NCBI RefSeq assembly: GCF_013359755.1
Contig: NZ_JABMCJ010000067.1
Span: forward strand, 1 to 64,000
DNA length: 64,000 bases
Source: Tardiphaga robiniae
GTDB taxonomy: Bacteria; Pseudomonadota; Alphaproteobacteria; Rhizobiales; Xanthobacteraceae
Direction of reading: 5' to 3'
Numbering within the stretch: position 1 is the stretch's first letter; each line of letters opens with the position of its first letter. Positions 1 through 64,000 of this stretch are shown one piece after another. The translations under genes were made by a program, and so were the position numbers. The notes beneath the pieces are model-generated. The model saw only the letters and a list, made by a program, of their open reading frames with translations, was not told the DNA's origin and ran no database searches.

Positions 1-305
1 GCCTTGGGACTTTAATTCGCGATCGGAGCGTTCGTCGAGGCAAAGTGCAAGCAACCGAAAAAACACCGCAGGCGGAACGTCGGGCACTTGCTCGGCGCCT
101 CCGAAAGTCCTGATGCACACTAACCCTGCGGAAGACCGCATCGCATCAGGCCCAAGGGTGCAACGGGCACCCGGCGTTCCGCACGCCCTCTCACAGGGGG
201 CAGGGAATGCAAAAGACGACGGCGCCCCCGCGCCGCAAACAATGGGGGCGATGACGCATGTCTGAAGAGCAGTGGCTGTTTGACAGTTGAATCTGCGATG
301 AGGCC
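1..305. other. Non-coding stretch, no gene seen
   Basis: I find no convincing reading frame in this stretch. The short minus-strand open frame over 120-368 has no family resemblance and runs into a palindromic repeat. The segment near 155-185 (a run around GTGCAACGGGCACCCGG) resembles a dispersed intergenic sequence I associate with Bradyrhizobium-type genomes, but only one copy lies in this window, so this is recollection and not something shown here. Confidence 0.5.
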
Positions 306-413
306 GTAGGATGGGTAGAGCGCAGGCGCATCTTGCGCCGGAGCGAAACCCATCACCAACATCAACATACGGTGGTGATGATGGGTTTCGCGAAGACGCT
401 CTACCCATCCTAC
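306..413. repeat. Large palindromic repeat, GTAGGATGGGTAGAGC family
   Basis: A 17-base arm (306-322) is exactly complementary to 397-413. Further inverted segments lie inside it: GAAACCCATCA near 345-355 pairs with TGATGGGTTTC near 379-389, and CATCACCA with TGGTGATG. A shorter relative lies at 51229-51263. The element sits just downstream of apaG on the minus strand, where the folded RNA could act as a terminator or 3' stabiliser; that role is inference. Confidence 0.85.
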
Positions 414-430
414 ATTTCTACGGCGGTCGC

Positions 431-823
431 CTAATTCAGCACGCGCTTCCCGTCCGGTCCGTCCAGCGAAAACAGCGGCACGTCGATCTCGAACGGCTCG
501 CCGGTATCGGTCACCATCTGATAGGTGCCTTCCATGAAGCCGGACGTCGTCGGCAGCGGCACGCGCGATGTGTATTCGAAGCGTTCGCCGGGGCCGAGCA
601 CGGGCTGCTCGCCGACGACGCCTTCGCCGCGCACTTCCTGCATGCGGCCGGATGCATCGGTGATGATCCAGTGCCGGGTCTTCAACTGCACGGTCTCTTT
701 GCCAGCATTGGTGATGACGACCGTATAGGACCAGAAGAACTGTCGCTTCTCCTGCGACGAGCTTTCAGGCATGAAATTCGGTTCGACGGTGACTTCGATC
801 TGTCGTGTGATGGCGCGGTACAT
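431..823 (-). CDS. apaG: ApaG domain protein
   Basis: The 130-residue product begins MYRAITRQIEV and matches the usual ApaG length and pattern: a single immunoglobulin-like (FN3-type) beta domain with the conserved segments WSYTVVITN, RHWIITD and FEYTSRVPLPTTSGFMEG. ApaG was linked to Co/Mg efflux phenotypes in enteric bacteria, but its biochemical role is unclear. An open frame extends 34 codons upstream; I chose the internal ATG at 823 because the family begins with this short N-terminus and the extension has no family resemblance. It is transcribed alone, away from opgC, with a palindromic repeat directly downstream. Confidence 0.93.
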   Translation of the reverse strand: MYRAITRQIEVTVEPNFMPESSSQEKRQFFWSYTVVITNAGKETVQLKTRHWIITDASGRMQEVRGEGVVGEQPVLGPGERFEYTSRVPLPTTSGFMEGTYQMVTDTGEPFEIDVPLFSLDGPDGKRVLN

Positions 824-986
824 GGCGGTGTCATCGTTCAAAATGCGTCGCAAGCATAGCGAAAAACACGTTACCGGCCAAATCCAGGGAAAATCGGCGT
901 GGAGTGCTGCGCGGAACGGCGGCAACCCATCGCGGTTTCAACATAGTTACCGCATAATCGATCCCTGATTTGGCTATGACGTGACG

Positions 987-1026
987 GATCGCCCCATGCA
1001 GATGGCCTGCGTGGTGTGGGGCGGTC
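987..1026 (+). promoter_or_regulatory. Inverted repeat in the opgC leader
   Basis: GATCGCCCCA (987-996) is complementary, with one mismatch, to TGGGGCGGTC (1017-1026), and GATTTTC follows at once. The hairpin lies 40 bases upstream of the opgC start in the apaG-opgC divergent region. It could be a leader attenuator, a weak terminator or a protein site. Function is not established. Confidence 0.4.
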
Positions 1027-1065
1027 GATTTTCATCATGCGACGATTTCCGTTGAGCGGTGCTGA

Positions 1066-2322
1066 ATGACCTCTGTTGCCGACCCGATTGCCGGCCATCC
1101 CCACGCAGATGCGTCCTCCCACGTGTCCGCGTCGCGCGCCTCGACGCGTGCCGATGCCGTGTTGTTTCCCGTCGCAGGCACCGAACGCGAATTGCGCCTC
1201 GATCTGTTTCGCGGGCTGGCGCTGTGGCTGATCTTCATCGATCACCTGCCGCCGAATATCCTGACCTGGCTGACGATCCGTAATTACGGTTTCAGCGACG
1301 CTACCGAGATCTTCATCTTCATCTCCGGCTATACCGCCGCTTTCGTCTATGGCCGCGCGATGCAGGAGCAGGGCACGCTGGTTGCCAGCGCGCGCATCTT
1401 CAAGCGGGTCTGGCAGATCTATGTCGCCCACGTCTTCCTGTTCACGATCTTCCTCGCGGAAATTTCCTATGTTGCGACGCGGTTCGAGAACCCGCTTTAT
1501 TCCGAGGAAATGGGGATTCTCGATTTTCTCAAACAGCCTGACGTGACCATCGTTCAGGCGCTGTTGCTGAAATTTCGCCCGGTGAACATGGACGTGTTGC
1601 CGCTCTATATCGTCCTCATGCTGTTCCTGCCGCCGATCCTCTGGCTGATGCGCCGCCGCGCCGATCTCACGCTGGCGCTGTCGGTCGGTCTTTATGCGCT
1701 GACCTGGGAATTCGACCTGCATCTGACCGCCTACCCGAACGGCGTCTGGGCCTTCAATCCGTTCGCCTGGCAGTTGCTGTTCGTGTTCGGTGCCTGGTGC
1801 GCGCTGGGCGGCGCCGTCAGGATGTCGCGGATACTGTCATCCAACGTCACGCTGTGGCTCTGCGTGGCCTATCTTCTGGCGGCGTTCTGGGTGACGCTGA
1901 CCTGGTACATTCCGCAGATCCATCATCTGCTGCCGAAGGTCATCGAGCAGTGGATGTATCCCATCAACAAGACCGATCTCGACGTGCTGCGCTTCGCCCA
2001 CTTCCTGGCGCTGGCGGCGCTCACAGTCCGTTTCCTGCCCAAGGACTGGCCGGGGCTGAAATCGGTCTGGCTGCGGCCGATGGTGCTGTGCGGCCAGCAT
2101 TCGCTCGAAATCTTCTGTATCGGGGTGTTCCTGGCCTTTGCCGGCCATTTCGTGCTGGCCGAGGTCGCCGGCGGGGCCGGCATGCATGCCCTGATCAGCT
2201 TCCTCGGCATAGTTGTTATGTCAACCGCCGCCTGGGTGTTTTCGTGGTACAAGGGCGTCACTGTCAAAGGCGGATCCCGCGCCAAACGATCCGACGCGGA
2301 TCTCGCAGGAGGGGAAGCATGA
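1066..2322 (+). CDS. opgC: OpgC-family membrane acyltransferase
   Basis: A 418-residue polytopic membrane protein of the OpgC family. About 40 hydrophilic residues precede the signature LDLFRGLALWLIFIDHLPPN (about 45-64), which carries the conserved Arg and the Asp-His pair of this acyltransferase group, and roughly ten hydrophobic helices follow. In Rhodobacter OpgC is needed for O-succinylation of osmoregulated periplasmic glucans; the substrate here is inferred from family. Its stop overlaps the start of the next gene (ATGA), and a third gene overlaps in turn, so the three are probably one operon linking inner-membrane acyl transfer to periplasmic SGNH-fold proteins. The start is the first in-frame ATG; the ribosome site is weak. 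Confidence 0.88.
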   Translation: MTSVADPIAGHPHADASSHVSASRASTRADAVLFPVAGTERELRLDLFRGLALWLIFIDHLPPNILTWLTIRNYGFSDATEIFIFISGYTAAFVYGRAMQEQGTLVASARIFKRVWQIYVAHVFLFTIFLAEISYVATRFENPLYSEEMGILDFLKQPDVTIVQALLLKFRPVNMDVLPLYIVLMLFLPPILWLMRRRADLTLALSVGLYALTWEFDLHLTAYPNGVWAFNPFAWQLLFVFGAWCALGGAVRMSRILSSNVTLWLCVAYLLAAFWVTLTWYIPQIHHLLPKVIEQWMYPINKTDLDVLRFAHFLALAALTVRFLPKDWPGLKSVWLRPMVLCGQHSLEIFCIGVFLAFAGHFVLAEVAGGAGMHALISFLGIVVMSTAAWVFSWYKGVTVKGGSRAKRSDADLAGGEA

Positions 2323-3077
2323 AGGCCGTTCTGCGGCTCACGATGCTGGCTGGCCTGCTGGTGGCGGCTCCTGTCCGGGCTGAACCGCCCGCGCATACCT
2401 GTGAGGTTCCCGCCTACCTCCTGACCTCCGAAAGCACCCTGCCCAAGGTCGAGGCTGCGGCCAAACCGGGTGGAAAACTCGATATTCTGGTCGTTGGCAG
2501 CCGATCCTCGGTGATCGGGGTCTCAGACCACTCCGCAGCCTATCCGAACCGCCTGCAGGCCTATCTGAAGGAGAAGCTACCGGGCGTCGAGGTGAACGTG
2601 GCACTGGAGCTGCAGGTCAAGAAGACCGCCGAGGAAATGGCCCCGACCCTGGAACAGCTGGTGACGGACAAGAAGCCGAACCTGGTGATCTGGCAGACCG
2701 GAACCGTGGATGCCATGAAGCAGGCCGACGCCGACGACTTCCGGAACGCCCTGGATGAGGGCGTTGCCGCCATGCAAAAGGCCGGAACTGACGTCATTTT
2801 AATGAATCTGCAGTACAGTCCGCGCACGGAGACGATGATTTCCGGCTCCGCCTACCTAGATAATATGCGTGTGGTGGCGCAGCAGCACGACGTCCCGCTG
2901 TTCGACCGTTTCGCCATCATGCGGCACTGGAATGAGAGCGGTGATTTTGACCTGTTCAGCGCGTCGCCCGGCATGGAGCTGGCGAAGCGGGTGCATGATT
3001 GTCTTGGCCGGGCGCTTTCGACCTTTGTCGTCGATGCGGCCAAGATCAAAGCAGCGGATTTGAGGATTCAGCGTTAA
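2319..3077 (+). CDS. SGNH-fold periplasmic protein, catalytic residues lost
   Basis: A 252-residue protein with a signal peptide (cleavage near VRA-EPP, residue 21). It aligns along its length with the next gene product: LDILVVGSRSS (about 54-64), AYPNRL (74-79), NLVIWQTGT (121-129) and LQYSPRTETM. The positions that define SGNH hydrolases are altered. The nucleophile Ser of block I is Arg62 in GSRSS, the block III GTN reads GTV (128-130), and the C-terminal DxxH is replaced by DLFSASPGME. It therefore looks like a pseudoenzyme, perhaps a partner or regulator of the active paralogue. Starts overlap both neighbours. The start was chosen for the signal peptide and ATGA coupling. Confidence 0.85.
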   Translation: MKAVLRLTMLAGLLVAAPVRAEPPAHTCEVPAYLLTSESTLPKVEAAAKPGGKLDILVVGSRSSVIGVSDHSAAYPNRLQAYLKEKLPGVEVNVALELQVKKTAEEMAPTLEQLVTDKKPNLVIWQTGTVDAMKQADADDFRNALDEGVAAMQKAGTDVILMNLQYSPRTETMISGSAYLDNMRVVAQQHDVPLFDRFAIMRHWNESGDFDLFSASPGMELAKRVHDCLGRALSTFVVDAAKIKAADLRIQR

Positions 3078-4048
3078 TGAGTTTCGTCGGCCATTTGTCT
3101 CGCTTTGCTGTCGTCGCTGCCTTTGCTGCTTCCACGACCTTCGCGCTCCCGATCTCATCGTCCGTCGCTCACGCGGAAGCGGCGCAGGCCGCCCCGGCTG
3201 ACAGCAAGGGCGCCGACCAGGGCGTTGCGGCGAATGATCCCGCGGACGCCGCGAAGAGGGGCGTCGCTGCGAAAGCCATCGACAGGGTCAAGGAAGTCGC
3301 AAAGACCGCGACCGATATCTTGAGCCGCGTCCCCTGCCGTACACCGAAAGGCGGCATGAAGGCGATGGGCGCGCTGCCGCATGTGGCCAGCAAGCTCGTG
3401 GCCGGCAAGCCCGTGGTCATCGTTGCGTTCGGCTCGTCCTCTACCGAAGGCTACGGTTCGACGGCGCCCGAATTCACCTATCCGAACCGCCTTGCAGCGC
3501 AGCTGCATCGTGCTTACCCGTCGGCCAACATCACCGTGCTCAACCGCGGCAAGGGCGGCGAAGATGCGCCGGAAATGATGGCGCGGCTGCAGAGCGAAGT
3601 GATCAATTCGAAGCCTGATCTCGTGATCTGGCAGGTCGGCACCAATGCGGTGCTGCGCAATCTCGATCCCGGCGAAACCGGCAAGATGGTGGAAGACGGC
3701 GTCGCCCGCATTCAGGCAGCCGGCGCCGATCTGGTGCTGGTCGATCCGCAATATTCGCCGCTGGTGAATACGCGGCCGGAAGGCACCAGCAAGATGGTTT
3801 CGCTGCTGCACAAGGTGGCCGAACTGCGCAAGGTCGGCATCTTCCCGCGCTTCGAAGTGATGAAGGAATGGCACGAAGGCCAGCAGATGTCGTTCGACAG
3901 CTTCGTCATTGCCGACGGCCTGCATATGAACGACTGGGGCTATGCCTGCTTCGCGCAGTTGCTTGGCGACAACATCATCAAGTCGGTCGGCCAGGTGAAG
4001 CTCGGCATCAACGAGCCGCAGATTCAGCAGGCGCAGAAGCCGCTGTAA
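3077..4048 (+). CDS. SGNH/GDSL hydrolase, periplasmic
   Basis: A 323-residue secreted protein with a signal peptide (cleavage near AHA-EA, 33) and a low-complexity Ala-rich stretch to about 75. The SGNH blocks are present: GSSST at 119-123 (nucleophile Ser121), the Gly region NRGKGGED at 156-163, GTN at 188-190, and DGLH at 280-283 with Asp280 and His283. It is thus the probably active member of the tandem pair. It overlaps the previous stop by one base (TAATG). In the opgC context, an esterase or acyl-transfer role on a periplasmic glycan substituent is the simplest inference; the substrate is unknown. Confidence 0.88.
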   Translation: MSFVGHLSRFAVVAAFAASTTFALPISSSVAHAEAAQAAPADSKGADQGVAANDPADAAKRGVAAKAIDRVKEVAKTATDILSRVPCRTPKGGMKAMGALPHVASKLVAGKPVVIVAFGSSSTEGYGSTAPEFTYPNRLAAQLHRAYPSANITVLNRGKGGEDAPEMMARLQSEVINSKPDLVIWQVGTNAVLRNLDPGETGKMVEDGVARIQAAGADLVLVDPQYSPLVNTRPEGTSKMVSLLHKVAELRKVGIFPRFEVMKEWHEGQQMSFDSFVIADGLHMNDWGYACFAQLLGDNIIKSVGQVKLGINEPQIQQAQKPL

Positions 4049-4076
4049 GTTCGAAGAGGGGCGAATGCCTCTCAGC

Positions 4077-4190
4077 CGTCATTGCGAGCCCGCGAAATTC
4101 GCCTTCGGCGATTTTCGCTGAGCGAAGCAATCCAGTCTTGCTTGAAAGAAAGTCTGGATTGCTTCGTCGCAAGTGCTCCTCGCAATGACG
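4077..4190. repeat. Palindromic repeat, CGTCATTGCGAGC family, copy 1
   Basis: It opens CGTCATTGCGAGC and closes CGCAATGACG, with internal GCGAAGCAATCCAG and CTGGATTGCTTCGTCGC. Copies with the same ends and core lie at 42942-43087 and 60731-60814. It fills the convergent gap between the SGNH gene and metZ, so it may serve as a bidirectional terminator. Confidence 0.92.
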
Positions 4191-4203
4191 ATGGAGAGAT
4201 TGG

Positions 4204-5385
4204 CTACGCCTTCGCCAATGCCGCTTCGAGATCCTCGATCAGATCGTCACGATGCTCGAGGCCGGCCGAGAAGCGGATGAAGCCTTCCGTGATCCCGAGT
4301 TCGAGCCGCGCTTCCAGCGGCAGGCGCTGATGCGTCGTTGTCGCCGGATGCGTGACCAGGCTCTTGGCGTCGCCGAGATTGTTGGAGATGCGGGCGACTT
4401 TCAGCTCGTTGAGGACGCGGAATGCAGCTGCCTTGCCGCCCTTCACCTCGAAGCCGATCAGCGTCGATCCCGCACGCATCTGCTTCTTCACCGTTGCTGC
4501 CTGCGGATGATCCTCGCGGCCCGGATAGATCAGCCGCGAGATCTTCGGATGCTGCGCCAGCACGTCGGCGATCGCCGCGGCAGTCTGCGTCTGCCGTTCG
4601 ACACGGATCGCCAGCGTCTCCAGTCCCTTCACCAGCGTCCACGCATTGAACGGCGAGATCGAGGGGCCGGTCTGGCGCAGATAGTTGTGAATATGCTCGT
4701 CGATGAACTCCTTCGACGACAGGATGATGCCGCCGAGGCAGCGACCCTGTCCGTCGATATGCTTGGTCGCCGAATACACGACGACATCTGCACCGAGCGC
4801 CAGCGGGCTCTGCCAGAGCGGCGTCGCGAATACGTTATCGACAATCAGTCGCGCACCGCCGGCATGGGCGATGTCAGCGATGGCTGATATGTCGAGCACG
4901 TCGAGCGTCGGATTGGTCGGGCTTTCGAGAAACAGCGACTTGGTGTTCGGGCGCATCGCCTTCTGCCACTGGTCGAGGTCGAGTCCATCGACAAGCGTGA
5001 ATTCGATGCCGTAGCGCGGCAGCAGCTCTTCGATGACGTAGCGACAGGAGCCGAACAGCGCCTTGGCGGCGACGACGTGATCGCCCATGCGCAGCGGCGC
5101 GAGAATGGCGGTGGTCACGGCGGCCATGCCGGTGGCCGTCGAGCGTGCAGCCTCCGCACCTTCGAGGTCGATCATGCGGCTCTCGAACATCGACGTATTC
5201 GGATTCGAAAAGCGCGAATAGATGAAACCGGGATCTTCGCCCTTGAACCGCGCCTCGCAGGCTTCTGCGGTCTCGTAGATGAAGCCCTGCGTGAGGAAGA
5301 GGGCTTCGGACGTCTCGTTGAATTGCGAGCGCAGCGCGCCGGAATGAACGAGCCGGGTTTCGGGGCGATAGGACTTCGTAGACAT
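4204..5385 (-). CDS. metZ: O-succinylhomoserine sulfhydrylase
   Basis: A 393-residue PLP-dependent enzyme of the Cys/Met metabolism family. It makes homocysteine from O-succinylhomoserine and sulfide in methionine biosynthesis. The PLP-lysine motif YSATKHIDGQGR, the substrate-loop YSRFSNPNTSMFE and the C-terminal GITEGFIRFSAGLEH are all visible. The start at 5385 (MSTKSYRPETRLVHSG) is chosen over an 11-codon extension because the extension reads through the terminator-proximal leader. The leader carries a SAM-II riboswitch followed by an intrinsic terminator, which confirms methionine-pathway regulation and supports MetZ over a generic gamma-lyase. Confidence 0.95.
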   Translation of the reverse strand: MSTKSYRPETRLVHSGALRSQFNETSEALFLTQGFIYETAEACEARFKGEDPGFIYSRFSNPNTSMFESRMIDLEGAEAARSTATGMAAVTTAILAPLRMGDHVVAAKALFGSCRYVIEELLPRYGIEFTLVDGLDLDQWQKAMRPNTKSLFLESPTNPTLDVLDISAIADIAHAGGARLIVDNVFATPLWQSPLALGADVVVYSATKHIDGQGRCLGGIILSSKEFIDEHIHNYLRQTGPSISPFNAWTLVKGLETLAIRVERQTQTAAAIADVLAQHPKISRLIYPGREDHPQAATVKKQMRAGSTLIGFEVKGGKAAAFRVLNELKVARISNNLGDAKSLVTHPATTTHQRLPLEARLELGITEGFIRFSAGLEHRDDLIEDLEAALAKA

Positions 5386-5418
5386 GTGACCTCCAACGTA
5401 CCCGCGTAACACGGGCAC

Positions 5419-5454
5419 AAAAAAAACCGGCCTGGACGGACGTCCTCAGGCCGG
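5419..5454 (-). terminator. Riboswitch-controlled intrinsic terminator of metZ
   Basis: On the minus strand CCGGCCTG (from 5454-5447) pairs with CAGGCCGG (from 5434-5427) in a perfect 8-base stem followed by eight U. It lies between the SAM-II aptamer and the metZ start. The left arm can instead pair with CAGGCCGGG just after the aptamer core, so terminator and antiterminator exclude each other. Confidence 0.9.
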
Positions 5455-5480
5455 GATCGCATGCTGGAAGGACATGTGTC

Positions 5481-5540
5481 CCCGGCCTGTTTAGCGACTT
5501 ATTTTACGTGGCTGCAAGCCGGCCGGCTCAAATCACCACG
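5481..5540 (-). promoter_or_regulatory. SAM-II riboswitch (S-adenosylmethionine) upstream of metZ
   Basis: Read on the minus strand from 5540, the leader gives CGTGG, then TGATTTG, a GC-rich loop, CCACG closing stem P1, an A-rich spacer and GCTAAACAGG. These are the conserved P1 stem, UGAUUU and GCUAAA.AGG elements of the SAM-II pseudoknot aptamer, in the correct order and spacing. SAM-II is known in alphaproteobacteria ahead of metA, metX and metZ. The aptamer proper is about 5486-5540; 5481-5489 is the 5' arm of the antiterminator. SAM binding should free the terminator and reduce metZ expression. Confidence 0.93.
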
Positions 5541-5656
5541 GGATAACGATGTGCATATTCCCGCTTGCCCTTTTCGTCAAGGCGGGGCTGAGATAACCGG
5601 TAAAGTCGCTATTTTTCAGTGTATTCTCGCTGAAGGACGACCGAAGGACGAGACCT

Positions 5657-6763
5657 GTGCCGTTTACGCTTGCCCCCGATGCCGATGGAATTCTGCCCGA
5701 CCGCATGATTGCGGCGATGGCCGATGCCGGCCTGATCCTGCCGGAATATCCCTTCGTCGAGAGCCAGATTCAGCCCGCCAGCCTGGATCTGCGGCTCGGC
5801 TCCATCGCCTATCGCGTGCGCGCCAGCTTCCTGCCGGGGCCGAATTCGACGGTCGCCGAGCGCATCGATGAGCTGAAGCTGCACGAGATCGACCTGTCCG
5901 ACGGTGCGGTGCTCGAAACCAACTGCGTCTACATCGTGCCGCTGATCGAGAGCCTGGCGCTGCCGCCGAACATCTTCGCCGCCGCCAATCCGAAGAGCTC
6001 CACGGGGCGCCTCGACGTGTTCACGCGGGTGATTGCTGATGGCACCAGACGGTTCGATGTGATCGGTGCGGGCTATCACGGGCCGCTTTATGCCGAAATC
6101 AGCCCGAAGACATTTCCAGTCCTGCTGCGCGAAGGCTCGCGCCTGTCGCAGGTCCGTTTCCGCGTCGGCGATGCGGTGCTCGACACCGAGGCGCTGGAAG
6201 AACTCCACGCGCAGGAGCCGCTGGTCGACAGCGACACTGCCGACCTCAACAATGGCCTCGCGCTGTCTGTCGATCTCTCCGGCGAGAATGCCTCGGGCTT
6301 CGTCGGCTACCGCGCCAAGCGTCATACCGGCGTGGTCGATATCGATCGTCGCGGTGGCTACAGCGTCAATGAATTCTGGGAACCGATCTCGGCGCGCAAG
6401 GACGGCACGCTGATCCTCGATCCCGGCGAGTTCTACATCCTCGCGTCCAAGGAAGCCGTGCAGGTGCCGCCGGATTACGCCGCCGAAATGGTGCCGTTCG
6501 ATCCGCTGGTCGGCGAATTCCGCGTCCACTATGCCGGCTTCTTCGATCCCGGCTTCGGTCATGACGGCGCTGGCGGCAAAGGCTCGCGCGCCGTGCTGGA
6601 AGTGCGCTCGCGCGAAGTGCCGTTCATTCTCGAACATGGCCAGATCGTCGGCCGTCTCGTCTATGAGCGCATGCTGGATCGTCCGGATGCCCTCTACGGC
6701 CAGCGTATCGGCTCGAATTATCAGGGCCAGAGCCTGAAGCTGTCGAAGCACTTCAAGGTCTGA
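5657..6763 (+). CDS. dcd: 2'-deoxycytidine 5'-triphosphate deaminase, long form
   Basis: A 368-residue protein, about twice the length of E. coli Dcd, typical of the alphaproteobacterial long form. The N-terminal half carries the deaminase/dUTPase-fold signatures QPASLDLRLG (about 39-48) and NPKSSTGRLDVFTRVI (about 114-129). The C-terminal half (GEFRVHYAGFFDPGFG, SREVPFILEHGQIVGRL) resembles a second copy of the same fold. It deaminates dCTP to dUTP and so feeds dTMP synthesis. The start is GTG; no better ATG lies near. Transcription is divergent from metZ, and a bidirectional hairpin terminator follows. Confidence 0.9.
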   Translation: MPFTLAPDADGILPDRMIAAMADAGLILPEYPFVESQIQPASLDLRLGSIAYRVRASFLPGPNSTVAERIDELKLHEIDLSDGAVLETNCVYIVPLIESLALPPNIFAAANPKSSTGRLDVFTRVIADGTRRFDVIGAGYHGPLYAEISPKTFPVLLREGSRLSQVRFRVGDAVLDTEALEELHAQEPLVDSDTADLNNGLALSVDLSGENASGFVGYRAKRHTGVVDIDRRGGYSVNEFWEPISARKDGTLILDPGEFYILASKEAVQVPPDYAAEMVPFDPLVGEFRVHYAGFFDPGFGHDGAGGKGSRAVLEVRSREVPFILEHGQIVGRLVYERMLDRPDALYGQRIGSNYQGQSLKLSKHFKV

Positions 6764-6800
6764 TCGCTCACCGCTGGTCATCGTAGCCGAGAAAGAAAAA

Positions 6801-6836
6801 AGGCCCGCATCGCTGCGGGCCTAAGTTTTTTCTGGA
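6801..6836. terminator. Bidirectional intrinsic terminator between dcd and the barrel gene
   Basis: AGGCCCGCA (6801-6809) pairs with TGCGGGCCT (6814-6822) around a four-base loop. A-rich sequence lies to the left and a T run (6825-6831) to the right, so it can end transcripts from both convergent genes. Confidence 0.9.
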
Positions 6837-6863
6837 GACGAAGTAGACGATAGATCGTCAGGC

Positions 6864-7526
6864 TTACTGAACGAAGCCTGCGCCGAAGTTGCCCAGATTG
6901 AAGCGATAGTTCAGGCCGGCCTTGATCGTGTGCTCGTCGTTCTTGAAACCACCAACGGCGAGGGTCGGCGTGATGAAGTTGACGTTGCCGAAGTCGTAAT
7001 ACTGGTACTCGACCTTGCCCGACCAGTTCTGGGTGAACAGGTATTCGAGACCGCCACCAACCGTGTAGCCATCGCGGCCACCATCGCCGGCAAAGCCGTT
7101 GGTGAAGCGAGAGTCAGCCCAGGCGTAACCACCCTTCACGTAGAGCAGTGCTGGACCCCAGGTGTAACCGACACGACCGGTGACCGAACCGAGGCCGCGA
7201 TTGTCGAAGTTGCTGCTGGTGGACAGGAAGCTGTAATTGGCTTCAAGACCGAACACCCAGTTCGGGGCGAACTGGTAGTCGTAACCACCCTGCACACCGC
7301 CCATGAACGTGCCGTCGTTGCTGCCGCCGAGCAGGTTGTTGTCGTTGCCCGGGAACGCGCCGCCGATGTGACCGCCGATGTAGAAACCGGTCCAGTTGTA
7401 GATCGGAGCAGCCGGAGCATAGGCCGGAGCCTTGGTGTAAGGGCGCGCAGCCAGGTCAGCAGCGGACGCCGGAGCGGCCAAAGCGACGAGGGCCAGAGCA
7501 GCGGTAGACAGTAGAAGCTTCTTCAT
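6864..7526 (-). CDS. Outer-membrane beta-barrel protein, Omp25/31 type
   Basis: A 220-residue secreted barrel with a clear signal peptide (MKKLLLSTAALALVALAAPASA, then ADLAA). The barrel begins at YNWTGFYIGGHIGG and ends at the typical C-terminal strand (AGLNYRFNLGNFGAGFVQ) with repeated amphipathic strands such as VFGLEANYSF, VTGRVGYTWG and WSGKVEYQYYDFG. It is the single-barrel version of the domain that occurs twice in each of the two proteins near 37-40 kb. It is probably a small structural or porin-like outer-membrane protein. A good ribosome site (AAGGAAC) precedes the ATG. Confidence 0.88.
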   Translation of the reverse strand: MKKLLLSTAALALVALAAPASAADLAARPYTKAPAYAPAAPIYNWTGFYIGGHIGGAFPGNDNNLLGGSNDGTFMGGVQGGYDYQFAPNWVFGLEANYSFLSTSSNFDNRGLGSVTGRVGYTWGPALLYVKGGYAWADSRFTNGFAGDGGRDGYTVGGGLEYLFTQNWSGKVEYQYYDFGNVNFITPTLAVGGFKNDEHTIKAGLNYRFNLGNFGAGFVQ

Positions 7527-7755
7527 CAGGTGTTCCTTCTCAATCCCGACGGGGGATGACGAAAGGCAACCTAGACTATTGCGCAGTGATTGCTGTCACA
7601 CGCGTGCAACAGCGCCTCAAACGAAAAAGGCAGCTTTGGCGACCACGTCGCGCTTAAGACACAGCATTGCCCAAATTGATTCAGGAACTTTTCACGATGT
7701 GCGATTTTGCGTCAATCACGTTCGGATTGAAGCGCTGGAACACGACAACCGCTGA

Positions 7756-8649
7756 TCAGCCGCGGTAACGCAACGCTTCAACCAGCGCCGCGAATGCGGA
7801 TGTCGGTTGTCGGCGGCTCGGATAATAAAGGTGATAGCCCGAGAACGGTTGGCACCAATCGTCCAGCACTTGAACAAGCCGGCCTGAGGCAATGTGCTCG
7901 CGCACGCGATCCTCCGGCAAATAGGCCAGCCCCAGTCCGTTCAACACCGCCTTGTGGCGCAGCGACATGTTGTTGAACACGATCTGGCCATCGACACGCA
8001 CTTTCAAGGCGCGCCCGCGCTTCTCGAACTCCCATGCATAGAGGCCGCCCATGGTCGGCAGGCGGATATTGATGCAGTCATGCGCGGTGAGGTCTTGCGG
8101 GCGTTTTGGCAGCGGTCGTTTGGCGAAATACGACGGTGCGCCGACCACGACCATGCGAAAGTCCGGTCCGATGCGGACGGCAATCATGTCTTTCGCGACC
8201 TGTTCTCCCAGGCGAACACCGGCGTCGTAGCGTTCCGCGACGATATCGATGAGGCCGTAATCGACGACGAGTTCGGCCTTGATGTCGGGATAGCGCGGCA
8301 GCAGCTTGGCAAGCGCAGGCCAGATGATCGTTTCGGCGGAATGCTCACCTGTTGTGATGCGGATGGTGCCGGCAGGCTTCTCGCGCAGCTCCGTGACGGC
8401 CGTGAGTTCGGCGTCGATCTCTTCCAGCTTCGGGCCGATCGTCCGGATCAGGCGTTCGCCAGCCTCGGTCGGCGCGACGCTGCGAGTCGTTCGGGTCAAT
8501 AGCCGCAGTCCGAGCCGTTCTTCGAGACCGCGGATGGTGTGGCTGAGCGCGGATTGAGAGACGCCGAGTTTGGCGGCCGCGCGCGTAAAGCTCGCCTCTT
8601 TCGCGACGGCAAAGAAGGCGAGGAGGTCGTCGATTGTCTGGCGGGCCAT
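7756..8649 (-). CDS. LysR-family transcriptional regulator
   Basis: A 297-residue regulator. The N-terminal winged helix-turn-helix (FFAVAKEASFTRAAAKLGVSQSALSHTIRGLEERLG, about 12-47) is followed by the usual linker and a two-lobe effector domain from about 90. It is transcribed divergently from an aldo/keto reductase with a 139-base shared control region, the classical LysR arrangement, so that gene is its likely target. The region near 8675-8690 (ATTATATCATCTAG) is AT-rich and may hold the operator. The effector is not predictable from sequence. Confidence 0.92.
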   Translation of the reverse strand: MARQTIDDLLAFFAVAKEASFTRAAAKLGVSQSALSHTIRGLEERLGLRLLTRTTRSVAPTEAGERLIRTIGPKLEEIDAELTAVTELREKPAGTIRITTGEHSAETIIWPALAKLLPRYPDIKAELVVDYGLIDIVAERYDAGVRLGEQVAKDMIAVRIGPDFRMVVVGAPSYFAKRPLPKRPQDLTAHDCINIRLPTMGGLYAWEFEKRGRALKVRVDGQIVFNNMSLRHKAVLNGLGLAYLPEDRVREHIASGRLVQVLDDWCQPFSGYHLYYPSRRQPTSAFAALVEALRYRG

Positions 8650-8692
8650 TCATGAATCCGGCTGATAAGTGCGTGCAGATTATATCATCTAG

Positions 8693-9781
<1,089 letters not shown>

Positions 9782-9800
9782 TCCGCAGGTCATTCGCTGC

Positions 9801-10649
9801 TTAGATCTCGCGCCGCTGCCACAGCGCCATGAGGCCTTCGCGATAGGTCGGAAATGCGAGCTTCACGCCGAGCTCGCGTTTCAGCCGCGCATTCGAGATG
9901 CGGTTGTTGCTGGCATAGAAGCTGCGCGCCATCGGGCTCATCTCGGCGTCATCGAAATTTTGCTCGGGCGGCGGCGCGATGCCCATCAGCGAAGCGGCGA
10001 ATGTCACGACGTCCTGCGGCGGCGCGGGCTCGTCGTCGCACAGATTCCAGATGCCGGTCTGCGGATGTTCGAATGCAGCCGCGATGGCCGTCGCGATGTC
10101 ATCCGCATGAATGCGGTTGAACACCTGGCCCGGCTTGACGATGCGATGGGCCTTGCCGGCTTTGAGGTTTTCCAGCGCATTGCGGCCAGGGCCGTAGATG
10201 CCAGCGATGCGCAGAATCGTCGCGCGATCGCCGGCCAGAGCGCGCCAGCCGGCTTCGGCATCGATACGTGCCTTGCGCCGGCCCTCGCCGGAGACCGGGG
10301 CGGTTTCGTCGATCCAGGCGCCCTGATGATCGCCGTAAACCCCGACGCTGGAGAGATAGACGATGCGCCGGACGCCGCTGGCGGCGATCCGCGCGCCGAA
10401 GGCTTGCAACACGGGATCGCCATCTGCACCGGGCGGGATCGAGACGAGCAGCAGATCGGCATCTGCGAGGCGATCGGCAATGCGGGGGTCGGCGACCTCC
10501 GGGTTGAAGACGAGCGTCTCGATATCCCGAGCAGCCGACTTGCCGGCCGTGCGGACGGTGCCGGCAATCCCGGTGAATTGACCGCCGTGCCGGGCGATGA
10601 ACCGGTTTGCGCTGTAGCCGAGCCCGAATACGAAAAGACGCACGTTCAT
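9801..10649 (-). CDS. NAD(P)-binding SDR/epimerase-like protein
   Basis: A 282-residue extended SDR-like protein. The Rossmann start is FVFGLGYSANRF (6-17), a variant of GxxGxxG reminiscent of YeeZ. The strand VYLSSVGVYGDHQG carries the YSS/SVGVYG signature, and IAGIYGPGRNALENL together with FNRIHADDIATAI follow the epimerase pattern. The canonical YxxxK active site is not clear (it reads RRKARIDAE), so the reaction is unknown. It converges with the aldo/keto reductase with about 20 bases between stops. Confidence 0.82.
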   Translation of the reverse strand: MNVRLFVFGLGYSANRFIARHGGQFTGIAGTVRTAGKSAARDIETLVFNPEVADPRIADRLADADLLLVSIPPGADGDPVLQAFGARIAASGVRRIVYLSSVGVYGDHQGAWIDETAPVSGEGRRKARIDAEAGWRALAGDRATILRIAGIYGPGRNALENLKAGKAHRIVKPGQVFNRIHADDIATAIAAAFEHPQTGIWNLCDDEPAPPQDVVTFAASLMGIAPPPEQNFDDAEMSPMARSFYASNNRISNARLKRELGVKLAFPTYREGLMALWQRREI

Positions 10650-10805
10650 CCCATTTCTGCATGAATTCGGGCGCGCCGGCCCATTTCAAGGTCATCATTC
10701 GGGCTGCAGAGCGCGTCGGTCAAGTGCGCGACACCGTCATCTTTTGTGCTACTGCTCTGCTACGAGACCGGCGCGAATGCCGGCAGATTTGGGAAGGACA
10801 AGGCG

Positions 10806-12350
10806 ATGGCCACCACGCTGGCAGCAGACGCATATGCGCCGCGCTACATCAAACTGAATGCGCGCGACAACGTCGCCATCATTGTCAATGATTTTGGCCT
10901 GCCCGCGGGCACCATGATGACCGGAGGTCTGGAGCTGCGTAATTTCGTGCCGCAGGGCCACAAGGTGGCGCTGGAAGATATCGCCAAGGATGCGCCCATC
11001 ATCCGCTACGGCGAAATCATCGGCTATGCGTTGGATATGATTTCGGCCGGTGAATGGGTCGAGGAGGCGCGCATCCATATGCCCGATGCGCCGGATCTCG
11101 ACAGTCTTGAGATCGCCAACGCGGTTCCGGAACCGCAGCCGCCGCTGAATGACTACACATTCGAAGGTTTTCGCAATCGCGACGGCTCCGTCGGCGTGAA
11201 GAACATTCTCGCCATCAGCACGTCAGTGCAATGCGTCGCCGGCACGCTCGAATTTGCGCTCAAGAAGATCAAGGCCGAGCTGCTGCCGCGCTATCCGAAT
11301 GTCGATGACGTCGTCGCCGTCACGCATGGCTATGGCTGTGGCGTCGCCATCAATGCGCCGGATGCCTATATTCCGATCCGGACGCTGCAGAACATCGCGC
11401 GCAATCCCAATTTTGGCGGCGAGGTGATGGTGGTCGGCCTCGGCTGCGAGAAGCTCGCACCGGAGCGTTTACTGCCGAAGGAGGATCCCGGCAGCATGAT
11501 GCGCCTTCAGGATGAGAGCAATCAGAGCTTTGGCGACATGGTGGATACGATCATCACCATGGCCGAGGCGCGGCTGAAAATCCTGAACCAGCGCAAGCGC
11601 GAAACCTGCCCGGCCTCCGATCTGGTGATCGGCCTGCAATGCGGCGGCAGCGACGCGTTTTCCGGCGTGACCGCCAATCCGGCGCTCGGCTTCGCCAGTG
11701 ATCTTCTGGTGCGCGCCGGCGCAACGGTGATGTTCTCCGAAGTCACCGAGGTGCGTGACGCCATCGAATTGTTGACGCGCCGTGCGGTCAACGAGGATGT
11801 CGGCCGCGCGCTGATCCGCGAGATGGATTGGTACGACTCCTATCTGGCGCGGGGTGGCGCCGATCGCAGCGCTAATACGACGCCCGGCAACAAGAAGGGC
11901 GGCCTCGCCAATATCGTCGAAAAGTCACTGGGCTCCATCGTCAAGTCCGGCTCGAGCGCGATCAGCGGCGTGATTGGCCCCGGCGAACGCGCCACGACGA
12001 AGGGACTGCTGTTTGCAGCAACGCCGGCGAGCGATTTCGTCTGCGGCACGCTGCAACTCGCCGCTGGCATGCAGATGCAGATCTTCACCACGGGACGTGG
12101 CACGCCCTATGGGCTGGCGCAGGCGCCGGTCATCAAGGTCTCGACGCGGACTGAACTGGCGAAACGCTGGTCGGACCTCATCGATTTCGACGCCGGCCGC
12201 ATTGCGTCAGGCGAAATGACCATCGAGGAAGCCGGCTGGGAGCTGTTTCAGCTGATCCTCGACGTCGCCAGCGGCCGCAAGCAGGTTTGGGCGGACAAAT
12301 GGGGGCTGCACAACGATCTGGTACTGTTCAACCCCGCGCCGGTGACGTGA
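10806..12350 (+). CDS. garD: Galactarate/altronate dehydratase family enzyme
   Basis: A 514-residue protein close to the length of E. coli GarD (523). An N-terminal SAF-like domain (about 10-100; [26 protein letters not shown]) is joined to the UxaA/GarD C-terminal domain with [41 protein letters not shown] and a late metal-site region ([24 protein letters not shown]). Members dehydrate hexarates or hexonates. Galactarate is the best guess; altronate or another sugar acid is possible because no other hexarate gene is nearby. The ATG at 10806 is chosen because family homology starts at [11 protein letters not shown]. Confidence 0.8.
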
Positions 12351-12385
12351 AGAATTTCAAGTGGGATAGGCGAAGTAATAAAACT

Positions 12386-12496
12386 CGTCATGCCCGGCCT
12401 CGTGCCGGGCATCCACGTCTCGGCCATGAACTCAGGAAGACGTGGATTGCCGGGACATCCAGTGAAGCCCTCGCTTCGCGCTGCCCGGCCATGACG
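12386..12496. repeat. Palindromic repeat, CGTCATGCCCGG family
   Basis: It opens CGTCATGCCCGGCCT and closes with GCCCGGCCATGACG. Internal GCCGGGCATCCACGTCT pairs with AGACGTGGATTGCCGGG. This family is, to my knowledge, very common between Bradyrhizobium-type genes. It fills the convergent gap between garD and the sorbosone-dehydrogenase-like gene and may act as a transcript end. Confidence 0.85.
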
Positions 12497-12518
12497 GAGC
12501 TTCGTCAGGTCTCTGGTA

Positions 12519-13859
12519 TCACTTCAACGCTGCCGCCTTCGCGCCCGATGGCGTCACGCGCCAGATCGTATTGCCGACATCGTCGGCCACCAGCAATGCG
12601 CCCTTGCTGTCGATGCGCACGCCCACCGGGCGTCCCTGCGCTTCACCGCTGTCATTGAGGAAGCCGGTGAGCACGTCCTGCGGCTTGCCCGACGGCTTGC
12701 CGTCGGTGAAGGGCACGAAGATCACCTTGTAGCCGCTTTGCGGTCGCCTGTTCCAAGACCCGTGCTGGCCGATGAAAGCGCCGTTCTTCATGTTGGCGGG
12801 GAAGAGATCGCCGGTGTTGAAGGTCAGCCCGAGTGATGCGGTATGCGCACCGAGCGCGTAATCCGGCGCGATGGCTTTGGCCACCATGTCAGGGCGCGGC
12901 GGCTGCACGCGGACATCGACATGCTGGCCGTAATAGCTGTAGGGCCAGCCATAGAAGCCGCCATCCTTCACCGAGGTCATGTAATCTGGCACGAGGTCGC
13001 TGCCGATCTCGTCGCGCTCGTTGACGGTGACCCAGAGCGCGCCGCTTTGCGGCTGCCACGACGGGCCGTTGGGGTTGCGCAGGCCGGATGCGAAGACGCG
13101 TGAGGCGCCGGTCGCGCGGTCGATCTCGATCACCGCGGCGCGGTCTTTCTCGGCCTCCATGCCGTTCTCACCGACATTGCTGTTGGAGCCGACGGTTGCA
13201 TAGAGTTTCGTGCCGTCGGGACTCGCCGTGAGATCCTTGGTCCAGTGGTGATTGATCGGGCCGCCGGGCAGGTCAGCCACCTTCACGGCAGGCGTTGTGA
13301 TCCTGGTATCATTGGTCCTGTAGGGAAACTTCACCACGGCATCGGCATTGGCGACGAAGAATTCGTCGCCCATCAGCACCATGCCGAAGGGTGAGTTGAG
13401 CCCTTCGAGAAACGCTGTCCTGGTCTCGGCGACGCCGTCGCCATCCGCGTCGCGCAACAGCGAAATGCGATTTGCCGTGGGCGTACCCGCGCCAGCATGG
13501 CCCATCACCAGTTTCACGACCCAGCCCTTGATGCCCTTGCCGTCTTCCGGCTTCGGCGGCGCATTGCTTTCTGCCACCAGCACGTCGCCATTGGGCAACA
13601 CATAGACCGTACGTGGATGATCGAGCCCGCGCGCAAAAGCGTTGACCGTCATGCCGTCCGCAGCCTTCGGCTTGGCACCCTCTGGCCAGCCGACCGCCTT
13701 GGAGACATTGACCGTTGGAATAAGCGACTTGTTGGGCTCGACAAGCTTCGGCGCCGGTCCGAAATCTTCGCCGGATGCGATGGTGGATTGTTCGTTGCAT
13801 CCGGCCAGTGGCAGCGCCAGAGCGATGAGACAGGCCGAAAGCAGGAATTTCTGGCGCAT
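12519..13859 (-). CDS. Sorbosone dehydrogenase-like beta-propeller lipoprotein
   Basis: A 446-residue protein with a lipoprotein signal peptide (lipobox LAGC, Cys21). The remainder is a six-bladed propeller of the soluble glucose/sorbosone dehydrogenase type. GLDHPRTVYVLPNGDVLVAES, the calcium-like loop DADGDGVAE, NHHWTKDLTASPDGTKLY, ASGLRNPNG, WVTVNERDEIG and GQHGSWNRRPQSGYKV are family landmarks. It is probably a periplasmic, membrane-tethered PQQ-dependent dehydrogenase of an aldose or sorbosone, but no pqq genes lie in the window. The gene stands alone on the minus strand. Confidence 0.85.
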   Translation of the reverse strand: MRQKFLLSACLIALALPLAGCNEQSTIASGEDFGPAPKLVEPNKSLIPTVNVSKAVGWPEGAKPKAADGMTVNAFARGLDHPRTVYVLPNGDVLVAESNAPPKPEDGKGIKGWVVKLVMGHAGAGTPTANRISLLRDADGDGVAETRTAFLEGLNSPFGMVLMGDEFFVANADAVVKFPYRTNDTRITTPAVKVADLPGGPINHHWTKDLTASPDGTKLYATVGSNSNVGENGMEAEKDRAAVIEIDRATGASRVFASGLRNPNGPSWQPQSGALWVTVNERDEIGSDLVPDYMTSVKDGGFYGWPYSYYGQHVDVRVQPPRPDMVAKAIAPDYALGAHTASLGLTFNTGDLFPANMKNGAFIGQHGSWNRRPQSGYKVIFVPFTDGKPSGKPQDVLTGFLNDSGEAQGRPVGVRIDSKGALLVADDVGNTIWRVTPSGAKAAALK

Positions 13860-13987
13860 GGAATGTCCTTGTGGCTGAACCGATCTAATGCGGTCAATGC
13901 AGGAACGTTCGACCTCCCTGCATGAATTTCATGTGAAGCCGGAGTGATGCGCGGCTATGGTCCTTCCCAATAATCAGGGAAGAAACG

Positions 13988-15040
13988 ATGACCGGACCGA
14001 CAAATACGGGCGACGAAGCCACCTGGACGCGCTGGCGTAGCGTCGCCGATCTTTATCACGCCTATTTCACCGGCCTGATTCTGACCACGGTCACGCGCCG
14101 CGGCACGGCAGACGCCGCCGAGTTCATGTTTCGGATATTCCGCCGGCAGCAGCAGGAGCGGTTTCTGCCGGGACTCGTGAAGCTCGGTCTGTCCGGCCTG
14201 CCACCCGCGGTCGCTGCGGCCCAGTATCACTATCTCTCGAACTGGATCGGCGGCGTCTCGGTCGAATATATGTATGAGAGTGATCGCAAGGCCTGGATCC
14301 GCTATCCGCCGCCGCGCTGGATCTGGCGGGGCACCGCGATCTGCGGCATTCCGGGTGAAGTGTCCCGCGCAATGCTGCGCGGCTGGCACGCCAACAATGG
14401 CGTCTCGCTCGGCAATCCCCGCATGGGCTTCGTTTGCACCAAGCAGAGCGTCGATGGCCAGGATGGGCTCGAAGGCTATTACTGCGAATACGACCATGAT
14501 CTTGATATCGATCAGCGTCTGGTGTTCGCGCGCCACCTGGAGGCGCCGTTGTTCGATCCCGCGACGGCACCGGCGCTGCCGGTGGATAGCTGGCCAAAGG
14601 CCCGGCTGGAAAAGGCCTATCGCAACTACGCCATGGAATATGTACGGACAACAGCGCCGGTGGCGGTTCAACTGTTCGGCCCGGTCGACGCGGGTTATCT
14701 GCTGCATCTCACCGGCAAGCTGATCGGCATGCAATATTTCGACGAGGTTTCCGCGGGCTTCGGCCTGCGGCGCGGCGACGCCAGGGCCTTCGCAGAATTC
14801 CTCGGCGTTCTGTTCGCAGCGCAGGACGACGTCGTGGAGATAAGCGCATCCGAGGGCCAGTTCGAGATCCGGCAGCAGAGCTGGAAATTGATGGACGGCG
14901 TTGCCGACAACAATGCCGCCTGCGCGAAAGCCCTACAGGGACTGGTCGAGGGCCTCGCCGCCGGATGCGGTCGCAATATACCCATCGCGATGACGCCGGC
15001 ACGAGGTGGTGCGCTGCCGTTCATCTGGTCGATCGGCTAG
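13988..15040 (+). CDS. Hypothetical protein
   Basis: A 350-residue soluble protein that I do not recognise. It has no signal peptide or membrane segment. Features include an aromatic-rich N-terminal third (WTRWRSVADLYHAYFTG, YHYLSNWIGGVSVEYMYESDRKAWIRYPPPRWIW) and scattered cysteines (ICGIPG, GFVCTKQ, YYCEYDHDL, NNAACAKAL, GCGRN). Codon use matches the neighbours and the full frame is open, so it is very likely expressed. The ATG is preceded by GGGAAGAAACG. It stands alone between the divergent lipoprotein gene and the MATE pump gene. Remote search against enzyme folds would be needed to guess its role. Confidence 0.75.
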   Translation: MTGPTNTGDEATWTRWRSVADLYHAYFTGLILTTVTRRGTADAAEFMFRIFRRQQQERFLPGLVKLGLSGLPPAVAAAQYHYLSNWIGGVSVEYMYESDRKAWIRYPPPRWIWRGTAICGIPGEVSRAMLRGWHANNGVSLGNPRMGFVCTKQSVDGQDGLEGYYCEYDHDLDIDQRLVFARHLEAPLFDPATAPALPVDSWPKARLEKAYRNYAMEYVRTTAPVAVQLFGPVDAGYLLHLTGKLIGMQYFDEVSAGFGLRRGDARAFAEFLGVLFAAQDDVVEISASEGQFEIRQQSWKLMDGVADNNAACAKALQGLVEGLAAGCGRNIPIAMTPARGGALPFIWSIG

Positions 15041-15169
15041 CGCCTCGACCCCTTGATACTGCAGTGCAAATCGAACATCCCCCATGCGTGTGTCGCGCAT
15101 GGCATTGTCCGCGATCGGTGCTAGGAACGAGGTGTCCGGCAGGCAAGACCGGAAGCTCAGGGAGAATGC

Positions 15170-16615
15170 ATGTCCGACGCTGTCGTCGCCGAACCCCGAT
15201 TGGTCGATGCCGACAAGCAGCCGCTTCCGAGCCTGAAGGCGCCGGCCAAAAACCCCCTGCTGGATCATCCCATTCTGCCGACCATCTTGCGGTTGGCCTG
15301 GCCCAATGTCATCGCGCTGACGGCAGGCGCCGTCGTCGTTATTTTTGAGACCACCTATGTCGGTCGGCTCGGCACCGAAGCATTGGCGGCGATGGCGCTG
15401 GTGTTTCCCTTCGTGATGCTGACCATGACCATGTCCGGTGGCGCCATGGGCGGTGGCGTGTCCTCGGCCATCGCGCGCGCGCTTGGCGCCGGCGACCGCG
15501 CGCGCGCCGATACGCTGGCGGGCCATGCGCTGCTGATCGCCATCTGCTTCGGCCTCACCTTCACGGTCGGCATGCTGGCCTTCGGCTCCATGCTGCTGCA
15601 ACTGCTTGGTGGCCGCGGCAATGTGCTGAGCCAGGCGCAGGGCTACATCACCGTCTTCTTCGCTGGTGGCGCGATCCCCTGGCTGCTGAATACCTTCGCG
15701 GCGATCCTGCGCGGCACCGGCAACATGAAGATGCCCTCCGCCATGCAGATGGCGGGGGCTGCCTTGCAGGTGGTTCTCGGTGGCGTGCTGGGCCTCGGCT
15801 TCGGTCCGATCCCGCAATTCGGCATGCCCGGCGTCGCGGCGGGCACGCTGATTGCATTCACGATCGGCACAGGCGTCATGGGCTGGTATGTCTTTTCCGG
15901 TCGTGCGCGAGTCCGGCCTCAGATCAAGGGCTTCCGCATTCAGCGCGGGATGTTCTTCGATATTCTGAAAGTGGGTGCCATCGCCTGTTTCAATCCGCTA
16001 CAGGGCGTTCTGACTCTCCTGATTTTCACCCATATGCTGGCGCAATACGGCACCGCGGTGCTGGCCGGCTACGGCATCGGTGCGCGGCTCGAATTCATGC
16101 TGAGCACGCTGGCTTTCGCGGTGGGTATCGCCTCGGTGCCGATCGTCGGCATGGCAATCGGCGCTGGCCGCATCGCGCGTGCGCGCCGCGTGACCTGGAC
16201 TGGCAGCGTGATCGCCTTCGGTGTCGTCGGCCTGCTCGGCACACTGATCGCGATCTTCCCCGATGCCTGGGTCAATATGTTCACCAATGATGCCGGTGTG
16301 CGTGCGGCAAGCCAGACCTATCTGGCCACCTGCGCGCCAATGTATGCCTTTCTGGGGCTGTCCACGGTGGCCTATTTTGCCTCGCAGGGCGCCGCCAAGG
16401 TGCTCGGCCCGGTGCTGGCGCAAACCGCGCGGCTGGTCTTCGTCAGCGTTGGAGGCTGGTGGCTGCTGTCGATCGATGCCTCGGCCACAAGCTTCTTCTG
16501 GCTCGCGGCAGCGTCCATGGTGCTGCTCGGCGTGCTGTCGGCACTCAGCGTACTGCTGACGTCGTGGGGACCGAAGGCTGGCCCCGTGCCCGAGATCCGG
16601 CCGGAGCTCGTCTGA
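15170..16615 (+). CDS. MATE-family efflux transporter
   Basis: A 481-residue inner-membrane protein with twelve hydrophobic helices in two homologous halves, each opening with a MATE-type segment (ILRLAWPNVIALTAGAVVVIFETTYVGRLGTEALAAMAL in the first). About 35 hydrophilic residues precede helix 1. Members export drugs or metabolites in exchange for H+ or Na+. The substrate cannot be predicted. It is distinct from the second MATE protein at 31404-32756, which is of the DinF-like type. No regulator is adjacent. Confidence 0.9.
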   Translation: MSDAVVAEPRLVDADKQPLPSLKAPAKNPLLDHPILPTILRLAWPNVIALTAGAVVVIFETTYVGRLGTEALAAMALVFPFVMLTMTMSGGAMGGGVSSAIARALGAGDRARADTLAGHALLIAICFGLTFTVGMLAFGSMLLQLLGGRGNVLSQAQGYITVFFAGGAIPWLLNTFAAILRGTGNMKMPSAMQMAGAALQVVLGGVLGLGFGPIPQFGMPGVAAGTLIAFTIGTGVMGWYVFSGRARVRPQIKGFRIQRGMFFDILKVGAIACFNPLQGVLTLLIFTHMLAQYGTAVLAGYGIGARLEFMLSTLAFAVGIASVPIVGMAIGAGRIARARRVTWTGSVIAFGVVGLLGTLIAIFPDAWVNMFTNDAGVRAASQTYLATCAPMYAFLGLSTVAYFASQGAAKVLGPVLAQTARLVFVSVGGWWLLSIDASATSFFWLAAASMVLLGVLSALSVLLTSWGPKAGPVPEIRPELV

Positions 16616-16622
16616 GCAGTTT

Positions 16623-17150
16623 CTAGCCAACGCGCGTCGCAGTAAATTCCACATCGCGCCGCCACGTCGCGCCGTCGTCATGCGAGGTCTCGCCGCGCCA
16701 TAGAAACGAGCGCGGCGTGATCTGCGAGAAGCTCCAGCGGATCGGGCGTCCGTCATTGTCGCGGCCGAGTTGGACGATGTCGTTGCCCTGTTTGCGGCCG
16801 GTCATGGTGAGAAAATTCTGCATCACCGGATCGGTCCACTGGATCTGCCACGCATCGATACGTGGGTCGTAGATCCGCAACGTGCTTCCATACGAGTAGG
16901 CATTCGCTGTGGCGTCGCCGTCGCGCAACTGGCCGCGCGGCGGCACGATCCAGACATCCTGGATGGCACGGCCTTCCAGCACCCAGCCGAAATGCCATTC
17001 GCCCTTGCGCCGGCGCTCCCCGCCGTCCGGCATATACCTGATCACATCGAGATCCCAGGCGCCGATCAGCCAGCCATAGAGATCCATCTGGCCGATGCGA
17101 TCCGGGGCAGGGCCGTCTGCTGCGAGCGCATCGAGAAACGATGCAGTCAT
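16623..17150 (-). CDS. Conserved hypothetical protein, lipocalin-like beta-strand pattern
   Basis: A 175-residue soluble protein rich in alternating polar and aromatic strands (LYGWLIGAWDLDVIRYMPDG, EWHFGWVLEGRAIQDVWIVPPRG, DAWQIQWTDPVMQNFLTMTGRK). The G-x-W-x-x motif near the start and the strand pattern recall DUF1579-type small beta-barrel proteins. That assignment is tentative. Its start overlaps the stop of the upstream SRPBCC gene by four bases (ATGA), so the two are translationally coupled and may act on the same small molecule. Confidence 0.78.
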   Translation of the reverse strand: MTASFLDALAADGPAPDRIGQMDLYGWLIGAWDLDVIRYMPDGGERRRKGEWHFGWVLEGRAIQDVWIVPPRGQLRDGDATANAYSYGSTLRIYDPRIDAWQIQWTDPVMQNFLTMTGRKQGNDIVQLGRDNDGRPIRWSFSQITPRSFLWRGETSHDDGATWRRDVEFTATRVG

Positions 17151-17548
17151 CGCGCCACTTTCCCGAACTGGGTCTGCATCGCCGCCAGGCCCAGATCCAT
17201 CTGCTCGCTCATGTAAGGCGCGATCTCGTTCGGCAGCACGTCGGCCGTCCAGACAAACCGGCAGCGCGCATCGCCATCGGCAAACACCTGCGCTGACGCG
17301 CTGTGCTGGCTGATACGTTCGCTGACGATGGCATAGACGAGGCGCTGCCGGTCGTGGTCGCAGGTGACCAGTCTTTCGCGTGCGACGGACCCATTGGCGA
17401 ACGTCACGATACGCGCGTCGCCGTCCAGCTTTGTGTCGGTGACGAAGCCCGGCACCAGCCTTGTGTGCAGCGCGCCGAAGTCGGCCAGTGCGGACCAGAC
17501 ATCGTCTGCCGGTGCGCCGAGGAAAATCTCTTTGTGAATCGATGCCAT
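17147..17548 (-). CDS. SRPBCC (START-like) family protein
   Basis: A 133-residue protein with the typical polyketide cyclase/START layout. It begins with the strand-helix EIFLGAPADDVWSALADFGALHTRLVPG, continues through the beta sheet (RIVTFANGSVARERLVTCDHDRQRLVYAI, RCRFVWTADVLP) and ends with the long C-terminal helix (MSEQMDLGLAAMQTQFG). The fold binds hydrophobic ligands in a central cavity; the ligand is unknown. It lies 35 bases after the AraC gene and overlaps the following gene. Confidence 0.85.
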   Translation of the reverse strand: MASIHKEIFLGAPADDVWSALADFGALHTRLVPGFVTDTKLDGDARIVTFANGSVARERLVTCDHDRQRLVYAIVSERISQHSASAQVFADGDARCRFVWTADVLPNEIAPYMSEQMDLGLAAMQTQFGKVAR

Positions 17549-17583
17549 GCTGTGCCTCCCGGTTGATCAGGACGGCAAGTTAC

Positions 17584-18426
17584 TCAGTGCACGGCCAGCC
17601 GTTCTTGGAAAATCTTGCGGTCGCCGCGGGAAGCCTGTCGAAATACGCGGGGCGAGACGCCGGCAGCGCGATGGAAGCTGCGCACGAAATTCGAGAGATC
17701 GCCGAAGCCGACATCGAAGGCGATGTCGGTGATGGCGCGGTCTTTCTCGACCAACAGGTTTGCAGCCCGCCGCAGCCGCGCGCGCACCAGATACTGGTGC
17801 GGTGTCACGCCGAGCACATTCCTGAACAGGCGCAGGAAATGAAACGGACTCAATCCGGCCTGACGGGCGGCCGCATCGAGATCGATCTCCTCGCTGGCAT
17901 GGGCGTCGATCCACAGCGCGGCCTCGACCGCGCGCCGGCGATCCCGTGCATTGCCGTTCACACGCCTGCGCGGCTCGCCTGACACGACGTCGACAAAACG
18001 CGTGGCAAATGCATGACCGATCTCATCGAGCCCGAGATCGCTGTGCGCCGATGCGCTGGCCTGCGCGAGCTCGCCCAGCACCATCAATTCGGCGCGTGGC
18101 GCGATGGCGCCCTGTTGCCAGATGTCCCTGGCGTCGCCGACGGTGTCGATCAGCTCAGGCGCGAAGGAGAATGAAAGGCACTCGTCGCCAGAGCCATGAT
18201 GCTCGTGATGGCAGGTATATTCGTCGCCGGGGTGCCCGATCAGCAGCGCGCCGGCGATGAGTTCGTGCGATTGCCCGCGGCAGCGACAGCCGAAACTGCC
18301 CTTGCGAACATAGGAGAGCGAATGGCCGGCGTGCTGTTCGGAAAACGGCTGGTCGTCCGGACCCGCCGTACAGCGATAGTCCGTGACGGTGATCGCGTTG
18401 CTCTGGAACAGTGTTGTTGCCTGCAT
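17584..18426 (-). CDS. AraC-family transcriptional regulator
   Basis: A 280-residue regulator. The N-terminal cupin-like sensing domain (about 15-110) contains several His and Cys ([23 protein letters not shown]). The C-terminal double helix-turn-helix lies at about 170-270 ([39 protein letters not shown] and [32 protein letters not shown]). It starts nine bases after the Ogt gene on the same strand, an Ada-like pairing of a methyltransferase with an AraC protein but in separate chains. The Cys/His-rich loop could bind metal or sense alkylation; that is inference. Confidence 0.9.
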
Positions 18427-18435
18427 AGGCTGAAT

Positions 18436-19014
18436 TTAGCCCTGTGGGCGCGGTGGGGCAACCGACAGCAGGGCATCGAACAGGGTGGTCGTCCGGCCCG
18501 CCAGCGCGCCCTCGATCGAGAGCAGCCGCGACTTGGTGATGATGCCGCCATTGCCGGCAAAGCCGCTGGTCTGGCCCGCAACGGCCAGTGCACGGTGGCA
18601 TGGTACGAGGATCGCAAACGGATTGCGGGCGATGGCCTGGCCGACTGAATAGACCGCGCCGCTGGCGCCGATCTTGGCCGCGATCTCCGCATGGGTGCGG
18701 GTCTCGCCGCGCGGGATCATCCGAATGGCCTCATAGACGCGGCAATTGAACAGCGGCAGGCCATGCATGTCGACGGGGATATCGCCGAGGTCGACGGCTT
18801 GCCCACGCAGCAGCGCAACGATGCCCTCGATGGCGTAGTCGACATCGGTGGGCGGCCGGAATTCGCGCGCATCGGGAAATTGCTGCAGCAGGCGGCGCCG
18901 GGTCTCGATCTCGCGCGCTTCCGGCAACTGCACGCCAACAATGCCGGCGTCGCCCCATGCGATACCGCATCGGCCCACCGACGTGTCGAAGGTTGTGTAT
19001 CCGTGCCCAGCCAT
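18436..19014 (-). CDS. ogt: Methylated-DNA-[protein]-cysteine S-methyltransferase
   Basis: A 192-residue repair protein that removes alkyl groups from O6-alkylguanine or O4-alkylthymine by transfer to Cys139. The active site PCHR lies at 138-141 in NPFAILVPCHRAL, preceded by the DNA-binding helix region PRGETRTHAEIAAKIG. The Ada regulatory N-terminal domain is absent. It is followed nine bases later by an AraC-type regulator gene, with the SRPBCC and hypothetical genes behind it in the same direction, so an adaptive-response-like operon is possible. Confidence 0.92.
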   Translation of the reverse strand: MAGHGYTTFDTSVGRCGIAWGDAGIVGVQLPEAREIETRRRLLQQFPDAREFRPPTDVDYAIEGIVALLRGQAVDLGDIPVDMHGLPLFNCRVYEAIRMIPRGETRTHAEIAAKIGASGAVYSVGQAIARNPFAILVPCHRALAVAGQTSGFAGNGGIITKSRLLSIEGALAGRTTTLFDALLSVAPPRPQG

Positions 19015-19180
19015 CCCGAAGGGATGTTAGCAGGCGAATTGAAGCCGTCATCTGGAATCTTTGGAGCGGTTACCTTTCGAAGGGCGCGGCCGGGTGTGCA
19101 GCGCGATGAAACTGTAGCCGGCTGCCATCAATCCGCTTGGCGGATCGGCCGGTCTCGGCTAGATCAGATGGCGCGACGAC

Positions 19181-19254
19181 GCGGGCGTAGTTCAATGGTA
19201 GAACGGCAGCTTCCCAAGCTGCATACGAGGGTTCGATTCCCTCCGTCCGCTCCA
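19181..19254 (+). tRNA. tRNA-Gly (anticodon CCC)
   Basis: A complete cloverleaf. The acceptor stem GCGGGCG pairs with CGTCCGC; the D arm contains GTTCAATGGTAGAAC; the anticodon stem-loop GCAGC-TTCCCAA-GCTGC gives anticodon CCC; the T arm AGGG-TTCGATT-CCCT is present. CCA is encoded. It reads GGG glycine codons. Confidence 0.96.
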
Positions 19255-19364
19255 GCCCCCTCATTCATTCCAGATGATCGGTGCCGCATGGCGATTGAAC
19301 GGTTTGGCATCCCCGCTGTTCTTCAAAGGCGCCCGTTGCTGTTCGCACAACACAAGGTTCTTGA

Positions 19365-20372
19365 ATGACGTTTCCCCTCTCAGCTGCAACCGCCGGCAAT
19401 GTGCCCGGTGTTGTCGCCTCCAGCGTCTATGCCAATGGCCGCCGTGTTGCGGATATCCCCGTCGAAGAGGCGGGCGTCTGGGCGCAGAAGCCGGGCCATG
19501 TCGTCTGGATCGGACTGTTTGAACCGTCCCTTGAACTGCTCGAGAAACTGCGCGCGCAATTCGATCTGCATCCGCTCGCCATCGAGGACGCGCTGAAATC
19601 GCATCAGCACCCCAAGGTCGAGCAATATGGCGAAGCGCTCTTCATCGTCGCGCGAACGGCGCAACTGGTCGATCAGACGGTTGCTTTCGGCGAGACGCAT
19701 ATCTTCTTGGGTAAAGGCTACGTCGTGTCCGTGCGCCATGGCGCCTCGACGTCCTATGCGTCTGTCCGCGAGCGATGCGAGGCTTGCCCGACAAACCTGA
19801 CGCACGGCGAAGACTACATCCTCTACGCAATTCTCGATTTCATCGTCGACAACTATCGTCCTGTCATCGAATCCATCCTGTCCGAGATCGACGAGCTCGA
19901 GGATGGCGTCCTGCATCGCATGCTGACGCGGGCCGAATTCGAGCGGCTCTACAAGCTGCGCCGCGAGCTGTTGCGCCTTCGTCGCGCGGTCGGACCGCTG
20001 GTCGATGTCTGTCACCGCCTCGAACATATCGATATCCTGTTCATCGACGATGACATGAAGCCGCTGTTCCGCGACGTGCTGGATCACGTCAAACGCGCGG
20101 AAGAAGATATCGATTCGCTGCGCGAAGTGCTGGCCTTTGCCTTTGAAGCCAGCCTGATGTCAGGGCAGTCGCAGCAAACCGAAATTACCCGCAGGCTTGC
20201 GGCCTGGGCGGCGATCCTGGCGGTGCCGACGGCGATTGCCGGAATCTACGGCATGAATTTCGAACATATGCCGGAGCTGAAATGGGCTTACGGCTATTAC
20301 GTCGTGCTGGGCGGCATCGCCGCGATCTGCGGTTACCTGTATACCCGCTTCAAGCGTAACGGATGGCTGTGA
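19365..20372 (+). CDS. corA: CorA-family magnesium/cobalt channel
   Basis: A 335-residue CorA-type protein. The long acidic cytoplasmic domain (VWIGLFEPSLELLEKL, HPLAIEDAL, PKVEQYGEALFIVART) leads into a coiled-coil stalk. Two C-terminal membrane helices follow, with the signature YGMN in the loop after helix 1 (GIYGMNFEHMPELKWAYGYY). It forms a pentameric Mg2+/Co2+ influx channel in the inner membrane. The gene follows tRNA-Gly by 110 bases in the same direction. Confidence 0.92.
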   Translation: MTFPLSAATAGNVPGVVASSVYANGRRVADIPVEEAGVWAQKPGHVVWIGLFEPSLELLEKLRAQFDLHPLAIEDALKSHQHPKVEQYGEALFIVARTAQLVDQTVAFGETHIFLGKGYVVSVRHGASTSYASVRERCEACPTNLTHGEDYILYAILDFIVDNYRPVIESILSEIDELEDGVLHRMLTRAEFERLYKLRRELLRLRRAVGPLVDVCHRLEHIDILFIDDDMKPLFRDVLDHVKRAEEDIDSLREVLAFAFEASLMSGQSQQTEITRRLAAWAAILAVPTAIAGIYGMNFEHMPELKWAYGYYVVLGGIAAICGYLYTRFKRNGWL

Positions 20373-20384
20373 TCGACGAGACGA

Positions 20385-22043
20385 TCACCCCACCGCCTTC
20401 GCCGCAGCCCGCCCCGCCGTCCGCCCCGTGAACAAACAGCCGCCGAGAAACGTGCCTTCCAGCGAGCGATAGCCGTGCATGCCGCCGCCGCCGAAACCGG
20501 CGGCTTCGCCGACCGCGTAGAGGCCGGGCATGATCTGGCCGTTGCTGCCGAACACGCGCGAGTCCAGGTCAGTCTCGAAGCCGCCCAGCGTCTTGCGCGT
20601 CAGGATGTTGAGCCGCACGGCGATCAGCGGTCCCTGTGCGGGATCGAGAATGCGATGCGGCTTCGCGGTGCGGATCAGGCGGTCGCCGATATATTTGCGC
20701 GCATTGTGGATGTTCATCACCTGCGCATCCTTGACGTAGGGATTGGCCATGGTGCGGTCACGCGCCTCGATCTGCATGCGGATCTCATCGAGCTTCAGCA
20801 GATTGTCGCCGGTCAGTGCATTCATTGCGCTGACGAGGTCGTCGAGATTGTCGCGCACCACGAAGTCGATGCCGTGATCCTTGAAGGCTTCGACAGGCGC
20901 CGGCGCGCCCTTGTTGGTGGCGCGGCGCGCGGTCATCAGCCAGCTCTTGCCGGTGAGATCCGGGTTCTGCTCGGAGCCGGAGAGCGCAAACTCTTTCTTG
21001 ATGATCGCTTGCGTCAGCACGAACCATGAATAATCATAGCCGGTGGACTGGATATATTGCAGTTGGCCGAGCGTATCGGAGCCGGGAAACAGCGGCGCCG
21101 GCAGCCGCTTGCCGGTGGCGTCGAACCACATCGACGAGGGGCCCGGCAGAATGCGTATGCCGTGCTTCGGCCAGATCGGATTCCAGTTCTCGATACCCTC
21201 GACATAGTGCCACATGCGGTCGCGATTGATCAGCCGCGCACCGGCGGCTTCCGTGATGCCCATCATGCGACCGTCGACATGGGCGGGCACACCGGAGATC
21301 ATGCGCTTCGGCGGTTCGCCGAGGCGCTTCGGCCAGTTCTGCCGCACCAGATCATGATTGCCACCGATGCCGCCGGAGGCAACGATCACGGCTTGCGCGC
21401 GCAGCGAGAAGTCGCCGATCACATTGCGCGAACTGCTTTCGCCGCGCTCTGTGTTGGACGGTTCGAGAATCGCGCCGCTCACGCCATCGACAGTTCCGTT
21501 GGTGACGCTGAGCGCATCGACGCGATGGCGGAACCTGAAGCTCAGCAGGCCCTTCTTCTGTGCCTCGCGCGCACGCCGCTCGAACGGCTCGACGATGCCG
21601 GGGCCAGTGCCCCAGGTGACATGAAAGCGCGGAACCGAATTGCCGTGGCCCATCGCGTCATAGCCGCCGCGCTCGGCCCAGCCGACCACGGGAAACACGC
21701 GGTGGCCCATGGCGCGCAGCCAGTCGCGTTTCTCGCCGGCGGCGAAAGCGACATAGGCTTCGGCCCAGCGCCGTGGCCAGAGGTCCTCATCGCGATCGAA
21801 ACCGGCCGTGCCCTGCCAGTCCTGCATCGCTAGGTCATAAGAGTCTTTGATGCCAAGGCGCCGCTGTTCCGGCGAGTCGACGAAGAACAAACCGCCGAAC
21901 GACCAGAACGCCTGGCCGCCGAGATTCTGCTCGCCTTCCTGATCGACCACGACAACGCGCTTGCCGGCATCGGCAATTTCCGTAGCCGCGACAAGGCCCG
22001 CGAGTCCGCCGCCGACGACGATGACATCCGCATCAACGGCCAT
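20385..22043 (-). CDS. FAD-binding dehydrogenase, KstD/fumarate-reductase-like
   Basis: A 552-residue flavoprotein. The N-terminal dinucleotide fold ADVIVVGGGLAGLVAATEIADAGKRVVVVDQE (4-35) is followed by GGQAFWSFGG, and the cap domain ends with a C-terminal FAD motif (GLYAVGEAAGFGGGGMHGYRSLEGTFLGGCLFTGRTAG). The family includes 3-ketosteroid delta-1-dehydrogenases and fumarate-reductase-like flavoproteins. The precise substrate cannot be told. It converges with corA, with 12 bases between stops. Confidence 0.88.
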   Translation of the reverse strand: MAVDADVIVVGGGLAGLVAATEIADAGKRVVVVDQEGEQNLGGQAFWSFGGLFFVDSPEQRRLGIKDSYDLAMQDWQGTAGFDRDEDLWPRRWAEAYVAFAAGEKRDWLRAMGHRVFPVVGWAERGGYDAMGHGNSVPRFHVTWGTGPGIVEPFERRAREAQKKGLLSFRFRHRVDALSVTNGTVDGVSGAILEPSNTERGESSSRNVIGDFSLRAQAVIVASGGIGGNHDLVRQNWPKRLGEPPKRMISGVPAHVDGRMMGITEAAGARLINRDRMWHYVEGIENWNPIWPKHGIRILPGPSSMWFDATGKRLPAPLFPGSDTLGQLQYIQSTGYDYSWFVLTQAIIKKEFALSGSEQNPDLTGKSWLMTARRATNKGAPAPVEAFKDHGIDFVVRDNLDDLVSAMNALTGDNLLKLDEIRMQIEARDRTMANPYVKDAQVMNIHNARKYIGDRLIRTAKPHRILDPAQGPLIAVRLNILTRKTLGGFETDLDSRVFGSNGQIMPGLYAVGEAAGFGGGGMHGYRSLEGTFLGGCLFTGRTAGRAAAKAVG

Positions 22044-22300
22044 ACTGTTTCCCCCATTTTGTTAATGGAGATTGAAGTCGGCGCGGGAACTTTGGTCAAC
22101 GGAAATTGCGCGCGAAGGGCGGCGCTGTTTCAGATTGATACCGCGACGGAACCGAGGTGCATCCCGCGCGCAACACTCGATTTGAATCGCATTGGAAGCG
22201 TCATGCTCGTCTGGACAAAGCCACGATCTCGCAACACGCTGATCATGCCCTGCATCACCAGGGCGCTCAGATTCGGGATCGACAGGTTTTGGGGCTGGAC

Positions 22301-22759
22301 ATGAAGTTCGTTACGGGTTTGCTGGCGGCGGTCTTGCTGTTCGCGGGCGTCGGGGCAAGTCACGCGGTGGTTCGGATCGCGGATGATCGTGGCGGACGGA
22401 TCGGAACCTATGTCGACAGATATCAGGGATTGCGCACTTCCGGCGAAACCGTGATCATCGATGGCCTGTGCGCCTCGGCCTGCACGATCGTGCTCGGCGC
22501 GGTTCCGCGTGACCGGATCTGCGTCACCTCCAATGCCAATCTCGGCTTTCATGCGGCCTGGGACATGGGCGCCAATGGTCGCGCGGTCACCAACCCGGAA
22601 GCCACCCAGATGTTGTATTCGATGTATCCGACGCAGATCCGGCGCTGGATCTCCAAACGCGGCGGACTGAAGACGCAGATGATCTTCCTGCGCGGTCGCC
22701 AGCTGATGGGCATGTACAAGCCCTGTTACATGGATGCTCACGCCTCCAGCGCGCGCTAG
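22301..22759 (+). CDS. Small secreted ClpP-fold-like protein with CASAC motif
   Basis: A 152-residue protein with a signal peptide (MKFVTGLLAAVLLFAGVGASHA). The motif VIIDGLCASACTIVLGA (51-67) followed by GFHAAW (82-87) resembles the nucleophile-elbow Ser59 and the His84 of ClpP/crotonase-fold serine peptidases. A similar CASAC...GVH arrangement occurs in the membrane protein at 53192-54007. Whether it is proteolytic is unproven. The start was chosen for the signal peptide; the longer upstream frame lacks one. Its TAG stop coincides with the first bases of a palindromic repeat. Confidence 0.78.
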   Translation: MKFVTGLLAAVLLFAGVGASHAVVRIADDRGGRIGTYVDRYQGLRTSGETVIIDGLCASACTIVLGAVPRDRICVTSNANLGFHAAWDMGANGRAVTNPEATQMLYSMYPTQIRRWISKRGGLKTQMIFLRGRQLMGMYKPCYMDAHASSAR

Positions 22760-22820
22760 AGCGTTTTCGAGCGAAGTGGATGCCGGTTCGCGTCAAGAAA
22801 ACGCGTCAGAACAAAAAGCT
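22756..22820. repeat. Repeat, CTAGAGCGTTTTCGAGCGAAGTGG family
   Basis: The sequence CTAGAGCGTTTTCGAGCG, then GGTTCGCGTCAAGAAAACGCG, forms a partly self-complementary unit (GCGTTTTC against GAAAACGC). I recognise it as a dispersed element of Hyphomicrobiales genomes. Its opening TAG serves as the stop codon of the preceding secreted protein gene. No second copy lies in the window. Confidence 0.7.
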
Positions 22821-23001
22821 AATGGCCGATCTGGGTTTTATTCCATCAGCATGACGTGATGCCCTGCGGCGCCGGGAGCGCTTGCCCGCGCCGTCATCTC
22901 AGCCTATCTGGAACCTGGATGGCGGGCTCTTGAATGATCTCGGGCCTTGGCCGTTCTGAGATCGTCTGATGGTGCAGCCTTTATTGACGCCTAAGAGCAC
23001 G

Positions 23002-23163
23002 ATGCCCGCGTCCGAGCGGCCGTCTCGGCTTGCGTCGGTCATTGTCGCATCGGCCGCGGCGTTCGCAGCGCTCCTTCTGGTGGGTGCAATCGGGCTGTGG
23101 GCACATTACGGCACTGCCGTATTTTTCGAGATGATCAAGACTGGCATCGCCGCCTGCATGTGA
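23002..23163 (+). CDS. Small single-pass membrane protein upstream of SCO gene
   Basis: A 53-residue protein (MPASERPSRLAS...) with one strong hydrophobic helix (VIVASAAAFAALLLVGAIGLWAHYGTAVFF, about 12-41) and a short C-terminal tail (EMIKTGIAACM). It ends 33 bases before the SCO gene in the same direction, so it may be a small accessory factor in cytochrome oxidase or copper handling; this is inferred from context only. A start at 22969 adds 11 codons and is less likely. Confidence 0.65.
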   Translation: MPASERPSRLASVIVASAAAFAALLLVGAIGLWAHYGTAVFFEMIKTGIAACM

Positions 23164-23196
23164 TCGGCTGCCAAAGGGCAATTCAGGGGACATTCC

Positions 23197-23790
23197 ATGA
23201 CTGAACGAACCACCCGGCCGCTGGTCATCATTGCTGCCTTCGCCGGCAGCCTCGCGGCGGGATTGCTGGTCGTGCTGTGGCTGACGGGCGGTTTCCGCAA
23301 TGTCGCTGCACCTGCCTCGATTGGCGGTTCGTTCCAGCTCACCGATCAGTCCGGCCAGACCGTCACCGAGCAGAGCCTGAAGGGCAAGCCGACGCTGGTC
23401 TTCTTCGGCTTCACCCATTGCCCGGACATCTGCCCGACCTCGCTGTTCGAAATGTCGGAAGTGCTGCGCGCGATGGGCAAGGACGCCGATCGTATCAATA
23501 CCTATTTCGTCTCGGTCGATCCCGAGCGCGATACGGCACCGATCATGAAGGAATATCTGTCGAGCTTCGATCCGCATCTGAAGGGTTTGACCGGTACGCC
23601 TGATGCGGTGGCGAAGGTGATTTCCGGCTACCGCGTCTATGCCAAGAAGGTGCCGACCAAGGACGGTGACTATACGATGGATCACACCGCGCTGATCTAT
23701 CTGATGGACAAGGACGGCAATTTCGTCGCGCCGTTCAACCTCAAGCGCAAGCCGGAAGAAGCGGCCACGGATCTCAAGCGCTATCTCTGA
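23197..23790 (+). CDS. SCO1/SenC-family copper chaperone
   Basis: A 197-residue protein with an N-terminal membrane anchor (about 9-30) and a periplasmic thioredoxin-like domain. Copper ligands are visible: Cys75 and Cys79 in FTHCPDICP and His163 in YTMDHTALIYL. SCO proteins deliver copper to the CuA site of cytochrome c oxidase or act as thiol-disulfide reductases. No cox genes are in the window. Its last ten bases overlap the end of the convergent glycosyltransferase gene. Confidence 0.93.
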   Translation: MTERTTRPLVIIAAFAGSLAAGLLVVLWLTGGFRNVAAPASIGGSFQLTDQSGQTVTEQSLKGKPTLVFFGFTHCPDICPTSLFEMSEVLRAMGKDADRINTYFVSVDPERDTAPIMKEYLSSFDPHLKGLTGTPDAVAKVISGYRVYAKKVPTKDGDYTMDHTALIYLMDKDGNFVAPFNLKRKPEEAATDLKRYL

Positions 23791-25661
23791 GGTCGACCGC
23801 GGCTCGCTGCCATCGTTCCGGTCCGATGCACGAGGCCGTGCTCGGTCTTTTCCCAGTGATGGCGCCGGGTCCAGAATTGCCACAGGGCGCGCCAGGTCGC
23901 GATCGAGAGACATCCCCAATAAATCGGCGTCAGGGCCAGGATCCAGCCGTCGCGCAGACGGCCGCGGCGCATCAGGCCGGTGAGGCCCAGGATGCAGGTC
24001 GCGATGAAGCCGCAGGCGATGGCCAGCACGTGCAGTGACGACAGCCGGTCGCCAAGCAGCAGGGTGCTATCGGCAAGCAGCAGGCAGGCGATAAGTTTGA
24101 CGACCAGCACCGTAAAAGCCAGCGACGTCAGGATATTGCCGCCGAAGACGATGTTGAGTGCGAGGAATCCCCGCGCACCGGCTTCGTCCCACAGTTTTCG
24201 GGGATCGCGCATATGCACGGCCCAGGTCTGCATCCAGCCCTTCATCCAGCGTGAGCGTTGTCGCAGCCACGCGCCGAACGCGATCGGTGCTTCCTCAAGC
24301 GTGACCGATGGAATGGTCACCGAGCGATAGCCCAGCCGCGCCAGGCGGATTCCGAGGTCGGCATCTTCCGTGACGTTATAGGCGTCCCAGCCACCGATGC
24401 GGCGCAAGGTGTCGGTGCGAAAATGATTGGAGGTGCCGCCGAGGGGCAGTGGCATGCCCAATGCGACCAGTCCGGGCAGGAAGACCGCGAACAGCCCGGC
24501 ATATTCGACTGCCGCCATGCGTGACAGCAGGCTGTGCGTCAGATTGTCGAAATGCAGCCCGGCCTGAACGCAGGCGACGTCGTCGTTGTGCTGGCGAAAC
24601 ATGCCGAGCGCTGCGCGCAATTGGCCGGGGTCGGGATCGTCTTCGGCATCGAACACCGTCAGAAAGCTGCCGCGCACGAAGGGAAGTGCAACATTCAGCG
24701 CCTTCGGCTTGGTTTTCGGACCCGTCGCCTGTGCGATCAGGACTTGAACCTGCGGCCCCGGCCGGGCTCTGGCAACCGCCGCGCGGGTCCGCAGATCGTC
24801 GGACTCGAGCACCAGAATGATGTCGAGTTTCTCGGAGGGATAGTCGAGCCTTTGCAGGGATCGCAACAGACCCGGAACGGACGCTTCCTCGCGATAGAGC
24901 GCGACGACCACTGAGTAGATTGGCAGTTGATCGTCGCGCAAGTGCGGAAACCGTTGCTCCGGCTGCGGCGGAACCAGCACGCAAGTCAGCCTGAGAAGCG
25001 AAAAGGCGAGAAACCAGATCGCCGCCAGGCCGCCGATCAGATCCATCGTCAGCGCCGGATACAGAAGCGCGAAAACCGCGCATACCGGCAGCAGAAGCGC
25101 CGGCAGCAATCCTTTGCGCCAACCGACGGCCGACTTGGCCGACATGGCAGGTTGCATCTGCAGCAGGCCTTCGGCGGCGATATCCGAAAGCGCGTCGCCG
25201 GTTTGCTCGGTCAGATATTGATGCAGGTGACGCCGCGTGGTCAGCCGAATGCGCGCGATAAGTGATGGATATGTGGTGGAGAAACGCATCAGCCGCCGTG
25301 CCGTAAAGGCGCGCGGCGTGACGATCCAGTTGAGTGTGTCATCCTCCTGGAGGGGCAGGATGCCGAACTCTGCGATCCCCGGAAGATCGGCATCCGCCAG
25401 GGGGCAGTGAGCGCGCCCGACTGTCGAGAGATCGTCGAAGCCGATGCTGAGGTGGCGGGCCAGATGCGCGACATACGTCTCCTCGGTGATCACGCCCCAT
25501 TGGATCAGGATCTGATCGGCGCCCAGATTGAGCTCGCGGCTCCGTCGCTCCGCGGCGTGCAGCAGCGGGACCGGGAGTATGCTGCGCAGGCAGTCGAGTT
25601 CGCTGGCTGGTTCCGCGCGCCGGTCCGACCCGTCTCGCTCCGGCATGGGGAAGGAGGTCAT
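23781..25661 (-). CDS. GT2 glycosyltransferase with N-terminal GspE_N-like domain
   Basis: A 626-residue membrane protein. Residues about 25-165 (SILPVPLLHAAERRSRELNLGADQILIQWGVITEETYVAHLARHLSI..., then FGILPLQEDD) look like the MshEN/GspE N-terminal domain found in type II secretion ATPases and in some c-di-GMP receptors. A helix pair precedes the GT2 domain: YSVVVALYREEASVPGLLRSL, DAEDDP (DxD), VTEDADLGIRL and the QxxRW motif RQRSRWMKGW. C-terminal helices follow. This is the layout of processive polysaccharide synthases of the XagB/cellulose-synthase-like type. The start at 25661 is preceded by an open but unrelated extension. Confidence 0.85.
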   Translation of the reverse strand: MTSFPMPERDGSDRRAEPASELDCLRSILPVPLLHAAERRSRELNLGADQILIQWGVITEETYVAHLARHLSIGFDDLSTVGRAHCPLADADLPGIAEFGILPLQEDDTLNWIVTPRAFTARRLMRFSTTYPSLIARIRLTTRRHLHQYLTEQTGDALSDIAAEGLLQMQPAMSAKSAVGWRKGLLPALLLPVCAVFALLYPALTMDLIGGLAAIWFLAFSLLRLTCVLVPPQPEQRFPHLRDDQLPIYSVVVALYREEASVPGLLRSLQRLDYPSEKLDIILVLESDDLRTRAAVARARPGPQVQVLIAQATGPKTKPKALNVALPFVRGSFLTVFDAEDDPDPGQLRAALGMFRQHNDDVACVQAGLHFDNLTHSLLSRMAAVEYAGLFAVFLPGLVALGMPLPLGGTSNHFRTDTLRRIGGWDAYNVTEDADLGIRLARLGYRSVTIPSVTLEEAPIAFGAWLRQRSRWMKGWMQTWAVHMRDPRKLWDEAGARGFLALNIVFGGNILTSLAFTVLVVKLIACLLLADSTLLLGDRLSSLHVLAIACGFIATCILGLTGLMRRGRLRDGWILALTPIYWGCLSIATWRALWQFWTRRHHWEKTEHGLVHRTGTMAASRGRPQR

Positions 25662-25872
25662 CCTGCCGATCGGCAGAGGAGGAGAGCGTAGTGCGGCGCC
25701 CGGCTGGCGCGAAACGCGCGGCCGATGACCCCGGGAAGATTGCTGCACCCCCATGCAACGCCCTCACACCACAAACGCTACTCGCGTCTCGCGCCGGATG
25801 GTCTATAAGACCGCGATCCGGAAGCACCCTATGCAACCACAGATGGTTAATTCCCGCAACCAAATACCGCTA

Positions 25873-26754
25873 ATGAAGTGTCGCGCAACTGCGCTGACCC
25901 TTGGCGCTTTGCTGGCCGCATGGATGTCGCTGTTTTCGGCCGCACCGGCTTTGGCGCAGACGTCGGCTCCGGCTGTGAGCCAGCCCGGTCCGCAGGCCGT
26001 GCCGGGCTTCTGGGATCCGCGTCGCCGTCCGGACCGACCGGACCTGTCGCGCATCACCGTGATCCGCTTCCTGACCGAGACCGACTACCCGCCGTTCAAC
26101 TTCACCGGCCCCGACGGCAATCCGGCGGGCTTCAACGTCGATCTCGCACGTCTTCTCTGCGAGGAGATCAAGGTCACCTGCACGGTGCAGATGCGCCGCT
26201 TCGAGACGTTGCTCGATGCCATTTCCAGCAACCGGGGCGACGCGATCATCGCCTCCATGGCGGTGACGCCGCAGATTCGCGCCCGCGTCGATTTCACCGA
26301 TCCCTATTACCGTGCGCCGGCGCGCTTCGTGGCCCGCAAGAATGCGGTGATGCCGGAGATCCGCCCGGAATATCTCGAAGGCAAGAAGGTCGGCGTGATC
26401 GCGGGCTCGACCCATGAGGCCTATCTGAAGGCGATGTTCACCGATGCGGTGCTGGTGCCTTTTCCAAGCGACGATGCGCTACGCCAGGCGCTGAAACGCA
26501 GCGAGGTCGATTTCATCTTCGGCGATGCGATCTCGTTCGCCTTCTGGATCAATGGCAGCGATTCCGCCGATTGTTGCGCCTTCAGCGGCGGCCCCTTCAT
26601 CGAAAGCCGTTTCTTCGGCGAGGGCATCGGCATCGCCGTCCGCAAAGGCAACGACACGCTGCGCCAGGCGCTGAACTGGGCCCTGTTCCGGGTCTGGGAG
26701 AAAGGCCGCTACACAGATTTGTGGCTGCGTTATTTCTCGGTCAGCCCGTTCTGA
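25873..26754 (+). CDS. Periplasmic solute-binding protein, family 3 type
   Basis: A 293-residue secreted protein (signal peptide MKCRATALTLGALLAAWMSLFSAAPALA) with a family 3 bacterial extracellular solute-binding domain. The ligand-site landmarks TETDYPPFNFTGPDGNPAGFNVDLARLLC, the helix-region AIIASMAVTPQIRARVDFTDPYY and LEGKKVGVIAGSTHEAYLKAMF are all present. It likely binds a polar amino acid for an ABC importer, but no permease or ATPase gene is adjacent. The start is chosen at the ATG that gives a proper signal peptide; the frame is open 40 codons upstream. Confidence 0.86.
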   Translation: MKCRATALTLGALLAAWMSLFSAAPALAQTSAPAVSQPGPQAVPGFWDPRRRPDRPDLSRITVIRFLTETDYPPFNFTGPDGNPAGFNVDLARLLCEEIKVTCTVQMRRFETLLDAISSNRGDAIIASMAVTPQIRARVDFTDPYYRAPARFVARKNAVMPEIRPEYLEGKKVGVIAGSTHEAYLKAMFTDAVLVPFPSDDALRQALKRSEVDFIFGDAISFAFWINGSDSADCCAFSGGPFIESRFFGEGIGIAVRKGNDTLRQALNWALFRVWEKGRYTDLWLRYFSVSPF

Positions 26755-26826
26755 ATTTTCTCATCCCGCGGTTTGGCATTTCGGTGCGGAGCCGCTAGGT
26801 TCCGCGGCCCGGAGGCCCAAAACACG

Positions 26827-28470
26827 ATGTCCACGCTAGACCCCACCATGAGCCCGAGCGAGTTGTGCGCGCTCGCCGAGACTTCCAACGCCTGGCCGTT
26901 CGAGCAGGCGAAGGCGCTGGTGGCGCGTCTGAAGAAAACGCCGAAAGACGAAGTGCTGTTCGAGACCGGCTACGGTCCGTCGGGCCTGCCGCATATCGGC
27001 ACTTTCGGCGAGGTGGCGCGCACGACCATGGTGCGCCATGCCTTTCGCGTACTCACCGAGGACAAGATCAAGACCCGGCTGATTGCCTTCTCCGACGACA
27101 TGGACGGTCTGCGCAAGGTGCCGGACAATGTGCCGAACAAGGACATGCTGGCATCGCATCTCGGCAAGCCGCTGACGCGGGTGCCGGATCCGTTCTCGAA
27201 CGAATATCCGTCCTTCGGCGCGGCCAACAATGCACGGCTGCGCGTATTTCTGGATCAGTTCGGATTCGACTACGAATTCGCTTCGTCGACCGACTACTAC
27301 ACATCCGGCCGGTTCGATGCGACGCTGCTGAAGATGCTCGCAGTCTATGACAAGGTCATGGACATCATCCTGCCGACCCTGGGCCCGGATCGTCGCGCCA
27401 CCTATTCGCCGTTCCTTCCCATTAGCAAGACCACTGGCGTCGTGCTGCAGGTGCCGATGATCCGGCGCGACGTGGCTGCAGGCACCGTCACCTATGTCGA
27501 TCCCGACACTAACGAAGAAGTCACGACGCCGGTCACCGGCGGCGCTGTGAAGTGCCAGTGGAAGGCCGACTGGGCGATGCGCTGGGCTGCGCTCGGCATC
27601 GATTATGAAATGGCCGGCAAGGATCTCATCGATTCCGTGAAGCTGTCGGGCAAGATCTGCGCGGCGCTCGGTGGCACACCGCCGGAAGGCTTCAACTATG
27701 AGCTCTTCCTCGACGATAAGGGCGGCAAGATTTCGAAGTCGAAGGGCAATGGCCTGACCATCGACGAATGGTTGCGCTATGCCTCGCCGGAATCGCTGTC
27801 GCTGTTCATGTATCGCGAGCCGAAGGCGGCCAAGCGGCTGTTCTTCGACGTCATCCCGCGCAATGTCGACGAATATCAGCAGTTCGTCGAAGGCTATGCG
27901 AAGCAGGATCCCAAGCAGCGCCTGTCCAATCCGGCCTGGCATATCCATGCCGGCGATCCGCCGGTGGCGGACATGCCGGTCACGTTCCAGCTCCTGCTGA
28001 CGCTGGTGTCGTCGTCGAATGCCGAGAATGCCGAAACCCTGTGGGGCTTCATCCGGCGTTATCGACCGGGCGTCTCCGCGGCGACGCATCCGCGGCTCGA
28101 CGCGATGGTCGGCTATGCCATCAACTACTATCGGGACTTCGTGGCGCCGACCAAGACGTTCCGCGAGCCCACCGATGTCGAGCGCGTGGCGCTGCAGGAT
28201 CTGCGCGATGCGCTCTCGCAACTGCCGGCGGAGGCCACGCCGGAAGACATCCAGAACGCGGTCTATGAGATCGGCCGCCGCGAGCCGTTCCTTGATCACA
28301 AGAAGCTCGCCAAGGATGGCCGGCCCGGGGTCTCGCTCGACTGGTTCAACATGCTGTACCAGGTGCTGCTCGGCCAGGAGAAGGGCCCGCGCTTCGGGTC
28401 CTTCGTCGCGGTCTATGGCGTGCAGAATGCGATCAACATGATCGACGGCGCGCTGGCGCGCTCGGCCTGA
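26827..28470 (+). CDS. lysK: Lysyl-tRNA synthetase, class I
   Basis: A 547-residue class I LysRS. The HIGH-type motif is HIGT (56-59 in [13 protein letters not shown]) and the KMSKS-type loop is KISKSKGNG (about 301). The archaeal-type class I enzyme replaces the usual class II LysRS in many alphaproteobacteria. It charges tRNA-Lys in the cytoplasm. Family homology supports the ATG at 26827 ([28 protein letters not shown]). A strong hairpin terminator follows the gene. Confidence 0.95.
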
Positions 28471-28492
28471 GGCTCACACTCTACGGAACATC

Positions 28493-28527
28493 AAAGGCGC
28501 GCTTCCTGATGGAGCGCGCCTTTTTCT
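28493..28527. terminator. Bidirectional intrinsic terminator after lysK
   Basis: AAAGGCGCGCT (28493-28503) pairs with AGCGCGCCTTT (28513-28523) around a nine-base loop, followed by a T run on the plus strand and preceded by A on the other side. It separates lysK from the convergent small secreted protein gene. Confidence 0.9.
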
Positions 28528-28533
28528 TGACGC

Positions 28534-29043
28534 CTACTTCGGCGCTGCCGTCGCTGCCGCGGGCGTGACAGGTTCCGGCATTGCCGACGAGTGGTGATGC
28601 GCGATCAGCCATTTCTTGTCGCGGTAGACATAGACATAGCTGTAGCGGGCCTTGACGATTTGCGTATCGCTGGGGGACTTGCCGGACAGCGTGAAGGTGT
28701 AGGTGCCGACGTCGGATGCCATATTGCAGCCGATCTTGACGGTGCGCGTGTCGATCTTGCCTTGCGGGTGCTTCTTCAGAAAATCCACGAAGTAGCTCTG
28801 GATCGACGCGCTGTCGGTGCGCGGCGTGTTCGACACCGTCGGCAGCAGCACCGCGTCCGAGGCGTAATTGGCGGTGACCTTGGCGGGGTCGAGCGTTGCG
28901 AGCGAGGCATTCCAGCGGTCGAATAGCGCTTCGATCTGCTTTGTCGTGACGACCGCGCAGGTCATGGGCTTCGCATGTGCGAGAGAACCTGCGCTAACGA
29001 CGGCCAGCGCGATCGCGCCGGCAACGATTGTTCTGGTTTTCAT
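28534..29043 (-). CDS. Secreted SnoaL/CaMKII-association-like (NTF2 fold) protein
   Basis: A 169-residue protein with a signal peptide (MKTRTIVAGAIALAVVSAGSLAHA). It carries an NTF2-fold domain of the DUF4440/SgcJ-EcaC or CaMKII association type: QIEALFDRWNASLATLDPAKVTANYASDAVLLPTVSN, then YFVDFLKKHPQGKI and YSYVYVYRDKKWLIAHHHSS. The fold forms dimeric pockets for small ligands. The function here is unknown and the location is periplasmic. The ATG at 29043 gives the signal peptide; the longer open frame does not. Confidence 0.85.
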   Translation of the reverse strand: MKTRTIVAGAIALAVVSAGSLAHAKPMTCAVVTTKQIEALFDRWNASLATLDPAKVTANYASDAVLLPTVSNTPRTDSASIQSYFVDFLKKHPQGKIDTRTVKIGCNMASDVGTYTFTLSGKSPSDTQIVKARYSYVYVYRDKKWLIAHHHSSAMPEPVTPAAATAAPK

Positions 29044-29126
29044 GGCGCCACCGAAGGTTGCGAGTTTCGGATAGGGAACTCGCATAGATCATTCGGTGGC
29101 CGGACGCCAGTCCAGAGTGTGTTCGG

Positions 29127-29759
29127 TTACTGGCTCGCCCAAACGATGCGCGCGATCCAGGCGATGTCGGCGGCCGGAAAGCTGCGGTCGACATGGTTCG
29201 GATTGAGCGACTGCAGCTCGATGATCTTCGTGGTTCGGCGCTTCAATTCCTTCGCCATCACCTCGCCGTCCTTTGTCTTGACCACGACGCGGTCGCCCTT
29301 GCGGATCTGTGCTTCCGGCGAGACGACGATGATGTCGCCGTCGCGATAAGCGGGCTTCATCGAGTCGCCAGAGATCTTCAGCGCATAAGCGTGCTCGTCA
29401 TTCACCGACGGCAGGCCCACTTCGTCCCAGCCCTTGCTGCCGGCGGGAAAACCCGCGTCGTCGAAGTAACCGCCATGGCCGGCCTGTGCGAAGCCGAGCA
29501 GCGGCACCGACTGCACGATGCGCTTGGTACCTTCGATCAGCGTGACGAAGCTGTCGATGGTCACGCCGGTTGCGGTCAGCGCCTTCGAGACCGACTCCGT
29601 CGACGGCCAGCGTTCGCGGCCATCATTGGTGATGCGCTTGGACTTGTTGAAGGTCGTGGCGTCGAGCCCCGCTTTCTTCGCAAGGCCGGAGGGTGACATG
29701 CCGTTGCGCTCTGCGAGGCGGTCGAGGGCGTTCCAGATCTGGGCGTGCGAGAGCATCAT
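29127..29759 (-). CDS. HTH regulator with S24 (LexA/CI-like) peptidase domain
   Basis: A 210-residue protein. The N-terminal helix-turn-helix (LAERNGMSPSGLAKKAGLDATTFNKSKR, about 15-42) is followed by a S24 domain. The GDSM nucleophile Ser133 lies in ALKISGDSMKPAYRDGD and the general-base Lys170 in KDGEVMAKELKR. A candidate self-cleavage Ala-Gly lies at 93-94 (FAQAGHGG). This is the layout of CI-type or LexA-like regulators cleaved under DNA damage, although no prophage genes surround it. It may control a stress response; the target is unknown. Confidence 0.88.
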   Translation of the reverse strand: MMLSHAQIWNALDRLAERNGMSPSGLAKKAGLDATTFNKSKRITNDGRERWPSTESVSKALTATGVTIDSFVTLIEGTKRIVQSVPLLGFAQAGHGGYFDDAGFPAGSKGWDEVGLPSVNDEHAYALKISGDSMKPAYRDGDIIVVSPEAQIRKGDRVVVKTKDGEVMAKELKRRTTKIIELQSLNPNHVDRSFPAADIAWIARIVWASQ

Positions 29760-29993
29760 CGGTTTCGGTCCCTTGGCCCGGATTTCTGCGGGGCGGTGAA
29801 TCGTGGCGAAATCTAGGAATTATTGCCGTGAATGCACGGATTTCGCAACAGGCATTTGAAAAAAATGTGCAGCCTTGAAGTGGAGGGGGGGCGCCGATAC
29901 GGTCGACTGTCGGCTCCAGCCACCGAATCCCGCGACTGGGCGTCCACACCACATCGAAAACAGCTGATTCAACCAAATTGGAAGTCTGGGCGG

Positions 29994-30338
29994 TTGCGCA
30001 CCATCTATAAAATCTGTCCGGCCTCGAGCTGGCGCGAGGCCGAGCGCCAGGGCACCTATCGCGGCAGTGCCGATGATGCCCGGGACGGCTTCATCCACTT
30101 CTCGACCGCGGCACAGCTCCCCGAGACGCTCCGGAAGTATTATTTCGGCCAGACCGGCCTGTTTCTGGTCGCTGTGGACGCAGACGCACTCGGTGACGAC
30201 CTGCGCTGGGAGCCATCCCGCGGTGGCGATCTGTTCCCGCATCTCTACGGCGAACTCGATCTCGGCGCCGTCACGGCCGTCCTGGATCTGCGTGCGCGCT
30301 CCGACGGCAACCACGACATTCCGGAGCTCAAATCGTGA
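29994..30338 (+). CDS. DUF952 family protein
   Basis: A 114-residue DUF952 protein (LRTIYKICPASSWREAERQGTYRGSADDARDGFIHFSTAAQLPETLRKYYFG) with the conserved FIHFS, the ValAla strand LFLVAVDADALG and WEPSRGGDLFPHLYGEL. The function is unknown; the family is widespread and often next to pyrD in this group. The start is taken as TTG at 29994 because homology begins there; the frame continues upstream without family resemblance. The stop overlaps the pyrD start (GTGA), which suggests coupled translation. Confidence 0.82.
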   Translation: MRTIYKICPASSWREAERQGTYRGSADDARDGFIHFSTAAQLPETLRKYYFGQTGLFLVAVDADALGDDLRWEPSRGGDLFPHLYGELDLGAVTAVLDLRARSDGNHDIPELKS

Positions 30339-31429
30339 TCCGCGCTTTCGATGCCTTTTCCCTGCCGATGCTGCGCATGCTCGACGCCGAAGACGCGCAC
30401 CGCCTCGCGATCCGTGGGTTGCGCATGCTGCCTTACGCCCGCCCGCGGCCGGATGATCCAAAACTCGCGGTCCGTGCATTTGGTCTGAACTTCCCCAATC
30501 CGGTGGGGATCGCCGCCGGCTTCGACAAGAATGCCGAGGTGCCGGACGCGCTGCTCCGTCTCGGCTTCGGCTTCGCCGAGATCGGCTCGGTGACGCCGAA
30601 GCCGCAATCCGGCAACCCACGCCCGCGCATCTTTCGGCTGGAGCGTGACGAGGCGGTCATCAACCGGCTCGGATTCAACAATGACGGTGCGGAGGTCGTG
30701 CTGCGTCGGCTGGCTGCACGTGCGCAGAATGGCGGTATCGTCGGCGTCAACGTCGGCGCCAACAAGGATTCGCCCGATCGCACGCAGGATTATGTGCGGC
30801 TGATCGAGACCTTTGCGCCGGTGGCGAGCTATTTCACCGTCAACGTGTCATCGCCGAACACGCCGGGCCTGCGCAATCTGCAGCAGGCCGCCGAACTCGA
30901 CGATCTGCTGGCGCGGGTGATCGATGCGCGTGAGCGCGTTCGCAAGAATGCGGGAGATTCTCCGGTGTTGCTGAAGATCGCGCCCGATCTCAGCCTCGCC
31001 GACCTCGACGATGTCGTCCATGTCGCGCGCTCGCGCGGCGTCGATGGCATGATCGTCGCGAACACCACTATCGGCCGTCCCTCGACCTTGCGCGAACAGG
31101 CACGCTCGAAAGAGCAGGGCGGATTGTCCGGGCGGCCCTTGTTCAGGCTGTCTACCCGCATGGTGGCGGAGACCTTCGTGCGTGTCGAAGGTGCATTTCC
31201 GCTGATCGGCGCCGGCGGCATCGACAGCGGCGGTGCGGCGCTCACCAAGATTCGCGCGGGTGCGAGCCTGATCCAGCTCTATTCGGCGCTGGTCTATAAA
31301 GGCGTCGGCCTTGTCGACAGCATCAAGGCCGACCTGTCCTCGACGCTGCTGCGCACCGGCCGTGATTCACTGTCGGAAATCGTCGGCGCCGATGCGGCGA
31401 CGATCACAGCGGAAGACTGGCCGGCGTAA
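30335..31429 (+). CDS. pyrD: Dihydroorotate dehydrogenase (quinone), class 2
   Basis: A 364-residue membrane-associated FMN enzyme that oxidises dihydroorotate to orotate with quinone as acceptor. Class 2 features are visible: an N-terminal amphipathic extension (FSLPMLRMLDAEDAHRLAIRGLRML), NPVGIAAGFDKNAEV, FGFAEIGSVTPKPQSGNPRPRIFRL, NRLGFNNDGAE, the catalytic-Ser loop VNVSSPNTPGLRNLQ, and LIGAGGID with a terminal FMN phosphate region. The start is GTG overlapping the DUF952 stop. The last 26 bases overlap the convergent MATE gene. Confidence 0.95.
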   Translation: MIRAFDAFSLPMLRMLDAEDAHRLAIRGLRMLPYARPRPDDPKLAVRAFGLNFPNPVGIAAGFDKNAEVPDALLRLGFGFAEIGSVTPKPQSGNPRPRIFRLERDEAVINRLGFNNDGAEVVLRRLAARAQNGGIVGVNVGANKDSPDRTQDYVRLIETFAPVASYFTVNVSSPNTPGLRNLQQAAELDDLLARVIDARERVRKNAGDSPVLLKIAPDLSLADLDDVVHVARSRGVDGMIVANTTIGRPSTLREQARSKEQGGLSGRPLFRLSTRMVAETFVRVEGAFPLIGAGGIDSGGAALTKIRAGASLIQLYSALVYKGVGLVDSIKADLSSTLLRTGRDSLSEIVGADAATITAEDWPA

Positions 31430-32756
31430 GCCAGGCCTGCTGCGGAAACGACTGTCGCAGCAGGGCTGGATGACGCAGCGCTTGCAAAGCGCCGCGCGAC
31501 AGCATGAACACCAGAAACGCGAGCCATAGTCCGGTATTGCCAAGGCTGGCCAGTGCGAACCATGCGGCGATGTAAATCGCTAACGCCAGCAGCATCAGGT
31601 TGCGCATGTCGCGCGCCCACGATGCGCCGATATAGATGCCGTCATAGGCGTAAGCGAGGACGCCACAGGCGGGCGCCAGCGCTGCCAGCAGCATGTAATT
31701 CCGCGCAGCGAGCCGAACTTCGGGGCTGGTGGTGATGAAATCGATCAGCGCGCCGCCGAACAGCACGAATAGCAACGTGACAGCGATGCCGAATGCCGTG
31801 CTCCAGATCAGGACGAGCTTTACGGCCCGGGAAAACTGCTTGCGGTCGCGAGCGCCGGTGCCTTGACCGCAGAGCTGCTCGGCGGCGGTGGCGATGCCGT
31901 CGAGGAAGAACGAGCCGATCATGACGAAGTTGTTGAGCACTGCATTGGCAGCCAGGGTCAGGTCGCCTGCACGGGCGCCCTGCGCCGTGAAGAAGAGAAA
32001 TGCAGCAATCAGTGCTGCCGTACGGATCATGATGTCGCGATTGACTGCGAACAACCGTAGTAGCCGGATGCGGTCGAACAGGACCGCGCGCGGCACATCG
32101 ATGCGGCCGCCAAGGATTTTCCACACGGCGATGAGGCCGGCGAGAAAGCCCGCGGTTTCCGCGATCACCGTAGCCAGTGCTGCGCCACTGACGCCAAAGT
32201 CGAATTGCAGGACCAGCAGGGAGGTGAGTGCCATGTTGGCGAGATTGATGCCGACCTGCAGTGCCAGAGCGATCCCGGTGCGCGCCTGGCCGACCAGCCA
32301 GCCGAGAATGATATAGTTGCCGAGCATCAGCGGCGCGGACCAGAGTCGGATGAAGAAATACTGGCGTGCGGCGGATGTGACGGCGTCGCTGCCGCCCATG
32401 ATGCTGAACACCAGCGCCGCCAGCGGTGTCCGCAAGATAATCAGCGTCAGCCCGATCGCCGCTCCGAGCATCAACGCGCGCAGCAGGATAGCGCGCACCT
32501 CGATCCGGTCACCGGCGCCAAGCGCCTGTGCGGTGAAGGCAACCGTCGCCATGCGCAGAAATCCGAACAGCCAGAAAATGCAGTCGAATGCCACGGAGGC
32601 CAAAGCCACACCGCCGAGCAGGTGCGGGTCGCCAAGCCTGCCGATTGCCGCGGTCGAGACGATGCCGATCAGAGGCGTCGTCAGATTGGCCAGCATGGCC
32701 GGGCCGGCAATGGCAAAGACGCGCCTGTTGGTGACGGACAATCCCGACGACATCAA
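31404..32756 (-). CDS. MATE-family efflux transporter, DinF-like
   Basis: A 450-residue twelve-helix transporter of the DinF/NorM branch. The first helix (RRVFAIAGPAMLANLTTPLIGIVSTAAIGRLGDPHLLGGVALASV) and the corresponding element of the second half are recognisable. It exports cationic or organic compounds with H+ or Na+. It shares 26 bases with the 3' end of pyrD on the opposite strand, and the next gene on its strand lies 27 bases upstream. Confidence 0.9.
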   Translation of the reverse strand: MMSSGLSVTNRRVFAIAGPAMLANLTTPLIGIVSTAAIGRLGDPHLLGGVALASVAFDCIFWLFGFLRMATVAFTAQALGAGDRIEVRAILLRALMLGAAIGLTLIILRTPLAALVFSIMGGSDAVTSAARQYFFIRLWSAPLMLGNYIILGWLVGQARTGIALALQVGINLANMALTSLLVLQFDFGVSGAALATVIAETAGFLAGLIAVWKILGGRIDVPRAVLFDRIRLLRLFAVNRDIMIRTAALIAAFLFFTAQGARAGDLTLAANAVLNNFVMIGSFFLDGIATAAEQLCGQGTGARDRKQFSRAVKLVLIWSTAFGIAVTLLFVLFGGALIDFITTSPEVRLAARNYMLLAALAPACGVLAYAYDGIYIGASWARDMRNLMLLALAIYIAAWFALASLGNTGLWLAFLVFMLSRGALQALRHPALLRQSFPQQAWLTPASLPL

Positions 32757-32783
32757 TGCAGCCTGAAGCGGATGATGCGCGTC

Positions 32784-33089
32784 TCAGCGGCCGCGGGGGG
32801 CGCTGAACAGCCGCATGATCAGCCAGATCGGCACGACGATCACGGCGCCGAGCAGGAAGTAGCGCCAGAGGCCATTGATGGCATCGAAGCCGAGGTCATA
32901 GACCCACTGGAACAGGCGACGAATGCTGGTGACAATGTTCCACGGATCGAAGCCGATGGCGGCGAGAACGACGCCGACCAGGATCGACAGCAGGATCAGC
33001 CGGCCGAGTACCGCCAGCGGCGAACCGCCGAGGAAGCGCGCCAGGCCGTCATTGTTGGCCGGCAAGTCCCGAGTCTCATTTGGCTGCAT
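32784..33089 (-). CDS. Small membrane protein, DUF6460-like
   Basis: A 101-residue protein (MQPNETRDLPANNDGLARFLGGSPLAVLGRL...) with two hydrophobic helices (about 24-48 and 75-95) connected by an aromatic segment (WNIVTSIRRLFQWVYDLGFDAINGLWRYF). It resembles the DUF6460 family of alphaproteobacterial inner-membrane proteins. Two ATG codons adjoin at 33092 and 33089; the AGGAG site is better spaced for the second. Function unknown; it lies between the ligase gene and the MATE gene on the same strand. Confidence 0.78.
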   Translation of the reverse strand: MQPNETRDLPANNDGLARFLGGSPLAVLGRLILLSILVGVVLAAIGFDPWNIVTSIRRLFQWVYDLGFDAINGLWRYFLLGAVIVVPIWLIMRLFSAPRGR

Positions 33090-33175
33090 CATGGTCTCCT
33101 GCGCGCAAATCGCGCGCTGATCATAGGTGGTCCCACGCAAATGGGGAACCCGGCTCGTTCGTCAAGTATGGACCG

Positions 33176-34852
33176 TCAAGGCGTCGCAGGCTCGGGCGGC
33201 GCAATTGTGGTCTCCGCCTTCAGCATGCGCTCCAGCGTCTCCAGCCGGTCGGCCTCACGTGGCGGCTTGTCCCAGCGCAGCCGGCTGATGCGGGGAAACC
33301 GCATTGCGACCCCCGACTTGTGCCGGGGCGAGCGCGCCAGCCCTTCAAAGGCAACTTCCAGCACCAGCCCCTTGTCAGGTTCGTGGGTGACGTGGCGGAC
33401 CGGGCCGAACTTTTCGGTGGTGTTGCGGCGAACGAAGCGGTCGATTTGCAGCAGCTCCTCGTCGGTGAAGCCGAAATAGGCCTTGCCGACCGGTACCAGC
33501 TGGTCGCCGCTCTCGCCTGCGGTCCAGACGCCGAAGGTGTAATCCGAATAATAGGACGAGCGCTTGCCGTGGCCGCGTTGCGCATACATCAGCACCGCGT
33601 CGATGATGTGTGGGTCGCGCTTCCATTTCCACCACTGGCCTTTCGGCCGTCCCGGGAGATAAGCGGAATCGCGCCGCTTCAGCATCACGCCCTCGACGGC
33701 GTCGGCATCTTCGCCGGCTCCGGCACTGACAGGATCGGCACGCGCGGCGGTGAGGGCATCCCACGTTGCGAACGGGATCTGGTCGGACAGATCGATCCTG
33801 TCGTCGTCCAGCTCTGTGATGAATCTTTCCAGTTTGGTTCGTCGCTGTTCGAATGGCAGTTCGCGCAAATCCGTCTCGCCATCGCTGAGCAGGTCATAGG
33901 CGCGCAGATGGATGGGATATTCCTTCATCAGCTTCGGCGTCACGCTCTTCCGGTTCAGCCGTTGTTGCAGCACGTTGAATGACTGCACGCGTCCCTCGCG
34001 CAGCACCAGCAACTCGCCATCGATCGCGCCGGGCAAACGCAGCGATGGCGTCAGGTCCGGGAAGCTTCCGGTGATGTCCTCGCCGGTGCGCGAATAGAGC
34101 CGCGTGACGATCCTGTCGTCATCGCCTTTGCCGCTGATCGCCTGAATCCGGATGCCATCCCATTTCCACTCCGCGACGAAATCAGACGCGTCGAGATTGG
34201 CGAAGTCGGAATCTTCGATGGCATGTGCCAGCATCACCGGGCGGAACGGCGCCGGATCGCGATTGACCGGCTTCTCCGCGCGACCTTCGAGCCAGGCGAA
34301 CAATTCGCCATAGGGCGACGCAAGGCCGGGCCAGATCAGCTCGACGTCATGCGGGTCCTTGTCGCCGAGCGCCGCGGCGGCGGTCTTGGCCAGCCGCGCC
34401 GAAACGCCAATCCGCATCGCGCCGGTGACGAGCTTCAGCAGTGCCCAGCGCCCGGTCTCGTCGAGTTCATCGAGCCAGCGGGTGAGTTGTGCGGGCAATT
34501 CGGCCTTGCCGAGCGTGCGGAGTGTGGTGACGACTTCGGTGAGTGTCGGTGGTGGCGGGTTGTTGTGCACGATGTCCTGGGCCTTCGGCCACATCAGCGC
34601 AACCGTCTCCGAGAGATCGCCGACATAGTCATAAGAGAGTTCAAACAACACCGGATCAGTTCGCGATGCGATGAGGTCGCGGATCAATCCAGCTTTCGCA
34701 TGCTTGAACGACAGCGCACCTGTCAGCGCCGCTAGCGCGTAGCCACGGTCGGGATCGGACACTTCGCGGAAATAGCCCGTGATCAGCCGCAGCTTGTTGT
34801 TGCGGCGGGGTTCGTAGGTCAGGCGATCGAGCAGTTCGGCGAAGCGGTTCAT
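33176..34852 (-). CDS. ATP-dependent DNA ligase of the ligase-associated damage response
   Basis: A 558-residue ligase of the TIGR04120-type family described as cisplatin damage response ligase. An alpha-helical N-terminal DNA-binding domain (about 1-200) precedes the nucleotidyltransferase domain with nucleophile Lys230 in EWKWDGIR, the motif III region DGELLVLREG and VEGVMLKRRD, and a C-terminal OB fold (VGKAYFGFTDEEL, SPRHKSGVAMRFPRISRLRWDK). Its start overlaps the stop of the MBL exonuclease gene (ATGA). The partners (DEXH helicase and PdeM phosphoesterase) lie 8-11 kb away on the other strand. Confidence 0.93.
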   Translation of the reverse strand: MNRFAELLDRLTYEPRRNNKLRLITGYFREVSDPDRGYALAALTGALSFKHAKAGLIRDLIASRTDPVLFELSYDYVGDLSETVALMWPKAQDIVHNNPPPPTLTEVVTTLRTLGKAELPAQLTRWLDELDETGRWALLKLVTGAMRIGVSARLAKTAAAALGDKDPHDVELIWPGLASPYGELFAWLEGRAEKPVNRDPAPFRPVMLAHAIEDSDFANLDASDFVAEWKWDGIRIQAISGKGDDDRIVTRLYSRTGEDITGSFPDLTPSLRLPGAIDGELLVLREGRVQSFNVLQQRLNRKSVTPKLMKEYPIHLRAYDLLSDGETDLRELPFEQRRTKLERFITELDDDRIDLSDQIPFATWDALTAARADPVSAGAGEDADAVEGVMLKRRDSAYLPGRPKGQWWKWKRDPHIIDAVLMYAQRGHGKRSSYYSDYTFGVWTAGESGDQLVPVGKAYFGFTDEELLQIDRFVRRNTTEKFGPVRHVTHEPDKGLVLEVAFEGLARSPRHKSGVAMRFPRISRLRWDKPPREADRLETLERMLKAETTIAPPEPATP

Positions 34853-35889
34853 GCCTCGGCGCTTTCGCCGGGCGGAAGTGTCTCTTCTTCCTCTTCGTCG
34901 CCATAGCCGACCAGCGCAAGAGGCCGCGCAGTCAGGCCTTTGCTCTGGCACCAATGCACCAGCGCGTCTTCCTGGCCATGCGTGACCCAGATTTCGCCGG
35001 CTCCAGTGGCGCCGATGGTGGCGCATAATCCATCCCAGTCCGCGTGATCTGAAATCACCAGCGGCAGTTCGACGCCGCGTTGCCGCGCACGGGCGCGCAC
35101 GCGCATCCAGCCGGACGCAAAGGCGGTGACTGGATCGGGAAAGCGCCGCGTCCACACATCCGATGTGGCCGACGGCGGCGCCAGCGTGATGGTGCCGGCG
35201 AGATCGGCTTTCTTGACGCCCTTCACCGGGCGCAGTTCGCCTAGATCGATGCCGCGGCTCTGATAATAGTGTGTGATCTTCTCCATCGCGCCATGCAGAT
35301 AGATCGGTGCATCGTAGCCGGCCTCACGGATCAGCTTGATGACCCGCTGCGCCTTTCCCAGCGAATAGGCGCCGACCAGATGCGCGCGCTCCGGAAACAG
35401 CGCGACCGAGGCCAGCAGTTTCTTCACTTCGTCGGCGGCATTGCCATGACGAAACACCGGAAGCCCGAACGTCGCTTCGGTGATGAACACATCGCAGGGC
35501 ACCACCTCGAACGGTGTGCAGGTCGGGTCATGGGCGTCCTTGTAGTCGCCGGAGGCGACAATGCAGATATCCTTGCAGGTCACCGCCATCTGCGCGGAGC
35601 CGAGGACATGGCCGGCGGGATGGCAGGACACCGTGACGTCGCCGAGCTTTACCGTCTCGCCATAGGCAATGGCCTGCGTGCTGCCGGCGAAATTGTCGCC
35701 ATAGCGCAGCCGCATCATGTCGAGAGTCTCCTGCGTCGCCAGCACATGGCCGTGACCCGGTCGCGCATGGTCGGAATGGCCGTGGGTGATCACGGCGCGC
35801 TCGACCGGTCTGACCGGGTCGATATGGAAGCCGCCCGGTTTGCAGCGAAGGCCGGCGGGAACCGGGATAAGGATGTTTTGCGGACGCAT
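34849..35889 (-). CDS. Ligase-associated MBL-fold exonuclease
   Basis: A 346-residue metallo-beta-lactamase/beta-CASP-type nuclease. The metal-binding HxHxDH motif is His36, His38, Asp40 and His41 in ITHGHSDHARPGHG; further metal ligands fall in CHPAGHVLGSAQM, VASGDYKDAHDPTCTPFEVVPCD and SDHADWDGL. The start MRPQNILIPVPAGLRCKPGGFHIDPV matches the family N-terminus, so the 13-codon extension was discarded. It belongs to the TIGR04122-type family encoded with the ligase. Likely DNA end processing in damage repair. Confidence 0.92.
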   Translation of the reverse strand: MRPQNILIPVPAGLRCKPGGFHIDPVRPVERAVITHGHSDHARPGHGHVLATQETLDMMRLRYGDNFAGSTQAIAYGETVKLGDVTVSCHPAGHVLGSAQMAVTCKDICIVASGDYKDAHDPTCTPFEVVPCDVFITEATFGLPVFRHGNAADEVKKLLASVALFPERAHLVGAYSLGKAQRVIKLIREAGYDAPIYLHGAMEKITHYYQSRGIDLGELRPVKGVKKADLAGTITLAPPSATSDVWTRRFPDPVTAFASGWMRVRARARQRGVELPLVISDHADWDGLCATIGATGAGEIWVTHGQEDALVHWCQSKGLTARPLALVGYGDEEEEETLPPGESAEA

Positions 35890-35963
35890 CTCGGTTATAT
35901 AGGTCCGCCTCGGGTTGGTTCGAGTCATCCTGCGAACGCCCCGCCCTCCGATCGGTTCCCACC

Positions 35964-36896
35964 ATGCCCGCGCGCTTGTTCATGTCATCCGGCGATATGA
36001 ACGCCGACCGGCGTTTCGACTATGCGCGCGACCTGCAGGTACAGGGCGATCTGGTGGCGGCGGCCGATCTGTTCGAGCAGGCCACTGATTTGGCGCCGGG
36101 CTTTGCCACCGCATGGTTCGTGCTCGGGGAGGTCCGGGAGCAGCTGGGTGACACCGCTGCCGCCATTGCCGCGTTTCGCCGCGCGCAGGCCAGCGATCCC
36201 GGTGATCGCAACGGTGCTGGTTTGCGGTTGATGCGGCTCGGCGCTGACGATCTCTCGGCCATGCCGGCGACCTATGTGACGGCGCTGTTCGATCAATACG
36301 CGCCTAAGTTCGACGCCGCGCTGGTCGATACGCTCGGTTATCGCGGACCAGCGGTCCTGTTGGGCGCCGTGCGTGCCGCATGCGCTGCGACGGATAGGGC
36401 GATGCTCTTCCCCCGCGCCATCGATCTCGGTTGCGGCACCGGGCTGGCAGCCGGCGCTTTTGCCGCCTGCACCGGCGCCATCATCGGCATCGACCTGTCG
36501 CCGCGCATGATCGAGCGCGCTCATGCCACCGGGCTTTACGCCGAGCTTGAAGTGGTCGAGATCGTCGAGGGTTTGTGCCGCCGGTCAGATAGCAGTGTCG
36601 AGCTGGTCATCGCCGCCGACGTGCTGATCTATCTGCACGACCTTGCGCCGGTTTTGCGAGAAGCTACGCGCGTGCTGGTCCCAGACGGGTTGCTCGCCTT
36701 CACGGCTGAGACCCATGACGGCGACGGTGTCGCTCTCGGCGCGGGCTTGCGTTATGCGCAGAGCGAAGATCATCTGCGTGGCCTGATCGCAACTGCCGGC
36801 CTGGCGCTCATTCATCTTGAACACGTTTCGTCTCGTACGGAACGCGGCGTTGCCGCACCAGGACTGGTGGCCGTCGCGATCAAACGTCGGCTTTAA
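35964..36896 (+). CDS. TPR-containing SAM-dependent methyltransferase
   Basis: A 310-residue protein. Two TPR-like helix pairs (about 20-85: ARDLQVQGDLVAAADLFEQATDLAPGFATAWFVLGEVREQLGDTAAAIAAFRRAQASDP) are fused to a class I methyltransferase: motif I AIDLGCGTGLAAGAF, motif II IGIDLSPRMIERA, IAADVLIYL and the post-motif LVPDGLLAFTAE. The substrate is not known; the TPR part suggests protein binding. ATG codons at 35964 and 35982 are both possible. Divergent from the exonuclease gene, so it probably is not part of that operon. Confidence 0.88.
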   Translation: MPARLFMSSGDMNADRRFDYARDLQVQGDLVAAADLFEQATDLAPGFATAWFVLGEVREQLGDTAAAIAAFRRAQASDPGDRNGAGLRLMRLGADDLSAMPATYVTALFDQYAPKFDAALVDTLGYRGPAVLLGAVRAACAATDRAMLFPRAIDLGCGTGLAAGAFAACTGAIIGIDLSPRMIERAHATGLYAELEVVEIVEGLCRRSDSSVELVIAADVLIYLHDLAPVLREATRVLVPDGLLAFTAETHDGDGVALGAGLRYAQSEDHLRGLIATAGLALIHLEHVSSRTERGVAAPGLVAVAIKRRL

Positions 36897-36938
36897 CGCC
36901 GTCGGGGTCAGCTAGGGCAAGTTTGCTGGCGCGATCGA

Positions 36939-36970
36939 GAAACGAAGCGAAAAGACGGTCGCTTCGTTTC
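36939..36970 (+). terminator. Perfect hairpin downstream of the methyltransferase gene
   Basis: GAAACGAAGCGA (36939-36950) is exactly complementary to TCGCTTCGTTTC (36959-36970), with an eight-base loop, 42 bases after the stop. There is no clear T run after it, so it may be a transcript-end or stability hairpin. Confidence 0.6.
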
Positions 36971-37025
36971 AAGGTCTTACAATGAAGGCCGGGCAATAAC
37001 GTCTGTGAGCGCCAAGCGTCCTACC

Positions 37026-37056
37026 AATAAAAACCCCGGCCGTGAGGCCGGGGTTT
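37026..37056 (-). terminator. Intrinsic terminator of the first double-barrel gene
   Basis: On the minus strand AAACCCCGGCC pairs with GGCCGGGGTTT and a TTTTTATT tract follows. It lies 25-55 bases after the stop of the gene ending at 37081. A near-identical hairpin ends the next paralogue. Confidence 0.9.
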
Positions 37057-37080
37057 CGCGTTTCAGCGATGTCACCAGGA

Positions 37081-38487
37081 TCAGTACTTCGCAACGACCG
37101 GGCTGTTGAAGTGATAGTTCAGCCCGGTGCGGAAGATGTGTTCGGTGACCGCGGTCGTGACGGTCGTGGTGTTGATCAGGTTCGAGGTCGAGCCGAGATC
37201 GACATAGAGATATTCCGTCTTCGAGGTCCAGCTCGGGCCGAACAGGCCGAGCAGGGTGAAAGGCGTCTCGATGCCGGCGCCCGCGGTCCAGCCGCTCCTC
37301 GTGGTCGATGCATTGAGCTGCACGGCGCCGTCTTCGCTGGCCTTGGTCTTCACGCCGCCATAGGCGTAACCGCCGGTGGCATAGAACAGCGTCGAGCCGA
37401 CCGAGTAGCCGAGGCGGCCGCGAACAGTGCCGAACCAGGGCAGCTTGGCGTCGAACGGGACGTCGCCGAGGCCAATCGCCGTCTTGTTGTCGCGCTGGCT
37501 CGAAGCCTGGATGTCGGTTTCCAGACCGTAGACCCAGTTCGCCATCTGCCAGTTGTAACCCAGCTGTAGGCCGCCATTGATGCCATCGGGAGCGAGGTTG
37601 AAGGCATTGTAGGAAGGTAAGTCGCCAAGGCCATCACCGGCTTTGGAGACCGAGGTGCGGTCGCGTCCGATGCCGGAGCCGACATTGCCGCCGAGATACC
37701 AACCGGTCCAGTTCGCGGCAGGCGCCGGCACATAGGTGCTGTTGTTGCCGCCGATGCGATAGTTCAGACCGACGCGGAACAGATTCTCGCGCAGTTCGGT
37801 GGTGGTGGTCTGCGGAAAGGTGCCGAGCACCATCACCTGGTCGGTCTTGTTGCCGAGGTTGAGATAGAGGTACTCGATCTTGCCGGTCCAGTTGCCGCCG
37901 AGAGATGCCTCGACGCCGCTGCCGACGGTCCAGCCGCCCTGGACGCGGCTCGTCGCCAGGGCAGGAAAGCCCAGGGAGGTGGAGGTAGTGGTGACGTTGC
38001 CATAGGCATAGCCGCCGGTCACATAGCTGAGCACCGGACCCGTTGCCAGACCGACGCGGCCGCGCACCGTGCCGAACCAGTCGATTTTCTGGCTGTAGGT
38101 GTCCTGCGACGCCAGCGGAAAGGCGCCGTTCTCCAGCAACGGATAGCTGTCCTTCAGCGCGCCGCCCTGGATGTCGGCTTCGACGCCGTAGACCAGCGGG
38201 CCGAACATGGAGCCGGTCTGCCAGTTGTAGCCGATCTGACCGCCACCGAATCCGCCAGCAGGCTGTAGATAGGTCGAGGTGGCTGAGCCGGGAGTGATCG
38301 GGTCGTTGTTTTGCAGCCGATCCCGGCCGACGCCGTAGCCCGCGTTCACGCCCATGTAGAAGCCGGTCCAGTCATAAACCGCTGTTACCGGCACCTTGTA
38401 GTAGGGGGCCTTCACGGCCATGTCGGCGGCTTGCGCACCGGCGGTCAGTGCGAGCAGTGCCGCGGCGGTGAGGCGAAGGGTTTTCAT
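37081..38487 (-). CDS. Double beta-barrel outer-membrane protein, copy 1
   Basis: A 468-residue secreted protein (signal peptide MKTLRLTAAALLALTAGAQA, then ADMAVKAPYY) made of two homologous barrels. Barrel 1 runs from YDWTGFYMG (about 39) to FRVGLNYRIGG (about 247). Barrel 2 runs from NWTGWYLGG (about 259) to FRTGLNYHF (about 460). Each contains WFGTVRGR, TGGYAYG, a GxGxE strand and an EYLY(L/V)(N/D)LG strand. The normal Omp25/31-type protein has one such barrel of about 200 residues, like the gene at 6864-7526. It is a tandem fusion, closely related to the adjacent copy 2. Confidence 0.88.
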   Translation of the reverse strand: MKTLRLTAAALLALTAGAQAADMAVKAPYYKVPVTAVYDWTGFYMGVNAGYGVGRDRLQNNDPITPGSATSTYLQPAGGFGGGQIGYNWQTGSMFGPLVYGVEADIQGGALKDSYPLLENGAFPLASQDTYSQKIDWFGTVRGRVGLATGPVLSYVTGGYAYGNVTTTSTSLGFPALATSRVQGGWTVGSGVEASLGGNWTGKIEYLYLNLGNKTDQVMVLGTFPQTTTTELRENLFRVGLNYRIGGNNSTYVPAPAANWTGWYLGGNVGSGIGRDRTSVSKAGDGLGDLPSYNAFNLAPDGINGGLQLGYNWQMANWVYGLETDIQASSQRDNKTAIGLGDVPFDAKLPWFGTVRGRLGYSVGSTLFYATGGYAYGGVKTKASEDGAVQLNASTTRSGWTAGAGIETPFTLLGLFGPSWTSKTEYLYVDLGSTSNLINTTTVTTAVTEHIFRTGLNYHFNSPVVAKY

Positions 38488-38631
38488 GATGGGATCCAGT
38501 TCAGGTTTCTGGCCGAACTATGAAGGGGTAACGGAATGCTGTCTGCAGCCGTGCGACCAGAAATTGCGGTATTTGGATATTGGGTTCCTTGTGGTTAATT
38601 TTCTCGGAACAGCGTTGTTCAGGGCGCAAAC

Positions 38632-38660
38632 AAAAACCCCGGCCGCAAGGCCGGGGTTTT
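38632..38660 (-). terminator. Intrinsic terminator of the second double-barrel gene
   Basis: AAAACCCCGGCC pairs with GGCCGGGGTTTT around a GCAA-type loop, followed on the minus strand by TTTTTGTTTG. It is almost the same sequence as the terminator at 37026-37056, consistent with duplication of the whole transcription unit. Confidence 0.9.
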
Positions 38661-38683
38661 CGAAATAGCGGATGTCGCTGAGA

Positions 38684-40033
38684 TCAGTACTTCGCAACGA
38701 CCGGGCTGTTGAAGTGGTAGTTCAGGCCGGTACGGAAGATGTGCTCGGTAACCTTGCTCTCGCTGACGACGCCGGGAAGGATCGTGGTCGAAGCCGAGCC
38801 GAGGTCGACATAGAGATATTCGGTCTTCGAGGTCCAGTTCGGTCCGAACAGGCCGAGCAGCTTGAACGGGGTCTCGATGCCCGCACCAGCGGTCCAGCCG
38901 CTCTTGGTGGTCGAAGCGTTGGCAACTTCGACGCCCAGTGCGTTGATCTTGGTCTTCACGCCGCCGTAGGCGTAACCGCCGGTGGCGTAGAACAGGGTCG
39001 AACCGACCGAGTAGCCGAGGCGGCCACGAACCGTGCCGAACCAGGGCAGCTTCTGATCGTAGCTGACGAGGCCGAGAGCAACCGCAGTTTTGTTGTCGCG
39101 CTGGCTGGAAGCCTGGATGTCGGCTTCAAGACCGTAAACCCAGTTCGATGCCTGCCAATTGTAACCGATCTGGGCACCGCCGTTGATGCCGTCCGGAGAA
39201 AGGTTGAACTGCTCAGGAACCGGGGTGACGCCGGTAAGCGTGGTGCGATCACGACCGGTGCCGGAACCGATGTTGCCGCCGAGGTACCAGCCGGTCCAGT
39301 TCGCTGCAGCGACCGGGGTGTAAACGCTGTTGCCGCCGATGCGGTAGTTCAGACCGACGCGGAACAGGTTTTCACGCAGCTCGGTGTTGGTGAGCTGGGT
39401 GGGGGTAGCGAACGCATCAGAGCGGTTGCCGAGGTTCAGGTAGAGATATTCGATCTTGCCGGTCCAGTTGCCGCCGAGCGCTGCTTCCACGCCGCTGCCG
39501 ATGGTCCAGCCGGTCGCCATGCGGCTGTCCGAGAACGCCGTCACGCCGCCTTCAGTGATCGTGGTCTTGACGTTGCCGTAAGCGAAACCGCCGGTGAAGT
39601 AGCTCAGGACCGGACCGGTTGCGAGACCGACGCGGCCACGAACGGTGCCGAACCAATCCGACTTCTGACCGTAGACGGTCTGCAGCGGGCCAACCACATT
39701 GGCGCCACCGCCGGTGAGGCCCGAACCCTGGATGTCGGCTTCGAGGCCGTAAACGATCGGGCCGAGCAGCGAGTCGCCCTGCCAGTTATAGCCGATCTGG
39801 CCGCCGCCGAAGCCGCCCTGCGGCGTGAGATACAGCGAGTCGCCGGTGTAGCTATGGGTGACGCGGTCGCGGCCGATGCCGACGCCGGCGTTCACGCCGA
39901 TGTAGAAGCCGGTCCAGTTATAGACCGAGACGAGGGGCGCCTTGTAATAAGGGGCCTTGACGGCCAGATCGGCAGCCTGCGCGCTCACAGCGGTTCCGAG
40001 CAGCGCGGCGCTCGCAAGAAGAATACGTTTCAT
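38684..40033 (-). CDS. Double beta-barrel outer-membrane protein, copy 2
   Basis: A 449-residue paralogue of the preceding gene product, with signal peptide MKRILLASAALLGTAVSAQA and two barrels (about 39-233 and about 246-443). Long blocks are shared with copy 1: WFGTVRGRVGLATGPVLSY, EYLYLNLGN, LRENLFRVGLNYRIGGN, IQASSQRDNKTA, and the identical ending FRTGLNYHFNSPVVAKY. The tandem genes with matching terminators indicate recent duplication. The ATG at 40033 is chosen because it gives the signal peptide. Likely an abundant surface protein in view of its neat terminators; function unknown. Confidence 0.88.
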   Translation of the reverse strand: MKRILLASAALLGTAVSAQAADLAVKAPYYKAPLVSVYNWTGFYIGVNAGVGIGRDRVTHSYTGDSLYLTPQGGFGGGQIGYNWQGDSLLGPIVYGLEADIQGSGLTGGGANVVGPLQTVYGQKSDWFGTVRGRVGLATGPVLSYFTGGFAYGNVKTTITEGGVTAFSDSRMATGWTIGSGVEAALGGNWTGKIEYLYLNLGNRSDAFATPTQLTNTELRENLFRVGLNYRIGGNSVYTPVAAANWTGWYLGGNIGSGTGRDRTTLTGVTPVPEQFNLSPDGINGGAQIGYNWQASNWVYGLEADIQASSQRDNKTAVALGLVSYDQKLPWFGTVRGRLGYSVGSTLFYATGGYAYGGVKTKINALGVEVANASTTKSGWTAGAGIETPFKLLGLFGPNWTSKTEYLYVDLGSASTTILPGVVSESKVTEHIFRTGLNYHFNSPVVAKY

Positions 40034-40379
40034 GGTCGACCCCAATTCAGATTTGAACCGTTAGAATAGGGGAGTCGGGCCATATTGGCTGTATCCGGAC
40101 GGCCACACTGTCCGACATTGCAACCGCAGGGGCGCCGGCCAAAAAAAGCCGGTTAAATAAGCGTTTAGACGTCCGTGGCGCGATGCGTATTTCGTCACGT
40201 TTGGGTGCGCTGAGACCCTGTCGATAGCCAACCCACGGAAAACATGAGGCAACCTGTGAGGGATTGCCAACCCTGCTGCGCCCGCAGAGGATAAGGGCAA
40301 GCCCGTACAGCCGCGATCAACGCCGGGACGGGTCACAAAAACACGCCCGCACAAGCGGGTCTCAGGGAGAAAACACCAG
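40034..40379. promoter_or_regulatory. Divergent control region between barrel gene and binding-protein gene
   Basis: A 346-base stretch with no gene. It must hold the promoters of copy 2 of the double-barrel gene (leftward) and of the first binding-protein gene (rightward). The hairpin CCCGC-ACAA-GCGGG (near 40347-40360) lies just before the CAGGGAG ribosome site of the rightward gene. I do not see a convincing -35/-10 pair by eye. Confidence 0.5.
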
Positions 40380-41600
40380 ATGCCTTCGCGCCGCAGGTCT
40401 GTCTTTAGGACGGCAACACTCGCTGCAGTTGTCTCGATTCTGGCCCATTCGGCCTCTGCGGCGGACAAGAAATACGATCCGGGTGCCAGCGATACCGAGA
40501 TCAAGCTTGGCCAGACCATCCCCTATAGCGGCGCCGGTTCCCTGTATGGCGTGATCGGCCGGACACAGGCCGCCTATTTCCAGATGCTGAACGAAAAGGG
40601 CGGCATCAACGGCCGCAAGATCAATTTCATGTCGCTGGACGATGCCTATAGTGCGCCGAAGGCCGTCGAGGCCACCCGCCGGCTGGCGGAGCAGGACGAG
40701 GTGCTGGCGCTGTTCGGCTCGCTGGGCACTGCGCCGCAGTCGGCGGTGCAGAAGTTTCTCAACAGCAAGAAGATCCCGCAGCTGTTGCTCAACACCGGCG
40801 CCTCGCGCTGGAACAACCCGAAAGAGTTCAAGTGGACCACGCCGGGCCTGCCGATCTATTCGACCGAGGGCCGGATCATCGCGCGCTACCTGATGCAGGC
40901 CAAGCCGAACGCCAAGGTCGCGATCCTTTACCAGAACGACGAGTTCGGAAAGGACTTCATGAATTCGTTCAAGGAGATTCTGGCCGAAGCGGGCGGCTCC
41001 GCGAAGGTGATCGCCGAGGCGTCTTATGACCTCACCGATCCGACCATCGATTCCCAACTGATCAATCTGGCGAAATCGGGCGCCGACACTTTCTTCAACA
41101 TCTCCACCGGCAAGGCGACGTCGCAGTCGATCCGCAAGGTCGCGGAGCTCGGCTGGAAGCCGCTGCATCTCCTGGTGTCGACCTCGAGCGGTCGCTCGAT
41201 CATCAACGCCGCCGGCGCCGAGAATGCCAAGGGCATCGTGGCGATGACCTACACCAAGGAAGTCAGCAGCGAGAAGTGGAAGGACGATCCGGACGTGATC
41301 GCCTTCCAGGAGCTGCGCAAGAAGTATCTGCCGAATGTCGATCCCGACAACACCATCGCATTCCAGGGCTATTCGCAGGGCGTGACCATGGCGGAGATCC
41401 TGCGCCGCTGCGGCGACGATCTCACCCGTGAGAATGTCCTGAAGCATGCCACCAATCTGGAAGGCTACCGCGCACCGGTGTTCCTGCCGGGTATCACCTA
41501 TGGCTTCACGCCGACCGACTACACTACCATCAAGGCGCTCTATGTGGGCACATTCAACGGCACCGACTGGGATCTGTCGGACAAGCCGGTGAGCCAGTAA
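40380..41600 (+). CDS. Branched-chain amino-acid-type ABC substrate-binding protein, copy 1
   Basis: A 406-residue periplasmic protein (signal peptide MPSRRRSVFRTATLAAVVSILAHSASA) of the LivK/Peripla_BP_6 type. It starts ADKKYDPGASDTEIKLGQTIPYSGAGSLYG and carries DDAYSAPKAVEATRRL, FGSLGTAPQSAVQKFLN, LYQNDEFGKDFMNSFK and YDLTDPTIDSQLINLAKSGAD. Members feed LIV-type or related ABC importers. No permease or ATPase genes adjoin. A paralogue with the same leader pattern (CAGGGAGAAAAC) follows after 106 bases. Ligand not predictable. Confidence 0.92.
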   Translation: MPSRRRSVFRTATLAAVVSILAHSASAADKKYDPGASDTEIKLGQTIPYSGAGSLYGVIGRTQAAYFQMLNEKGGINGRKINFMSLDDAYSAPKAVEATRRLAEQDEVLALFGSLGTAPQSAVQKFLNSKKIPQLLLNTGASRWNNPKEFKWTTPGLPIYSTEGRIIARYLMQAKPNAKVAILYQNDEFGKDFMNSFKEILAEAGGSAKVIAEASYDLTDPTIDSQLINLAKSGADTFFNISTGKATSQSIRKVAELGWKPLHLLVSTSSGRSIINAAGAENAKGIVAMTYTKEVSSEKWKDDPDVIAFQELRKKYLPNVDPDNTIAFQGYSQGVTMAEILRRCGDDLTRENVLKHATNLEGYRAPVFLPGITYGFTPTDYTTIKALYVGTFNGTDWDLSDKPVSQ

Positions 41601-41620
41601 GCGCGTATCTTAAAATAGCG

Positions 41621-41648
41621 ACCATCCCCGGCGGATAGGCCGGGGATG
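41621..41648. terminator. Hairpin between the two binding-protein genes
   Basis: CCATCCCCGGC pairs with GCCGGGGATGG around a six-base loop in the 106-base gap. There is no T run after it. It may attenuate or stabilise the upstream transcript and cause unequal expression of the two genes. Confidence 0.55.
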
Positions 41649-41706
41649 GAGACGACCAATCGGACTCGCAAAGAGCCGTATCAAAAATCATCAGGGAGAA
41701 AACGCC

Positions 41707-42924
41707 ATGAACAAGGGACTGTTTGCGTCTGCGGCGCGGGTCGCCGTCGTCGTGTTGCCACTGACTATGACGGCCGCTATCGCCGCCGACAAGAAATACG
41801 ATCCAGGCGCCAGCGACACTGAAATCAAGATCGGACAAACCATTCCGCATAGCGGACCCGGTTCGCTCTATGGCGTGCTAGGCCGTGTCGGTGAAGCCTA
41901 TTTCCAGAGCTTGAACGAGAAGGGCGGCATCAATGGCCGCAAAATCAAGTTTCTGACGATGGACGATTCCTACAGCGCACCGAAGGCGGTCGAGGCCACG
42001 CGCCGTCTGGTGGAGCAGGAGGAGGTACTTGCACTCTATGGCTCGCTCGGCACCGCGCCGCAGACGGCCGTGCACAAATATCTCAATTCCAAGGGCGTAC
42101 CGCAGCTGCTGCTCAACACCGGCGCATCGAAGTGGAACGATCCGAAGAACAACAAATGGACCATGGCCGGCCTGCCACTCTATCCGACCGAGGCGCGTAT
42201 TCTCGCCAAATATGCCGTCAGCGTGAATCCGAATGCGAAAGTCGGCATCCTCTATCAGAACGATGATTTCGGTCGGGATTTCCTCGGGCCGTTCAAGGAT
42301 GAACTCGCGAAAGCCGGCGGCACCGCCAAGGTGATCGCCGAGGTGACCTATGACCTCACCGATCCCACGATCGACTCGCAGCTGATCAATCTCGCCAAAT
42401 CCGGCGCCGATGTTTTCTATAACATCACCACCGGCAAGGCGACGTCACAGTCGATCCGCAAGGTGGTCGAGCTCGGCTGGAAGCCGCTGCAGTTGTTGTC
42501 GGCGGGCTCCACCGGCCGATCGATCCTGGAGGCGGCAGGGTTGGAGAACGCCAAGGGCATTGTCTCGATTGCCTATGGCAAGGATATCGGTTCGCCGCTT
42601 TATGCCAAGGATCCCGACATCGTGGCGTTCGAAGCGCTGCGTGCGAAGTATCTGCCGACGGTCTCCGCGGATAATTCGATCGCCTTCTTCGGCTATGGTC
42701 AGGCCGTGTCCATGGCGGAAATCCTACGCCGCTGCGGTGACGAGCTTACCCATGAGAACGTACTAAAGCAGGCCATCGGCCTGAACGGCTTCCGCGCTCC
42801 GCAAATGCTGCCGGGGGTGAGTTACAGCTATACCAATGACGCCTATGTTCCGATGGCGACGCTCTACACCCAGCGGTTTGACGGCAAGGACTGGATCATC
42901 TCCGACAAGTCGGTGACGCAATAA
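41707..42924 (+). CDS. Branched-chain amino-acid-type ABC substrate-binding protein, copy 2
   Basis: A 405-residue paralogue of the preceding gene product, with signal peptide MNKGLFASAARVAVVVLPLTMTAAIA and the same mature start (ADKKYDPGASDTEIKIGQTIPHSGPGSLYG). Shared blocks include DDSYSAPKAVEATRRLVEQEEVLALYGSLGTAPQ, LLLNTGAS, YDLTDPTIDSQLINLAKSGAD and KATSQSIRKVVELGWKPL. It was probably produced by tandem duplication with copy 1. No transporter membrane components lie nearby, so both may use a shared importer elsewhere or act as receptors. Confidence 0.92.
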   Translation: MNKGLFASAARVAVVVLPLTMTAAIAADKKYDPGASDTEIKIGQTIPHSGPGSLYGVLGRVGEAYFQSLNEKGGINGRKIKFLTMDDSYSAPKAVEATRRLVEQEEVLALYGSLGTAPQTAVHKYLNSKGVPQLLLNTGASKWNDPKNNKWTMAGLPLYPTEARILAKYAVSVNPNAKVGILYQNDDFGRDFLGPFKDELAKAGGTAKVIAEVTYDLTDPTIDSQLINLAKSGADVFYNITTGKATSQSIRKVVELGWKPLQLLSAGSTGRSILEAAGLENAKGIVSIAYGKDIGSPLYAKDPDIVAFEALRAKYLPTVSADNSIAFFGYGQAVSMAEILRRCGDELTHENVLKQAIGLNGFRAPQMLPGVSYSYTNDAYVPMATLYTQRFDGKDWIISDKSVTQ

Positions 42925-42941
42925 GACCACAGGTCTCTCCA

Positions 42942-43087
42942 CGTCATTGCGAGCCCCGGCGAAAATTGGCGCAGCCAATTTCGTTTGGGCGAAGCAATCC
43001 AGTCTTCTCTTGCTGTTTTCTGGATTGCTTCGTCGCAAGGGCTTAGGGGAAAGTTGCACGGCAACTTTCCTTGACCTCGCAATGACG
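42942..43087. repeat. Palindromic repeat, CGTCATTGCGAGC family, copy 2
   Basis: It has the same ends and core (CGTCATTGCGAGC, GCGAAGCAATCCAG, CTGGATTGCTTCGTCGC, CGCAATGACG) as the copies at 4077 and 60731. It also contains an extra inner hairpin (GGAAAGTTGC against GCAACTTTCC, near 43050-43071). It ends 25 bases before the helicase gene. Confidence 0.92.
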
Positions 43088-43111
43088 GCTGAGAGTGCCT
43101 AGTTCTAACGC

Positions 43112-45832
43112 GTGCCGCCCCGTAAATCCGTCGCCAAACCTGACCTGTTGCCCGATCACTTCCTGCGCTGGTTCGCCATGCGCGGCTGGTCGCCGCGCGA
43201 ACATCAATTGGCGCTGCTGCAGATGGCGAGGGACGATCGCTCGGCGCTGCTGATCGCGCCGACCGGCGCCGGCAAGACACTGGCCGGGTTTCTTCCGACG
43301 CTGGTGGAACTGTCTAACCTCTCCCCGCTTGCGGGGAGAGGTCGGCTTGAGAGCGCAGCGAACAAGCCGGGTGAGGGGGAGCGCATAATTGAAACTCCCG
43401 AGTTCGCCGAAGCTCCCCCTCACCCGTCGCGGACTGCGTCCGCGCCAGCCTCTCCCCGCAAGCGGGGCGAGGGGAAAAACGCCCTCGTCTCCACCGGCCG
43501 CACCGTTCAGCGCACCGGTGGTCTGCACACACTCTACATTTCCCCGCTGAAAGCCCTTGCGGTCGACATCGCGCGCAACCTGGAAACGCCGATCGCGGAG
43601 ATGCAGCTGCCGATCAAGGTCGAGACGCGCACCGGCGACACGCCGGTGTCGCGGCGTGCACGGCAGCGCCGCTATCCGCCGGATATTCTTCTGACCACGC
43701 CGGAACAACTGGCCTTGCTGTTGTCGTCCGACGACGCGCCGTTTCTGTTCTCGTCGCTGAAGCGCGTCGTGCTCGACGAGTTGCATGCGCTGGTGACGTC
43801 GAAGCGCGGCGATCTGCTGTCGCTCGGCCTTGCGCGGCTGTGGAAACTCGCACCCGAGATGCGGGCCATAGGCCTGTCGGCGACGGTCGCCGAGCCTGAA
43901 TCGCTGGCACGCTTTCTGGTACCGCAGCCACCAGGCGAAAGCGTCTCGGCCGATATCGTCGTCGCCGGCGGCGCGGCCGAGCCGGTGGTCGAGATGCTCG
44001 ACACCAAGGAACGGTTGCCCTGGGCCGGGCACTCGGCGCGCCATGCGCTCGGCGAAATCTACGATCTCATCAAGGCCAACAAGACGACGCTTGTCTTCGT
44101 CAATACGCGCAGCCAGGCCGAGATGCTGTTCCAGGATCTCTGGCGCATGAATGACGATGGCCTCGCCATCGCGCTGCATCACGGCTCCCTCGACGTCGCG
44201 CAGCGCCGGAAGGTCGAGGACGCGATGTCGGCCGGGAAACTACGAGGTGTGGTCTGTACCTCGTCACTCGATCTCGGCGTCGACTGGGGCGATGTCGATC
44301 TCGTCATCAATGTCGGTGCCCCCAAGGGCGCCTCGCGGCTCATGCAGCGGATCGGCCGCGCCAATCACCGGATCGACGAAGCCTCGCGCGCTGTACTGGT
44401 TCCGGCCAATCGTTTTGAAGTGCTGGAATGCCGCGTTGCCATCGATGCCGTTGCCGAAAATGCCCAGGATACTCCGCCGTTGCGGACTGGTTCGCTCGAC
44501 GTGCTGGCGCAGCACGTGCTCGGCTGCGCCTGCGGCGCGCCGTTTCGCGCGGACGATCTCTATAACGAAGTGCGCTCGGCGGCGCCCTATGCCGAACTGT
44601 CGCGTGTCGATTTCGACGATACCGTGGAGTTCGTGGCGTCCGGCGGCTATGCGCTGAAAATCTACGAGCGTTTCGCCCGTATCAAGCAGGACGCCTCCGG
44701 CAAGTGGCGCGTCACCAATCCCAAGGTGCGCCAGATGTATCGCATGAATGTCGGCACCATCGTCGAGGATACGATGCTGAAGGTGCGGCTGGTGCGCGGA
44801 GACAGCGGAAAAGGCAAAAAGGGTGTCACTGGTGCGCTGGCGCGCGGGGGACGCATGCTCGGCCAGATCGAGGAGTATTTCATCGAAGGCCTTGTGGTCG
44901 GCGACACCTTTGTCTTTGGCGGGGAAGTCGTGCGCTATGAATCCCTGGTCGAGGATCAGGTCTATGTTTCGCGCGCTCATGACAAGGGCGCCAAGGTGCC
45001 GTCCTATATGGGCGGCAAGTTTCCGCTCTCGACCTATCTCGCGGAACGCGTGCGCAAGCTGCTGGACGATGAGCGCGCCTGGAAAGGCCTGCCTGATCAG
45101 GTACGCGAATGGTTGTCGCTGCAGGCCCATGTCTCGCATGTGCCCGGCGCGCGCGAACTGATGGTCGAGACTTTTCCGCGTGCCGACAAGCATTACCTCG
45201 TCTGCTATCCGTTCGAAGGCCGCCTCGCGCATCAAACATTGGGCATGCTGCTGACGCGCCGTCTTGAACGCGCCCGCGCGCGGCCGCTGGGCTTCGTTGC
45301 CAATGAATATGCGCTGGCCATATGGGGCCTCGGCGACACGTCGCACATGATCAGGCAGGGCAGGCTTGATCTCGCCGCTCTGTTCGATCCCGACATGCTC
45401 GGCGACGATCTCGAAGCCTGGCTCGCGGAATCGGCGCTGATGAAGCGCACGTTCCGCACCTGCGCGGTGATTTCGGGGCTGATCCATACGCGCTTCACCG
45501 GCGAGGAGAAATCGCGCCGTCAGGTGCTGTTCTCCACGGACCTGATCTATGACGTGTTGCGCAAGCACCAGCCCGATCACGTGCTGCTGCGTGCCGCGCG
45601 TGCCGACGCGGCGACGGGATTGCTGGACATTCGGCGATTGAGCGACATGCTGACGCGGATTCAGGGCCGCATCATTCACCGGGAACTCGACCGCGTCTCG
45701 CCGCTGGCGGTGCCGGTGATGCTGGAAATCGGCCGTGAAGCGGTATACGGCGAGGCGTCCGACGAGCTCCTGGCAGAAGCCGCCGAGGAACTCGTGAAAG
45801 AGGCGGCAGGATTCGAAGAGATGGGATCGTAA
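43112..45832 (+). CDS. Ligase-associated DEXH-box helicase (Lhr family) with in-frame repeat insert
   Basis: A 906-residue Lhr-type superfamily 2 helicase. Walker A is APTGAGKT (49-56), motif Ia YISPLKALAVD follows at about 142-151, DELH (motif II) is at 222-225, and LSATVAE, VFVNTRSQAEMLF, GSLDVAQR, CTSSLDLGVDWGDVDLVI and QRIGRANHR are the later helicase motifs. Beyond these come the Lhr C-terminal regions. A block of about 70 residues (about 68-137, SNLSPLAGRGRLES... to ...TVQRTGG) between motif I and Ia is encoded by a palindromic repeat and seems foreign to the enzyme. It is the helicase partner of the ligase and exonuclease at 33-36 kb. GTG start. Confidence 0.92.
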   Translation: MPPRKSVAKPDLLPDHFLRWFAMRGWSPREHQLALLQMARDDRSALLIAPTGAGKTLAGFLPTLVELSNLSPLAGRGRLESAANKPGEGERIIETPEFAEAPPHPSRTASAPASPRKRGEGKNALVSTGRTVQRTGGLHTLYISPLKALAVDIARNLETPIAEMQLPIKVETRTGDTPVSRRARQRRYPPDILLTTPEQLALLLSSDDAPFLFSSLKRVVLDELHALVTSKRGDLLSLGLARLWKLAPEMRAIGLSATVAEPESLARFLVPQPPGESVSADIVVAGGAAEPVVEMLDTKERLPWAGHSARHALGEIYDLIKANKTTLVFVNTRSQAEMLFQDLWRMNDDGLAIALHHGSLDVAQRRKVEDAMSAGKLRGVVCTSSLDLGVDWGDVDLVINVGAPKGASRLMQRIGRANHRIDEASRAVLVPANRFEVLECRVAIDAVAENAQDTPPLRTGSLDVLAQHVLGCACGAPFRADDLYNEVRSAAPYAELSRVDFDDTVEFVASGGYALKIYERFARIKQDASGKWRVTNPKVRQMYRMNVGTIVEDTMLKVRLVRGDSGKGKKGVTGALARGGRMLGQIEEYFIEGLVVGDTFVFGGEVVRYESLVEDQVYVSRAHDKGAKVPSYMGGKFPLSTYLAERVRKLLDDERAWKGLPDQVREWLSLQAHVSHVPGARELMVETFPRADKHYLVCYPFEGRLAHQTLGMLLTRRLERARARPLGFVANEYALAIWGLGDTSHMIRQGRLDLAALFDPDMLGDDLEAWLAESALMKRTFRTCAVISGLIHTRFTGEEKSRRQVLFSTDLIYDVLRKHQPDHVLLRAARADAATGLLDIRRLSDMLTRIQGRIIHRELDRVSPLAVPVMLEIGREAVYGEASDELLAEAAEELVKEAAGFEEMGS
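43318..43474. repeat. Palindromic repeat inside the helicase gene
   Basis: Hairpins CCTCTCCCCGC-TT-GCGGGGAGAGG (43318-43341) and CCTCTCCCCGC-AA-GCGGGGCGAGG (about 43449-43473) flank the segment. Between them GGTGAGGGGGAGC (about 43370-43382) is complementary to GCTCCCCCTCACC (about 43412-43424). The unit is 157 bases and falls within the extra block of the helicase while the frame stays open. This type of CTCTCCCC-rich palindrome is, to my knowledge, a common dispersed element in alphaproteobacteria. Confidence 0.88.
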
Positions 45833-45870
45833 GGGTTTTGCGAATCTCGCATTCGTCTTAAAAGAGCACC

Positions 45871-46563
45871 ATGCACGCTGAGACCATCACCGTCGATATG
45901 AGCACCGTCAGCATCGCCGGCGTCACGCTGGCTGCGGACCTGTCGGGCGCCTTGTATTGGGAAGAGCAGAAACTTCTCGTGGTGTCCGACCTGCATCTCG
46001 AAAAGGGCTCCAGCTATGCCAATCGCGGCGTGCTGCTGCCGCCCTACGATACGATCGCAACGCTCGGTCGCCTCGGTGCGGTGATCGCGCGTCACGATCC
46101 GCGCATTGTGATTGCGCTCGGCGACAGCTTCCACGACCGTGACGCCCATGAGCGGTTGTCGCCGGCCAATCGCGAGGTGCTGTCTGCATTGCAGATGCGC
46201 CGTGACTGGATCTGGATCTCAGGCAATCACGATCCTGCATTGCCGCCGGATCTCGGCGGCACCGTCGCTGAAGAAGTGGCCATCGGCCCGATCACCTTCC
46301 GTCATGAGCCGACTGGTGCTGCCGGCGAGATTGCCGGTCACTTGCATCCAAAGGCGCGCGTCAGCACGCGCGGGCGCGCCGTCGAACGTCGTTGCTTTGC
46401 GAGCGACGGCACCCGCGCGGTGATGCCGGCCTTCGGCGCCTATACGGGTGGGCTCAACATCCGCGATGCAGCATTCGCCAGGATCTTCCAGACCCTTGGC
46501 TTCGTTGCCCATGTGCTCGGCGACCGGCGCATGCACGCCATTGCTGCCTCGCGCTGTTGCTAG
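45871..46563 (+). CDS. Ligase-associated DNA damage response phosphoesterase PdeM-like
   Basis: A 230-residue calcineurin-like metallophosphoesterase. The metal motifs are VVSDLHLEKG (DxH), IALGDSFHDR (GDxxHD), WISGNHDP (GNHD), and GHLHPKARV (GHxH) with an upstream FRHEP. It resembles PdeM/TIGR04123, the phosphoesterase encoded with the Lhr helicase, ligase and MBL nuclease. It starts 38 bases after the helicase stop, so the two form one unit. An ATG at 45898 is an alternative start. Likely acts on damaged DNA ends or on a nucleotide phosphodiester. Confidence 0.9.
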   Translation: MHAETITVDMSTVSIAGVTLAADLSGALYWEEQKLLVVSDLHLEKGSSYANRGVLLPPYDTIATLGRLGAVIARHDPRIVIALGDSFHDRDAHERLSPANREVLSALQMRRDWIWISGNHDPALPPDLGGTVAEEVAIGPITFRHEPTGAAGEIAGHLHPKARVSTRGRAVERRCFASDGTRAVMPAFGAYTGGLNIRDAAFARIFQTLGFVAHVLGDRRMHAIAASRCC

Positions 46564-46585
46564 ATCAGCGATATCCAACAGATCG

Positions 46586-47119
46586 TCATTCTGGCTGGAT
46601 CAGGCGAACCTGTGGGATTTCCAGGATGGCAGTCTCCTTTGCGGGCTGGCTGTTGACGAGATGGTCGATAAGATCCTTCGTCGTCGAGCCACGGGTCAGC
46701 ATCAGGCAGGTCGCATTGTCGGCGCGCGTTGCGTGCCAAACGCCGGCGCGCATGCAGATTCCGACGCCAGGAGACAAACGATAAGCTCGGAGGGTCGACA
46801 AATCCGGCTGCCGGTTTGCGTCACTCAAGCAAAGGACCTGAACGATCTCTTTCGTGAGAGGCACGACCGCCTGCTGGGTCAGGTGATGGACTTCGAGCTT
46901 GGAGACAAGCGGATTGTTGTCACGATACTCGACCCACAAGACCTCGGTGTTGCCTCCCGTGCCGGGATCAAAGAAGTGTTCGTGCCAGAAATCGCTCGCC
47001 GGGCTTCGAAAACCGACCGCGTCTTTTTTGAGAGGATCGGTTTTGCCGAGCACCCATCCGAAGGGTTCGAACGACGTGGGACTCAGAGCCTCGACAGTAA
47101 CAGCGTCGGATGTCGGCAT
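46586..47119 (-). CDS. Ureidoglycolate lyase family protein
   Basis: A 177-residue cupin-like protein of the AllA (ureidoglycolate lyase) family. It contains SFEPFGWVLGK, FWHEHFFDPGTGGNTEVLWVEY, SKLEVHHLTQQAVVPL and GVWHATRADN. AllA converts ureidoglycolate to glyoxylate and urea in allantoin breakdown, but no other allantoin genes are nearby, so this may be a divergent member with another role. The start at 47119 has a good ribosome site (AGGAG); the 13-codon extension is not needed. Confidence 0.82.
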   Translation of the reverse strand: MPTSDAVTVEALSPTSFEPFGWVLGKTDPLKKDAVGFRSPASDFWHEHFFDPGTGGNTEVLWVEYRDNNPLVSKLEVHHLTQQAVVPLTKEIVQVLCLSDANRQPDLSTLRAYRLSPGVGICMRAGVWHATRADNATCLMLTRGSTTKDLIDHLVNSQPAKETAILEIPQVRLIQPE

Positions 47120-47197
47120 GGAGGGCTCCTTGGGGGCGTGTCCGAAGCATGGCTTCATGGCCCTGCAAACCGACGAGCATTAAAAGAAAGAGCGGCC

Positions 47198-48061
47198 TTA
47201 CGCCGCCTTCGCCTGCACCGTATCGCAGAACTCGGCGAGGTGGTCGGCAAGCCGCAGCGTTGCCGGGCTCGCGTCGGGGGCGGCCATCAGCGTCACTTCA
47301 GTCTGGTCGATCGGCGCGAAGCCTTCTTTCGCCGTCAAGATGCGATGGTCGGCCTGGATAGCCATGTCGGACAGGATACTGAGGCCAAGTCCGGCGGCGA
47401 CCGCAGCCTGGATGCCGGCGAGGCCGGAGCTCGTATAGGCCATGTGCCAACTGCGGCCTGCCGCCTCGATGGCATGAATCGCGCGGGTCCGGTAAAGGCA
47501 GCCGGCGGGAAAGCCGATCAACGGGACCGACCGGATGGCGGGGTCGATCGGATGCGCCTTGCTCGTGACCCAATGGATACGCTCGGGCCACACCGCGATG
47601 CCACCTTTCTCACCGGCGGCGCGCTTGAACAGTGCCAGGTCGAGTTCGCCGCGTTCGAGGTCGCGGCGCAAATACGTGCTCTGGTCGGCGCGCACGTCGA
47701 GCCGCAAGCCGGGTCGGGACCGCGAAAAATTCGCCAGCAATTCGGTCAGGCGATAAGCCGCGAAATCCTCGGGGATGCCGAGCCTGACGGCGCCTTCATT
47801 GGTCGGCCGGGCCAGTACGTCGCGGGCTTCCTCCGCCAGCGCCAGCAGCCGTCGCGCATAGGACAGGAGGCGCTCGCCGGCTTCGGTCGGGGTCACGTCC
47901 TTGCCGGTGCGGTTCAGCAGCGGCTGGCCGATATCCTCTTCCAGTCGCTTGATTTGCTGGCTGACGGTGGATTGGGTGCGGTGAACGCGCTCGCCGGCGC
48001 GGGTAAAGCCGCGGGCATCGACCACCGAGACGAAGCTGCGCAGGAGTTCGAGATCCAGCAT
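47198..48061 (-). CDS. LysR-family transcriptional regulator
   Basis: A 287-residue LysR regulator with helix-turn-helix LLRSFVSVVDARGFTRAGERVHRTQSTVSQQIKRLEEDIG (6-45) and a two-lobed effector domain from about 90. It is divergent from the DMT transporter gene, with a 95-base gap. The gap contains ATTTAATTTCCAAAT (about 48101-48115), an AT-rich inverted element with LysR T-N11-A spacing, so the exporter gene is the probable target. The inducer is unknown. Confidence 0.92.
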   Translation of the reverse strand: MLDLELLRSFVSVVDARGFTRAGERVHRTQSTVSQQIKRLEEDIGQPLLNRTGKDVTPTEAGERLLSYARRLLALAEEARDVLARPTNEGAVRLGIPEDFAAYRLTELLANFSRSRPGLRLDVRADQSTYLRRDLERGELDLALFKRAAGEKGGIAVWPERIHWVTSKAHPIDPAIRSVPLIGFPAGCLYRTRAIHAIEAAGRSWHMAYTSSGLAGIQAAVAAGLGLSILSDMAIQADHRILTAKEGFAPIDQTEVTLMAAPDASPATLRLADHLAEFCDTVQAKAA

Positions 48062-48156
48062 CGGCTGTCCATTCGTTTTTCAACTGACAGCAAGTATATC
48101 ATTTAATTTCCAAATGGGAAGGCGAGCGCATAGACCGGTGGCAAAGGAGATTTCCG

Positions 48157-49083
48157 ATGTCCCTCGCGCCGTCAGTTGCGGTTCCCCGTGCCGCCTTCAA
48201 TCCGCTGCCGATCTATATCGGCATCTTCTGTCTGCTCTGGAGTTTCTCCTTCGTCGCGGGGAAAATCGCTGTCACCGATTGCCCGCCGCTCATTTTGCTC
48301 GCCGCGCGGTTCTCGCTCGCTGGTGTTCTGATCCTTGGCATTTCCGCCCTGCGCCGCGGTGCCTGGTCGCTGTCCTGGCGCGATGTCGCGGCTTACGCCG
48401 TCATCGGCCTGGCCAATAACGCGCTGTATCTCGGCCTCGGTTATACCGGCCTGCAAACCATCTCCGCCGGTCTCGGTGGCCTGGTCGTCAGCGCAAACCC
48501 AGTGTTTACGGCTGTGTTCGCAGCGCTGTTGCTGAAGGAGCCGCTCACCGGACGCAAGGTCGCCGGGCTCTTGCTCGGCATCGCCGGCGTCACCTCGATC
48601 GTCTGGCACCGCATATCGGTGGGCACCGACAGCGCGCAGGGCATCGTATTCACGCTGGCATCGCTCGCATCCATCGTGACCGGGACGATCCTGTTCAAGC
48701 TGCTGGCACCGAAGGGCAGCCTGTGGCTCGGCAACGGCGTGCAGAATCTTGTGGCCGGCGTGGTGCTGATCCCGGTGGCGCTCACGTTTTCCGATATCGG
48801 CGCGATCGTGCCGAGTGCGCGATTGATCGCTTCGTTTGCATTCCTGACATTGGGCGGTTCTATCCTCGGTTATCTGCTGTGGTTTCACCTGCTGAAGACC
48901 TGCGGCGCCACCGCTGCCAGCGCCTATCACTTCCTGATGCCGCCACTCGGCATGCTGTTCGCCTGGATGGTGCTCGGCGAGCATGTCGAAAGTCGTGATC
49001 TTCTGGGGATCGTCCCGGTCGCCCTCGGTATCTATCTCGTCACCAGACCGGCCGCTTCACCAGCCCCCCTGCGACAGGAGTAG
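48157..49083 (+). CDS. DMT/EamA-family transporter
   Basis: A 308-residue inner-membrane protein with ten helices in two EamA repeats (ILLAARFSLAGVLILGISAL, GLQTISAGLGGLVVSANPVFTAVFAALLLKEPLTGRKVAGLLLGIAGV, and a second repeat ending VLGEHVESRDLLGIVPVALGIYLV). It is of the RhaT/YddG-like drug/metabolite superfamily; many export amino acids. It is divergent from a LysR gene that probably controls it. The MBL hydrolase gene starts three bases after its stop. Confidence 0.92.
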   Translation: MSLAPSVAVPRAAFNPLPIYIGIFCLLWSFSFVAGKIAVTDCPPLILLAARFSLAGVLILGISALRRGAWSLSWRDVAAYAVIGLANNALYLGLGYTGLQTISAGLGGLVVSANPVFTAVFAALLLKEPLTGRKVAGLLLGIAGVTSIVWHRISVGTDSAQGIVFTLASLASIVTGTILFKLLAPKGSLWLGNGVQNLVAGVVLIPVALTFSDIGAIVPSARLIASFAFLTLGGSILGYLLWFHLLKTCGATAASAYHFLMPPLGMLFAWMVLGEHVESRDLLGIVPVALGIYLVTRPAASPAPLRQE

Positions 49084-49086
49084 TTC

Positions 49087-49851
49087 ATGTCTCTCACCAT
49101 CACTTTGATTGGCGGACCCACCGCGCTGATTGAATTCGACGGCTTCCGGCTGCTCACCGATCCGACGTTCGATCATCCGGGCGCCTACAAGCTGCCGCAT
49201 GTCACGCTGGAAAAACTCGTCGGTCCCGCGATCTCCGCCGCGCAAGTCGGCGCGGTTGATGCGGTGCTGCTCAGTCACGATCAGCACTCCGACAACCTTG
49301 ATACCTCCGGGCGCGATTTCCTGCGCCACGCGCCGCGCGCACTGACAACCATTGCGGGCGCCAAGCGCCTCGGTGGGGATGTCGAGGGTCTCGCGCCATG
49401 GGACAGCACCGAACTTACAGGCAAGGATGGTCACTCGCTGACGATCACCGCGACGCCTGCGCGTCATGGCCCCGCGGGTATCGAGCCGCTGTCTGGCGAC
49501 GTCATCGGATTCGTGCTGAGTTCGAACGCGCCGGGGAGCAGGCCGATCTACATTACAGGCGACACCGTCTGGTTCGATGGCGTCGCCGAGGTCGCGCGGC
49601 GTTTTCCGGCCGGCGTGGTGCTGCCCTTCGCCGGCGCGGCGCAGACCCGCGGGCCATTCCACCTCACCATGGACACCAACGACACCATCGAGACGGCGCG
49701 CGCATTTCCCGATGCGACGATTGTGCCGGTGCACACCGACGGATGGGCGCATTTCAAACAGAGCGCCGGCGACCTGCGCGCATCCTTCGACACGCTCGGC
49801 TTCGGTGCCCGTCTGCGTATCCTCGAACCGGGTGTGCGGACCTTGATCTAG
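49087..49851 (+). CDS. MBL-fold metal-dependent hydrolase, UlaG-like
   Basis: A 254-residue metallo-beta-lactamase fold protein. The first metal motif is SHDQHSDN (63-70), a variant in which the usual HxHxDH reads H-D-Q-H-S-D-N. Later metal ligands fall in ATPARHGP, YITGDTVWFDGV and VPVHTDGWAHF. It resembles UlaG-type L-ascorbate phosphate lactonases and related esterases, but the substrate is open. It lies directly behind the DMT exporter, suggesting a shared substrate or inducer. Confidence 0.87.
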   Translation: MSLTITLIGGPTALIEFDGFRLLTDPTFDHPGAYKLPHVTLEKLVGPAISAAQVGAVDAVLLSHDQHSDNLDTSGRDFLRHAPRALTTIAGAKRLGGDVEGLAPWDSTELTGKDGHSLTITATPARHGPAGIEPLSGDVIGFVLSSNAPGSRPIYITGDTVWFDGVAEVARRFPAGVVLPFAGAAQTRGPFHLTMDTNDTIETARAFPDATIVPVHTDGWAHFKQSAGDLRASFDTLGFGARLRILEPGVRTLI

Positions 49852-49924
49852 CCCATTGCCAGTCTCTGCTTCGGAACGTTAGCTGCGACGGCACGTTGCC
49901 GAGCGGTGAGATGGCAGGGATCAG

Positions 49925-51232
49925 ATGTCGGACCAGTCCAGCGAGAAGAAGCCTGATGATCAGGAGGGAGAAACTGCTGGTCCGAAAGGTTTTCTGAAAC
50001 GGCTTGGTCCTGGTCTGATCACCGGCGCTTCCGACGACGATCCGTCCGGCATCGGCACCTATAGCCAGGCCGGGGCGCAGCTCGGCTACGGCATCGGCTG
50101 GACCATGCTGTTGACCTTTCCGCTGATGGTCGCAATCCAGGAAATTTCCGGACGCGTCGGCAGCGTGACCGGTCGTGGCATTTCCGGAAATGTCTGCCGG
50201 CACTATCCGGCATCGCTGCTGCACCTCATCGTGTCGCTGCTGTTCATCGCTAACACGATCAACATCGCGGCCGATCTCGGCGCCATGGCCGATGCCACCA
50301 AACTGCTCGTTGGCGGTCATGGCATCGTCTATGTCGTTCTGTTCGGCGCGCTCTCGGTAGGCGCGCAAATCTTCTTTGACTACAAGCGCTATGTTTCGGT
50401 GCTGAAATGGCTGACGCTCTGCCTGTTTTCCTATGTCGCCGCGCTTGCGGTGGTGAAGGTCGACTGGAGCGCGGCTCTCACAGGCATCCTGCTGCCGCAA
50501 ATCACCTGGAGTGGCTCGTATCTCACCACCATAGTCGCCATTCTCGGGACGACGATTTCGCCATATCTGTTCTTCTGGCAGGCCTCGCAGGAGGCGGAGG
50601 ACGAACGTATCGATCCCGCCAAAGCTCCGTTGATCGAGAGGCCGATTGGTGCCGCGATGGAGTTTTCGCGCATTCGGGCCGACACGATCGTCGGCATGGC
50701 ATTTTCGAACCTGATCGCGCTGTCGATCATCATCACGGCTGCGGCCACGCTCAATGCCTCCGGCAAGACGGATATCGAGACCTCGGCGCAGGCGGCTGAA
50801 GCCTTGCGTCCGATCGCCGGAGTATTCGCAGAGTGGATATTTGCGCTGGGCATCGTCGGCACGGGTCTGCTGGCGATCCCGGTGCTCGCAGGCTCAACTG
50901 CTTATGCTGTCGGCGAGGGCCAGCGCTGGCTGGTCGGACTCGATCGCAAGCCGCGCGAGGCCGTGGCGTTCTACTCGGTTCTGGCACTGTCCGCGGCGAT
51001 CGGGATCGCGCTGAATTTCACCTCGATCAACCCGATCTCGGCGCTGTACTGGAGCGCGGTCATCAACGGCGTGCTCGCCGTGCCGGTGATGGTGCTGCTG
51101 ATGGTGATGTCGCGCCGCAAGGATGTGATGGGCGATTTTGTGATCAAGGGGCCGTTGCACTGGCTCGGTTGGCTGTCGACTGCAGCAATGGCCATCAGTG
51201 TGGTGGCGATGGGCGTAGGTGTCTTCCTGTAG
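49925..51232 (+). CDS. Nramp-family metal transporter, non-canonical TM1/TM6 motifs
   Basis: A 435-residue eleven-helix transporter of the Nramp family. TM1 reads SDDDPSGIGTYSQAG (36-50), with DPSG in place of the canonical DPGN metal motif. TM6 carries TTISPYLFFWQASQEAEDE in place of the MPH segment. Such variants form a separate branch whose ion (Mn, Mg or Al) is not established. The TAG stop (51230-51232) lies inside a palindromic repeat. It follows the MBL gene by 73 bases, so it could belong to the same transcript. Confidence 0.85.
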   Translation: MSDQSSEKKPDDQEGETAGPKGFLKRLGPGLITGASDDDPSGIGTYSQAGAQLGYGIGWTMLLTFPLMVAIQEISGRVGSVTGRGISGNVCRHYPASLLHLIVSLLFIANTINIAADLGAMADATKLLVGGHGIVYVVLFGALSVGAQIFFDYKRYVSVLKWLTLCLFSYVAALAVVKVDWSAALTGILLPQITWSGSYLTTIVAILGTTISPYLFFWQASQEAEDERIDPAKAPLIERPIGAAMEFSRIRADTIVGMAFSNLIALSIIITAAATLNASGKTDIETSAQAAEALRPIAGVFAEWIFALGIVGTGLLAIPVLAGSTAYAVGEGQRWLVGLDRKPREAVAFYSVLALSAAIGIALNFTSINPISALYWSAVINGVLAVPVMVLLMVMSRRKDVMGDFVIKGPLHWLGWLSTAAMAISVVAMGVGVFL

Positions 51233-51263
51233 GATGGGTTTCGCTGCGCTCTACCCATCCTAC
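51229..51263. repeat. Palindromic repeat, GTAGGATGGG family
   Basis: GTAGGATGGGT (51229-51239) and ACCCATCCTAC (51253-51263) form an 11-base stem with loop TTCGCTGCGCTCT. It shares the outer arms with the repeat at 306-413. The first GTAG overlaps the nramp stop codon, and the hairpin probably ends its transcript. Confidence 0.9.
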
Positions 51264-51276
51264 GGTCTGTGAGCTT

Positions 51277-52050
51277 TCAATCCCGCCTGAACACGATCGA
51301 CGCGGCCCAGCCGGACATTAGCGCCATCGCGGCGGTGAGCAGCCCGTAGATGAAACCGTGATTGCGCGCGGCATTGGCGACGAACTGCTCGAAGCCGATC
51401 TTGACGATATCGAACGCTGTCTCTGCTTTCGAGATCAGCGCACCGTCGGCGAACAATTTGATCTCGACATCATAGGTTCCGATGGGGACTTCGGCGGGCA
51501 GCGGAATGCTGGTTCGGAACAGCGTCGGTGTCAGGAATGTCACCGCTGAGGTCTCCTCGCGATACAGTCCGTGTTCCTTGCGCAGTCGCACAAAGGCGCT
51601 GCGGAACGGGTCTGTGGCCACGACGTCCGCATAGTCGGTGCCGACGCGCTGGGTCAGCAGGACGTTATTGATTCCGAGCTGCTGGCGGCGCTGTACGTCG
51701 GCAGGCGCTATGGCGTCCATAGGACGGTTGGAAAACACGGCGAGATAGGACGGCACCTGCAGGAATTGGCGCGAATCCGTGTTGATCCAGATGCCGAAGC
51801 GGCGCTCCTTGCGCCGGGTCATGAGGTCGGTGCGCGGTCCGTTGACGGTGACGACGAGATTGTAGTTGTTGCGGCCGGGCGGTGTCTTGTCGTCTTTCTC
51901 GACAGCGCCGAACAGCACCAGTTCCTCGCCGGCATAATTCGGCGTCACGGTCACGCGATGGTTCGATACCGAAACGATCAGTTGTTCGGCGCGGGCCGGA
52001 GCGAGCATTCCGATGCCGAGTGCGGCGATGATCGGGAGCGCGCGTATCAT
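51277..52050 (-). CDS. TIGR02186 family membrane-anchored protein
   Basis: A 257-residue protein with a signal peptide (to about ARA, 21), a beta-rich periplasmic domain (EQLIVSVSNHRVTVTPNYAGEELVLFGAVEK, MTRRKERRFGIWINTDSRQFLQVPSYLAVFSNRPM) and a C-terminal membrane helix (FIYGLLTAAMALMSGWAASIVF). The TIGR02186 family is known in alphaproteobacteria beside TauE/SafE exporters. The start overlaps the TauE stop by four bases. It probably assists that transporter. Confidence 0.87.
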   Translation of the reverse strand: MIRALPIIAALGIGMLAPARAEQLIVSVSNHRVTVTPNYAGEELVLFGAVEKDDKTPPGRNNYNLVVTVNGPRTDLMTRRKERRFGIWINTDSRQFLQVPSYLAVFSNRPMDAIAPADVQRRQQLGINNVLLTQRVGTDYADVVATDPFRSAFVRLRKEHGLYREETSAVTFLTPTLFRTSIPLPAEVPIGTYDVEIKLFADGALISKAETAFDIVKIGFEQFVANAARNHGFIYGLLTAAMALMSGWAASIVFRRD

Positions 52051-52976
52051 GGAGCGACGCCTCCGGTATCGCGGATCGTGAACAGATCCGTGGGGCGAAC
52101 GACCAGTTCCACCGCGAAGCGGACGCCGACCGCCAGGATCAGCAGGCCCAGCAGCAGGCGCAAATGCTCGCCGCGAATCTTCTGCCCGGCGCGGGCGCCG
52201 AATTGTGCGCCGGTGACGCCGCCGACCATCAGGATGAGGGCCAGCACCGCATCGACCAGATGATTGGTGACGGCGTGCAGCAATGTCGCGATCACCATGG
52301 TGACCAGCGTCAGCACCATAGATGTGCCGATGACCGTCGAAGTCGGAATGCGCAGCCAGTAGATCAGGATCGGGATCAGGATAAAGCTGCCGCCGATGCC
52401 CATCACGGCGCCGATGAAGCCGATCAGGAGACCGACGGCGATCACCGGGATCACCGAGAGATAGATCTTGGAGCGCTTGAACCGCATCTTGAGCGGCAGG
52501 CCGTGAACCCAGCTATGGCTGCCGGACCGGCGCAAGTTCACGGGATCACCGCGCCGGATGCGCAGCAGCGCGCGCAGGCCCTCCCAGAACATCAAGCTGC
52601 CGACGGCGGTGAGCAGGATCACATAGGACAGCGAGATGGTGAGGTCGAGCTGGCCGAGATTGCGCAGCTGCGTGAATGCCCACACGCCGAGCGCCGTGCC
52701 GACCACGCCGCCGGTCAGAAGGACACTCGCAAGCGCGGGATCGATGGCGCGGCGTCGCCAGTAGGACAGCGCACCGGAGAAAGACGAGGCTGCAATGTGG
52801 CTCGCGACCGACGCGACCGATACTGCGGGGGCGATGCCGACGAAAATCAGCAGCGGTGTCATCAGGAAGCCGCCGCCGATCCCGAACATGCCGGAGACGA
52901 AGCCGACTGCAGCGCCCATCGCCAGGATGAGCAACACATTGATCGGAATGTCGGCGATCGGGAGATACAGTTGCAC
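52047..52976 (-). CDS. Sulfite exporter TauE/SafE family protein
   Basis: A 309-residue eight-helix membrane protein of the TauE/SafE (DUF81) family, with glycine-rich repeats (GMFGIGGGFLMTPLLIFVGIAP, GAVMGIGGSFILIPILIYWLRIP) in the two halves, the typical GIGG signature. Members export organosulfur anions such as sulfite or sulfoacetate. It precedes and overlaps the TIGR02186 gene. Substrate is not defined by context here, since no sulfur genes are adjacent. Confidence 0.9.
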   Translation of the reverse strand: MQLYLPIADIPINVLLILAMGAAVGFVSGMFGIGGGFLMTPLLIFVGIAPAVSVASVASHIAASSFSGALSYWRRRAIDPALASVLLTGGVVGTALGVWAFTQLRNLGQLDLTISLSYVILLTAVGSLMFWEGLRALLRIRRGDPVNLRRSGSHSWVHGLPLKMRFKRSKIYLSVIPVIAVGLLIGFIGAVMGIGGSFILIPILIYWLRIPTSTVIGTSMVLTLVTMVIATLLHAVTNHLVDAVLALILMVGGVTGAQFGARAGQKIRGEHLRLLLGLLILAVGVRFAVELVVRPTDLFTIRDTGGVAP

Positions 52977-53191
52977 GCGCGTTCGCTTCGGAATTCTGGC
53001 CCTGAGTTGGGCCGAAACCGCTCATGGCGTGGTTCTGGAGGCGGCGCGGATTGCGAGCCGCGTCCTCGTCTTAGACGATATCGTCCGTTGATGGGATTAA
53101 AGAATTCGGTAAAGGCGCGGTTTTCCGCCTCTACCGATGATGCACCTTTCAAGGTGGTAAATTTTGTTGGGCCAGGCGCAGGCCGGGGGTA

Positions 53192-54007
53192 TCACGACTT
53201 CCTGGCCGGATCGGTGACGAGGTTCATGGCGGCGGCCTCGCTGGTGCCGAGCCAGCGGATTTTCTCGGTGGCTGACATCGCCTCGACGACCGACGAGGCG
53301 ACGCCCATCTTGGTCATGTAGCTCAGCACATAGCCCATGGTGCGCTGCGCGGACGCAACAGGATCCGCCCCCGGCTTGGGCGAGACGAAGCGGTGAACGC
53401 CCAGCTTTGAGCCCTCGACGCCGATGCGGGCCTTGCCGCCGGCATAGGTCATCACGCAGGCGCTGGCGCAGTAGGACGGTTTGATGCGGCCCGCCGAATC
53501 CACCGTGCCCACCGCCGTAGTCAGCCCGCGTGCACGGATGATCTCGCCCATGATGATGGCTTGGCCGACATTTCCGCCCGGAGACGACAGCAATACGGTA
53601 TCGCCGGGCGCGAGTTTGGCTTCATCGAGCTTTTCGCGAAACCAGCTCGCAGTGGCCGGGCCGATCTCGCCCGTGATCGCCAGCGCTGGACGGCCGCGGC
53701 CCGAATTGTCCGGATCGAGACTTCCGACCTCCGAAGACGACATGCTCGGCGAGACATAGAGGTCTTTCCAATAGGCCCAGGCCTCGGGTTTGGAGAGCTC
53801 CTGATAGGCCTGCGCACCGATGCCGCCGAATATCACGACCGCGAGTGCGACCGAGGGCCAGTTGAACCATTTGCTGTGCGGTGGCTCGGGCAGCGGGGGC
53901 TGCGGTGGGGCAGACGGCTCGGGGGGACGTGCGGCCCAGGGGTTGACCGTAGGGATCCCCGATGGACGTTCCGCGCCCCCCGATGTGTCGTCATTCCGAA
54001 AAGACAA
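53192..54007 (-). CDS. Membrane-anchored ClpP-fold-like protein with CASAC motif
   Basis: A 271-residue type II membrane protein. A proline-rich cytoplasmic segment of 48 residues leads to one helix (PSVALAVVIFGGIGAQA, about 51-67). A periplasmic ClpP/SppA-like domain follows, with the oxyanion-type loop SSPGGNV (141-147), YCASACVMTYAGG (179-191, possible nucleophile Ser182) and KLGVHRF (201-207, His205). It is a COG3904-type predicted periplasmic protein. The 152-residue secreted protein at 22301-22759 shares the CASAC plus His pattern. No catalytic data exist that I know of. Confidence 0.82.
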   Translation of the reverse strand: MSFRNDDTSGGAERPSGIPTVNPWAARPPEPSAPPQPPLPEPPHSKWFNWPSVALAVVIFGGIGAQAYQELSKPEAWAYWKDLYVSPSMSSSEVGSLDPDNSGRGRPALAITGEIGPATASWFREKLDEAKLAPGDTVLLSSPGGNVGQAIIMGEIIRARGLTTAVGTVDSAGRIKPSYCASACVMTYAGGKARIGVEGSKLGVHRFVSPKPGADPVASAQRTMGYVLSYMTKMGVASSVVEAMSATEKIRWLGTSEAAAMNLVTDPARKS

Positions 54008-54088
54008 ATCAATTTCCTCGTCGTTCAGTCCGGCCCGGCGCGCACTTCACGGCGCCAAATTTGCTGAAGGTTTGTTGAGGAAATAAGA

Positions 54089-54108
54089 CCGCCGGTTCGA
54101 TCCGGCGG
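54089..54108 (-). terminator. Hairpin at the end of the PodJ-like gene
   Basis: CCGCCGG (54089-54095) pairs with CCGGCGG (54102-54108), extended by flanking G-C pairs. The short TCTTATTT stretch after it on the minus strand makes it a plausible weak terminator for the long gene upstream. Confidence 0.6.
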
Positions 54109-54123
54109 CCAGAAAAATCTGCC

Positions 54124-57100
54124 TTAGCGCGCAGCTCGCTTGCCCATCGATGCTTTCGCCCCGACCTGTGCCGGCGTGGCATCCCAACCGCCCGCGGGAG
54201 TGGCCACGTTAATGGCGTCTTCGGGCTGGCCTTCCGGCGCGAAGGTCTGGACCGCCAGCCTGGCCGCGGCCAGCGACTGCGGATCGAGACGCTTGGCAAT
54301 GTCATCGCGCTTGCGGCCGGCATCGACGTCGCCCTGGGAGGCGGCGAGGCTGAACCACTTGAAGCTCTCGGCGAGGTTCTGTTCGACGCCGATGCCGCGG
54401 GCATAGAGGATGCCGAGATTGAACTGGCTGTCGGCGACGCCGCGATCGGCGGCCTTGCGGAACCAGTACGACGCGCTCTTGTAGTTGGCGCCCTTGGTGC
54501 CGCCGTCGGCATCGAGCACGGCGAGATTGTGCATCGCCTTGGCGTTACCACGGTCGGCGGCGAGCACGTAATAGCGGCGGGCGACGTCTAGATCCTTCTT
54601 CGCGCCGAGGCCCTTCTCGAACAGCGCGCCCAGGCGGAACATCGCCGGCACGACATTGGCCTGCGCCGCGCGGTCATACCACTTGGCGGCTTCGTCGTAG
54701 TTCTGCGCTACGCCCTTGCCCTCGGCATAACGGACGCCGATTTCGAACGCGGCAGAGGCGTCGCCCTTGAGCGCCGCGTTGCGCAGCGCGGTGCTGCCGA
54801 TGGTCTCGGGCAGGCGCTCGCCGGCAGGGATCGAGGCTGTGGTGATCTTCTGGCCGCTCGACGGCAGCACCGGCCCGGCGGCACTGGCTTGCGGCGCGGC
54901 AATGCTGCCGGTGACGTCGGGCGACACATATGGCACGGGCGCAGCCTGCGGCACCGGCTGCGGCGCGGGCTCGACGGCGGCGGGCGGCGGTGCGATCAGC
55001 GATTGCTTGCCGATCGGGGTGGGCGATGTCATCGACGGCGCGGCCGGCACGGGAGCTGCGGGCTTGGTCAGGACCTCGGCCGGCTCGGGCGCGTTCAGCT
55101 GCAGCGGCGGTGCCGAGTGAATATTCTCGGCCACCGGCGCCGGCGAGCCGCTGTCCAGCAGCGTCATCGCCATCTTGAACGAGCCGAGCACGATCACGAC
55201 CACGCTGGCACCGACCAGCAGCGAGCGGATCTTCGAGCCGATTGTGGAGGATGACTTTTCGCTATCCGCGAGCTGCGGCCCGGGTCTGGTGGCCTTCGAT
55301 TTGTCGGCCCTGGATTTGTCAGACCTCGATTTGTCGTTGCCGGTTGCGGCTGCAGCCTGTGCGGCGCGGCGTGCGGCAGCAATGAAACTCGACGCGGTGG
55401 CCTGTTCGGGGGCATCGACGGCGATTTCGCTGATCGCGTCTTCCGACGCGGCGATGCGTTCGGATGGCGATGCGCCGCGGCCCTGCGGACGCGTGCCGGG
55501 TTCGAGCGGATGATCTGGTGGCAGCGCCGGGTCAACCATCGGGCGCGGCGACGCACGCTCAGCAGCGGATGCAGACTGCGCGACTGGCTTTGGCGCGGGC
55601 GGAGGATCGAGAATGTCGCTGATCGCCTTCGGCATCGGGAAGGCCGATGCCGGTTCGTGCGAGATCGCAGTTGCCGCGAAGTCGCGCGGCGCGGCATCGA
55701 AGTGAACCTGCGGCGGACGCACCTCGACCTGCGACGGCGCAGCCTGTGGCTTCACCGGATTGGGCATCTGCGGGCGCGTCGGAGCAGGCACCGAAACATC
55801 TGGTGCAGTCGCGGGGCGCGAGGTCGGAGCGGGTGTTGCAACGGGCGCGGATTGCTTGGCAGGCGCGGCGCTGACCGCGCGCAGATCGCCCTCGATCCTT
55901 GCGAGGCGATCGACCACATGGCCGAGCGTGGAGTGTACGACCTCAAGCGAATCCTGCGTGTGGCGGTCGGTTTCCGACTGGCTGAAGCGCATGTCGGAGA
56001 GTTCGCGCTTGATCGTGTCGACCAGGCCGGGATCGATCGATGACGCCTTGCTGCGGGGATTGTCCAGCGCGGCGAACAGCGACTGCTGGCGTTCGAGATG
56101 GCGCAGGATGTCCTGCAGCCCGTCCTCGACACGGCCGAGATTGTTGCCGCGCGTATCGGTGATGCTCTCCATCCGCTCGAGCAGATAGGAGACACGCTGT
56201 TCGAGATGCGCGAAGGCCGACGACGAGTCATTGCCCACCGGCATATGGTCGAGACGCTCGGACAGCGTCCGCAATGCGGTTTCCAGATGATCCGAGCTGG
56301 CCATGACAGCCGGGCGCTCGCGATTTTCCAGCGCTGCCGTCAACGTCATGATGCGCGCCTCGAGCGCGGCAAATGAATCGCTGTTGTCGGCGCGTGCGAG
56401 CTGATCGACCTTCGACGACAGCGTCTGCAGGTCGTCGCTGAGACGGCCGAGTGCTTCGTTGGAGGCGACGTTGGACACGATGGCGCGCAGCGCCGTGATC
56501 GCGCCTTGCAGCTGTTCCATGGTGCCGGGATCGTTGCTCGAGCGCACGATCAAGTCGATCTTGCCGCCGAGATTGCGGATCGCCTCGTCGAAGCCGGCGA
56601 GCTGTTCGGCCGGGGTCAGCGTGGTCAGCGTCTTGTGGATGTCGGCCAGTGCGCGTTCGAGATTGGCCAGTACGTCGCCGTCGATGCCGCTATGGCGGTT
56701 GTCGTCGATGCGGCGGCCGAGTTCACGGATCTCGTTCTCGATTGATTCAATCGCGCGACGCGGCATCGCTTCGGTGATGACGTTGCGGATCTCGGCGAGT
56801 TCGCCGCGGAAGGCCGCGATCGACTGCTCGATATTATTGTCCGGGCGCTGCAGCGCATCGATCTTTGTGGTGATCTGGAACAGCTGCCGCTCCAGGCCGG
56901 ACATATCCGGCATGAAGCTCTGCGGCGGCGCGGCAGGCTGCGCATAAGGCGGCTGCACGAAGGACGGTGCAATGGGCGGCGTATTGCGCGGGGCCATGCG
57001 CGGCGTGCCGTCGAGTTCGCCCTGACGGGCCGCGATCTCGGCGATGGCGAAGTCCAGCGAAAACGGATCGATCGGCGATGAGGCGCTATAGACCTGATTG

Positions 57101-57528
57101 GCGGCGCGCTCGACCATATCGATGCGCGGCTGTTGCGGCGGCGCGGGGCGATATGTGGGCTCGCTGATCTGCGACAGGCGCGCATCGAGCCGTGAAATCG
57201 CATCATTGAGCTGGCGCGCGACGCCGGGCTCGCTGCTGCGTTGTGCAGGCTTCGAGAATAGTTCGATCTGCCGGGCAATGGCGTCGAGCCGCTCGTGGAT
57301 TTCGACGACATCGGCAGCGTCGCGCTGCGGCAGCGCTGCGCGCGGGGTAAGGGGGCGTTCCTGGTCGCGCGGGCGTGCGTTGGGGGAGTTATAGCGCGGG
57401 GGAGCTTCGCCGATGGTCGAGTTCAGCCAGTCGCCCAGCGACATGCCGGCACGGCGCGCCGCAGCTTCGGCCCGCTCGCGAACCGATGGCTCAATCCCGT
57501 CAACACTCCACGATACGCGCGAATTCAT
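54124..57528 (-). CDS. PodJ-like polarity protein with Sel1 repeats
   Basis: A 1134-residue protein. The N-terminus MNSRVSWSVDGIEPSVRERAEAAARRAGMSLGDWLNSTI matches the start of Caulobacter PodJ. It is followed by long predicted coiled-coil (about 75-600, heptad-like blocks such as LNDAISRLDARLSQI and IESIENEIRELGRRIDD), a disordered Pro/Ala region, one membrane helix (about 775-797), a second Pro-rich segment, and four to five Sel1-type repeats (from about 910: AAFEIGVRYAEGKGVAQNYDEAAKWYDRAAQ, then AMFRLGALFEKGLG). PodJ organises the cell pole. Here the C-terminal peptidoglycan-binding domain of Caulobacter PodJ is not evident. The ATG at 57528 gives the family N-terminus. Confidence 0.85.
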   Translation of the reverse strand: MNSRVSWSVDGIEPSVRERAEAAARRAGMSLGDWLNSTIGEAPPRYNSPNARPRDQERPLTPRAALPQRDAADVVEIHERLDAIARQIELFSKPAQRSSEPGVARQLNDAISRLDARLSQISEPTYRPAPPQQPRIDMVERAANQVYSASSPIDPFSLDFAIAEIAARQGELDGTPRMAPRNTPPIAPSFVQPPYAQPAAPPQSFMPDMSGLERQLFQITTKIDALQRPDNNIEQSIAAFRGELAEIRNVITEAMPRRAIESIENEIRELGRRIDDNRHSGIDGDVLANLERALADIHKTLTTLTPAEQLAGFDEAIRNLGGKIDLIVRSSNDPGTMEQLQGAITALRAIVSNVASNEALGRLSDDLQTLSSKVDQLARADNSDSFAALEARIMTLTAALENRERPAVMASSDHLETALRTLSERLDHMPVGNDSSSAFAHLEQRVSYLLERMESITDTRGNNLGRVEDGLQDILRHLERQQSLFAALDNPRSKASSIDPGLVDTIKRELSDMRFSQSETDRHTQDSLEVVHSTLGHVVDRLARIEGDLRAVSAAPAKQSAPVATPAPTSRPATAPDVSVPAPTRPQMPNPVKPQAAPSQVEVRPPQVHFDAAPRDFAATAISHEPASAFPMPKAISDILDPPPAPKPVAQSASAAERASPRPMVDPALPPDHPLEPGTRPQGRGASPSERIAASEDAISEIAVDAPEQATASSFIAAARRAAQAAAATGNDKSRSDKSRADKSKATRPGPQLADSEKSSSTIGSKIRSLLVGASVVVIVLGSFKMAMTLLDSGSPAPVAENIHSAPPLQLNAPEPAEVLTKPAAPVPAAPSMTSPTPIGKQSLIAPPPAAVEPAPQPVPQAAPVPYVSPDVTGSIAAPQASAAGPVLPSSGQKITTASIPAGERLPETIGSTALRNAALKGDASAAFEIGVRYAEGKGVAQNYDEAAKWYDRAAQANVVPAMFRLGALFEKGLGAKKDLDVARRYYVLAADRGNAKAMHNLAVLDADGGTKGANYKSASYWFRKAADRGVADSQFNLGILYARGIGVEQNLAESFKWFSLAASQGDVDAGRKRDDIAKRLDPQSLAAARLAVQTFAPEGQPEDAINVATPAGGWDATPAQVGAKASMGKRAAR

Positions 57529-57755
57529 GCTTTGGTCCGGTTCCGAGCTTGACGCCCACCAGCGCCTGCAGCCTCCCCCGCGCGTCCCATTGTGAAGACA
57601 ATCGTAACGTGCGCGGGTCATCTGCCTCTGATCCGGACTTTTCAGGGTTAGGGTAAATAACGGGTTAAGGATCGGGCTCGGCCAGCCTTAAAAGTTAACT
57701 CGCTGATACACTTGCGCCGATTTGCAGGTAGGATCGGATGTCTCTGGCTTTGGCG

Positions 57756-58307
57756 TCAGCGCGTAAACAGCGCACTCAAATCGTCGACATCCAGTTCGGT
57801 GATGGCGCTGTGGCGCGGATCCATCACCGCGGACTGGCCGATATAGGCCCAATAGAGAAACTCGGCGCGGGGCAGTGCCCGCTGGCTTTCCACCCCGGCC
57901 TCAATCAACCATTTCGCCATATAGCCGACCCGCCTCGCATCCACCGAGGCGACCATTTTGGCGACGTCTGTGTCGGTCGAGGCCATGGCGCGGATGGCAC
58001 GGTCCAGGCTGCGATCTTCGTTGAAAGCGAGCTTCATCAGATGGGTCAGACGTGCGGCCCCCACGATCGACGTGTCGATCCCCTCGATCACCTGATCGGT
58101 CGTCCGCTCCTGCCAGCGCTGCAGAAGCTGTAGTCGAAATTCAGATATGTCTTTGAAATGCCAATAGAAACTTCCGCGTGACACGTTTAGGCCGGTGGCC
58201 AGTGCGCCGACCTTCAGCGCGTCGGCGCCTTGCCGCGCGAGGATCCTCAGCCCGTGGTCGAGCCAGGCCGAGCGCGTCAGGCGGTCTTTGGTCAGTTGGT
58301 CATCCAT
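57756..58307 (-). CDS. TetR-family transcriptional regulator
   Basis: A 183-residue regulator with the helix-turn-helix VGALATGLNVSRGSFYWHFKD (33-53) and an all-helical ligand domain. The start at 58307 excludes 12 codons that overlap the palindromic operator candidate. It is divergent from an NTF2-fold protein gene, with fatty-acid oxidation genes beyond it, so it may respond to an acyl-CoA or fatty acid. Confidence 0.9.
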   Translation of the reverse strand: MDDQLTKDRLTRSAWLDHGLRILARQGADALKVGALATGLNVSRGSFYWHFKDISEFRLQLLQRWQERTTDQVIEGIDTSIVGAARLTHLMKLAFNEDRSLDRAIRAMASTDTDVAKMVASVDARRVGYMAKWLIEAGVESQRALPRAEFLYWAYIGQSAVMDPRHSAITELDVDDLSALFTR

Positions 58308-58316
58308 TCCCCGACC

Positions 58317-58330
58317 ATACACATGTGTAT
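58317..58330. promoter_or_regulatory. Palindromic operator candidate, ATACACATGTGTAT
   Basis: A perfect 14-base palindrome located 9 bases upstream of the TetR start and just before TTGACG (58330-58335), which could be the -35 box of the rightward promoter. This is the expected size and place for a TetR dimer site that controls both divergent genes. Confidence 0.7.
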
Positions 58331-58420
58331 TGACGAAATCCACGCTCTGGCGTTAACGTCCATGCAGAAGTGTATGGAGCGGCACTGGCCGAACAGTGCC
58401 CGATGCGGGAGGGAGAGCCG

Positions 58421-58807
58421 ATGAGCGTGAGCGGCCTCGATAGATGGTACAGTTTCATGCGGTCTCATGATCGGGCGATGCTGTGGGACCTGCTGCATCC
58501 GGACGCCGTGTTCGAAAGCCCGGTTGTGCATGCGCCGCAGCGGGGCCGTGAGATCGTGTTCAAGTATCTGACGACTGCAGAGAAAGTGCTGGGTGGCCCC
58601 GGCTTCGCTTACAAAGGCGAATGGCGCAGCGACAACGGTGCGGTGCTCGAATTCGAGAACGAGATCGAGGGCATCAAAATCAATGGCGTCGACATGATCT
58701 CCTTCGCCGATGATGGCCGCATTACCCACTTCAAGGTGATGGTCAGGCCGCTCAAGGCCATCAACCTGTTGCACAGGCTGATGGGCGAGGAATTGGCGCG
58801 GCAATGA
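58421..58807 (+). CDS. NTF2/SnoaL-like protein
   Basis: A 128-residue NTF2-fold protein (MSVSGLDRWYSFMRSHDRAMLWDLLHPDAVFESPVVHAPQRGREIVFKYLTTAEKVLGG) with the conserved helix-strand pattern and IKINGVDMISFADDGRITHFKVMVRPLKAIN. It may be a small isomerase, dehydratase or ligand-binding protein. The GGGAGGG site places the start at 58421. It lies between the TetR gene and the acyl-CoA dehydrogenase gene on the same strand as the latter. Confidence 0.87.
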   Translation: MSVSGLDRWYSFMRSHDRAMLWDLLHPDAVFESPVVHAPQRGREIVFKYLTTAEKVLGGPGFAYKGEWRSDNGAVLEFENEIEGIKINGVDMISFADDGRITHFKVMVRPLKAINLLHRLMGEELARQ

Positions 58808-58905
58808 GCCGCCAGCTGCTTGCTTCATCTCCGATAGCAATTGCGTAAATCTGACACGGCGGCGCCGTATCATCCGATCAATTGAATTCAAACCGAGAGA
58901 ATTCC

Positions 58906-60696
58906 ATGCCCAGCTACAAAGCCCCGCTCGAAGACGTCGGCTTCCTGCTCAACGACGTGTTTCAGTTCGATCGCTACAACAATCTGCCCGGCTTTGCTGA
59001 CGCGTCTGCCGATGTGCGCGAGGCGATTTTGGGCGAAGCCGCCAAGCTCAGCGAAGAAGTGCTGCAGCCGCTGAATCGCGTCGGCGATCTCGAAGGCTGC
59101 AAGCGCAACGACGACGGCAGCGTGACGACGCCGAAAGGCTTCAAGGAAGCCTACAAGCAGGTCGCCGAGGGCGGCTGGCTCGGCCTCTCGGCTCCCGCTG
59201 AATTCGGTGGCCAGGGTCTGCCCGTGACACTGTCCCAGACCGTCGCCGAATTTCAGATCTCCGCCAATATGGCGTTCTCGATGTATGGCGGCCTCACCAT
59301 GGGCGCGACCGCAGCACTCATCGTGCACGGCAAGCCCGAGCAGAAGTCGATGTTCCTGCCGAAGATGGTCGCCGGCGAATGGACCGGCACCATGAACCTC
59401 ACCGAGCCGCATTGCGGCACGGATCTGGGTCTTTTGCGCACCAAGGCCGCGCCGCAGGCGGACGGTAGCTACAAGATTTCCGGCACCAAGATTTTCATCT
59501 CGGCCGGTGAGCACGATCTTGCCGACAATATCATCCATCTGGTGCTGGCCCGTATCGAGGGCGCACCAGCCGGCATCAAGGGCGTGTCGCTGTTCGTCGT
59601 GCCGAAGTTCATGGTCAATGCCGATGGATCGATCGGCGCACGCAACGGCGTGATGTGCGGCTCGATCGAGCACAAGATGGGCATCCACGGCAATTCCACC
59701 TGCGTGATGAATTACGACGGCGCCACCGGCTGGCTGATCGGCGAAGAGAACAAGGGCATGCAGGGCATGTTCGTGATGATGAACGAAGCCCGTCTCGGCG
59801 TTGCCGTGCAGGGCCTCGCGCAGTCCGAAGTCGCCTATCAGAACGCGGTCGCCTATGCGAAGGACCGCCTGCAGGGCCGCTCGCTGACCGGGCCGAAGTC
59901 GCCCGACAAGCCAGCCGATTCGATCATGGTTCATCCGGACGTGCGCCGCACCCTACTCACCATCCGCGCCTTCAACGAAGCCGCCCGCGCGATGGTGGTG
60001 TGGACCGCGCTGAAGAGCGACGTCGCGCATCGCTCTGACGATCCGAAGGAGCGTCAGGCCGCCGACGATCACATGGGCCTGATGACACCGGTGCTGAAGG
60101 GTGTTTTGACTGACGGCGGTTTTGCCAATGCGGTCTCAGCGCAGCAGATGTTCGGTGGTCACGGCTATATCGCCGAATGGGGCATGGAGCAGTTCGTGCG
60201 CGACGCGCGCATTGCCATGATCTATGAAGGCGCCAACGGCATCCAGGCACTCGATCTGGTCGGCCGCAAGCTGCCGCGCGATGGCGGCCGTGCCGCGATG
60301 GCGTTCTTCGGCGAGGTCGGCGCATTTGCGAAGGAGCATGGCGCTGACGAAGCCATGAAGCCTTACATCGATCCGCTCTCGAATGCGCTCGGTCATCTGC
60401 AGCAGGCGACCATGTGGCTGATGAACAATGCCATGATGAAGCCCGACAACGCCGGTGCCGGCGCTACCGATTACATGCAGCTGTTCGGCCTCACCGCCTT
60501 CGCCTATATGTGGGCGAAGATGGCCAAGGTGGCGCAGGACAAGATTGCCACTGATGGTGCGACACCCTATCTGACCACCAAGCTGGTCACCGGCCGCTTC
60601 TTCATGGAGCGGATGTTGCCCGAAACCGCACTCCATCTCGCCCGCATCCAGACCGGCAGCGCGACGACGATGGAGCTTCCTGCGGAAGCGTTCTGA
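58906..60696 (+). CDS. Acyl-CoA dehydrogenase family protein
   Basis: A 596-residue FAD-dependent acyl-CoA dehydrogenase with the extended C-terminal domain typical of FadE5/DmdC-like members. The FAD-binding segment WTGTMNLTEPHCGTDLGLLRTKA, the glycine loop NEARLGVAVQGLAQSEVAYQNAVAYAKDRLQG, and the catalytic-Glu region with FGGHGYIAEWGMEQFVRDARIAMIYEGANGIQALDLVGRKL are visible. It oxidises acyl-CoA to enoyl-CoA. It is first in a likely operon with thiolase and the FadB-type enzyme, though a repeat sits in the gap after it. The ATG at 58906 fits the family N-terminus. Confidence 0.92.
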   Translation: MPSYKAPLEDVGFLLNDVFQFDRYNNLPGFADASADVREAILGEAAKLSEEVLQPLNRVGDLEGCKRNDDGSVTTPKGFKEAYKQVAEGGWLGLSAPAEFGGQGLPVTLSQTVAEFQISANMAFSMYGGLTMGATAALIVHGKPEQKSMFLPKMVAGEWTGTMNLTEPHCGTDLGLLRTKAAPQADGSYKISGTKIFISAGEHDLADNIIHLVLARIEGAPAGIKGVSLFVVPKFMVNADGSIGARNGVMCGSIEHKMGIHGNSTCVMNYDGATGWLIGEENKGMQGMFVMMNEARLGVAVQGLAQSEVAYQNAVAYAKDRLQGRSLTGPKSPDKPADSIMVHPDVRRTLLTIRAFNEAARAMVVWTALKSDVAHRSDDPKERQAADDHMGLMTPVLKGVLTDGGFANAVSAQQMFGGHGYIAEWGMEQFVRDARIAMIYEGANGIQALDLVGRKLPRDGGRAAMAFFGEVGAFAKEHGADEAMKPYIDPLSNALGHLQQATMWLMNNAMMKPDNAGAGATDYMQLFGLTAFAYMWAKMAKVAQDKIATDGATPYLTTKLVTGRFFMERMLPETALHLARIQTGSATTMELPAEAF

Positions 60697-60730
60697 GACT
60701 AATAAGTACTCCGTCATCACCAATACACGC

Positions 60731-60814
60731 CGTCATTGCGAGCGCAGCGAAGCAATCCAGAAAGCCACAAGCGAAGACTGGATTGTTTCGTCGCAAGTGC
60801 TCCTCGCAATGACG
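60731..60814. repeat. Palindromic repeat, CGTCATTGCGAGC family, copy 3
   Basis: The shortest copy: CGTCATTGCGAGC, GCGAAGCAATCCAG, CTGGATTGTTTCGTCGC, CGCAATGACG. It lies between two same-strand genes of the fatty-acid cluster, so it could divide the transcript or tune downstream stability. Confidence 0.92.
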
Positions 60815-60853
60815 AGCCGATAGATCAACTATCCGACAACCGGGAGAGAATGA

Positions 60854-62062
60854 ATGCCCGAGGCATATATCTACGATCACGTTCGCACGCCGCGCGGCCG
60901 CGGCAAGGCCGATGGCTCGCTGCATGAGGTGACCGCGCTGGCGCTCGCCACCGCGCCGCTGAAGGCGCTCAAGGAGCGCAACAACCTGCAGCCGGGCACT
61001 ATCGATGACGTCATCCTCGGCGTGGTCGACCCGGTCGGCGAAGCCGGTGGCGACATCGCACGCATGGCTGCGCTGTCGGCCGGCTACGGCAACGACGTGC
61101 CGGGCATCCAGATCAACCGCTTCTGCGCCTCAGGCCTCGACGCCGTGAACTTCGCCGCGGCGCAGATCATGTCTGGCCAGCACGACATGACCATCGGCGG
61201 CGGCGCTGAGAGCATGAGCCGCGTCGGTATCGGCGCGGCTGGTGGTGCCTGGCCGGTCGATCCGTCGATCGCCGTTCCTGCCTATTTCATGCCCCAGGGC
61301 GTCTCGGCCGATCTGATCGCAACCAAATACGGTTTCTCCCGCGACGACGTCGATGCCTATTCGGTGCAGAGCCAGCAGCGCGCTGCCAAGGCCTGGGATG
61401 AAGGCCGCTTCAAGAACTCGGTGATCCCGGTGAAGGACATCAACGGCCTCACCATTCTGGCCAAGGACGAACATATGCGCCCGTCCACCACGATGCAGTC
61501 GCTCGCGGCGCTGCAGCCTTCTTTTGTGACTATGGCACAGATGGGCGGCTTCGATGCGGTGGCGATCCAGTCGCATCCGGAAATCGAAGGCGTCAACTAC
61601 GTCCATCACGCCGGCAACTCGTCGGGTATCGTCGATGGCGCTGGTGCCGTGCTGCTCGGCAGCGAGGCGGCCGGCAAGAAGGCGGGCCTCAAGCCGCGCG
61701 CGAAGATTCGCGCCTTCGCCAATATCGGCTCCGAGCCGGCGATGATGCTCACCGGTCCGGTGGACGTCACCAAGAAAGTACTGGAGCGTTCCGGCATGAA
61801 GCTGTCGGACATCGATCTGTTCGAACTCAACGAGGCCTTCGCCTCGGTGGTGCTGCGCTTTATCCAGGCCTTCGATATCGACAATGAGAAAATCAATGTC
61901 TGCGGCGGCGCCATCGCCATGGGCCATCCGCTCGGCGCCACCGGCGCGATGATCCTCGGCACTGTGCTGGACGAACTCGAGCGCACCAACAAATCGACGG
62001 CCCTCGTCACCCTCTGCATCGGCGGCGGCATGGGCACCGCCACCATCATCGAACGCGTGTAA
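60854..62062 (+). CDS. fadA: Acetyl-CoA C-acyltransferase (thiolase)
   Basis: A 402-residue thiolase. The acyl-accepting Cys91 lies in NRFCASGLDAVN, the catalytic His region is GHPLGATGAM (about 357), and the second Cys is in LCIGGGMGTA (about 389). It cleaves 3-ketoacyl-CoA in beta-oxidation. It is followed by a FadB-type gene 12 bases later, the usual fadA-fadB pair, here in the order thiolase then multifunctional enzyme. A ribosome site (GGGAGAG) precedes the ATG. Confidence 0.94.
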   Translation: MPEAYIYDHVRTPRGRGKADGSLHEVTALALATAPLKALKERNNLQPGTIDDVILGVVDPVGEAGGDIARMAALSAGYGNDVPGIQINRFCASGLDAVNFAAAQIMSGQHDMTIGGGAESMSRVGIGAAGGAWPVDPSIAVPAYFMPQGVSADLIATKYGFSRDDVDAYSVQSQQRAAKAWDEGRFKNSVIPVKDINGLTILAKDEHMRPSTTMQSLAALQPSFVTMAQMGGFDAVAIQSHPEIEGVNYVHHAGNSSGIVDGAGAVLLGSEAAGKKAGLKPRAKIRAFANIGSEPAMMLTGPVDVTKKVLERSGMKLSDIDLFELNEAFASVVLRFIQAFDIDNEKINVCGGAIAMGHPLGATGAMILGTVLDELERTNKSTALVTLCIGGGMGTATIIERV

Positions 62063-62074
62063 GGAGCGGCCAAC

Positions 62075-64000
62075 ATGACCTTCAAGAATTTCAAGGTTGA
62101 GACCGACGCCGATGGCATCGCGCTCGTCACCTGGGACATCTCCGGCCGTTCGATGAACGTGCTCGACGTAGCGACCATCGAGGAACTCGGCGCCATCGTC
62201 GATCAGACCACTGCGGATGCCGCCGTGAAGGGCGTCGTCATCACCTCCGGCAAGGAAGCTTTCTCGGCCGGTGCCGATCTGTCGATGCTGGAAGGCATGG
62301 GCAAGGTGTTTGCCGAGACCAGGGCAGCCAAGGGCGAGGAAGCCGCGCAGCAGATGCTGTTCGACGAGAGCCGCAAGCTGTCGCTGACACTGCGCAAGAT
62401 CGAGACCTCGGGCAAGCCATGGGTCGCGGCCATCAACGGCCTCGCGCTCGGCGGCGCGTTCGAGCTGACGCTGGCCTGCCACTATCGCGTTGCTGCGGAA
62501 AATCCGAAGACGCGTCTGGGTCTGCCTGAAATCAAGGTCGGCCTGTTCCCAGGTGGCGGCGGCACCCAGCGCCTCGCGCGCATGCTGCAGCCGCAGGACA
62601 CGATGCAGATGCTGCTCAAGGGCGAAGCGATCAATCTCGTCAAGGCGAAGGCGATGGGCATCGTCGGCGCGGTGGTACCATCAGCCGATCTCATCTCGGC
62701 CGCGAAGGAGTGGATCAAGGCTGGCGGCAAGGCTGTCGCGCCTTGGGACGAGAAGGGCTTCAAGCTGCCCGGCGGCCCCGTCTATTCCAAGCAGGGCATG
62801 ATGATGTTCCCGGCTGGTAACGCCATCTATCGCCGTGAGACCTTCGACAACTATCCGGCAGCCCGTGCCATTATGCAGTGCGTCTATGAAGGCCTGCAGC
62901 TGCCGATGGATGCGGCGCTCCGCGTCGAGTCCCGTCAGTTCGCGCATATCCTGCAGACCAAGGAAGCGGCGGCGATGATCCGCAGCCTGTTCCTGTCGAT
63001 GCAGGAGCTCAACAAGGGTGCGCGTCGTCCGCAGAACGTGCCGCCGACCAAGGTCAAGAAGCTCGCCGTCATCGGCGCCGGCTTCATGGGCGCGTCAGTC
63101 GGCTTCGTCTCCGCGCGCGGTGGCATGGAGGTCGTGTTGATCGATCGCGATCAGGCCAGCGCCGACAAGGGCCTCGGTCATTGCATCGCCGCGATCGACG
63201 GTCTGATCGCCAAGGGCCGCGCCAAGGAAGCCGATAAGACCGCGCTGCTGGCAAAGATCACCGCGACTGCAGACTTCGACGTTATCAAGGAGTGCGATCT
63301 TGTTATCGAGGCCGTGTTCGAGGATCGCGCCGTCAAGGCCGAGATCTACAAGAAGGTGCAGCCGTTGTTGAAGGAAGGCGCCATCATCGCGTCGAACACC
63401 TCGACGCTGCCGATCAACTCGCTCGCCGAAGAATTCGCGGACCAGTCCAAGTTCATCGGCATTCACTTCTTCTCGCCGGTCGAGAAGATGATGCTGGTGG
63501 AGATCATCGTCGGCAAGAACACCGGCGACGTCGCGCTGGCCACCGCGCTCGACTATGTCCGCGTCATCGGCAAGACGCCCATTGTCGTCAATGACTCCCG
63601 CGGCTTCTTCGCCAATCGCTGCGTGCTGCGATTCACGGCCGAAGGCCTGGAAATGCTGCTCGAAGGCGTGCCCCCGGCGATGATCGAGAACACCGCCAAG
63701 ATGGCCGGCATGCCGGTCGGGCCGCTGTCGCTGTCGGACGAGATCGCGCTCGACCTCGTGCTGAAGATCATGAAGGCCACCGAAGCCGATCTCGGTTCGC
63801 AGGCCGTCGATCAGGCGCAGAAGAAGCTGATTGTCGAGATGGTCGAGAAGCAGGAGCGCTTCGGTCGCAAGAACGGCAAGGGCTTCTATGAGTATCCGCC
63901 GAAGGGCAAGGGCTCCAAGGCTCTGTGGAAGGGCATCGCGCCGCTGCTGCCGAAACCGGTCGATCCCGATACGCTCGATGTCGAGGAGCTGAAACAGCGC
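62075..64000 (+). CDS. fadB: FadB/FadJ-type enoyl-CoA hydratase / 3-hydroxyacyl-CoA dehydrogenase, 3' end missing
   Basis: The first 642 residues of a multifunctional beta-oxidation enzyme; the window ends inside it and about 95 residues are probably missing. An N-terminal crotonase domain (MTFKNFKVETDADGIALVTWDISG, INGLALGGAFELTLACHYRVAAENPKTRLGLPEIKVGLFPGGGGTQRLAR) is joined to the NAD-binding domain (KLAVIGAGFMGASVGFVSARGGMEVVLIDRD, IASNTSTLPINSLA, FIGIHFFSPVEKMMLVEII) and the 3HCDH C-terminal domain (VNDSRGFFANRCVLRF). It hydrates enoyl-CoA and oxidises the 3-hydroxy product for thiolase. The ATG at 62075 has a GGAGCGG site upstream. Confidence 0.95.
   Translation, partial: MTFKNFKVETDADGIALVTWDISGRSMNVLDVATIEELGAIVDQTTADAAVKGVVITSGKEAFSAGADLSMLEGMGKVFAETRAAKGEEAAQQMLFDESRKLSLTLRKIETSGKPWVAAINGLALGGAFELTLACHYRVAAENPKTRLGLPEIKVGLFPGGGGTQRLARMLQPQDTMQMLLKGEAINLVKAKAMGIVGAVVPSADLISAAKEWIKAGGKAVAPWDEKGFKLPGGPVYSKQGMMMFPAGNAIYRRETFDNYPAARAIMQCVYEGLQLPMDAALRVESRQFAHILQTKEAAAMIRSLFLSMQELNKGARRPQNVPPTKVKKLAVIGAGFMGASVGFVSARGGMEVVLIDRDQASADKGLGHCIAAIDGLIAKGRAKEADKTALLAKITATADFDVIKECDLVIEAVFEDRAVKAEIYKKVQPLLKEGAIIASNTSTLPINSLAEEFADQSKFIGIHFFSPVEKMMLVEIIVGKNTGDVALATALDYVRVIGKTPIVVNDSRGFFANRCVLRFTAEGLEMLLEGVPPAMIENTAKMAGMPVGPLSLSDEIALDLVLKIMKATEADLGSQAVDQAQKKLIVEMVEKQERFGRKNGKGFYEYPPKGKGSKALWKGIAPLLPKPVDPDTLDVEELKQR

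Follow-up and report, generated by a model that had tools for sequence, protein, structure and literature searches.

A dispersed palindromic element in frame within a variable linker of a ligase-associated DEXH helicase of Tardiphaga robiniae

Palindromic elements that lie in frame inside genes are best known from Rickettsia. For these Rickettsia palindromic elements (RPEs), in-frame insertion is described as established, and a guanylate kinase carrying one is reported to be active with a changed substrate affinity (PMC2229807, PMC10969869); the size stated in these accounts is 105-146 bp (PMC2229807) or about 150 bp (PMC10969869). Repetitive extragenic palindrome-type repeats (REPs) are also reported from within repair genes, with different REPs at about the same recB site in two Xanthomonas species, and the REP families named there for Bradyrhizobium and R. 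palustris are tagged with GTAG or CGTC, CCTC being permitted as a variant of the latter (PMC3733652). Here, we describe a palindromic element, called type A, inside a helicase gene of Tardiphaga robiniae, and compare the same site in its relatives. The window, i.e., the whole stretch of DNA that was analysed, comprises 64,000 nucleotides of contig NZ_JABMCJ010000067.1. The features discussed are the following:

43112..45832, plus strand: ligase-associated DEXH box (Lhr-type) DNA-repair helicase, 906 aa, carrier of the insert (open reading frame; TIGR04121, 1100.2 bits, cut-off 850)
43318..43472, plus strand: type-A palindromic element, in frame, residues about 69-121 (inverted repeats; fold z -9.15; 115 matching pieces in its own genome)
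43317..43342, plus strand: 5' terminal hairpin, 12-bp stem and 2-nt loop (inverted-repeat search)
43343..43369, plus strand: side arm 1, stem about 43343-43349 / 43363-43369, variable among copies with compensatory changes (fold; covariation)
43368..43426, plus strand: central hairpin, 15-nt arms 43368-43382 and 43412-43426, 100% complementary (inverted-repeat search)
43428..43444, plus strand: side arm 2, stem about 43428-43434 / 43438-43444, variable among copies with compensatory changes (fold; covariation)
43449..43472, plus strand: 3' terminal hairpin, an inverted copy of the 5' hairpin with one mismatch (sequence; outer arms)
43473..43522, plus strand: remainder of the native linker (KNALVSTGRTVQRTG) ahead of the strand leading to motif Ia, resembling KNALASTGRGVQRTGG of the clean relative G013
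45871..46563, plus strand: next gene, ligase-associated DNA damage response endonuclease PdeM (TIGR04123, 228 bits, cut-off 150)

The type-A element and its copies in the genome

The helicase frame, which begins with GTG in the list of open reading frames, was assigned by an NCBIfam scan, not by Pfam; its score places it among the ligase-associated DEXH helicases, and a ligase-associated gene adjoins it. A preliminary description had recognised a palindromic element in frame inside an Lhr-type helicase, which the family match, the inverted repeats and the fold bear out for the span 43318-43472, and the reading frame is, as also stated there, unbroken through the element; both flanking motifs are intact. 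The translation around the insert runs from APTGAGKTLAGFLPTLVEL through S-NLSPLAGRGR...PRKRGEG and the native remainder to GLHTLYISPLKALAV. The insert separates the helix that follows motif I from the strand that precedes motif Ia, motif labels that we take to fit these blocks as in the preliminary description. About 70 residues do separate the two conserved blocks, as had been noted, but only about 52 of them come from the element, and the others belong to the native linker, which measures 19 residues in those clean members of the genus where it is shortest.

The element is 155 nt long, with the end sequence TTAACCTCTCCCC. Its outer arms (29 nt, 90% complementarity) pair with each other, which gives it the terminal inverted repeats of a MITE, and together with the central pair and the two side arms they form a predicted cloverleaf-like fold. 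The RNA fold has an energy of -111.4 kcal/mol as opposed to a shuffle mean of -69.5 kcal/mol, and none of 200 shuffles was as good. No Rfam family reached its gathering score over 42000-45000, and two weak microRNA-type matches over the element remained far below theirs. In 19 copies set in one orientation, the ends and the centre are nearly invariant and the side arms vary with two-sided changes. In their consensus structure, 96.3% of the cells pair (shuffled mean 88.2), and two-sided changes occur in 72 cells as opposed to a shuffled mean of 25.3, with 0 of 500 shuffles as high, and to 8-16 in controls with slid partners, a comparison that is partly favoured because the structure alignment was built from the same 19 copies. 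Fourteen of the 46 consensus pairs keep pairing through two-sided changes, among them 5 of 6 pairs of side arm 1 (helix 3, 91.7% of cells paired) and 5 of 5 pairs of side arm 2 (helix 6, 92.9%). Since pairing is upheld by two-sided changes across copies, the arms keep base pairing rather than sequence.

The genome of the window (6.3 Mb in 94 contigs) holds 115 pieces matching type A, which merge to 40 places, some of them short pieces, with 40 of 88 first-look candidates scored. The pattern of the terminal hairpin gave 51 matches per strand, as opposed to 0 for the reversed pattern used as a control. Together, whole or partial copies are present at at least 44 places, 40 found by similarity and four by the hairpin pattern, the latter drawn from the first matches listed and assessed at the hairpin only; one weak pattern match (three mismatches, on contig C3) and one type B-like place (L160) were left out of this count. 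The copies measured are either of a short form of 116-164 nt or of 197-232 nt, and another genomic copy is 82.8% identical to the helicase copy over 163 aligned positions. Thirty-five reading frames at these 44 places run through a copy and extend at least 25 residues beyond it on either side. A Pfam search of 20 of the 35 found domains on both sides in one, a dual-ATPase ABC protein, and on the downstream side only in four others, and location within a conserved gene is thus shown at only 2 of the 44 places, the helicase and the ABC ATPase. Of the 168 frames of 28 copies, 77 are open, an average of 2.75 of the six per copy; what is surprising is thus not an open frame as such but survival within a conserved gene.

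The flanks of 29 whole copies carry TAA on the left in 13 cases, TTA on the right in 15, both in seven and TTAA on both sides in three. No target-site duplication is visible among them, the ends being mirrored so that a duplication is not distinguishable. RAYT was rejected as the mobiliser of type A, as its Y1 transposase domain (PF01797) had no match in this genome, whereas 5 of 14 control genomes were positive.

Contents of the linker in the genus and the wider group

Seventeen of the 18 genomes of the genus, including that of the window, hold the helicase region; G010 is without it. The linker contains type A in three of them (the window's genome, G000, and G016 and G005), a different palindrome, type B, in five (G003, G017, G015, G011 and G006), a short hairpin in G008 and no element in eight, a comparison with relatives that supports an insertion. 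These clean relatives lead us to reject an old conserved domain at this place. The preliminary description had held that an unrelated insert of similar length in relatives would refute its reading, and the five relatives with type B do carry one; yet type B is itself a palindromic repeat dispersed in genomes of the genus and eight relatives are empty, and for these two reasons the linker between motifs I and Ia appears, from the sequences compared, to be a site of repeated insertion and not an old domain. Within a single clade of five genomes (SH-aLRT 99), type A is found in the window's genome, type B in three and no element in one. The genome of G007, which has a clean linker, is nearly free of type B, with one short match.

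The ABC protein (G000:C7:21444-23255) has a type-A copy that fills the linker between its two ATPase domains, and type A lies at the matching place in G001, G004 and G005. G002 has an apparent remnant, G008 another palindrome-like insert, which is out of frame, and the linker is short and without type A in G015, G003, G017, G007, G011, G016, G012, G013 and G014; G006 was unreadable with the motifs used, G010 gave no match and G009 was left out. In the window's genome, the filled alleles of both the helicase and the ABC gene are without some linker residues found in relatives, which suggests that the element did not enter by a clean insertion and that adjoining sequence was lost at its entry or later.

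For the wider comparison, 80 named loci were combined with 12 genus loci, and these 92 sequences yielded 89 readable linkers from Tardiphaga, Bradyrhizobium, Rhodopseudomonas and their kin (L127, L129 and L140, in which no linker pair was found, were dropped). By their peptide signatures, 31 linkers are filled: five with type A, five with B, five with C, ten with D, four with E and two with F. Another 49 are clean, eight contain possible remnants and one a short hairpin. The types differ between sister species, and the frame is kept in 86 of the 89 linkers, the exceptions being G015, G008 and one locus with a run of N. A search of carrier genomes found dispersed copies in 5 of 5 for type A, 4 of 5 for B, 5 of 5 for C and 3 of 10 for D. 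Folding of the linkers, with 40 shuffles each and excluding linkers shorter than 60 nt and the locus with N, gave z values of -6.1 to -10.2 for type A, -6.5 to -11.7 for C and -3.0 to -7.3 for D, as well as -5.4 to -10.3 in three of the four linkers of type E, which is recognised as an element by its folding only. The type-B linker of L038 is weakly structured (z -0.9), and 37 of the 49 clean linkers fall between -2.0 and +2.2. The two type-F linkers, grouped by peptide resemblance only, gave no fold signal (z -1.3 and 0.1), and type F was rejected as a structured element.

A quick tree was built from the sequence that follows the linker; 31 of its 86 inner branches are weak. On it, the six types require no fewer than 26 changes as a raw count of gains and losses. 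The well-supported branches alone force at least four changes for type A, five for D, four for E, three for B and two each for C and F.

Tolerance of the insert and explanations for its presence

In a structural alignment of 47 of the 80 named helicase loci and the window's protein (48 helicases, residues 47-895), the distance between invariant columns varies in only three intervals, namely the motif I/Ia linker (11-111 residues), residues 272-280 (6-59) and residues 562-571 (5-15). The second of these loops is longer in five relatives of another clade, the insert being hairpin-forming in the four that were folded, and the insert of L101 has a few further copies in its own and two related genomes. 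Judged by sequence, both this loop and the inter-domain linker of the ABC protein appear to follow a pattern similar to that of the motif I/Ia linker. Among solved structures, Lhr of M. smegmatis (PDB 5v9x) is the best relative in both sequence and fold; it has about 8 residues at the linker as opposed to about 70 here. The AlphaFold2 model, with a mean pLDDT of 52.3, is poor as a whole; in it, residues 71-136 have a pLDDT below 50 and no secondary structure and lie between a helix and a strand, with residues 71-130 at 25-31 per block beside well-modelled parts of the first RecA domain. The model thus agrees with the tolerated loop proposed in the preliminary description, and the insert peptide, which is rich in Pro, Gly, Arg and Glu, is probably a disordered loop. 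Over 763 codons downstream of the linker, dN/dS is 0.020 for G000-G015, 0.035 for G000-G007, 0.045 for G000-G003, 0.041 for G000-G017, 0.040 for G003-G017 and 0.030 for G015-G007; it ranges from 0.020 to 0.045 in these six pairs of the five closest genomes and from 0.020 to 0.074 over the ten pairs tried. Because these values are low, the helicase is constrained in the carriers.

The computed observations are an in-frame insert, a dispersed repeat, clean and differently filled sites, purifying selection downstream and compensatory pairing among copies. The reading that we prefer, to which we assign a probability of roughly 0.77, is that a non-autonomous hairpin repeat entered a tolerant linker of the helicase, and that several palindromic families have in turn occupied, left and reoccupied this linker. 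Type A, a non-autonomous interspersed repeat, would have gone into the linker on the protein surface that joins motifs I and Ia, with its frame left open by the phase of entry and encoding a probably disordered peptide rich in Pro, Gly, Arg and Glu. ATPase and helicase function would be kept and the insert would survive because length varies at only three places in the aligned part of the protein, this linker among them, while entries that are out of frame or break the structure would be lost by selection. Several palindromic families would have entered, left and refilled the linker within the Bradyrhizobium/Tardiphaga/Rhodopseudomonas group. Movement may take place by a transposase acting on the hairpin ends or by recombinational copying; we infer transposition rather than recombination between copies for type A, and the insert peptide is presumably translated, disordered in the cell and neutral.

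The explanation that survives best beside it is a single old insertion in the ancestor of Tardiphaga and Rhodopseudomonas, followed by many deletions and by homogenisation or replacement through recombination with genomic repeats, which we consider unlikely on balance. Orientation and frame are the same in all five type-A helicase copies, and likewise among the four type-A copies of the ABC linker; since about 2.75 of six frames are open, variation would be expected, so this uniformity counts against independent insertions and makes an old entry overwritten by recombination a serious rival. Descent is also visible in other types: one type-B copy is common to G017 and G011 (86%, 136 bits as opposed to 103 for the best non-helicase copy), and the type-D copy of L089 is 87% identical to the helicase copy of L086 over 161 of 171 positions, the genomic type-D copies listed matching L089 in parts, except one at 71%. 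The two Rhodopseudomonas type-A helicase copies are mutual best matches (83%). However, the edges of the insert differ among the five type-A carriers, with 1 to 15 residues left before GLHTL and 2 to 7 after VEL, and in the genomes searched the helicase copy of G000 is nearer to a non-helicase copy (161 bits) than to another helicase copy (119 bits), as is that of G005 (140 and 95 bits). For G016, the wider search gave 142 and 140 bits to non-helicase copies as opposed to 119 to a helicase copy, though a narrower comparison with trimmed copies of the window's genome puts the G000 helicase copy first (119 bits as opposed to 117 for a non-helicase copy). For the type-B copies of G003 and G006, the G017 copy is not the nearest match, and different families at one site require separate entries anyway. 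From these sequence relationships, the helicase inserts are probably both new entries and old shared ones.

It is rather improbable that the insert is selected, with an mRNA hairpin or a disordered peptide tuning the helicase through a translation pause or through binding of DNA or a partner. Filling does recur in 31 of 89 helicases, and a survey that finds palindromic repeats in replication and repair genes speculates, in the text available, on modified activity (PMC3733652). Against this, 49 of the 89 linkers are clean, including those of close sisters, the peptides differ in detail, and the ABC ATPase, which is no repair protein, shows the same pattern. We are equally doubtful of a related idea, that the linker is a landing pad to which elements are steered, or in which they are kept, through an interaction of their hairpins or peptides with the helicase or its repair pathway; if it were true, several unrelated palindromic families would keep recolonising one loop and tuning a repair enzyme.

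An assembly error or a dying gene is very improbable. Both G015 and G008 are frame-shifted at the linker, G015 having a shorter run of C than G003 and G017, which may be a sequencing error or a real change, and the G008 helicase has a second break downstream. Against this explanation, 86 of 89 linkers are in frame and dN/dS is low over all ten pairs. That the linker is a native, fast-evolving, low-complexity segment resembling the repeat by chance has next to no probability, for although clean linkers vary in length too, the z of about -9, the identity to the genomic copy, the 51 hairpin matches without any in the control and the dispersed copies contradict a chance likeness.

Comparison with known palindromic repeats

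No published work on this helicase linker or on the type-A element was found among the literature matches listed. Type A does not fit the GTAG/CGTC REPs. None of the 29 whole copies has a GTAG or CGTC tag just outside the outer hairpins, and CCTC, which opens the type-A hairpin, is paired. The element differs further in size (155 nt as opposed to 20-40) and in the form of its stem-loop (a 12-bp stem with a 2-nt loop as opposed to 8-9 bp with 4-5 nt), going by the REP description consulted, and no RAYT gene was found in its own genome. What it shares with these REPs is the presence of palindromic repeats in repair genes, and the recB gene of Xanthomonas is the nearest precedent for a shared site in that account (PMC3733652). 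The enterobacterial repeats RU-1, RU-2 and RU-3 are similarly small repeats with open frames that are fused in frame to genes, but they have other hosts and sizes, and the use of one loop by several families is not mentioned in the portion of that report at hand (PMC2759123).

The resemblance to RPEs suggested in the preliminary description holds for the way of working and not for membership. As far as the RPE accounts cited at the outset go, both are palindromic, about 100-160 bp long and dispersed, with stable stem-loops and open frames, and lie in frame in conserved genes. Type A has the terminal inverted repeats, the stable stem-loop and the in-frame position in conserved protein genes of an RPE, and its 155 nt in the helicase, with other copies at 116-164 and 197-232 nt, can be set beside the RPE sizes. 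In contrast to RPEs, it is GC-rich, belongs to another alphaproteobacterial group and is located in conserved genes at just the two places shown. We therefore liken type A to RPEs by analogy in its apparent way of working, not by membership or sequence kinship.

As far as the literature was searched, the type-A element itself is new, as is the use of one enzyme loop by several palindromic families in one group of bacteria. These free-living relatives offer a dense natural experiment, in which one enzyme loop is found clean, filled, differently filled and possibly decaying, in part in named strains (one carrier being Rhodopseudomonas rhenobacensis DSM 12706), and in which it can be tested whether such inserts are neutral passengers, at what pace they are gained and lost, and whether working enzymes acquire disordered segments from selfish DNA. 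The helicase loop is thus a natural record of selfish DNA being built into a working protein.

Type-A copies and the linkers that carry them

Across the 19 aligned copies of the type-A element, the 155-nt palindromic repeat found in the helicase linker, both side arms differ wholesale, yet they remain palindromic throughout, a sequence pattern that looks as if the arms had been swapped between copies as modules. A type-A copy also lies in the inter-domain linker of an ABC protein encoded elsewhere in the same genome:

L022:608-2419 (-), equal to contig C7:21444-23255: dual-ATPase ABC protein with type-A element

In the closest relatives this linker is without the type-A element, and in other relatives it is filled.

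Further variation in the helicase

The helicase linker is out of frame in two genomes of the genus, G015 (locus L050) and G008 (locus L046). In G015 a run of C is shorter than in the intact-frame relatives G003 and G017, and the G008 helicase has an additional break downstream of the linker; either sequencing error or real loss may account for these frame breaks. In another clade, residues 272-280 of the helicase form a second loop with hairpin-forming inserts, located as follows:

L101:3140-3313
L107:3137-3310
L138:3125-3196
L074:3176-3223

Repeats upstream of the helicase

Two sets of repeated sequences lie upstream of the helicase:

40380-41600 and 41707-42924: neighbouring tandem genes with stretches about 80% alike, which look like ABC-type substrate-binding proteins
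37068-40054: related repeats spaced about 1.6 kb apart (D1-D15, repeat search of the window), perhaps porin-like genes; some have more copies near 6900-7400

A second, different palindrome (42942-43087) adjoins the helicase start on its upstream side. It reads CGTCATTGCGAG ... CTCGCAATGACG with nested hairpins (inverted-repeat search of the window), and related CTGGATTGCTTCGTCGCAAG-like stretches also occur at 4150 and 60774. This palindrome appears similar to published CGTC-type REPs.
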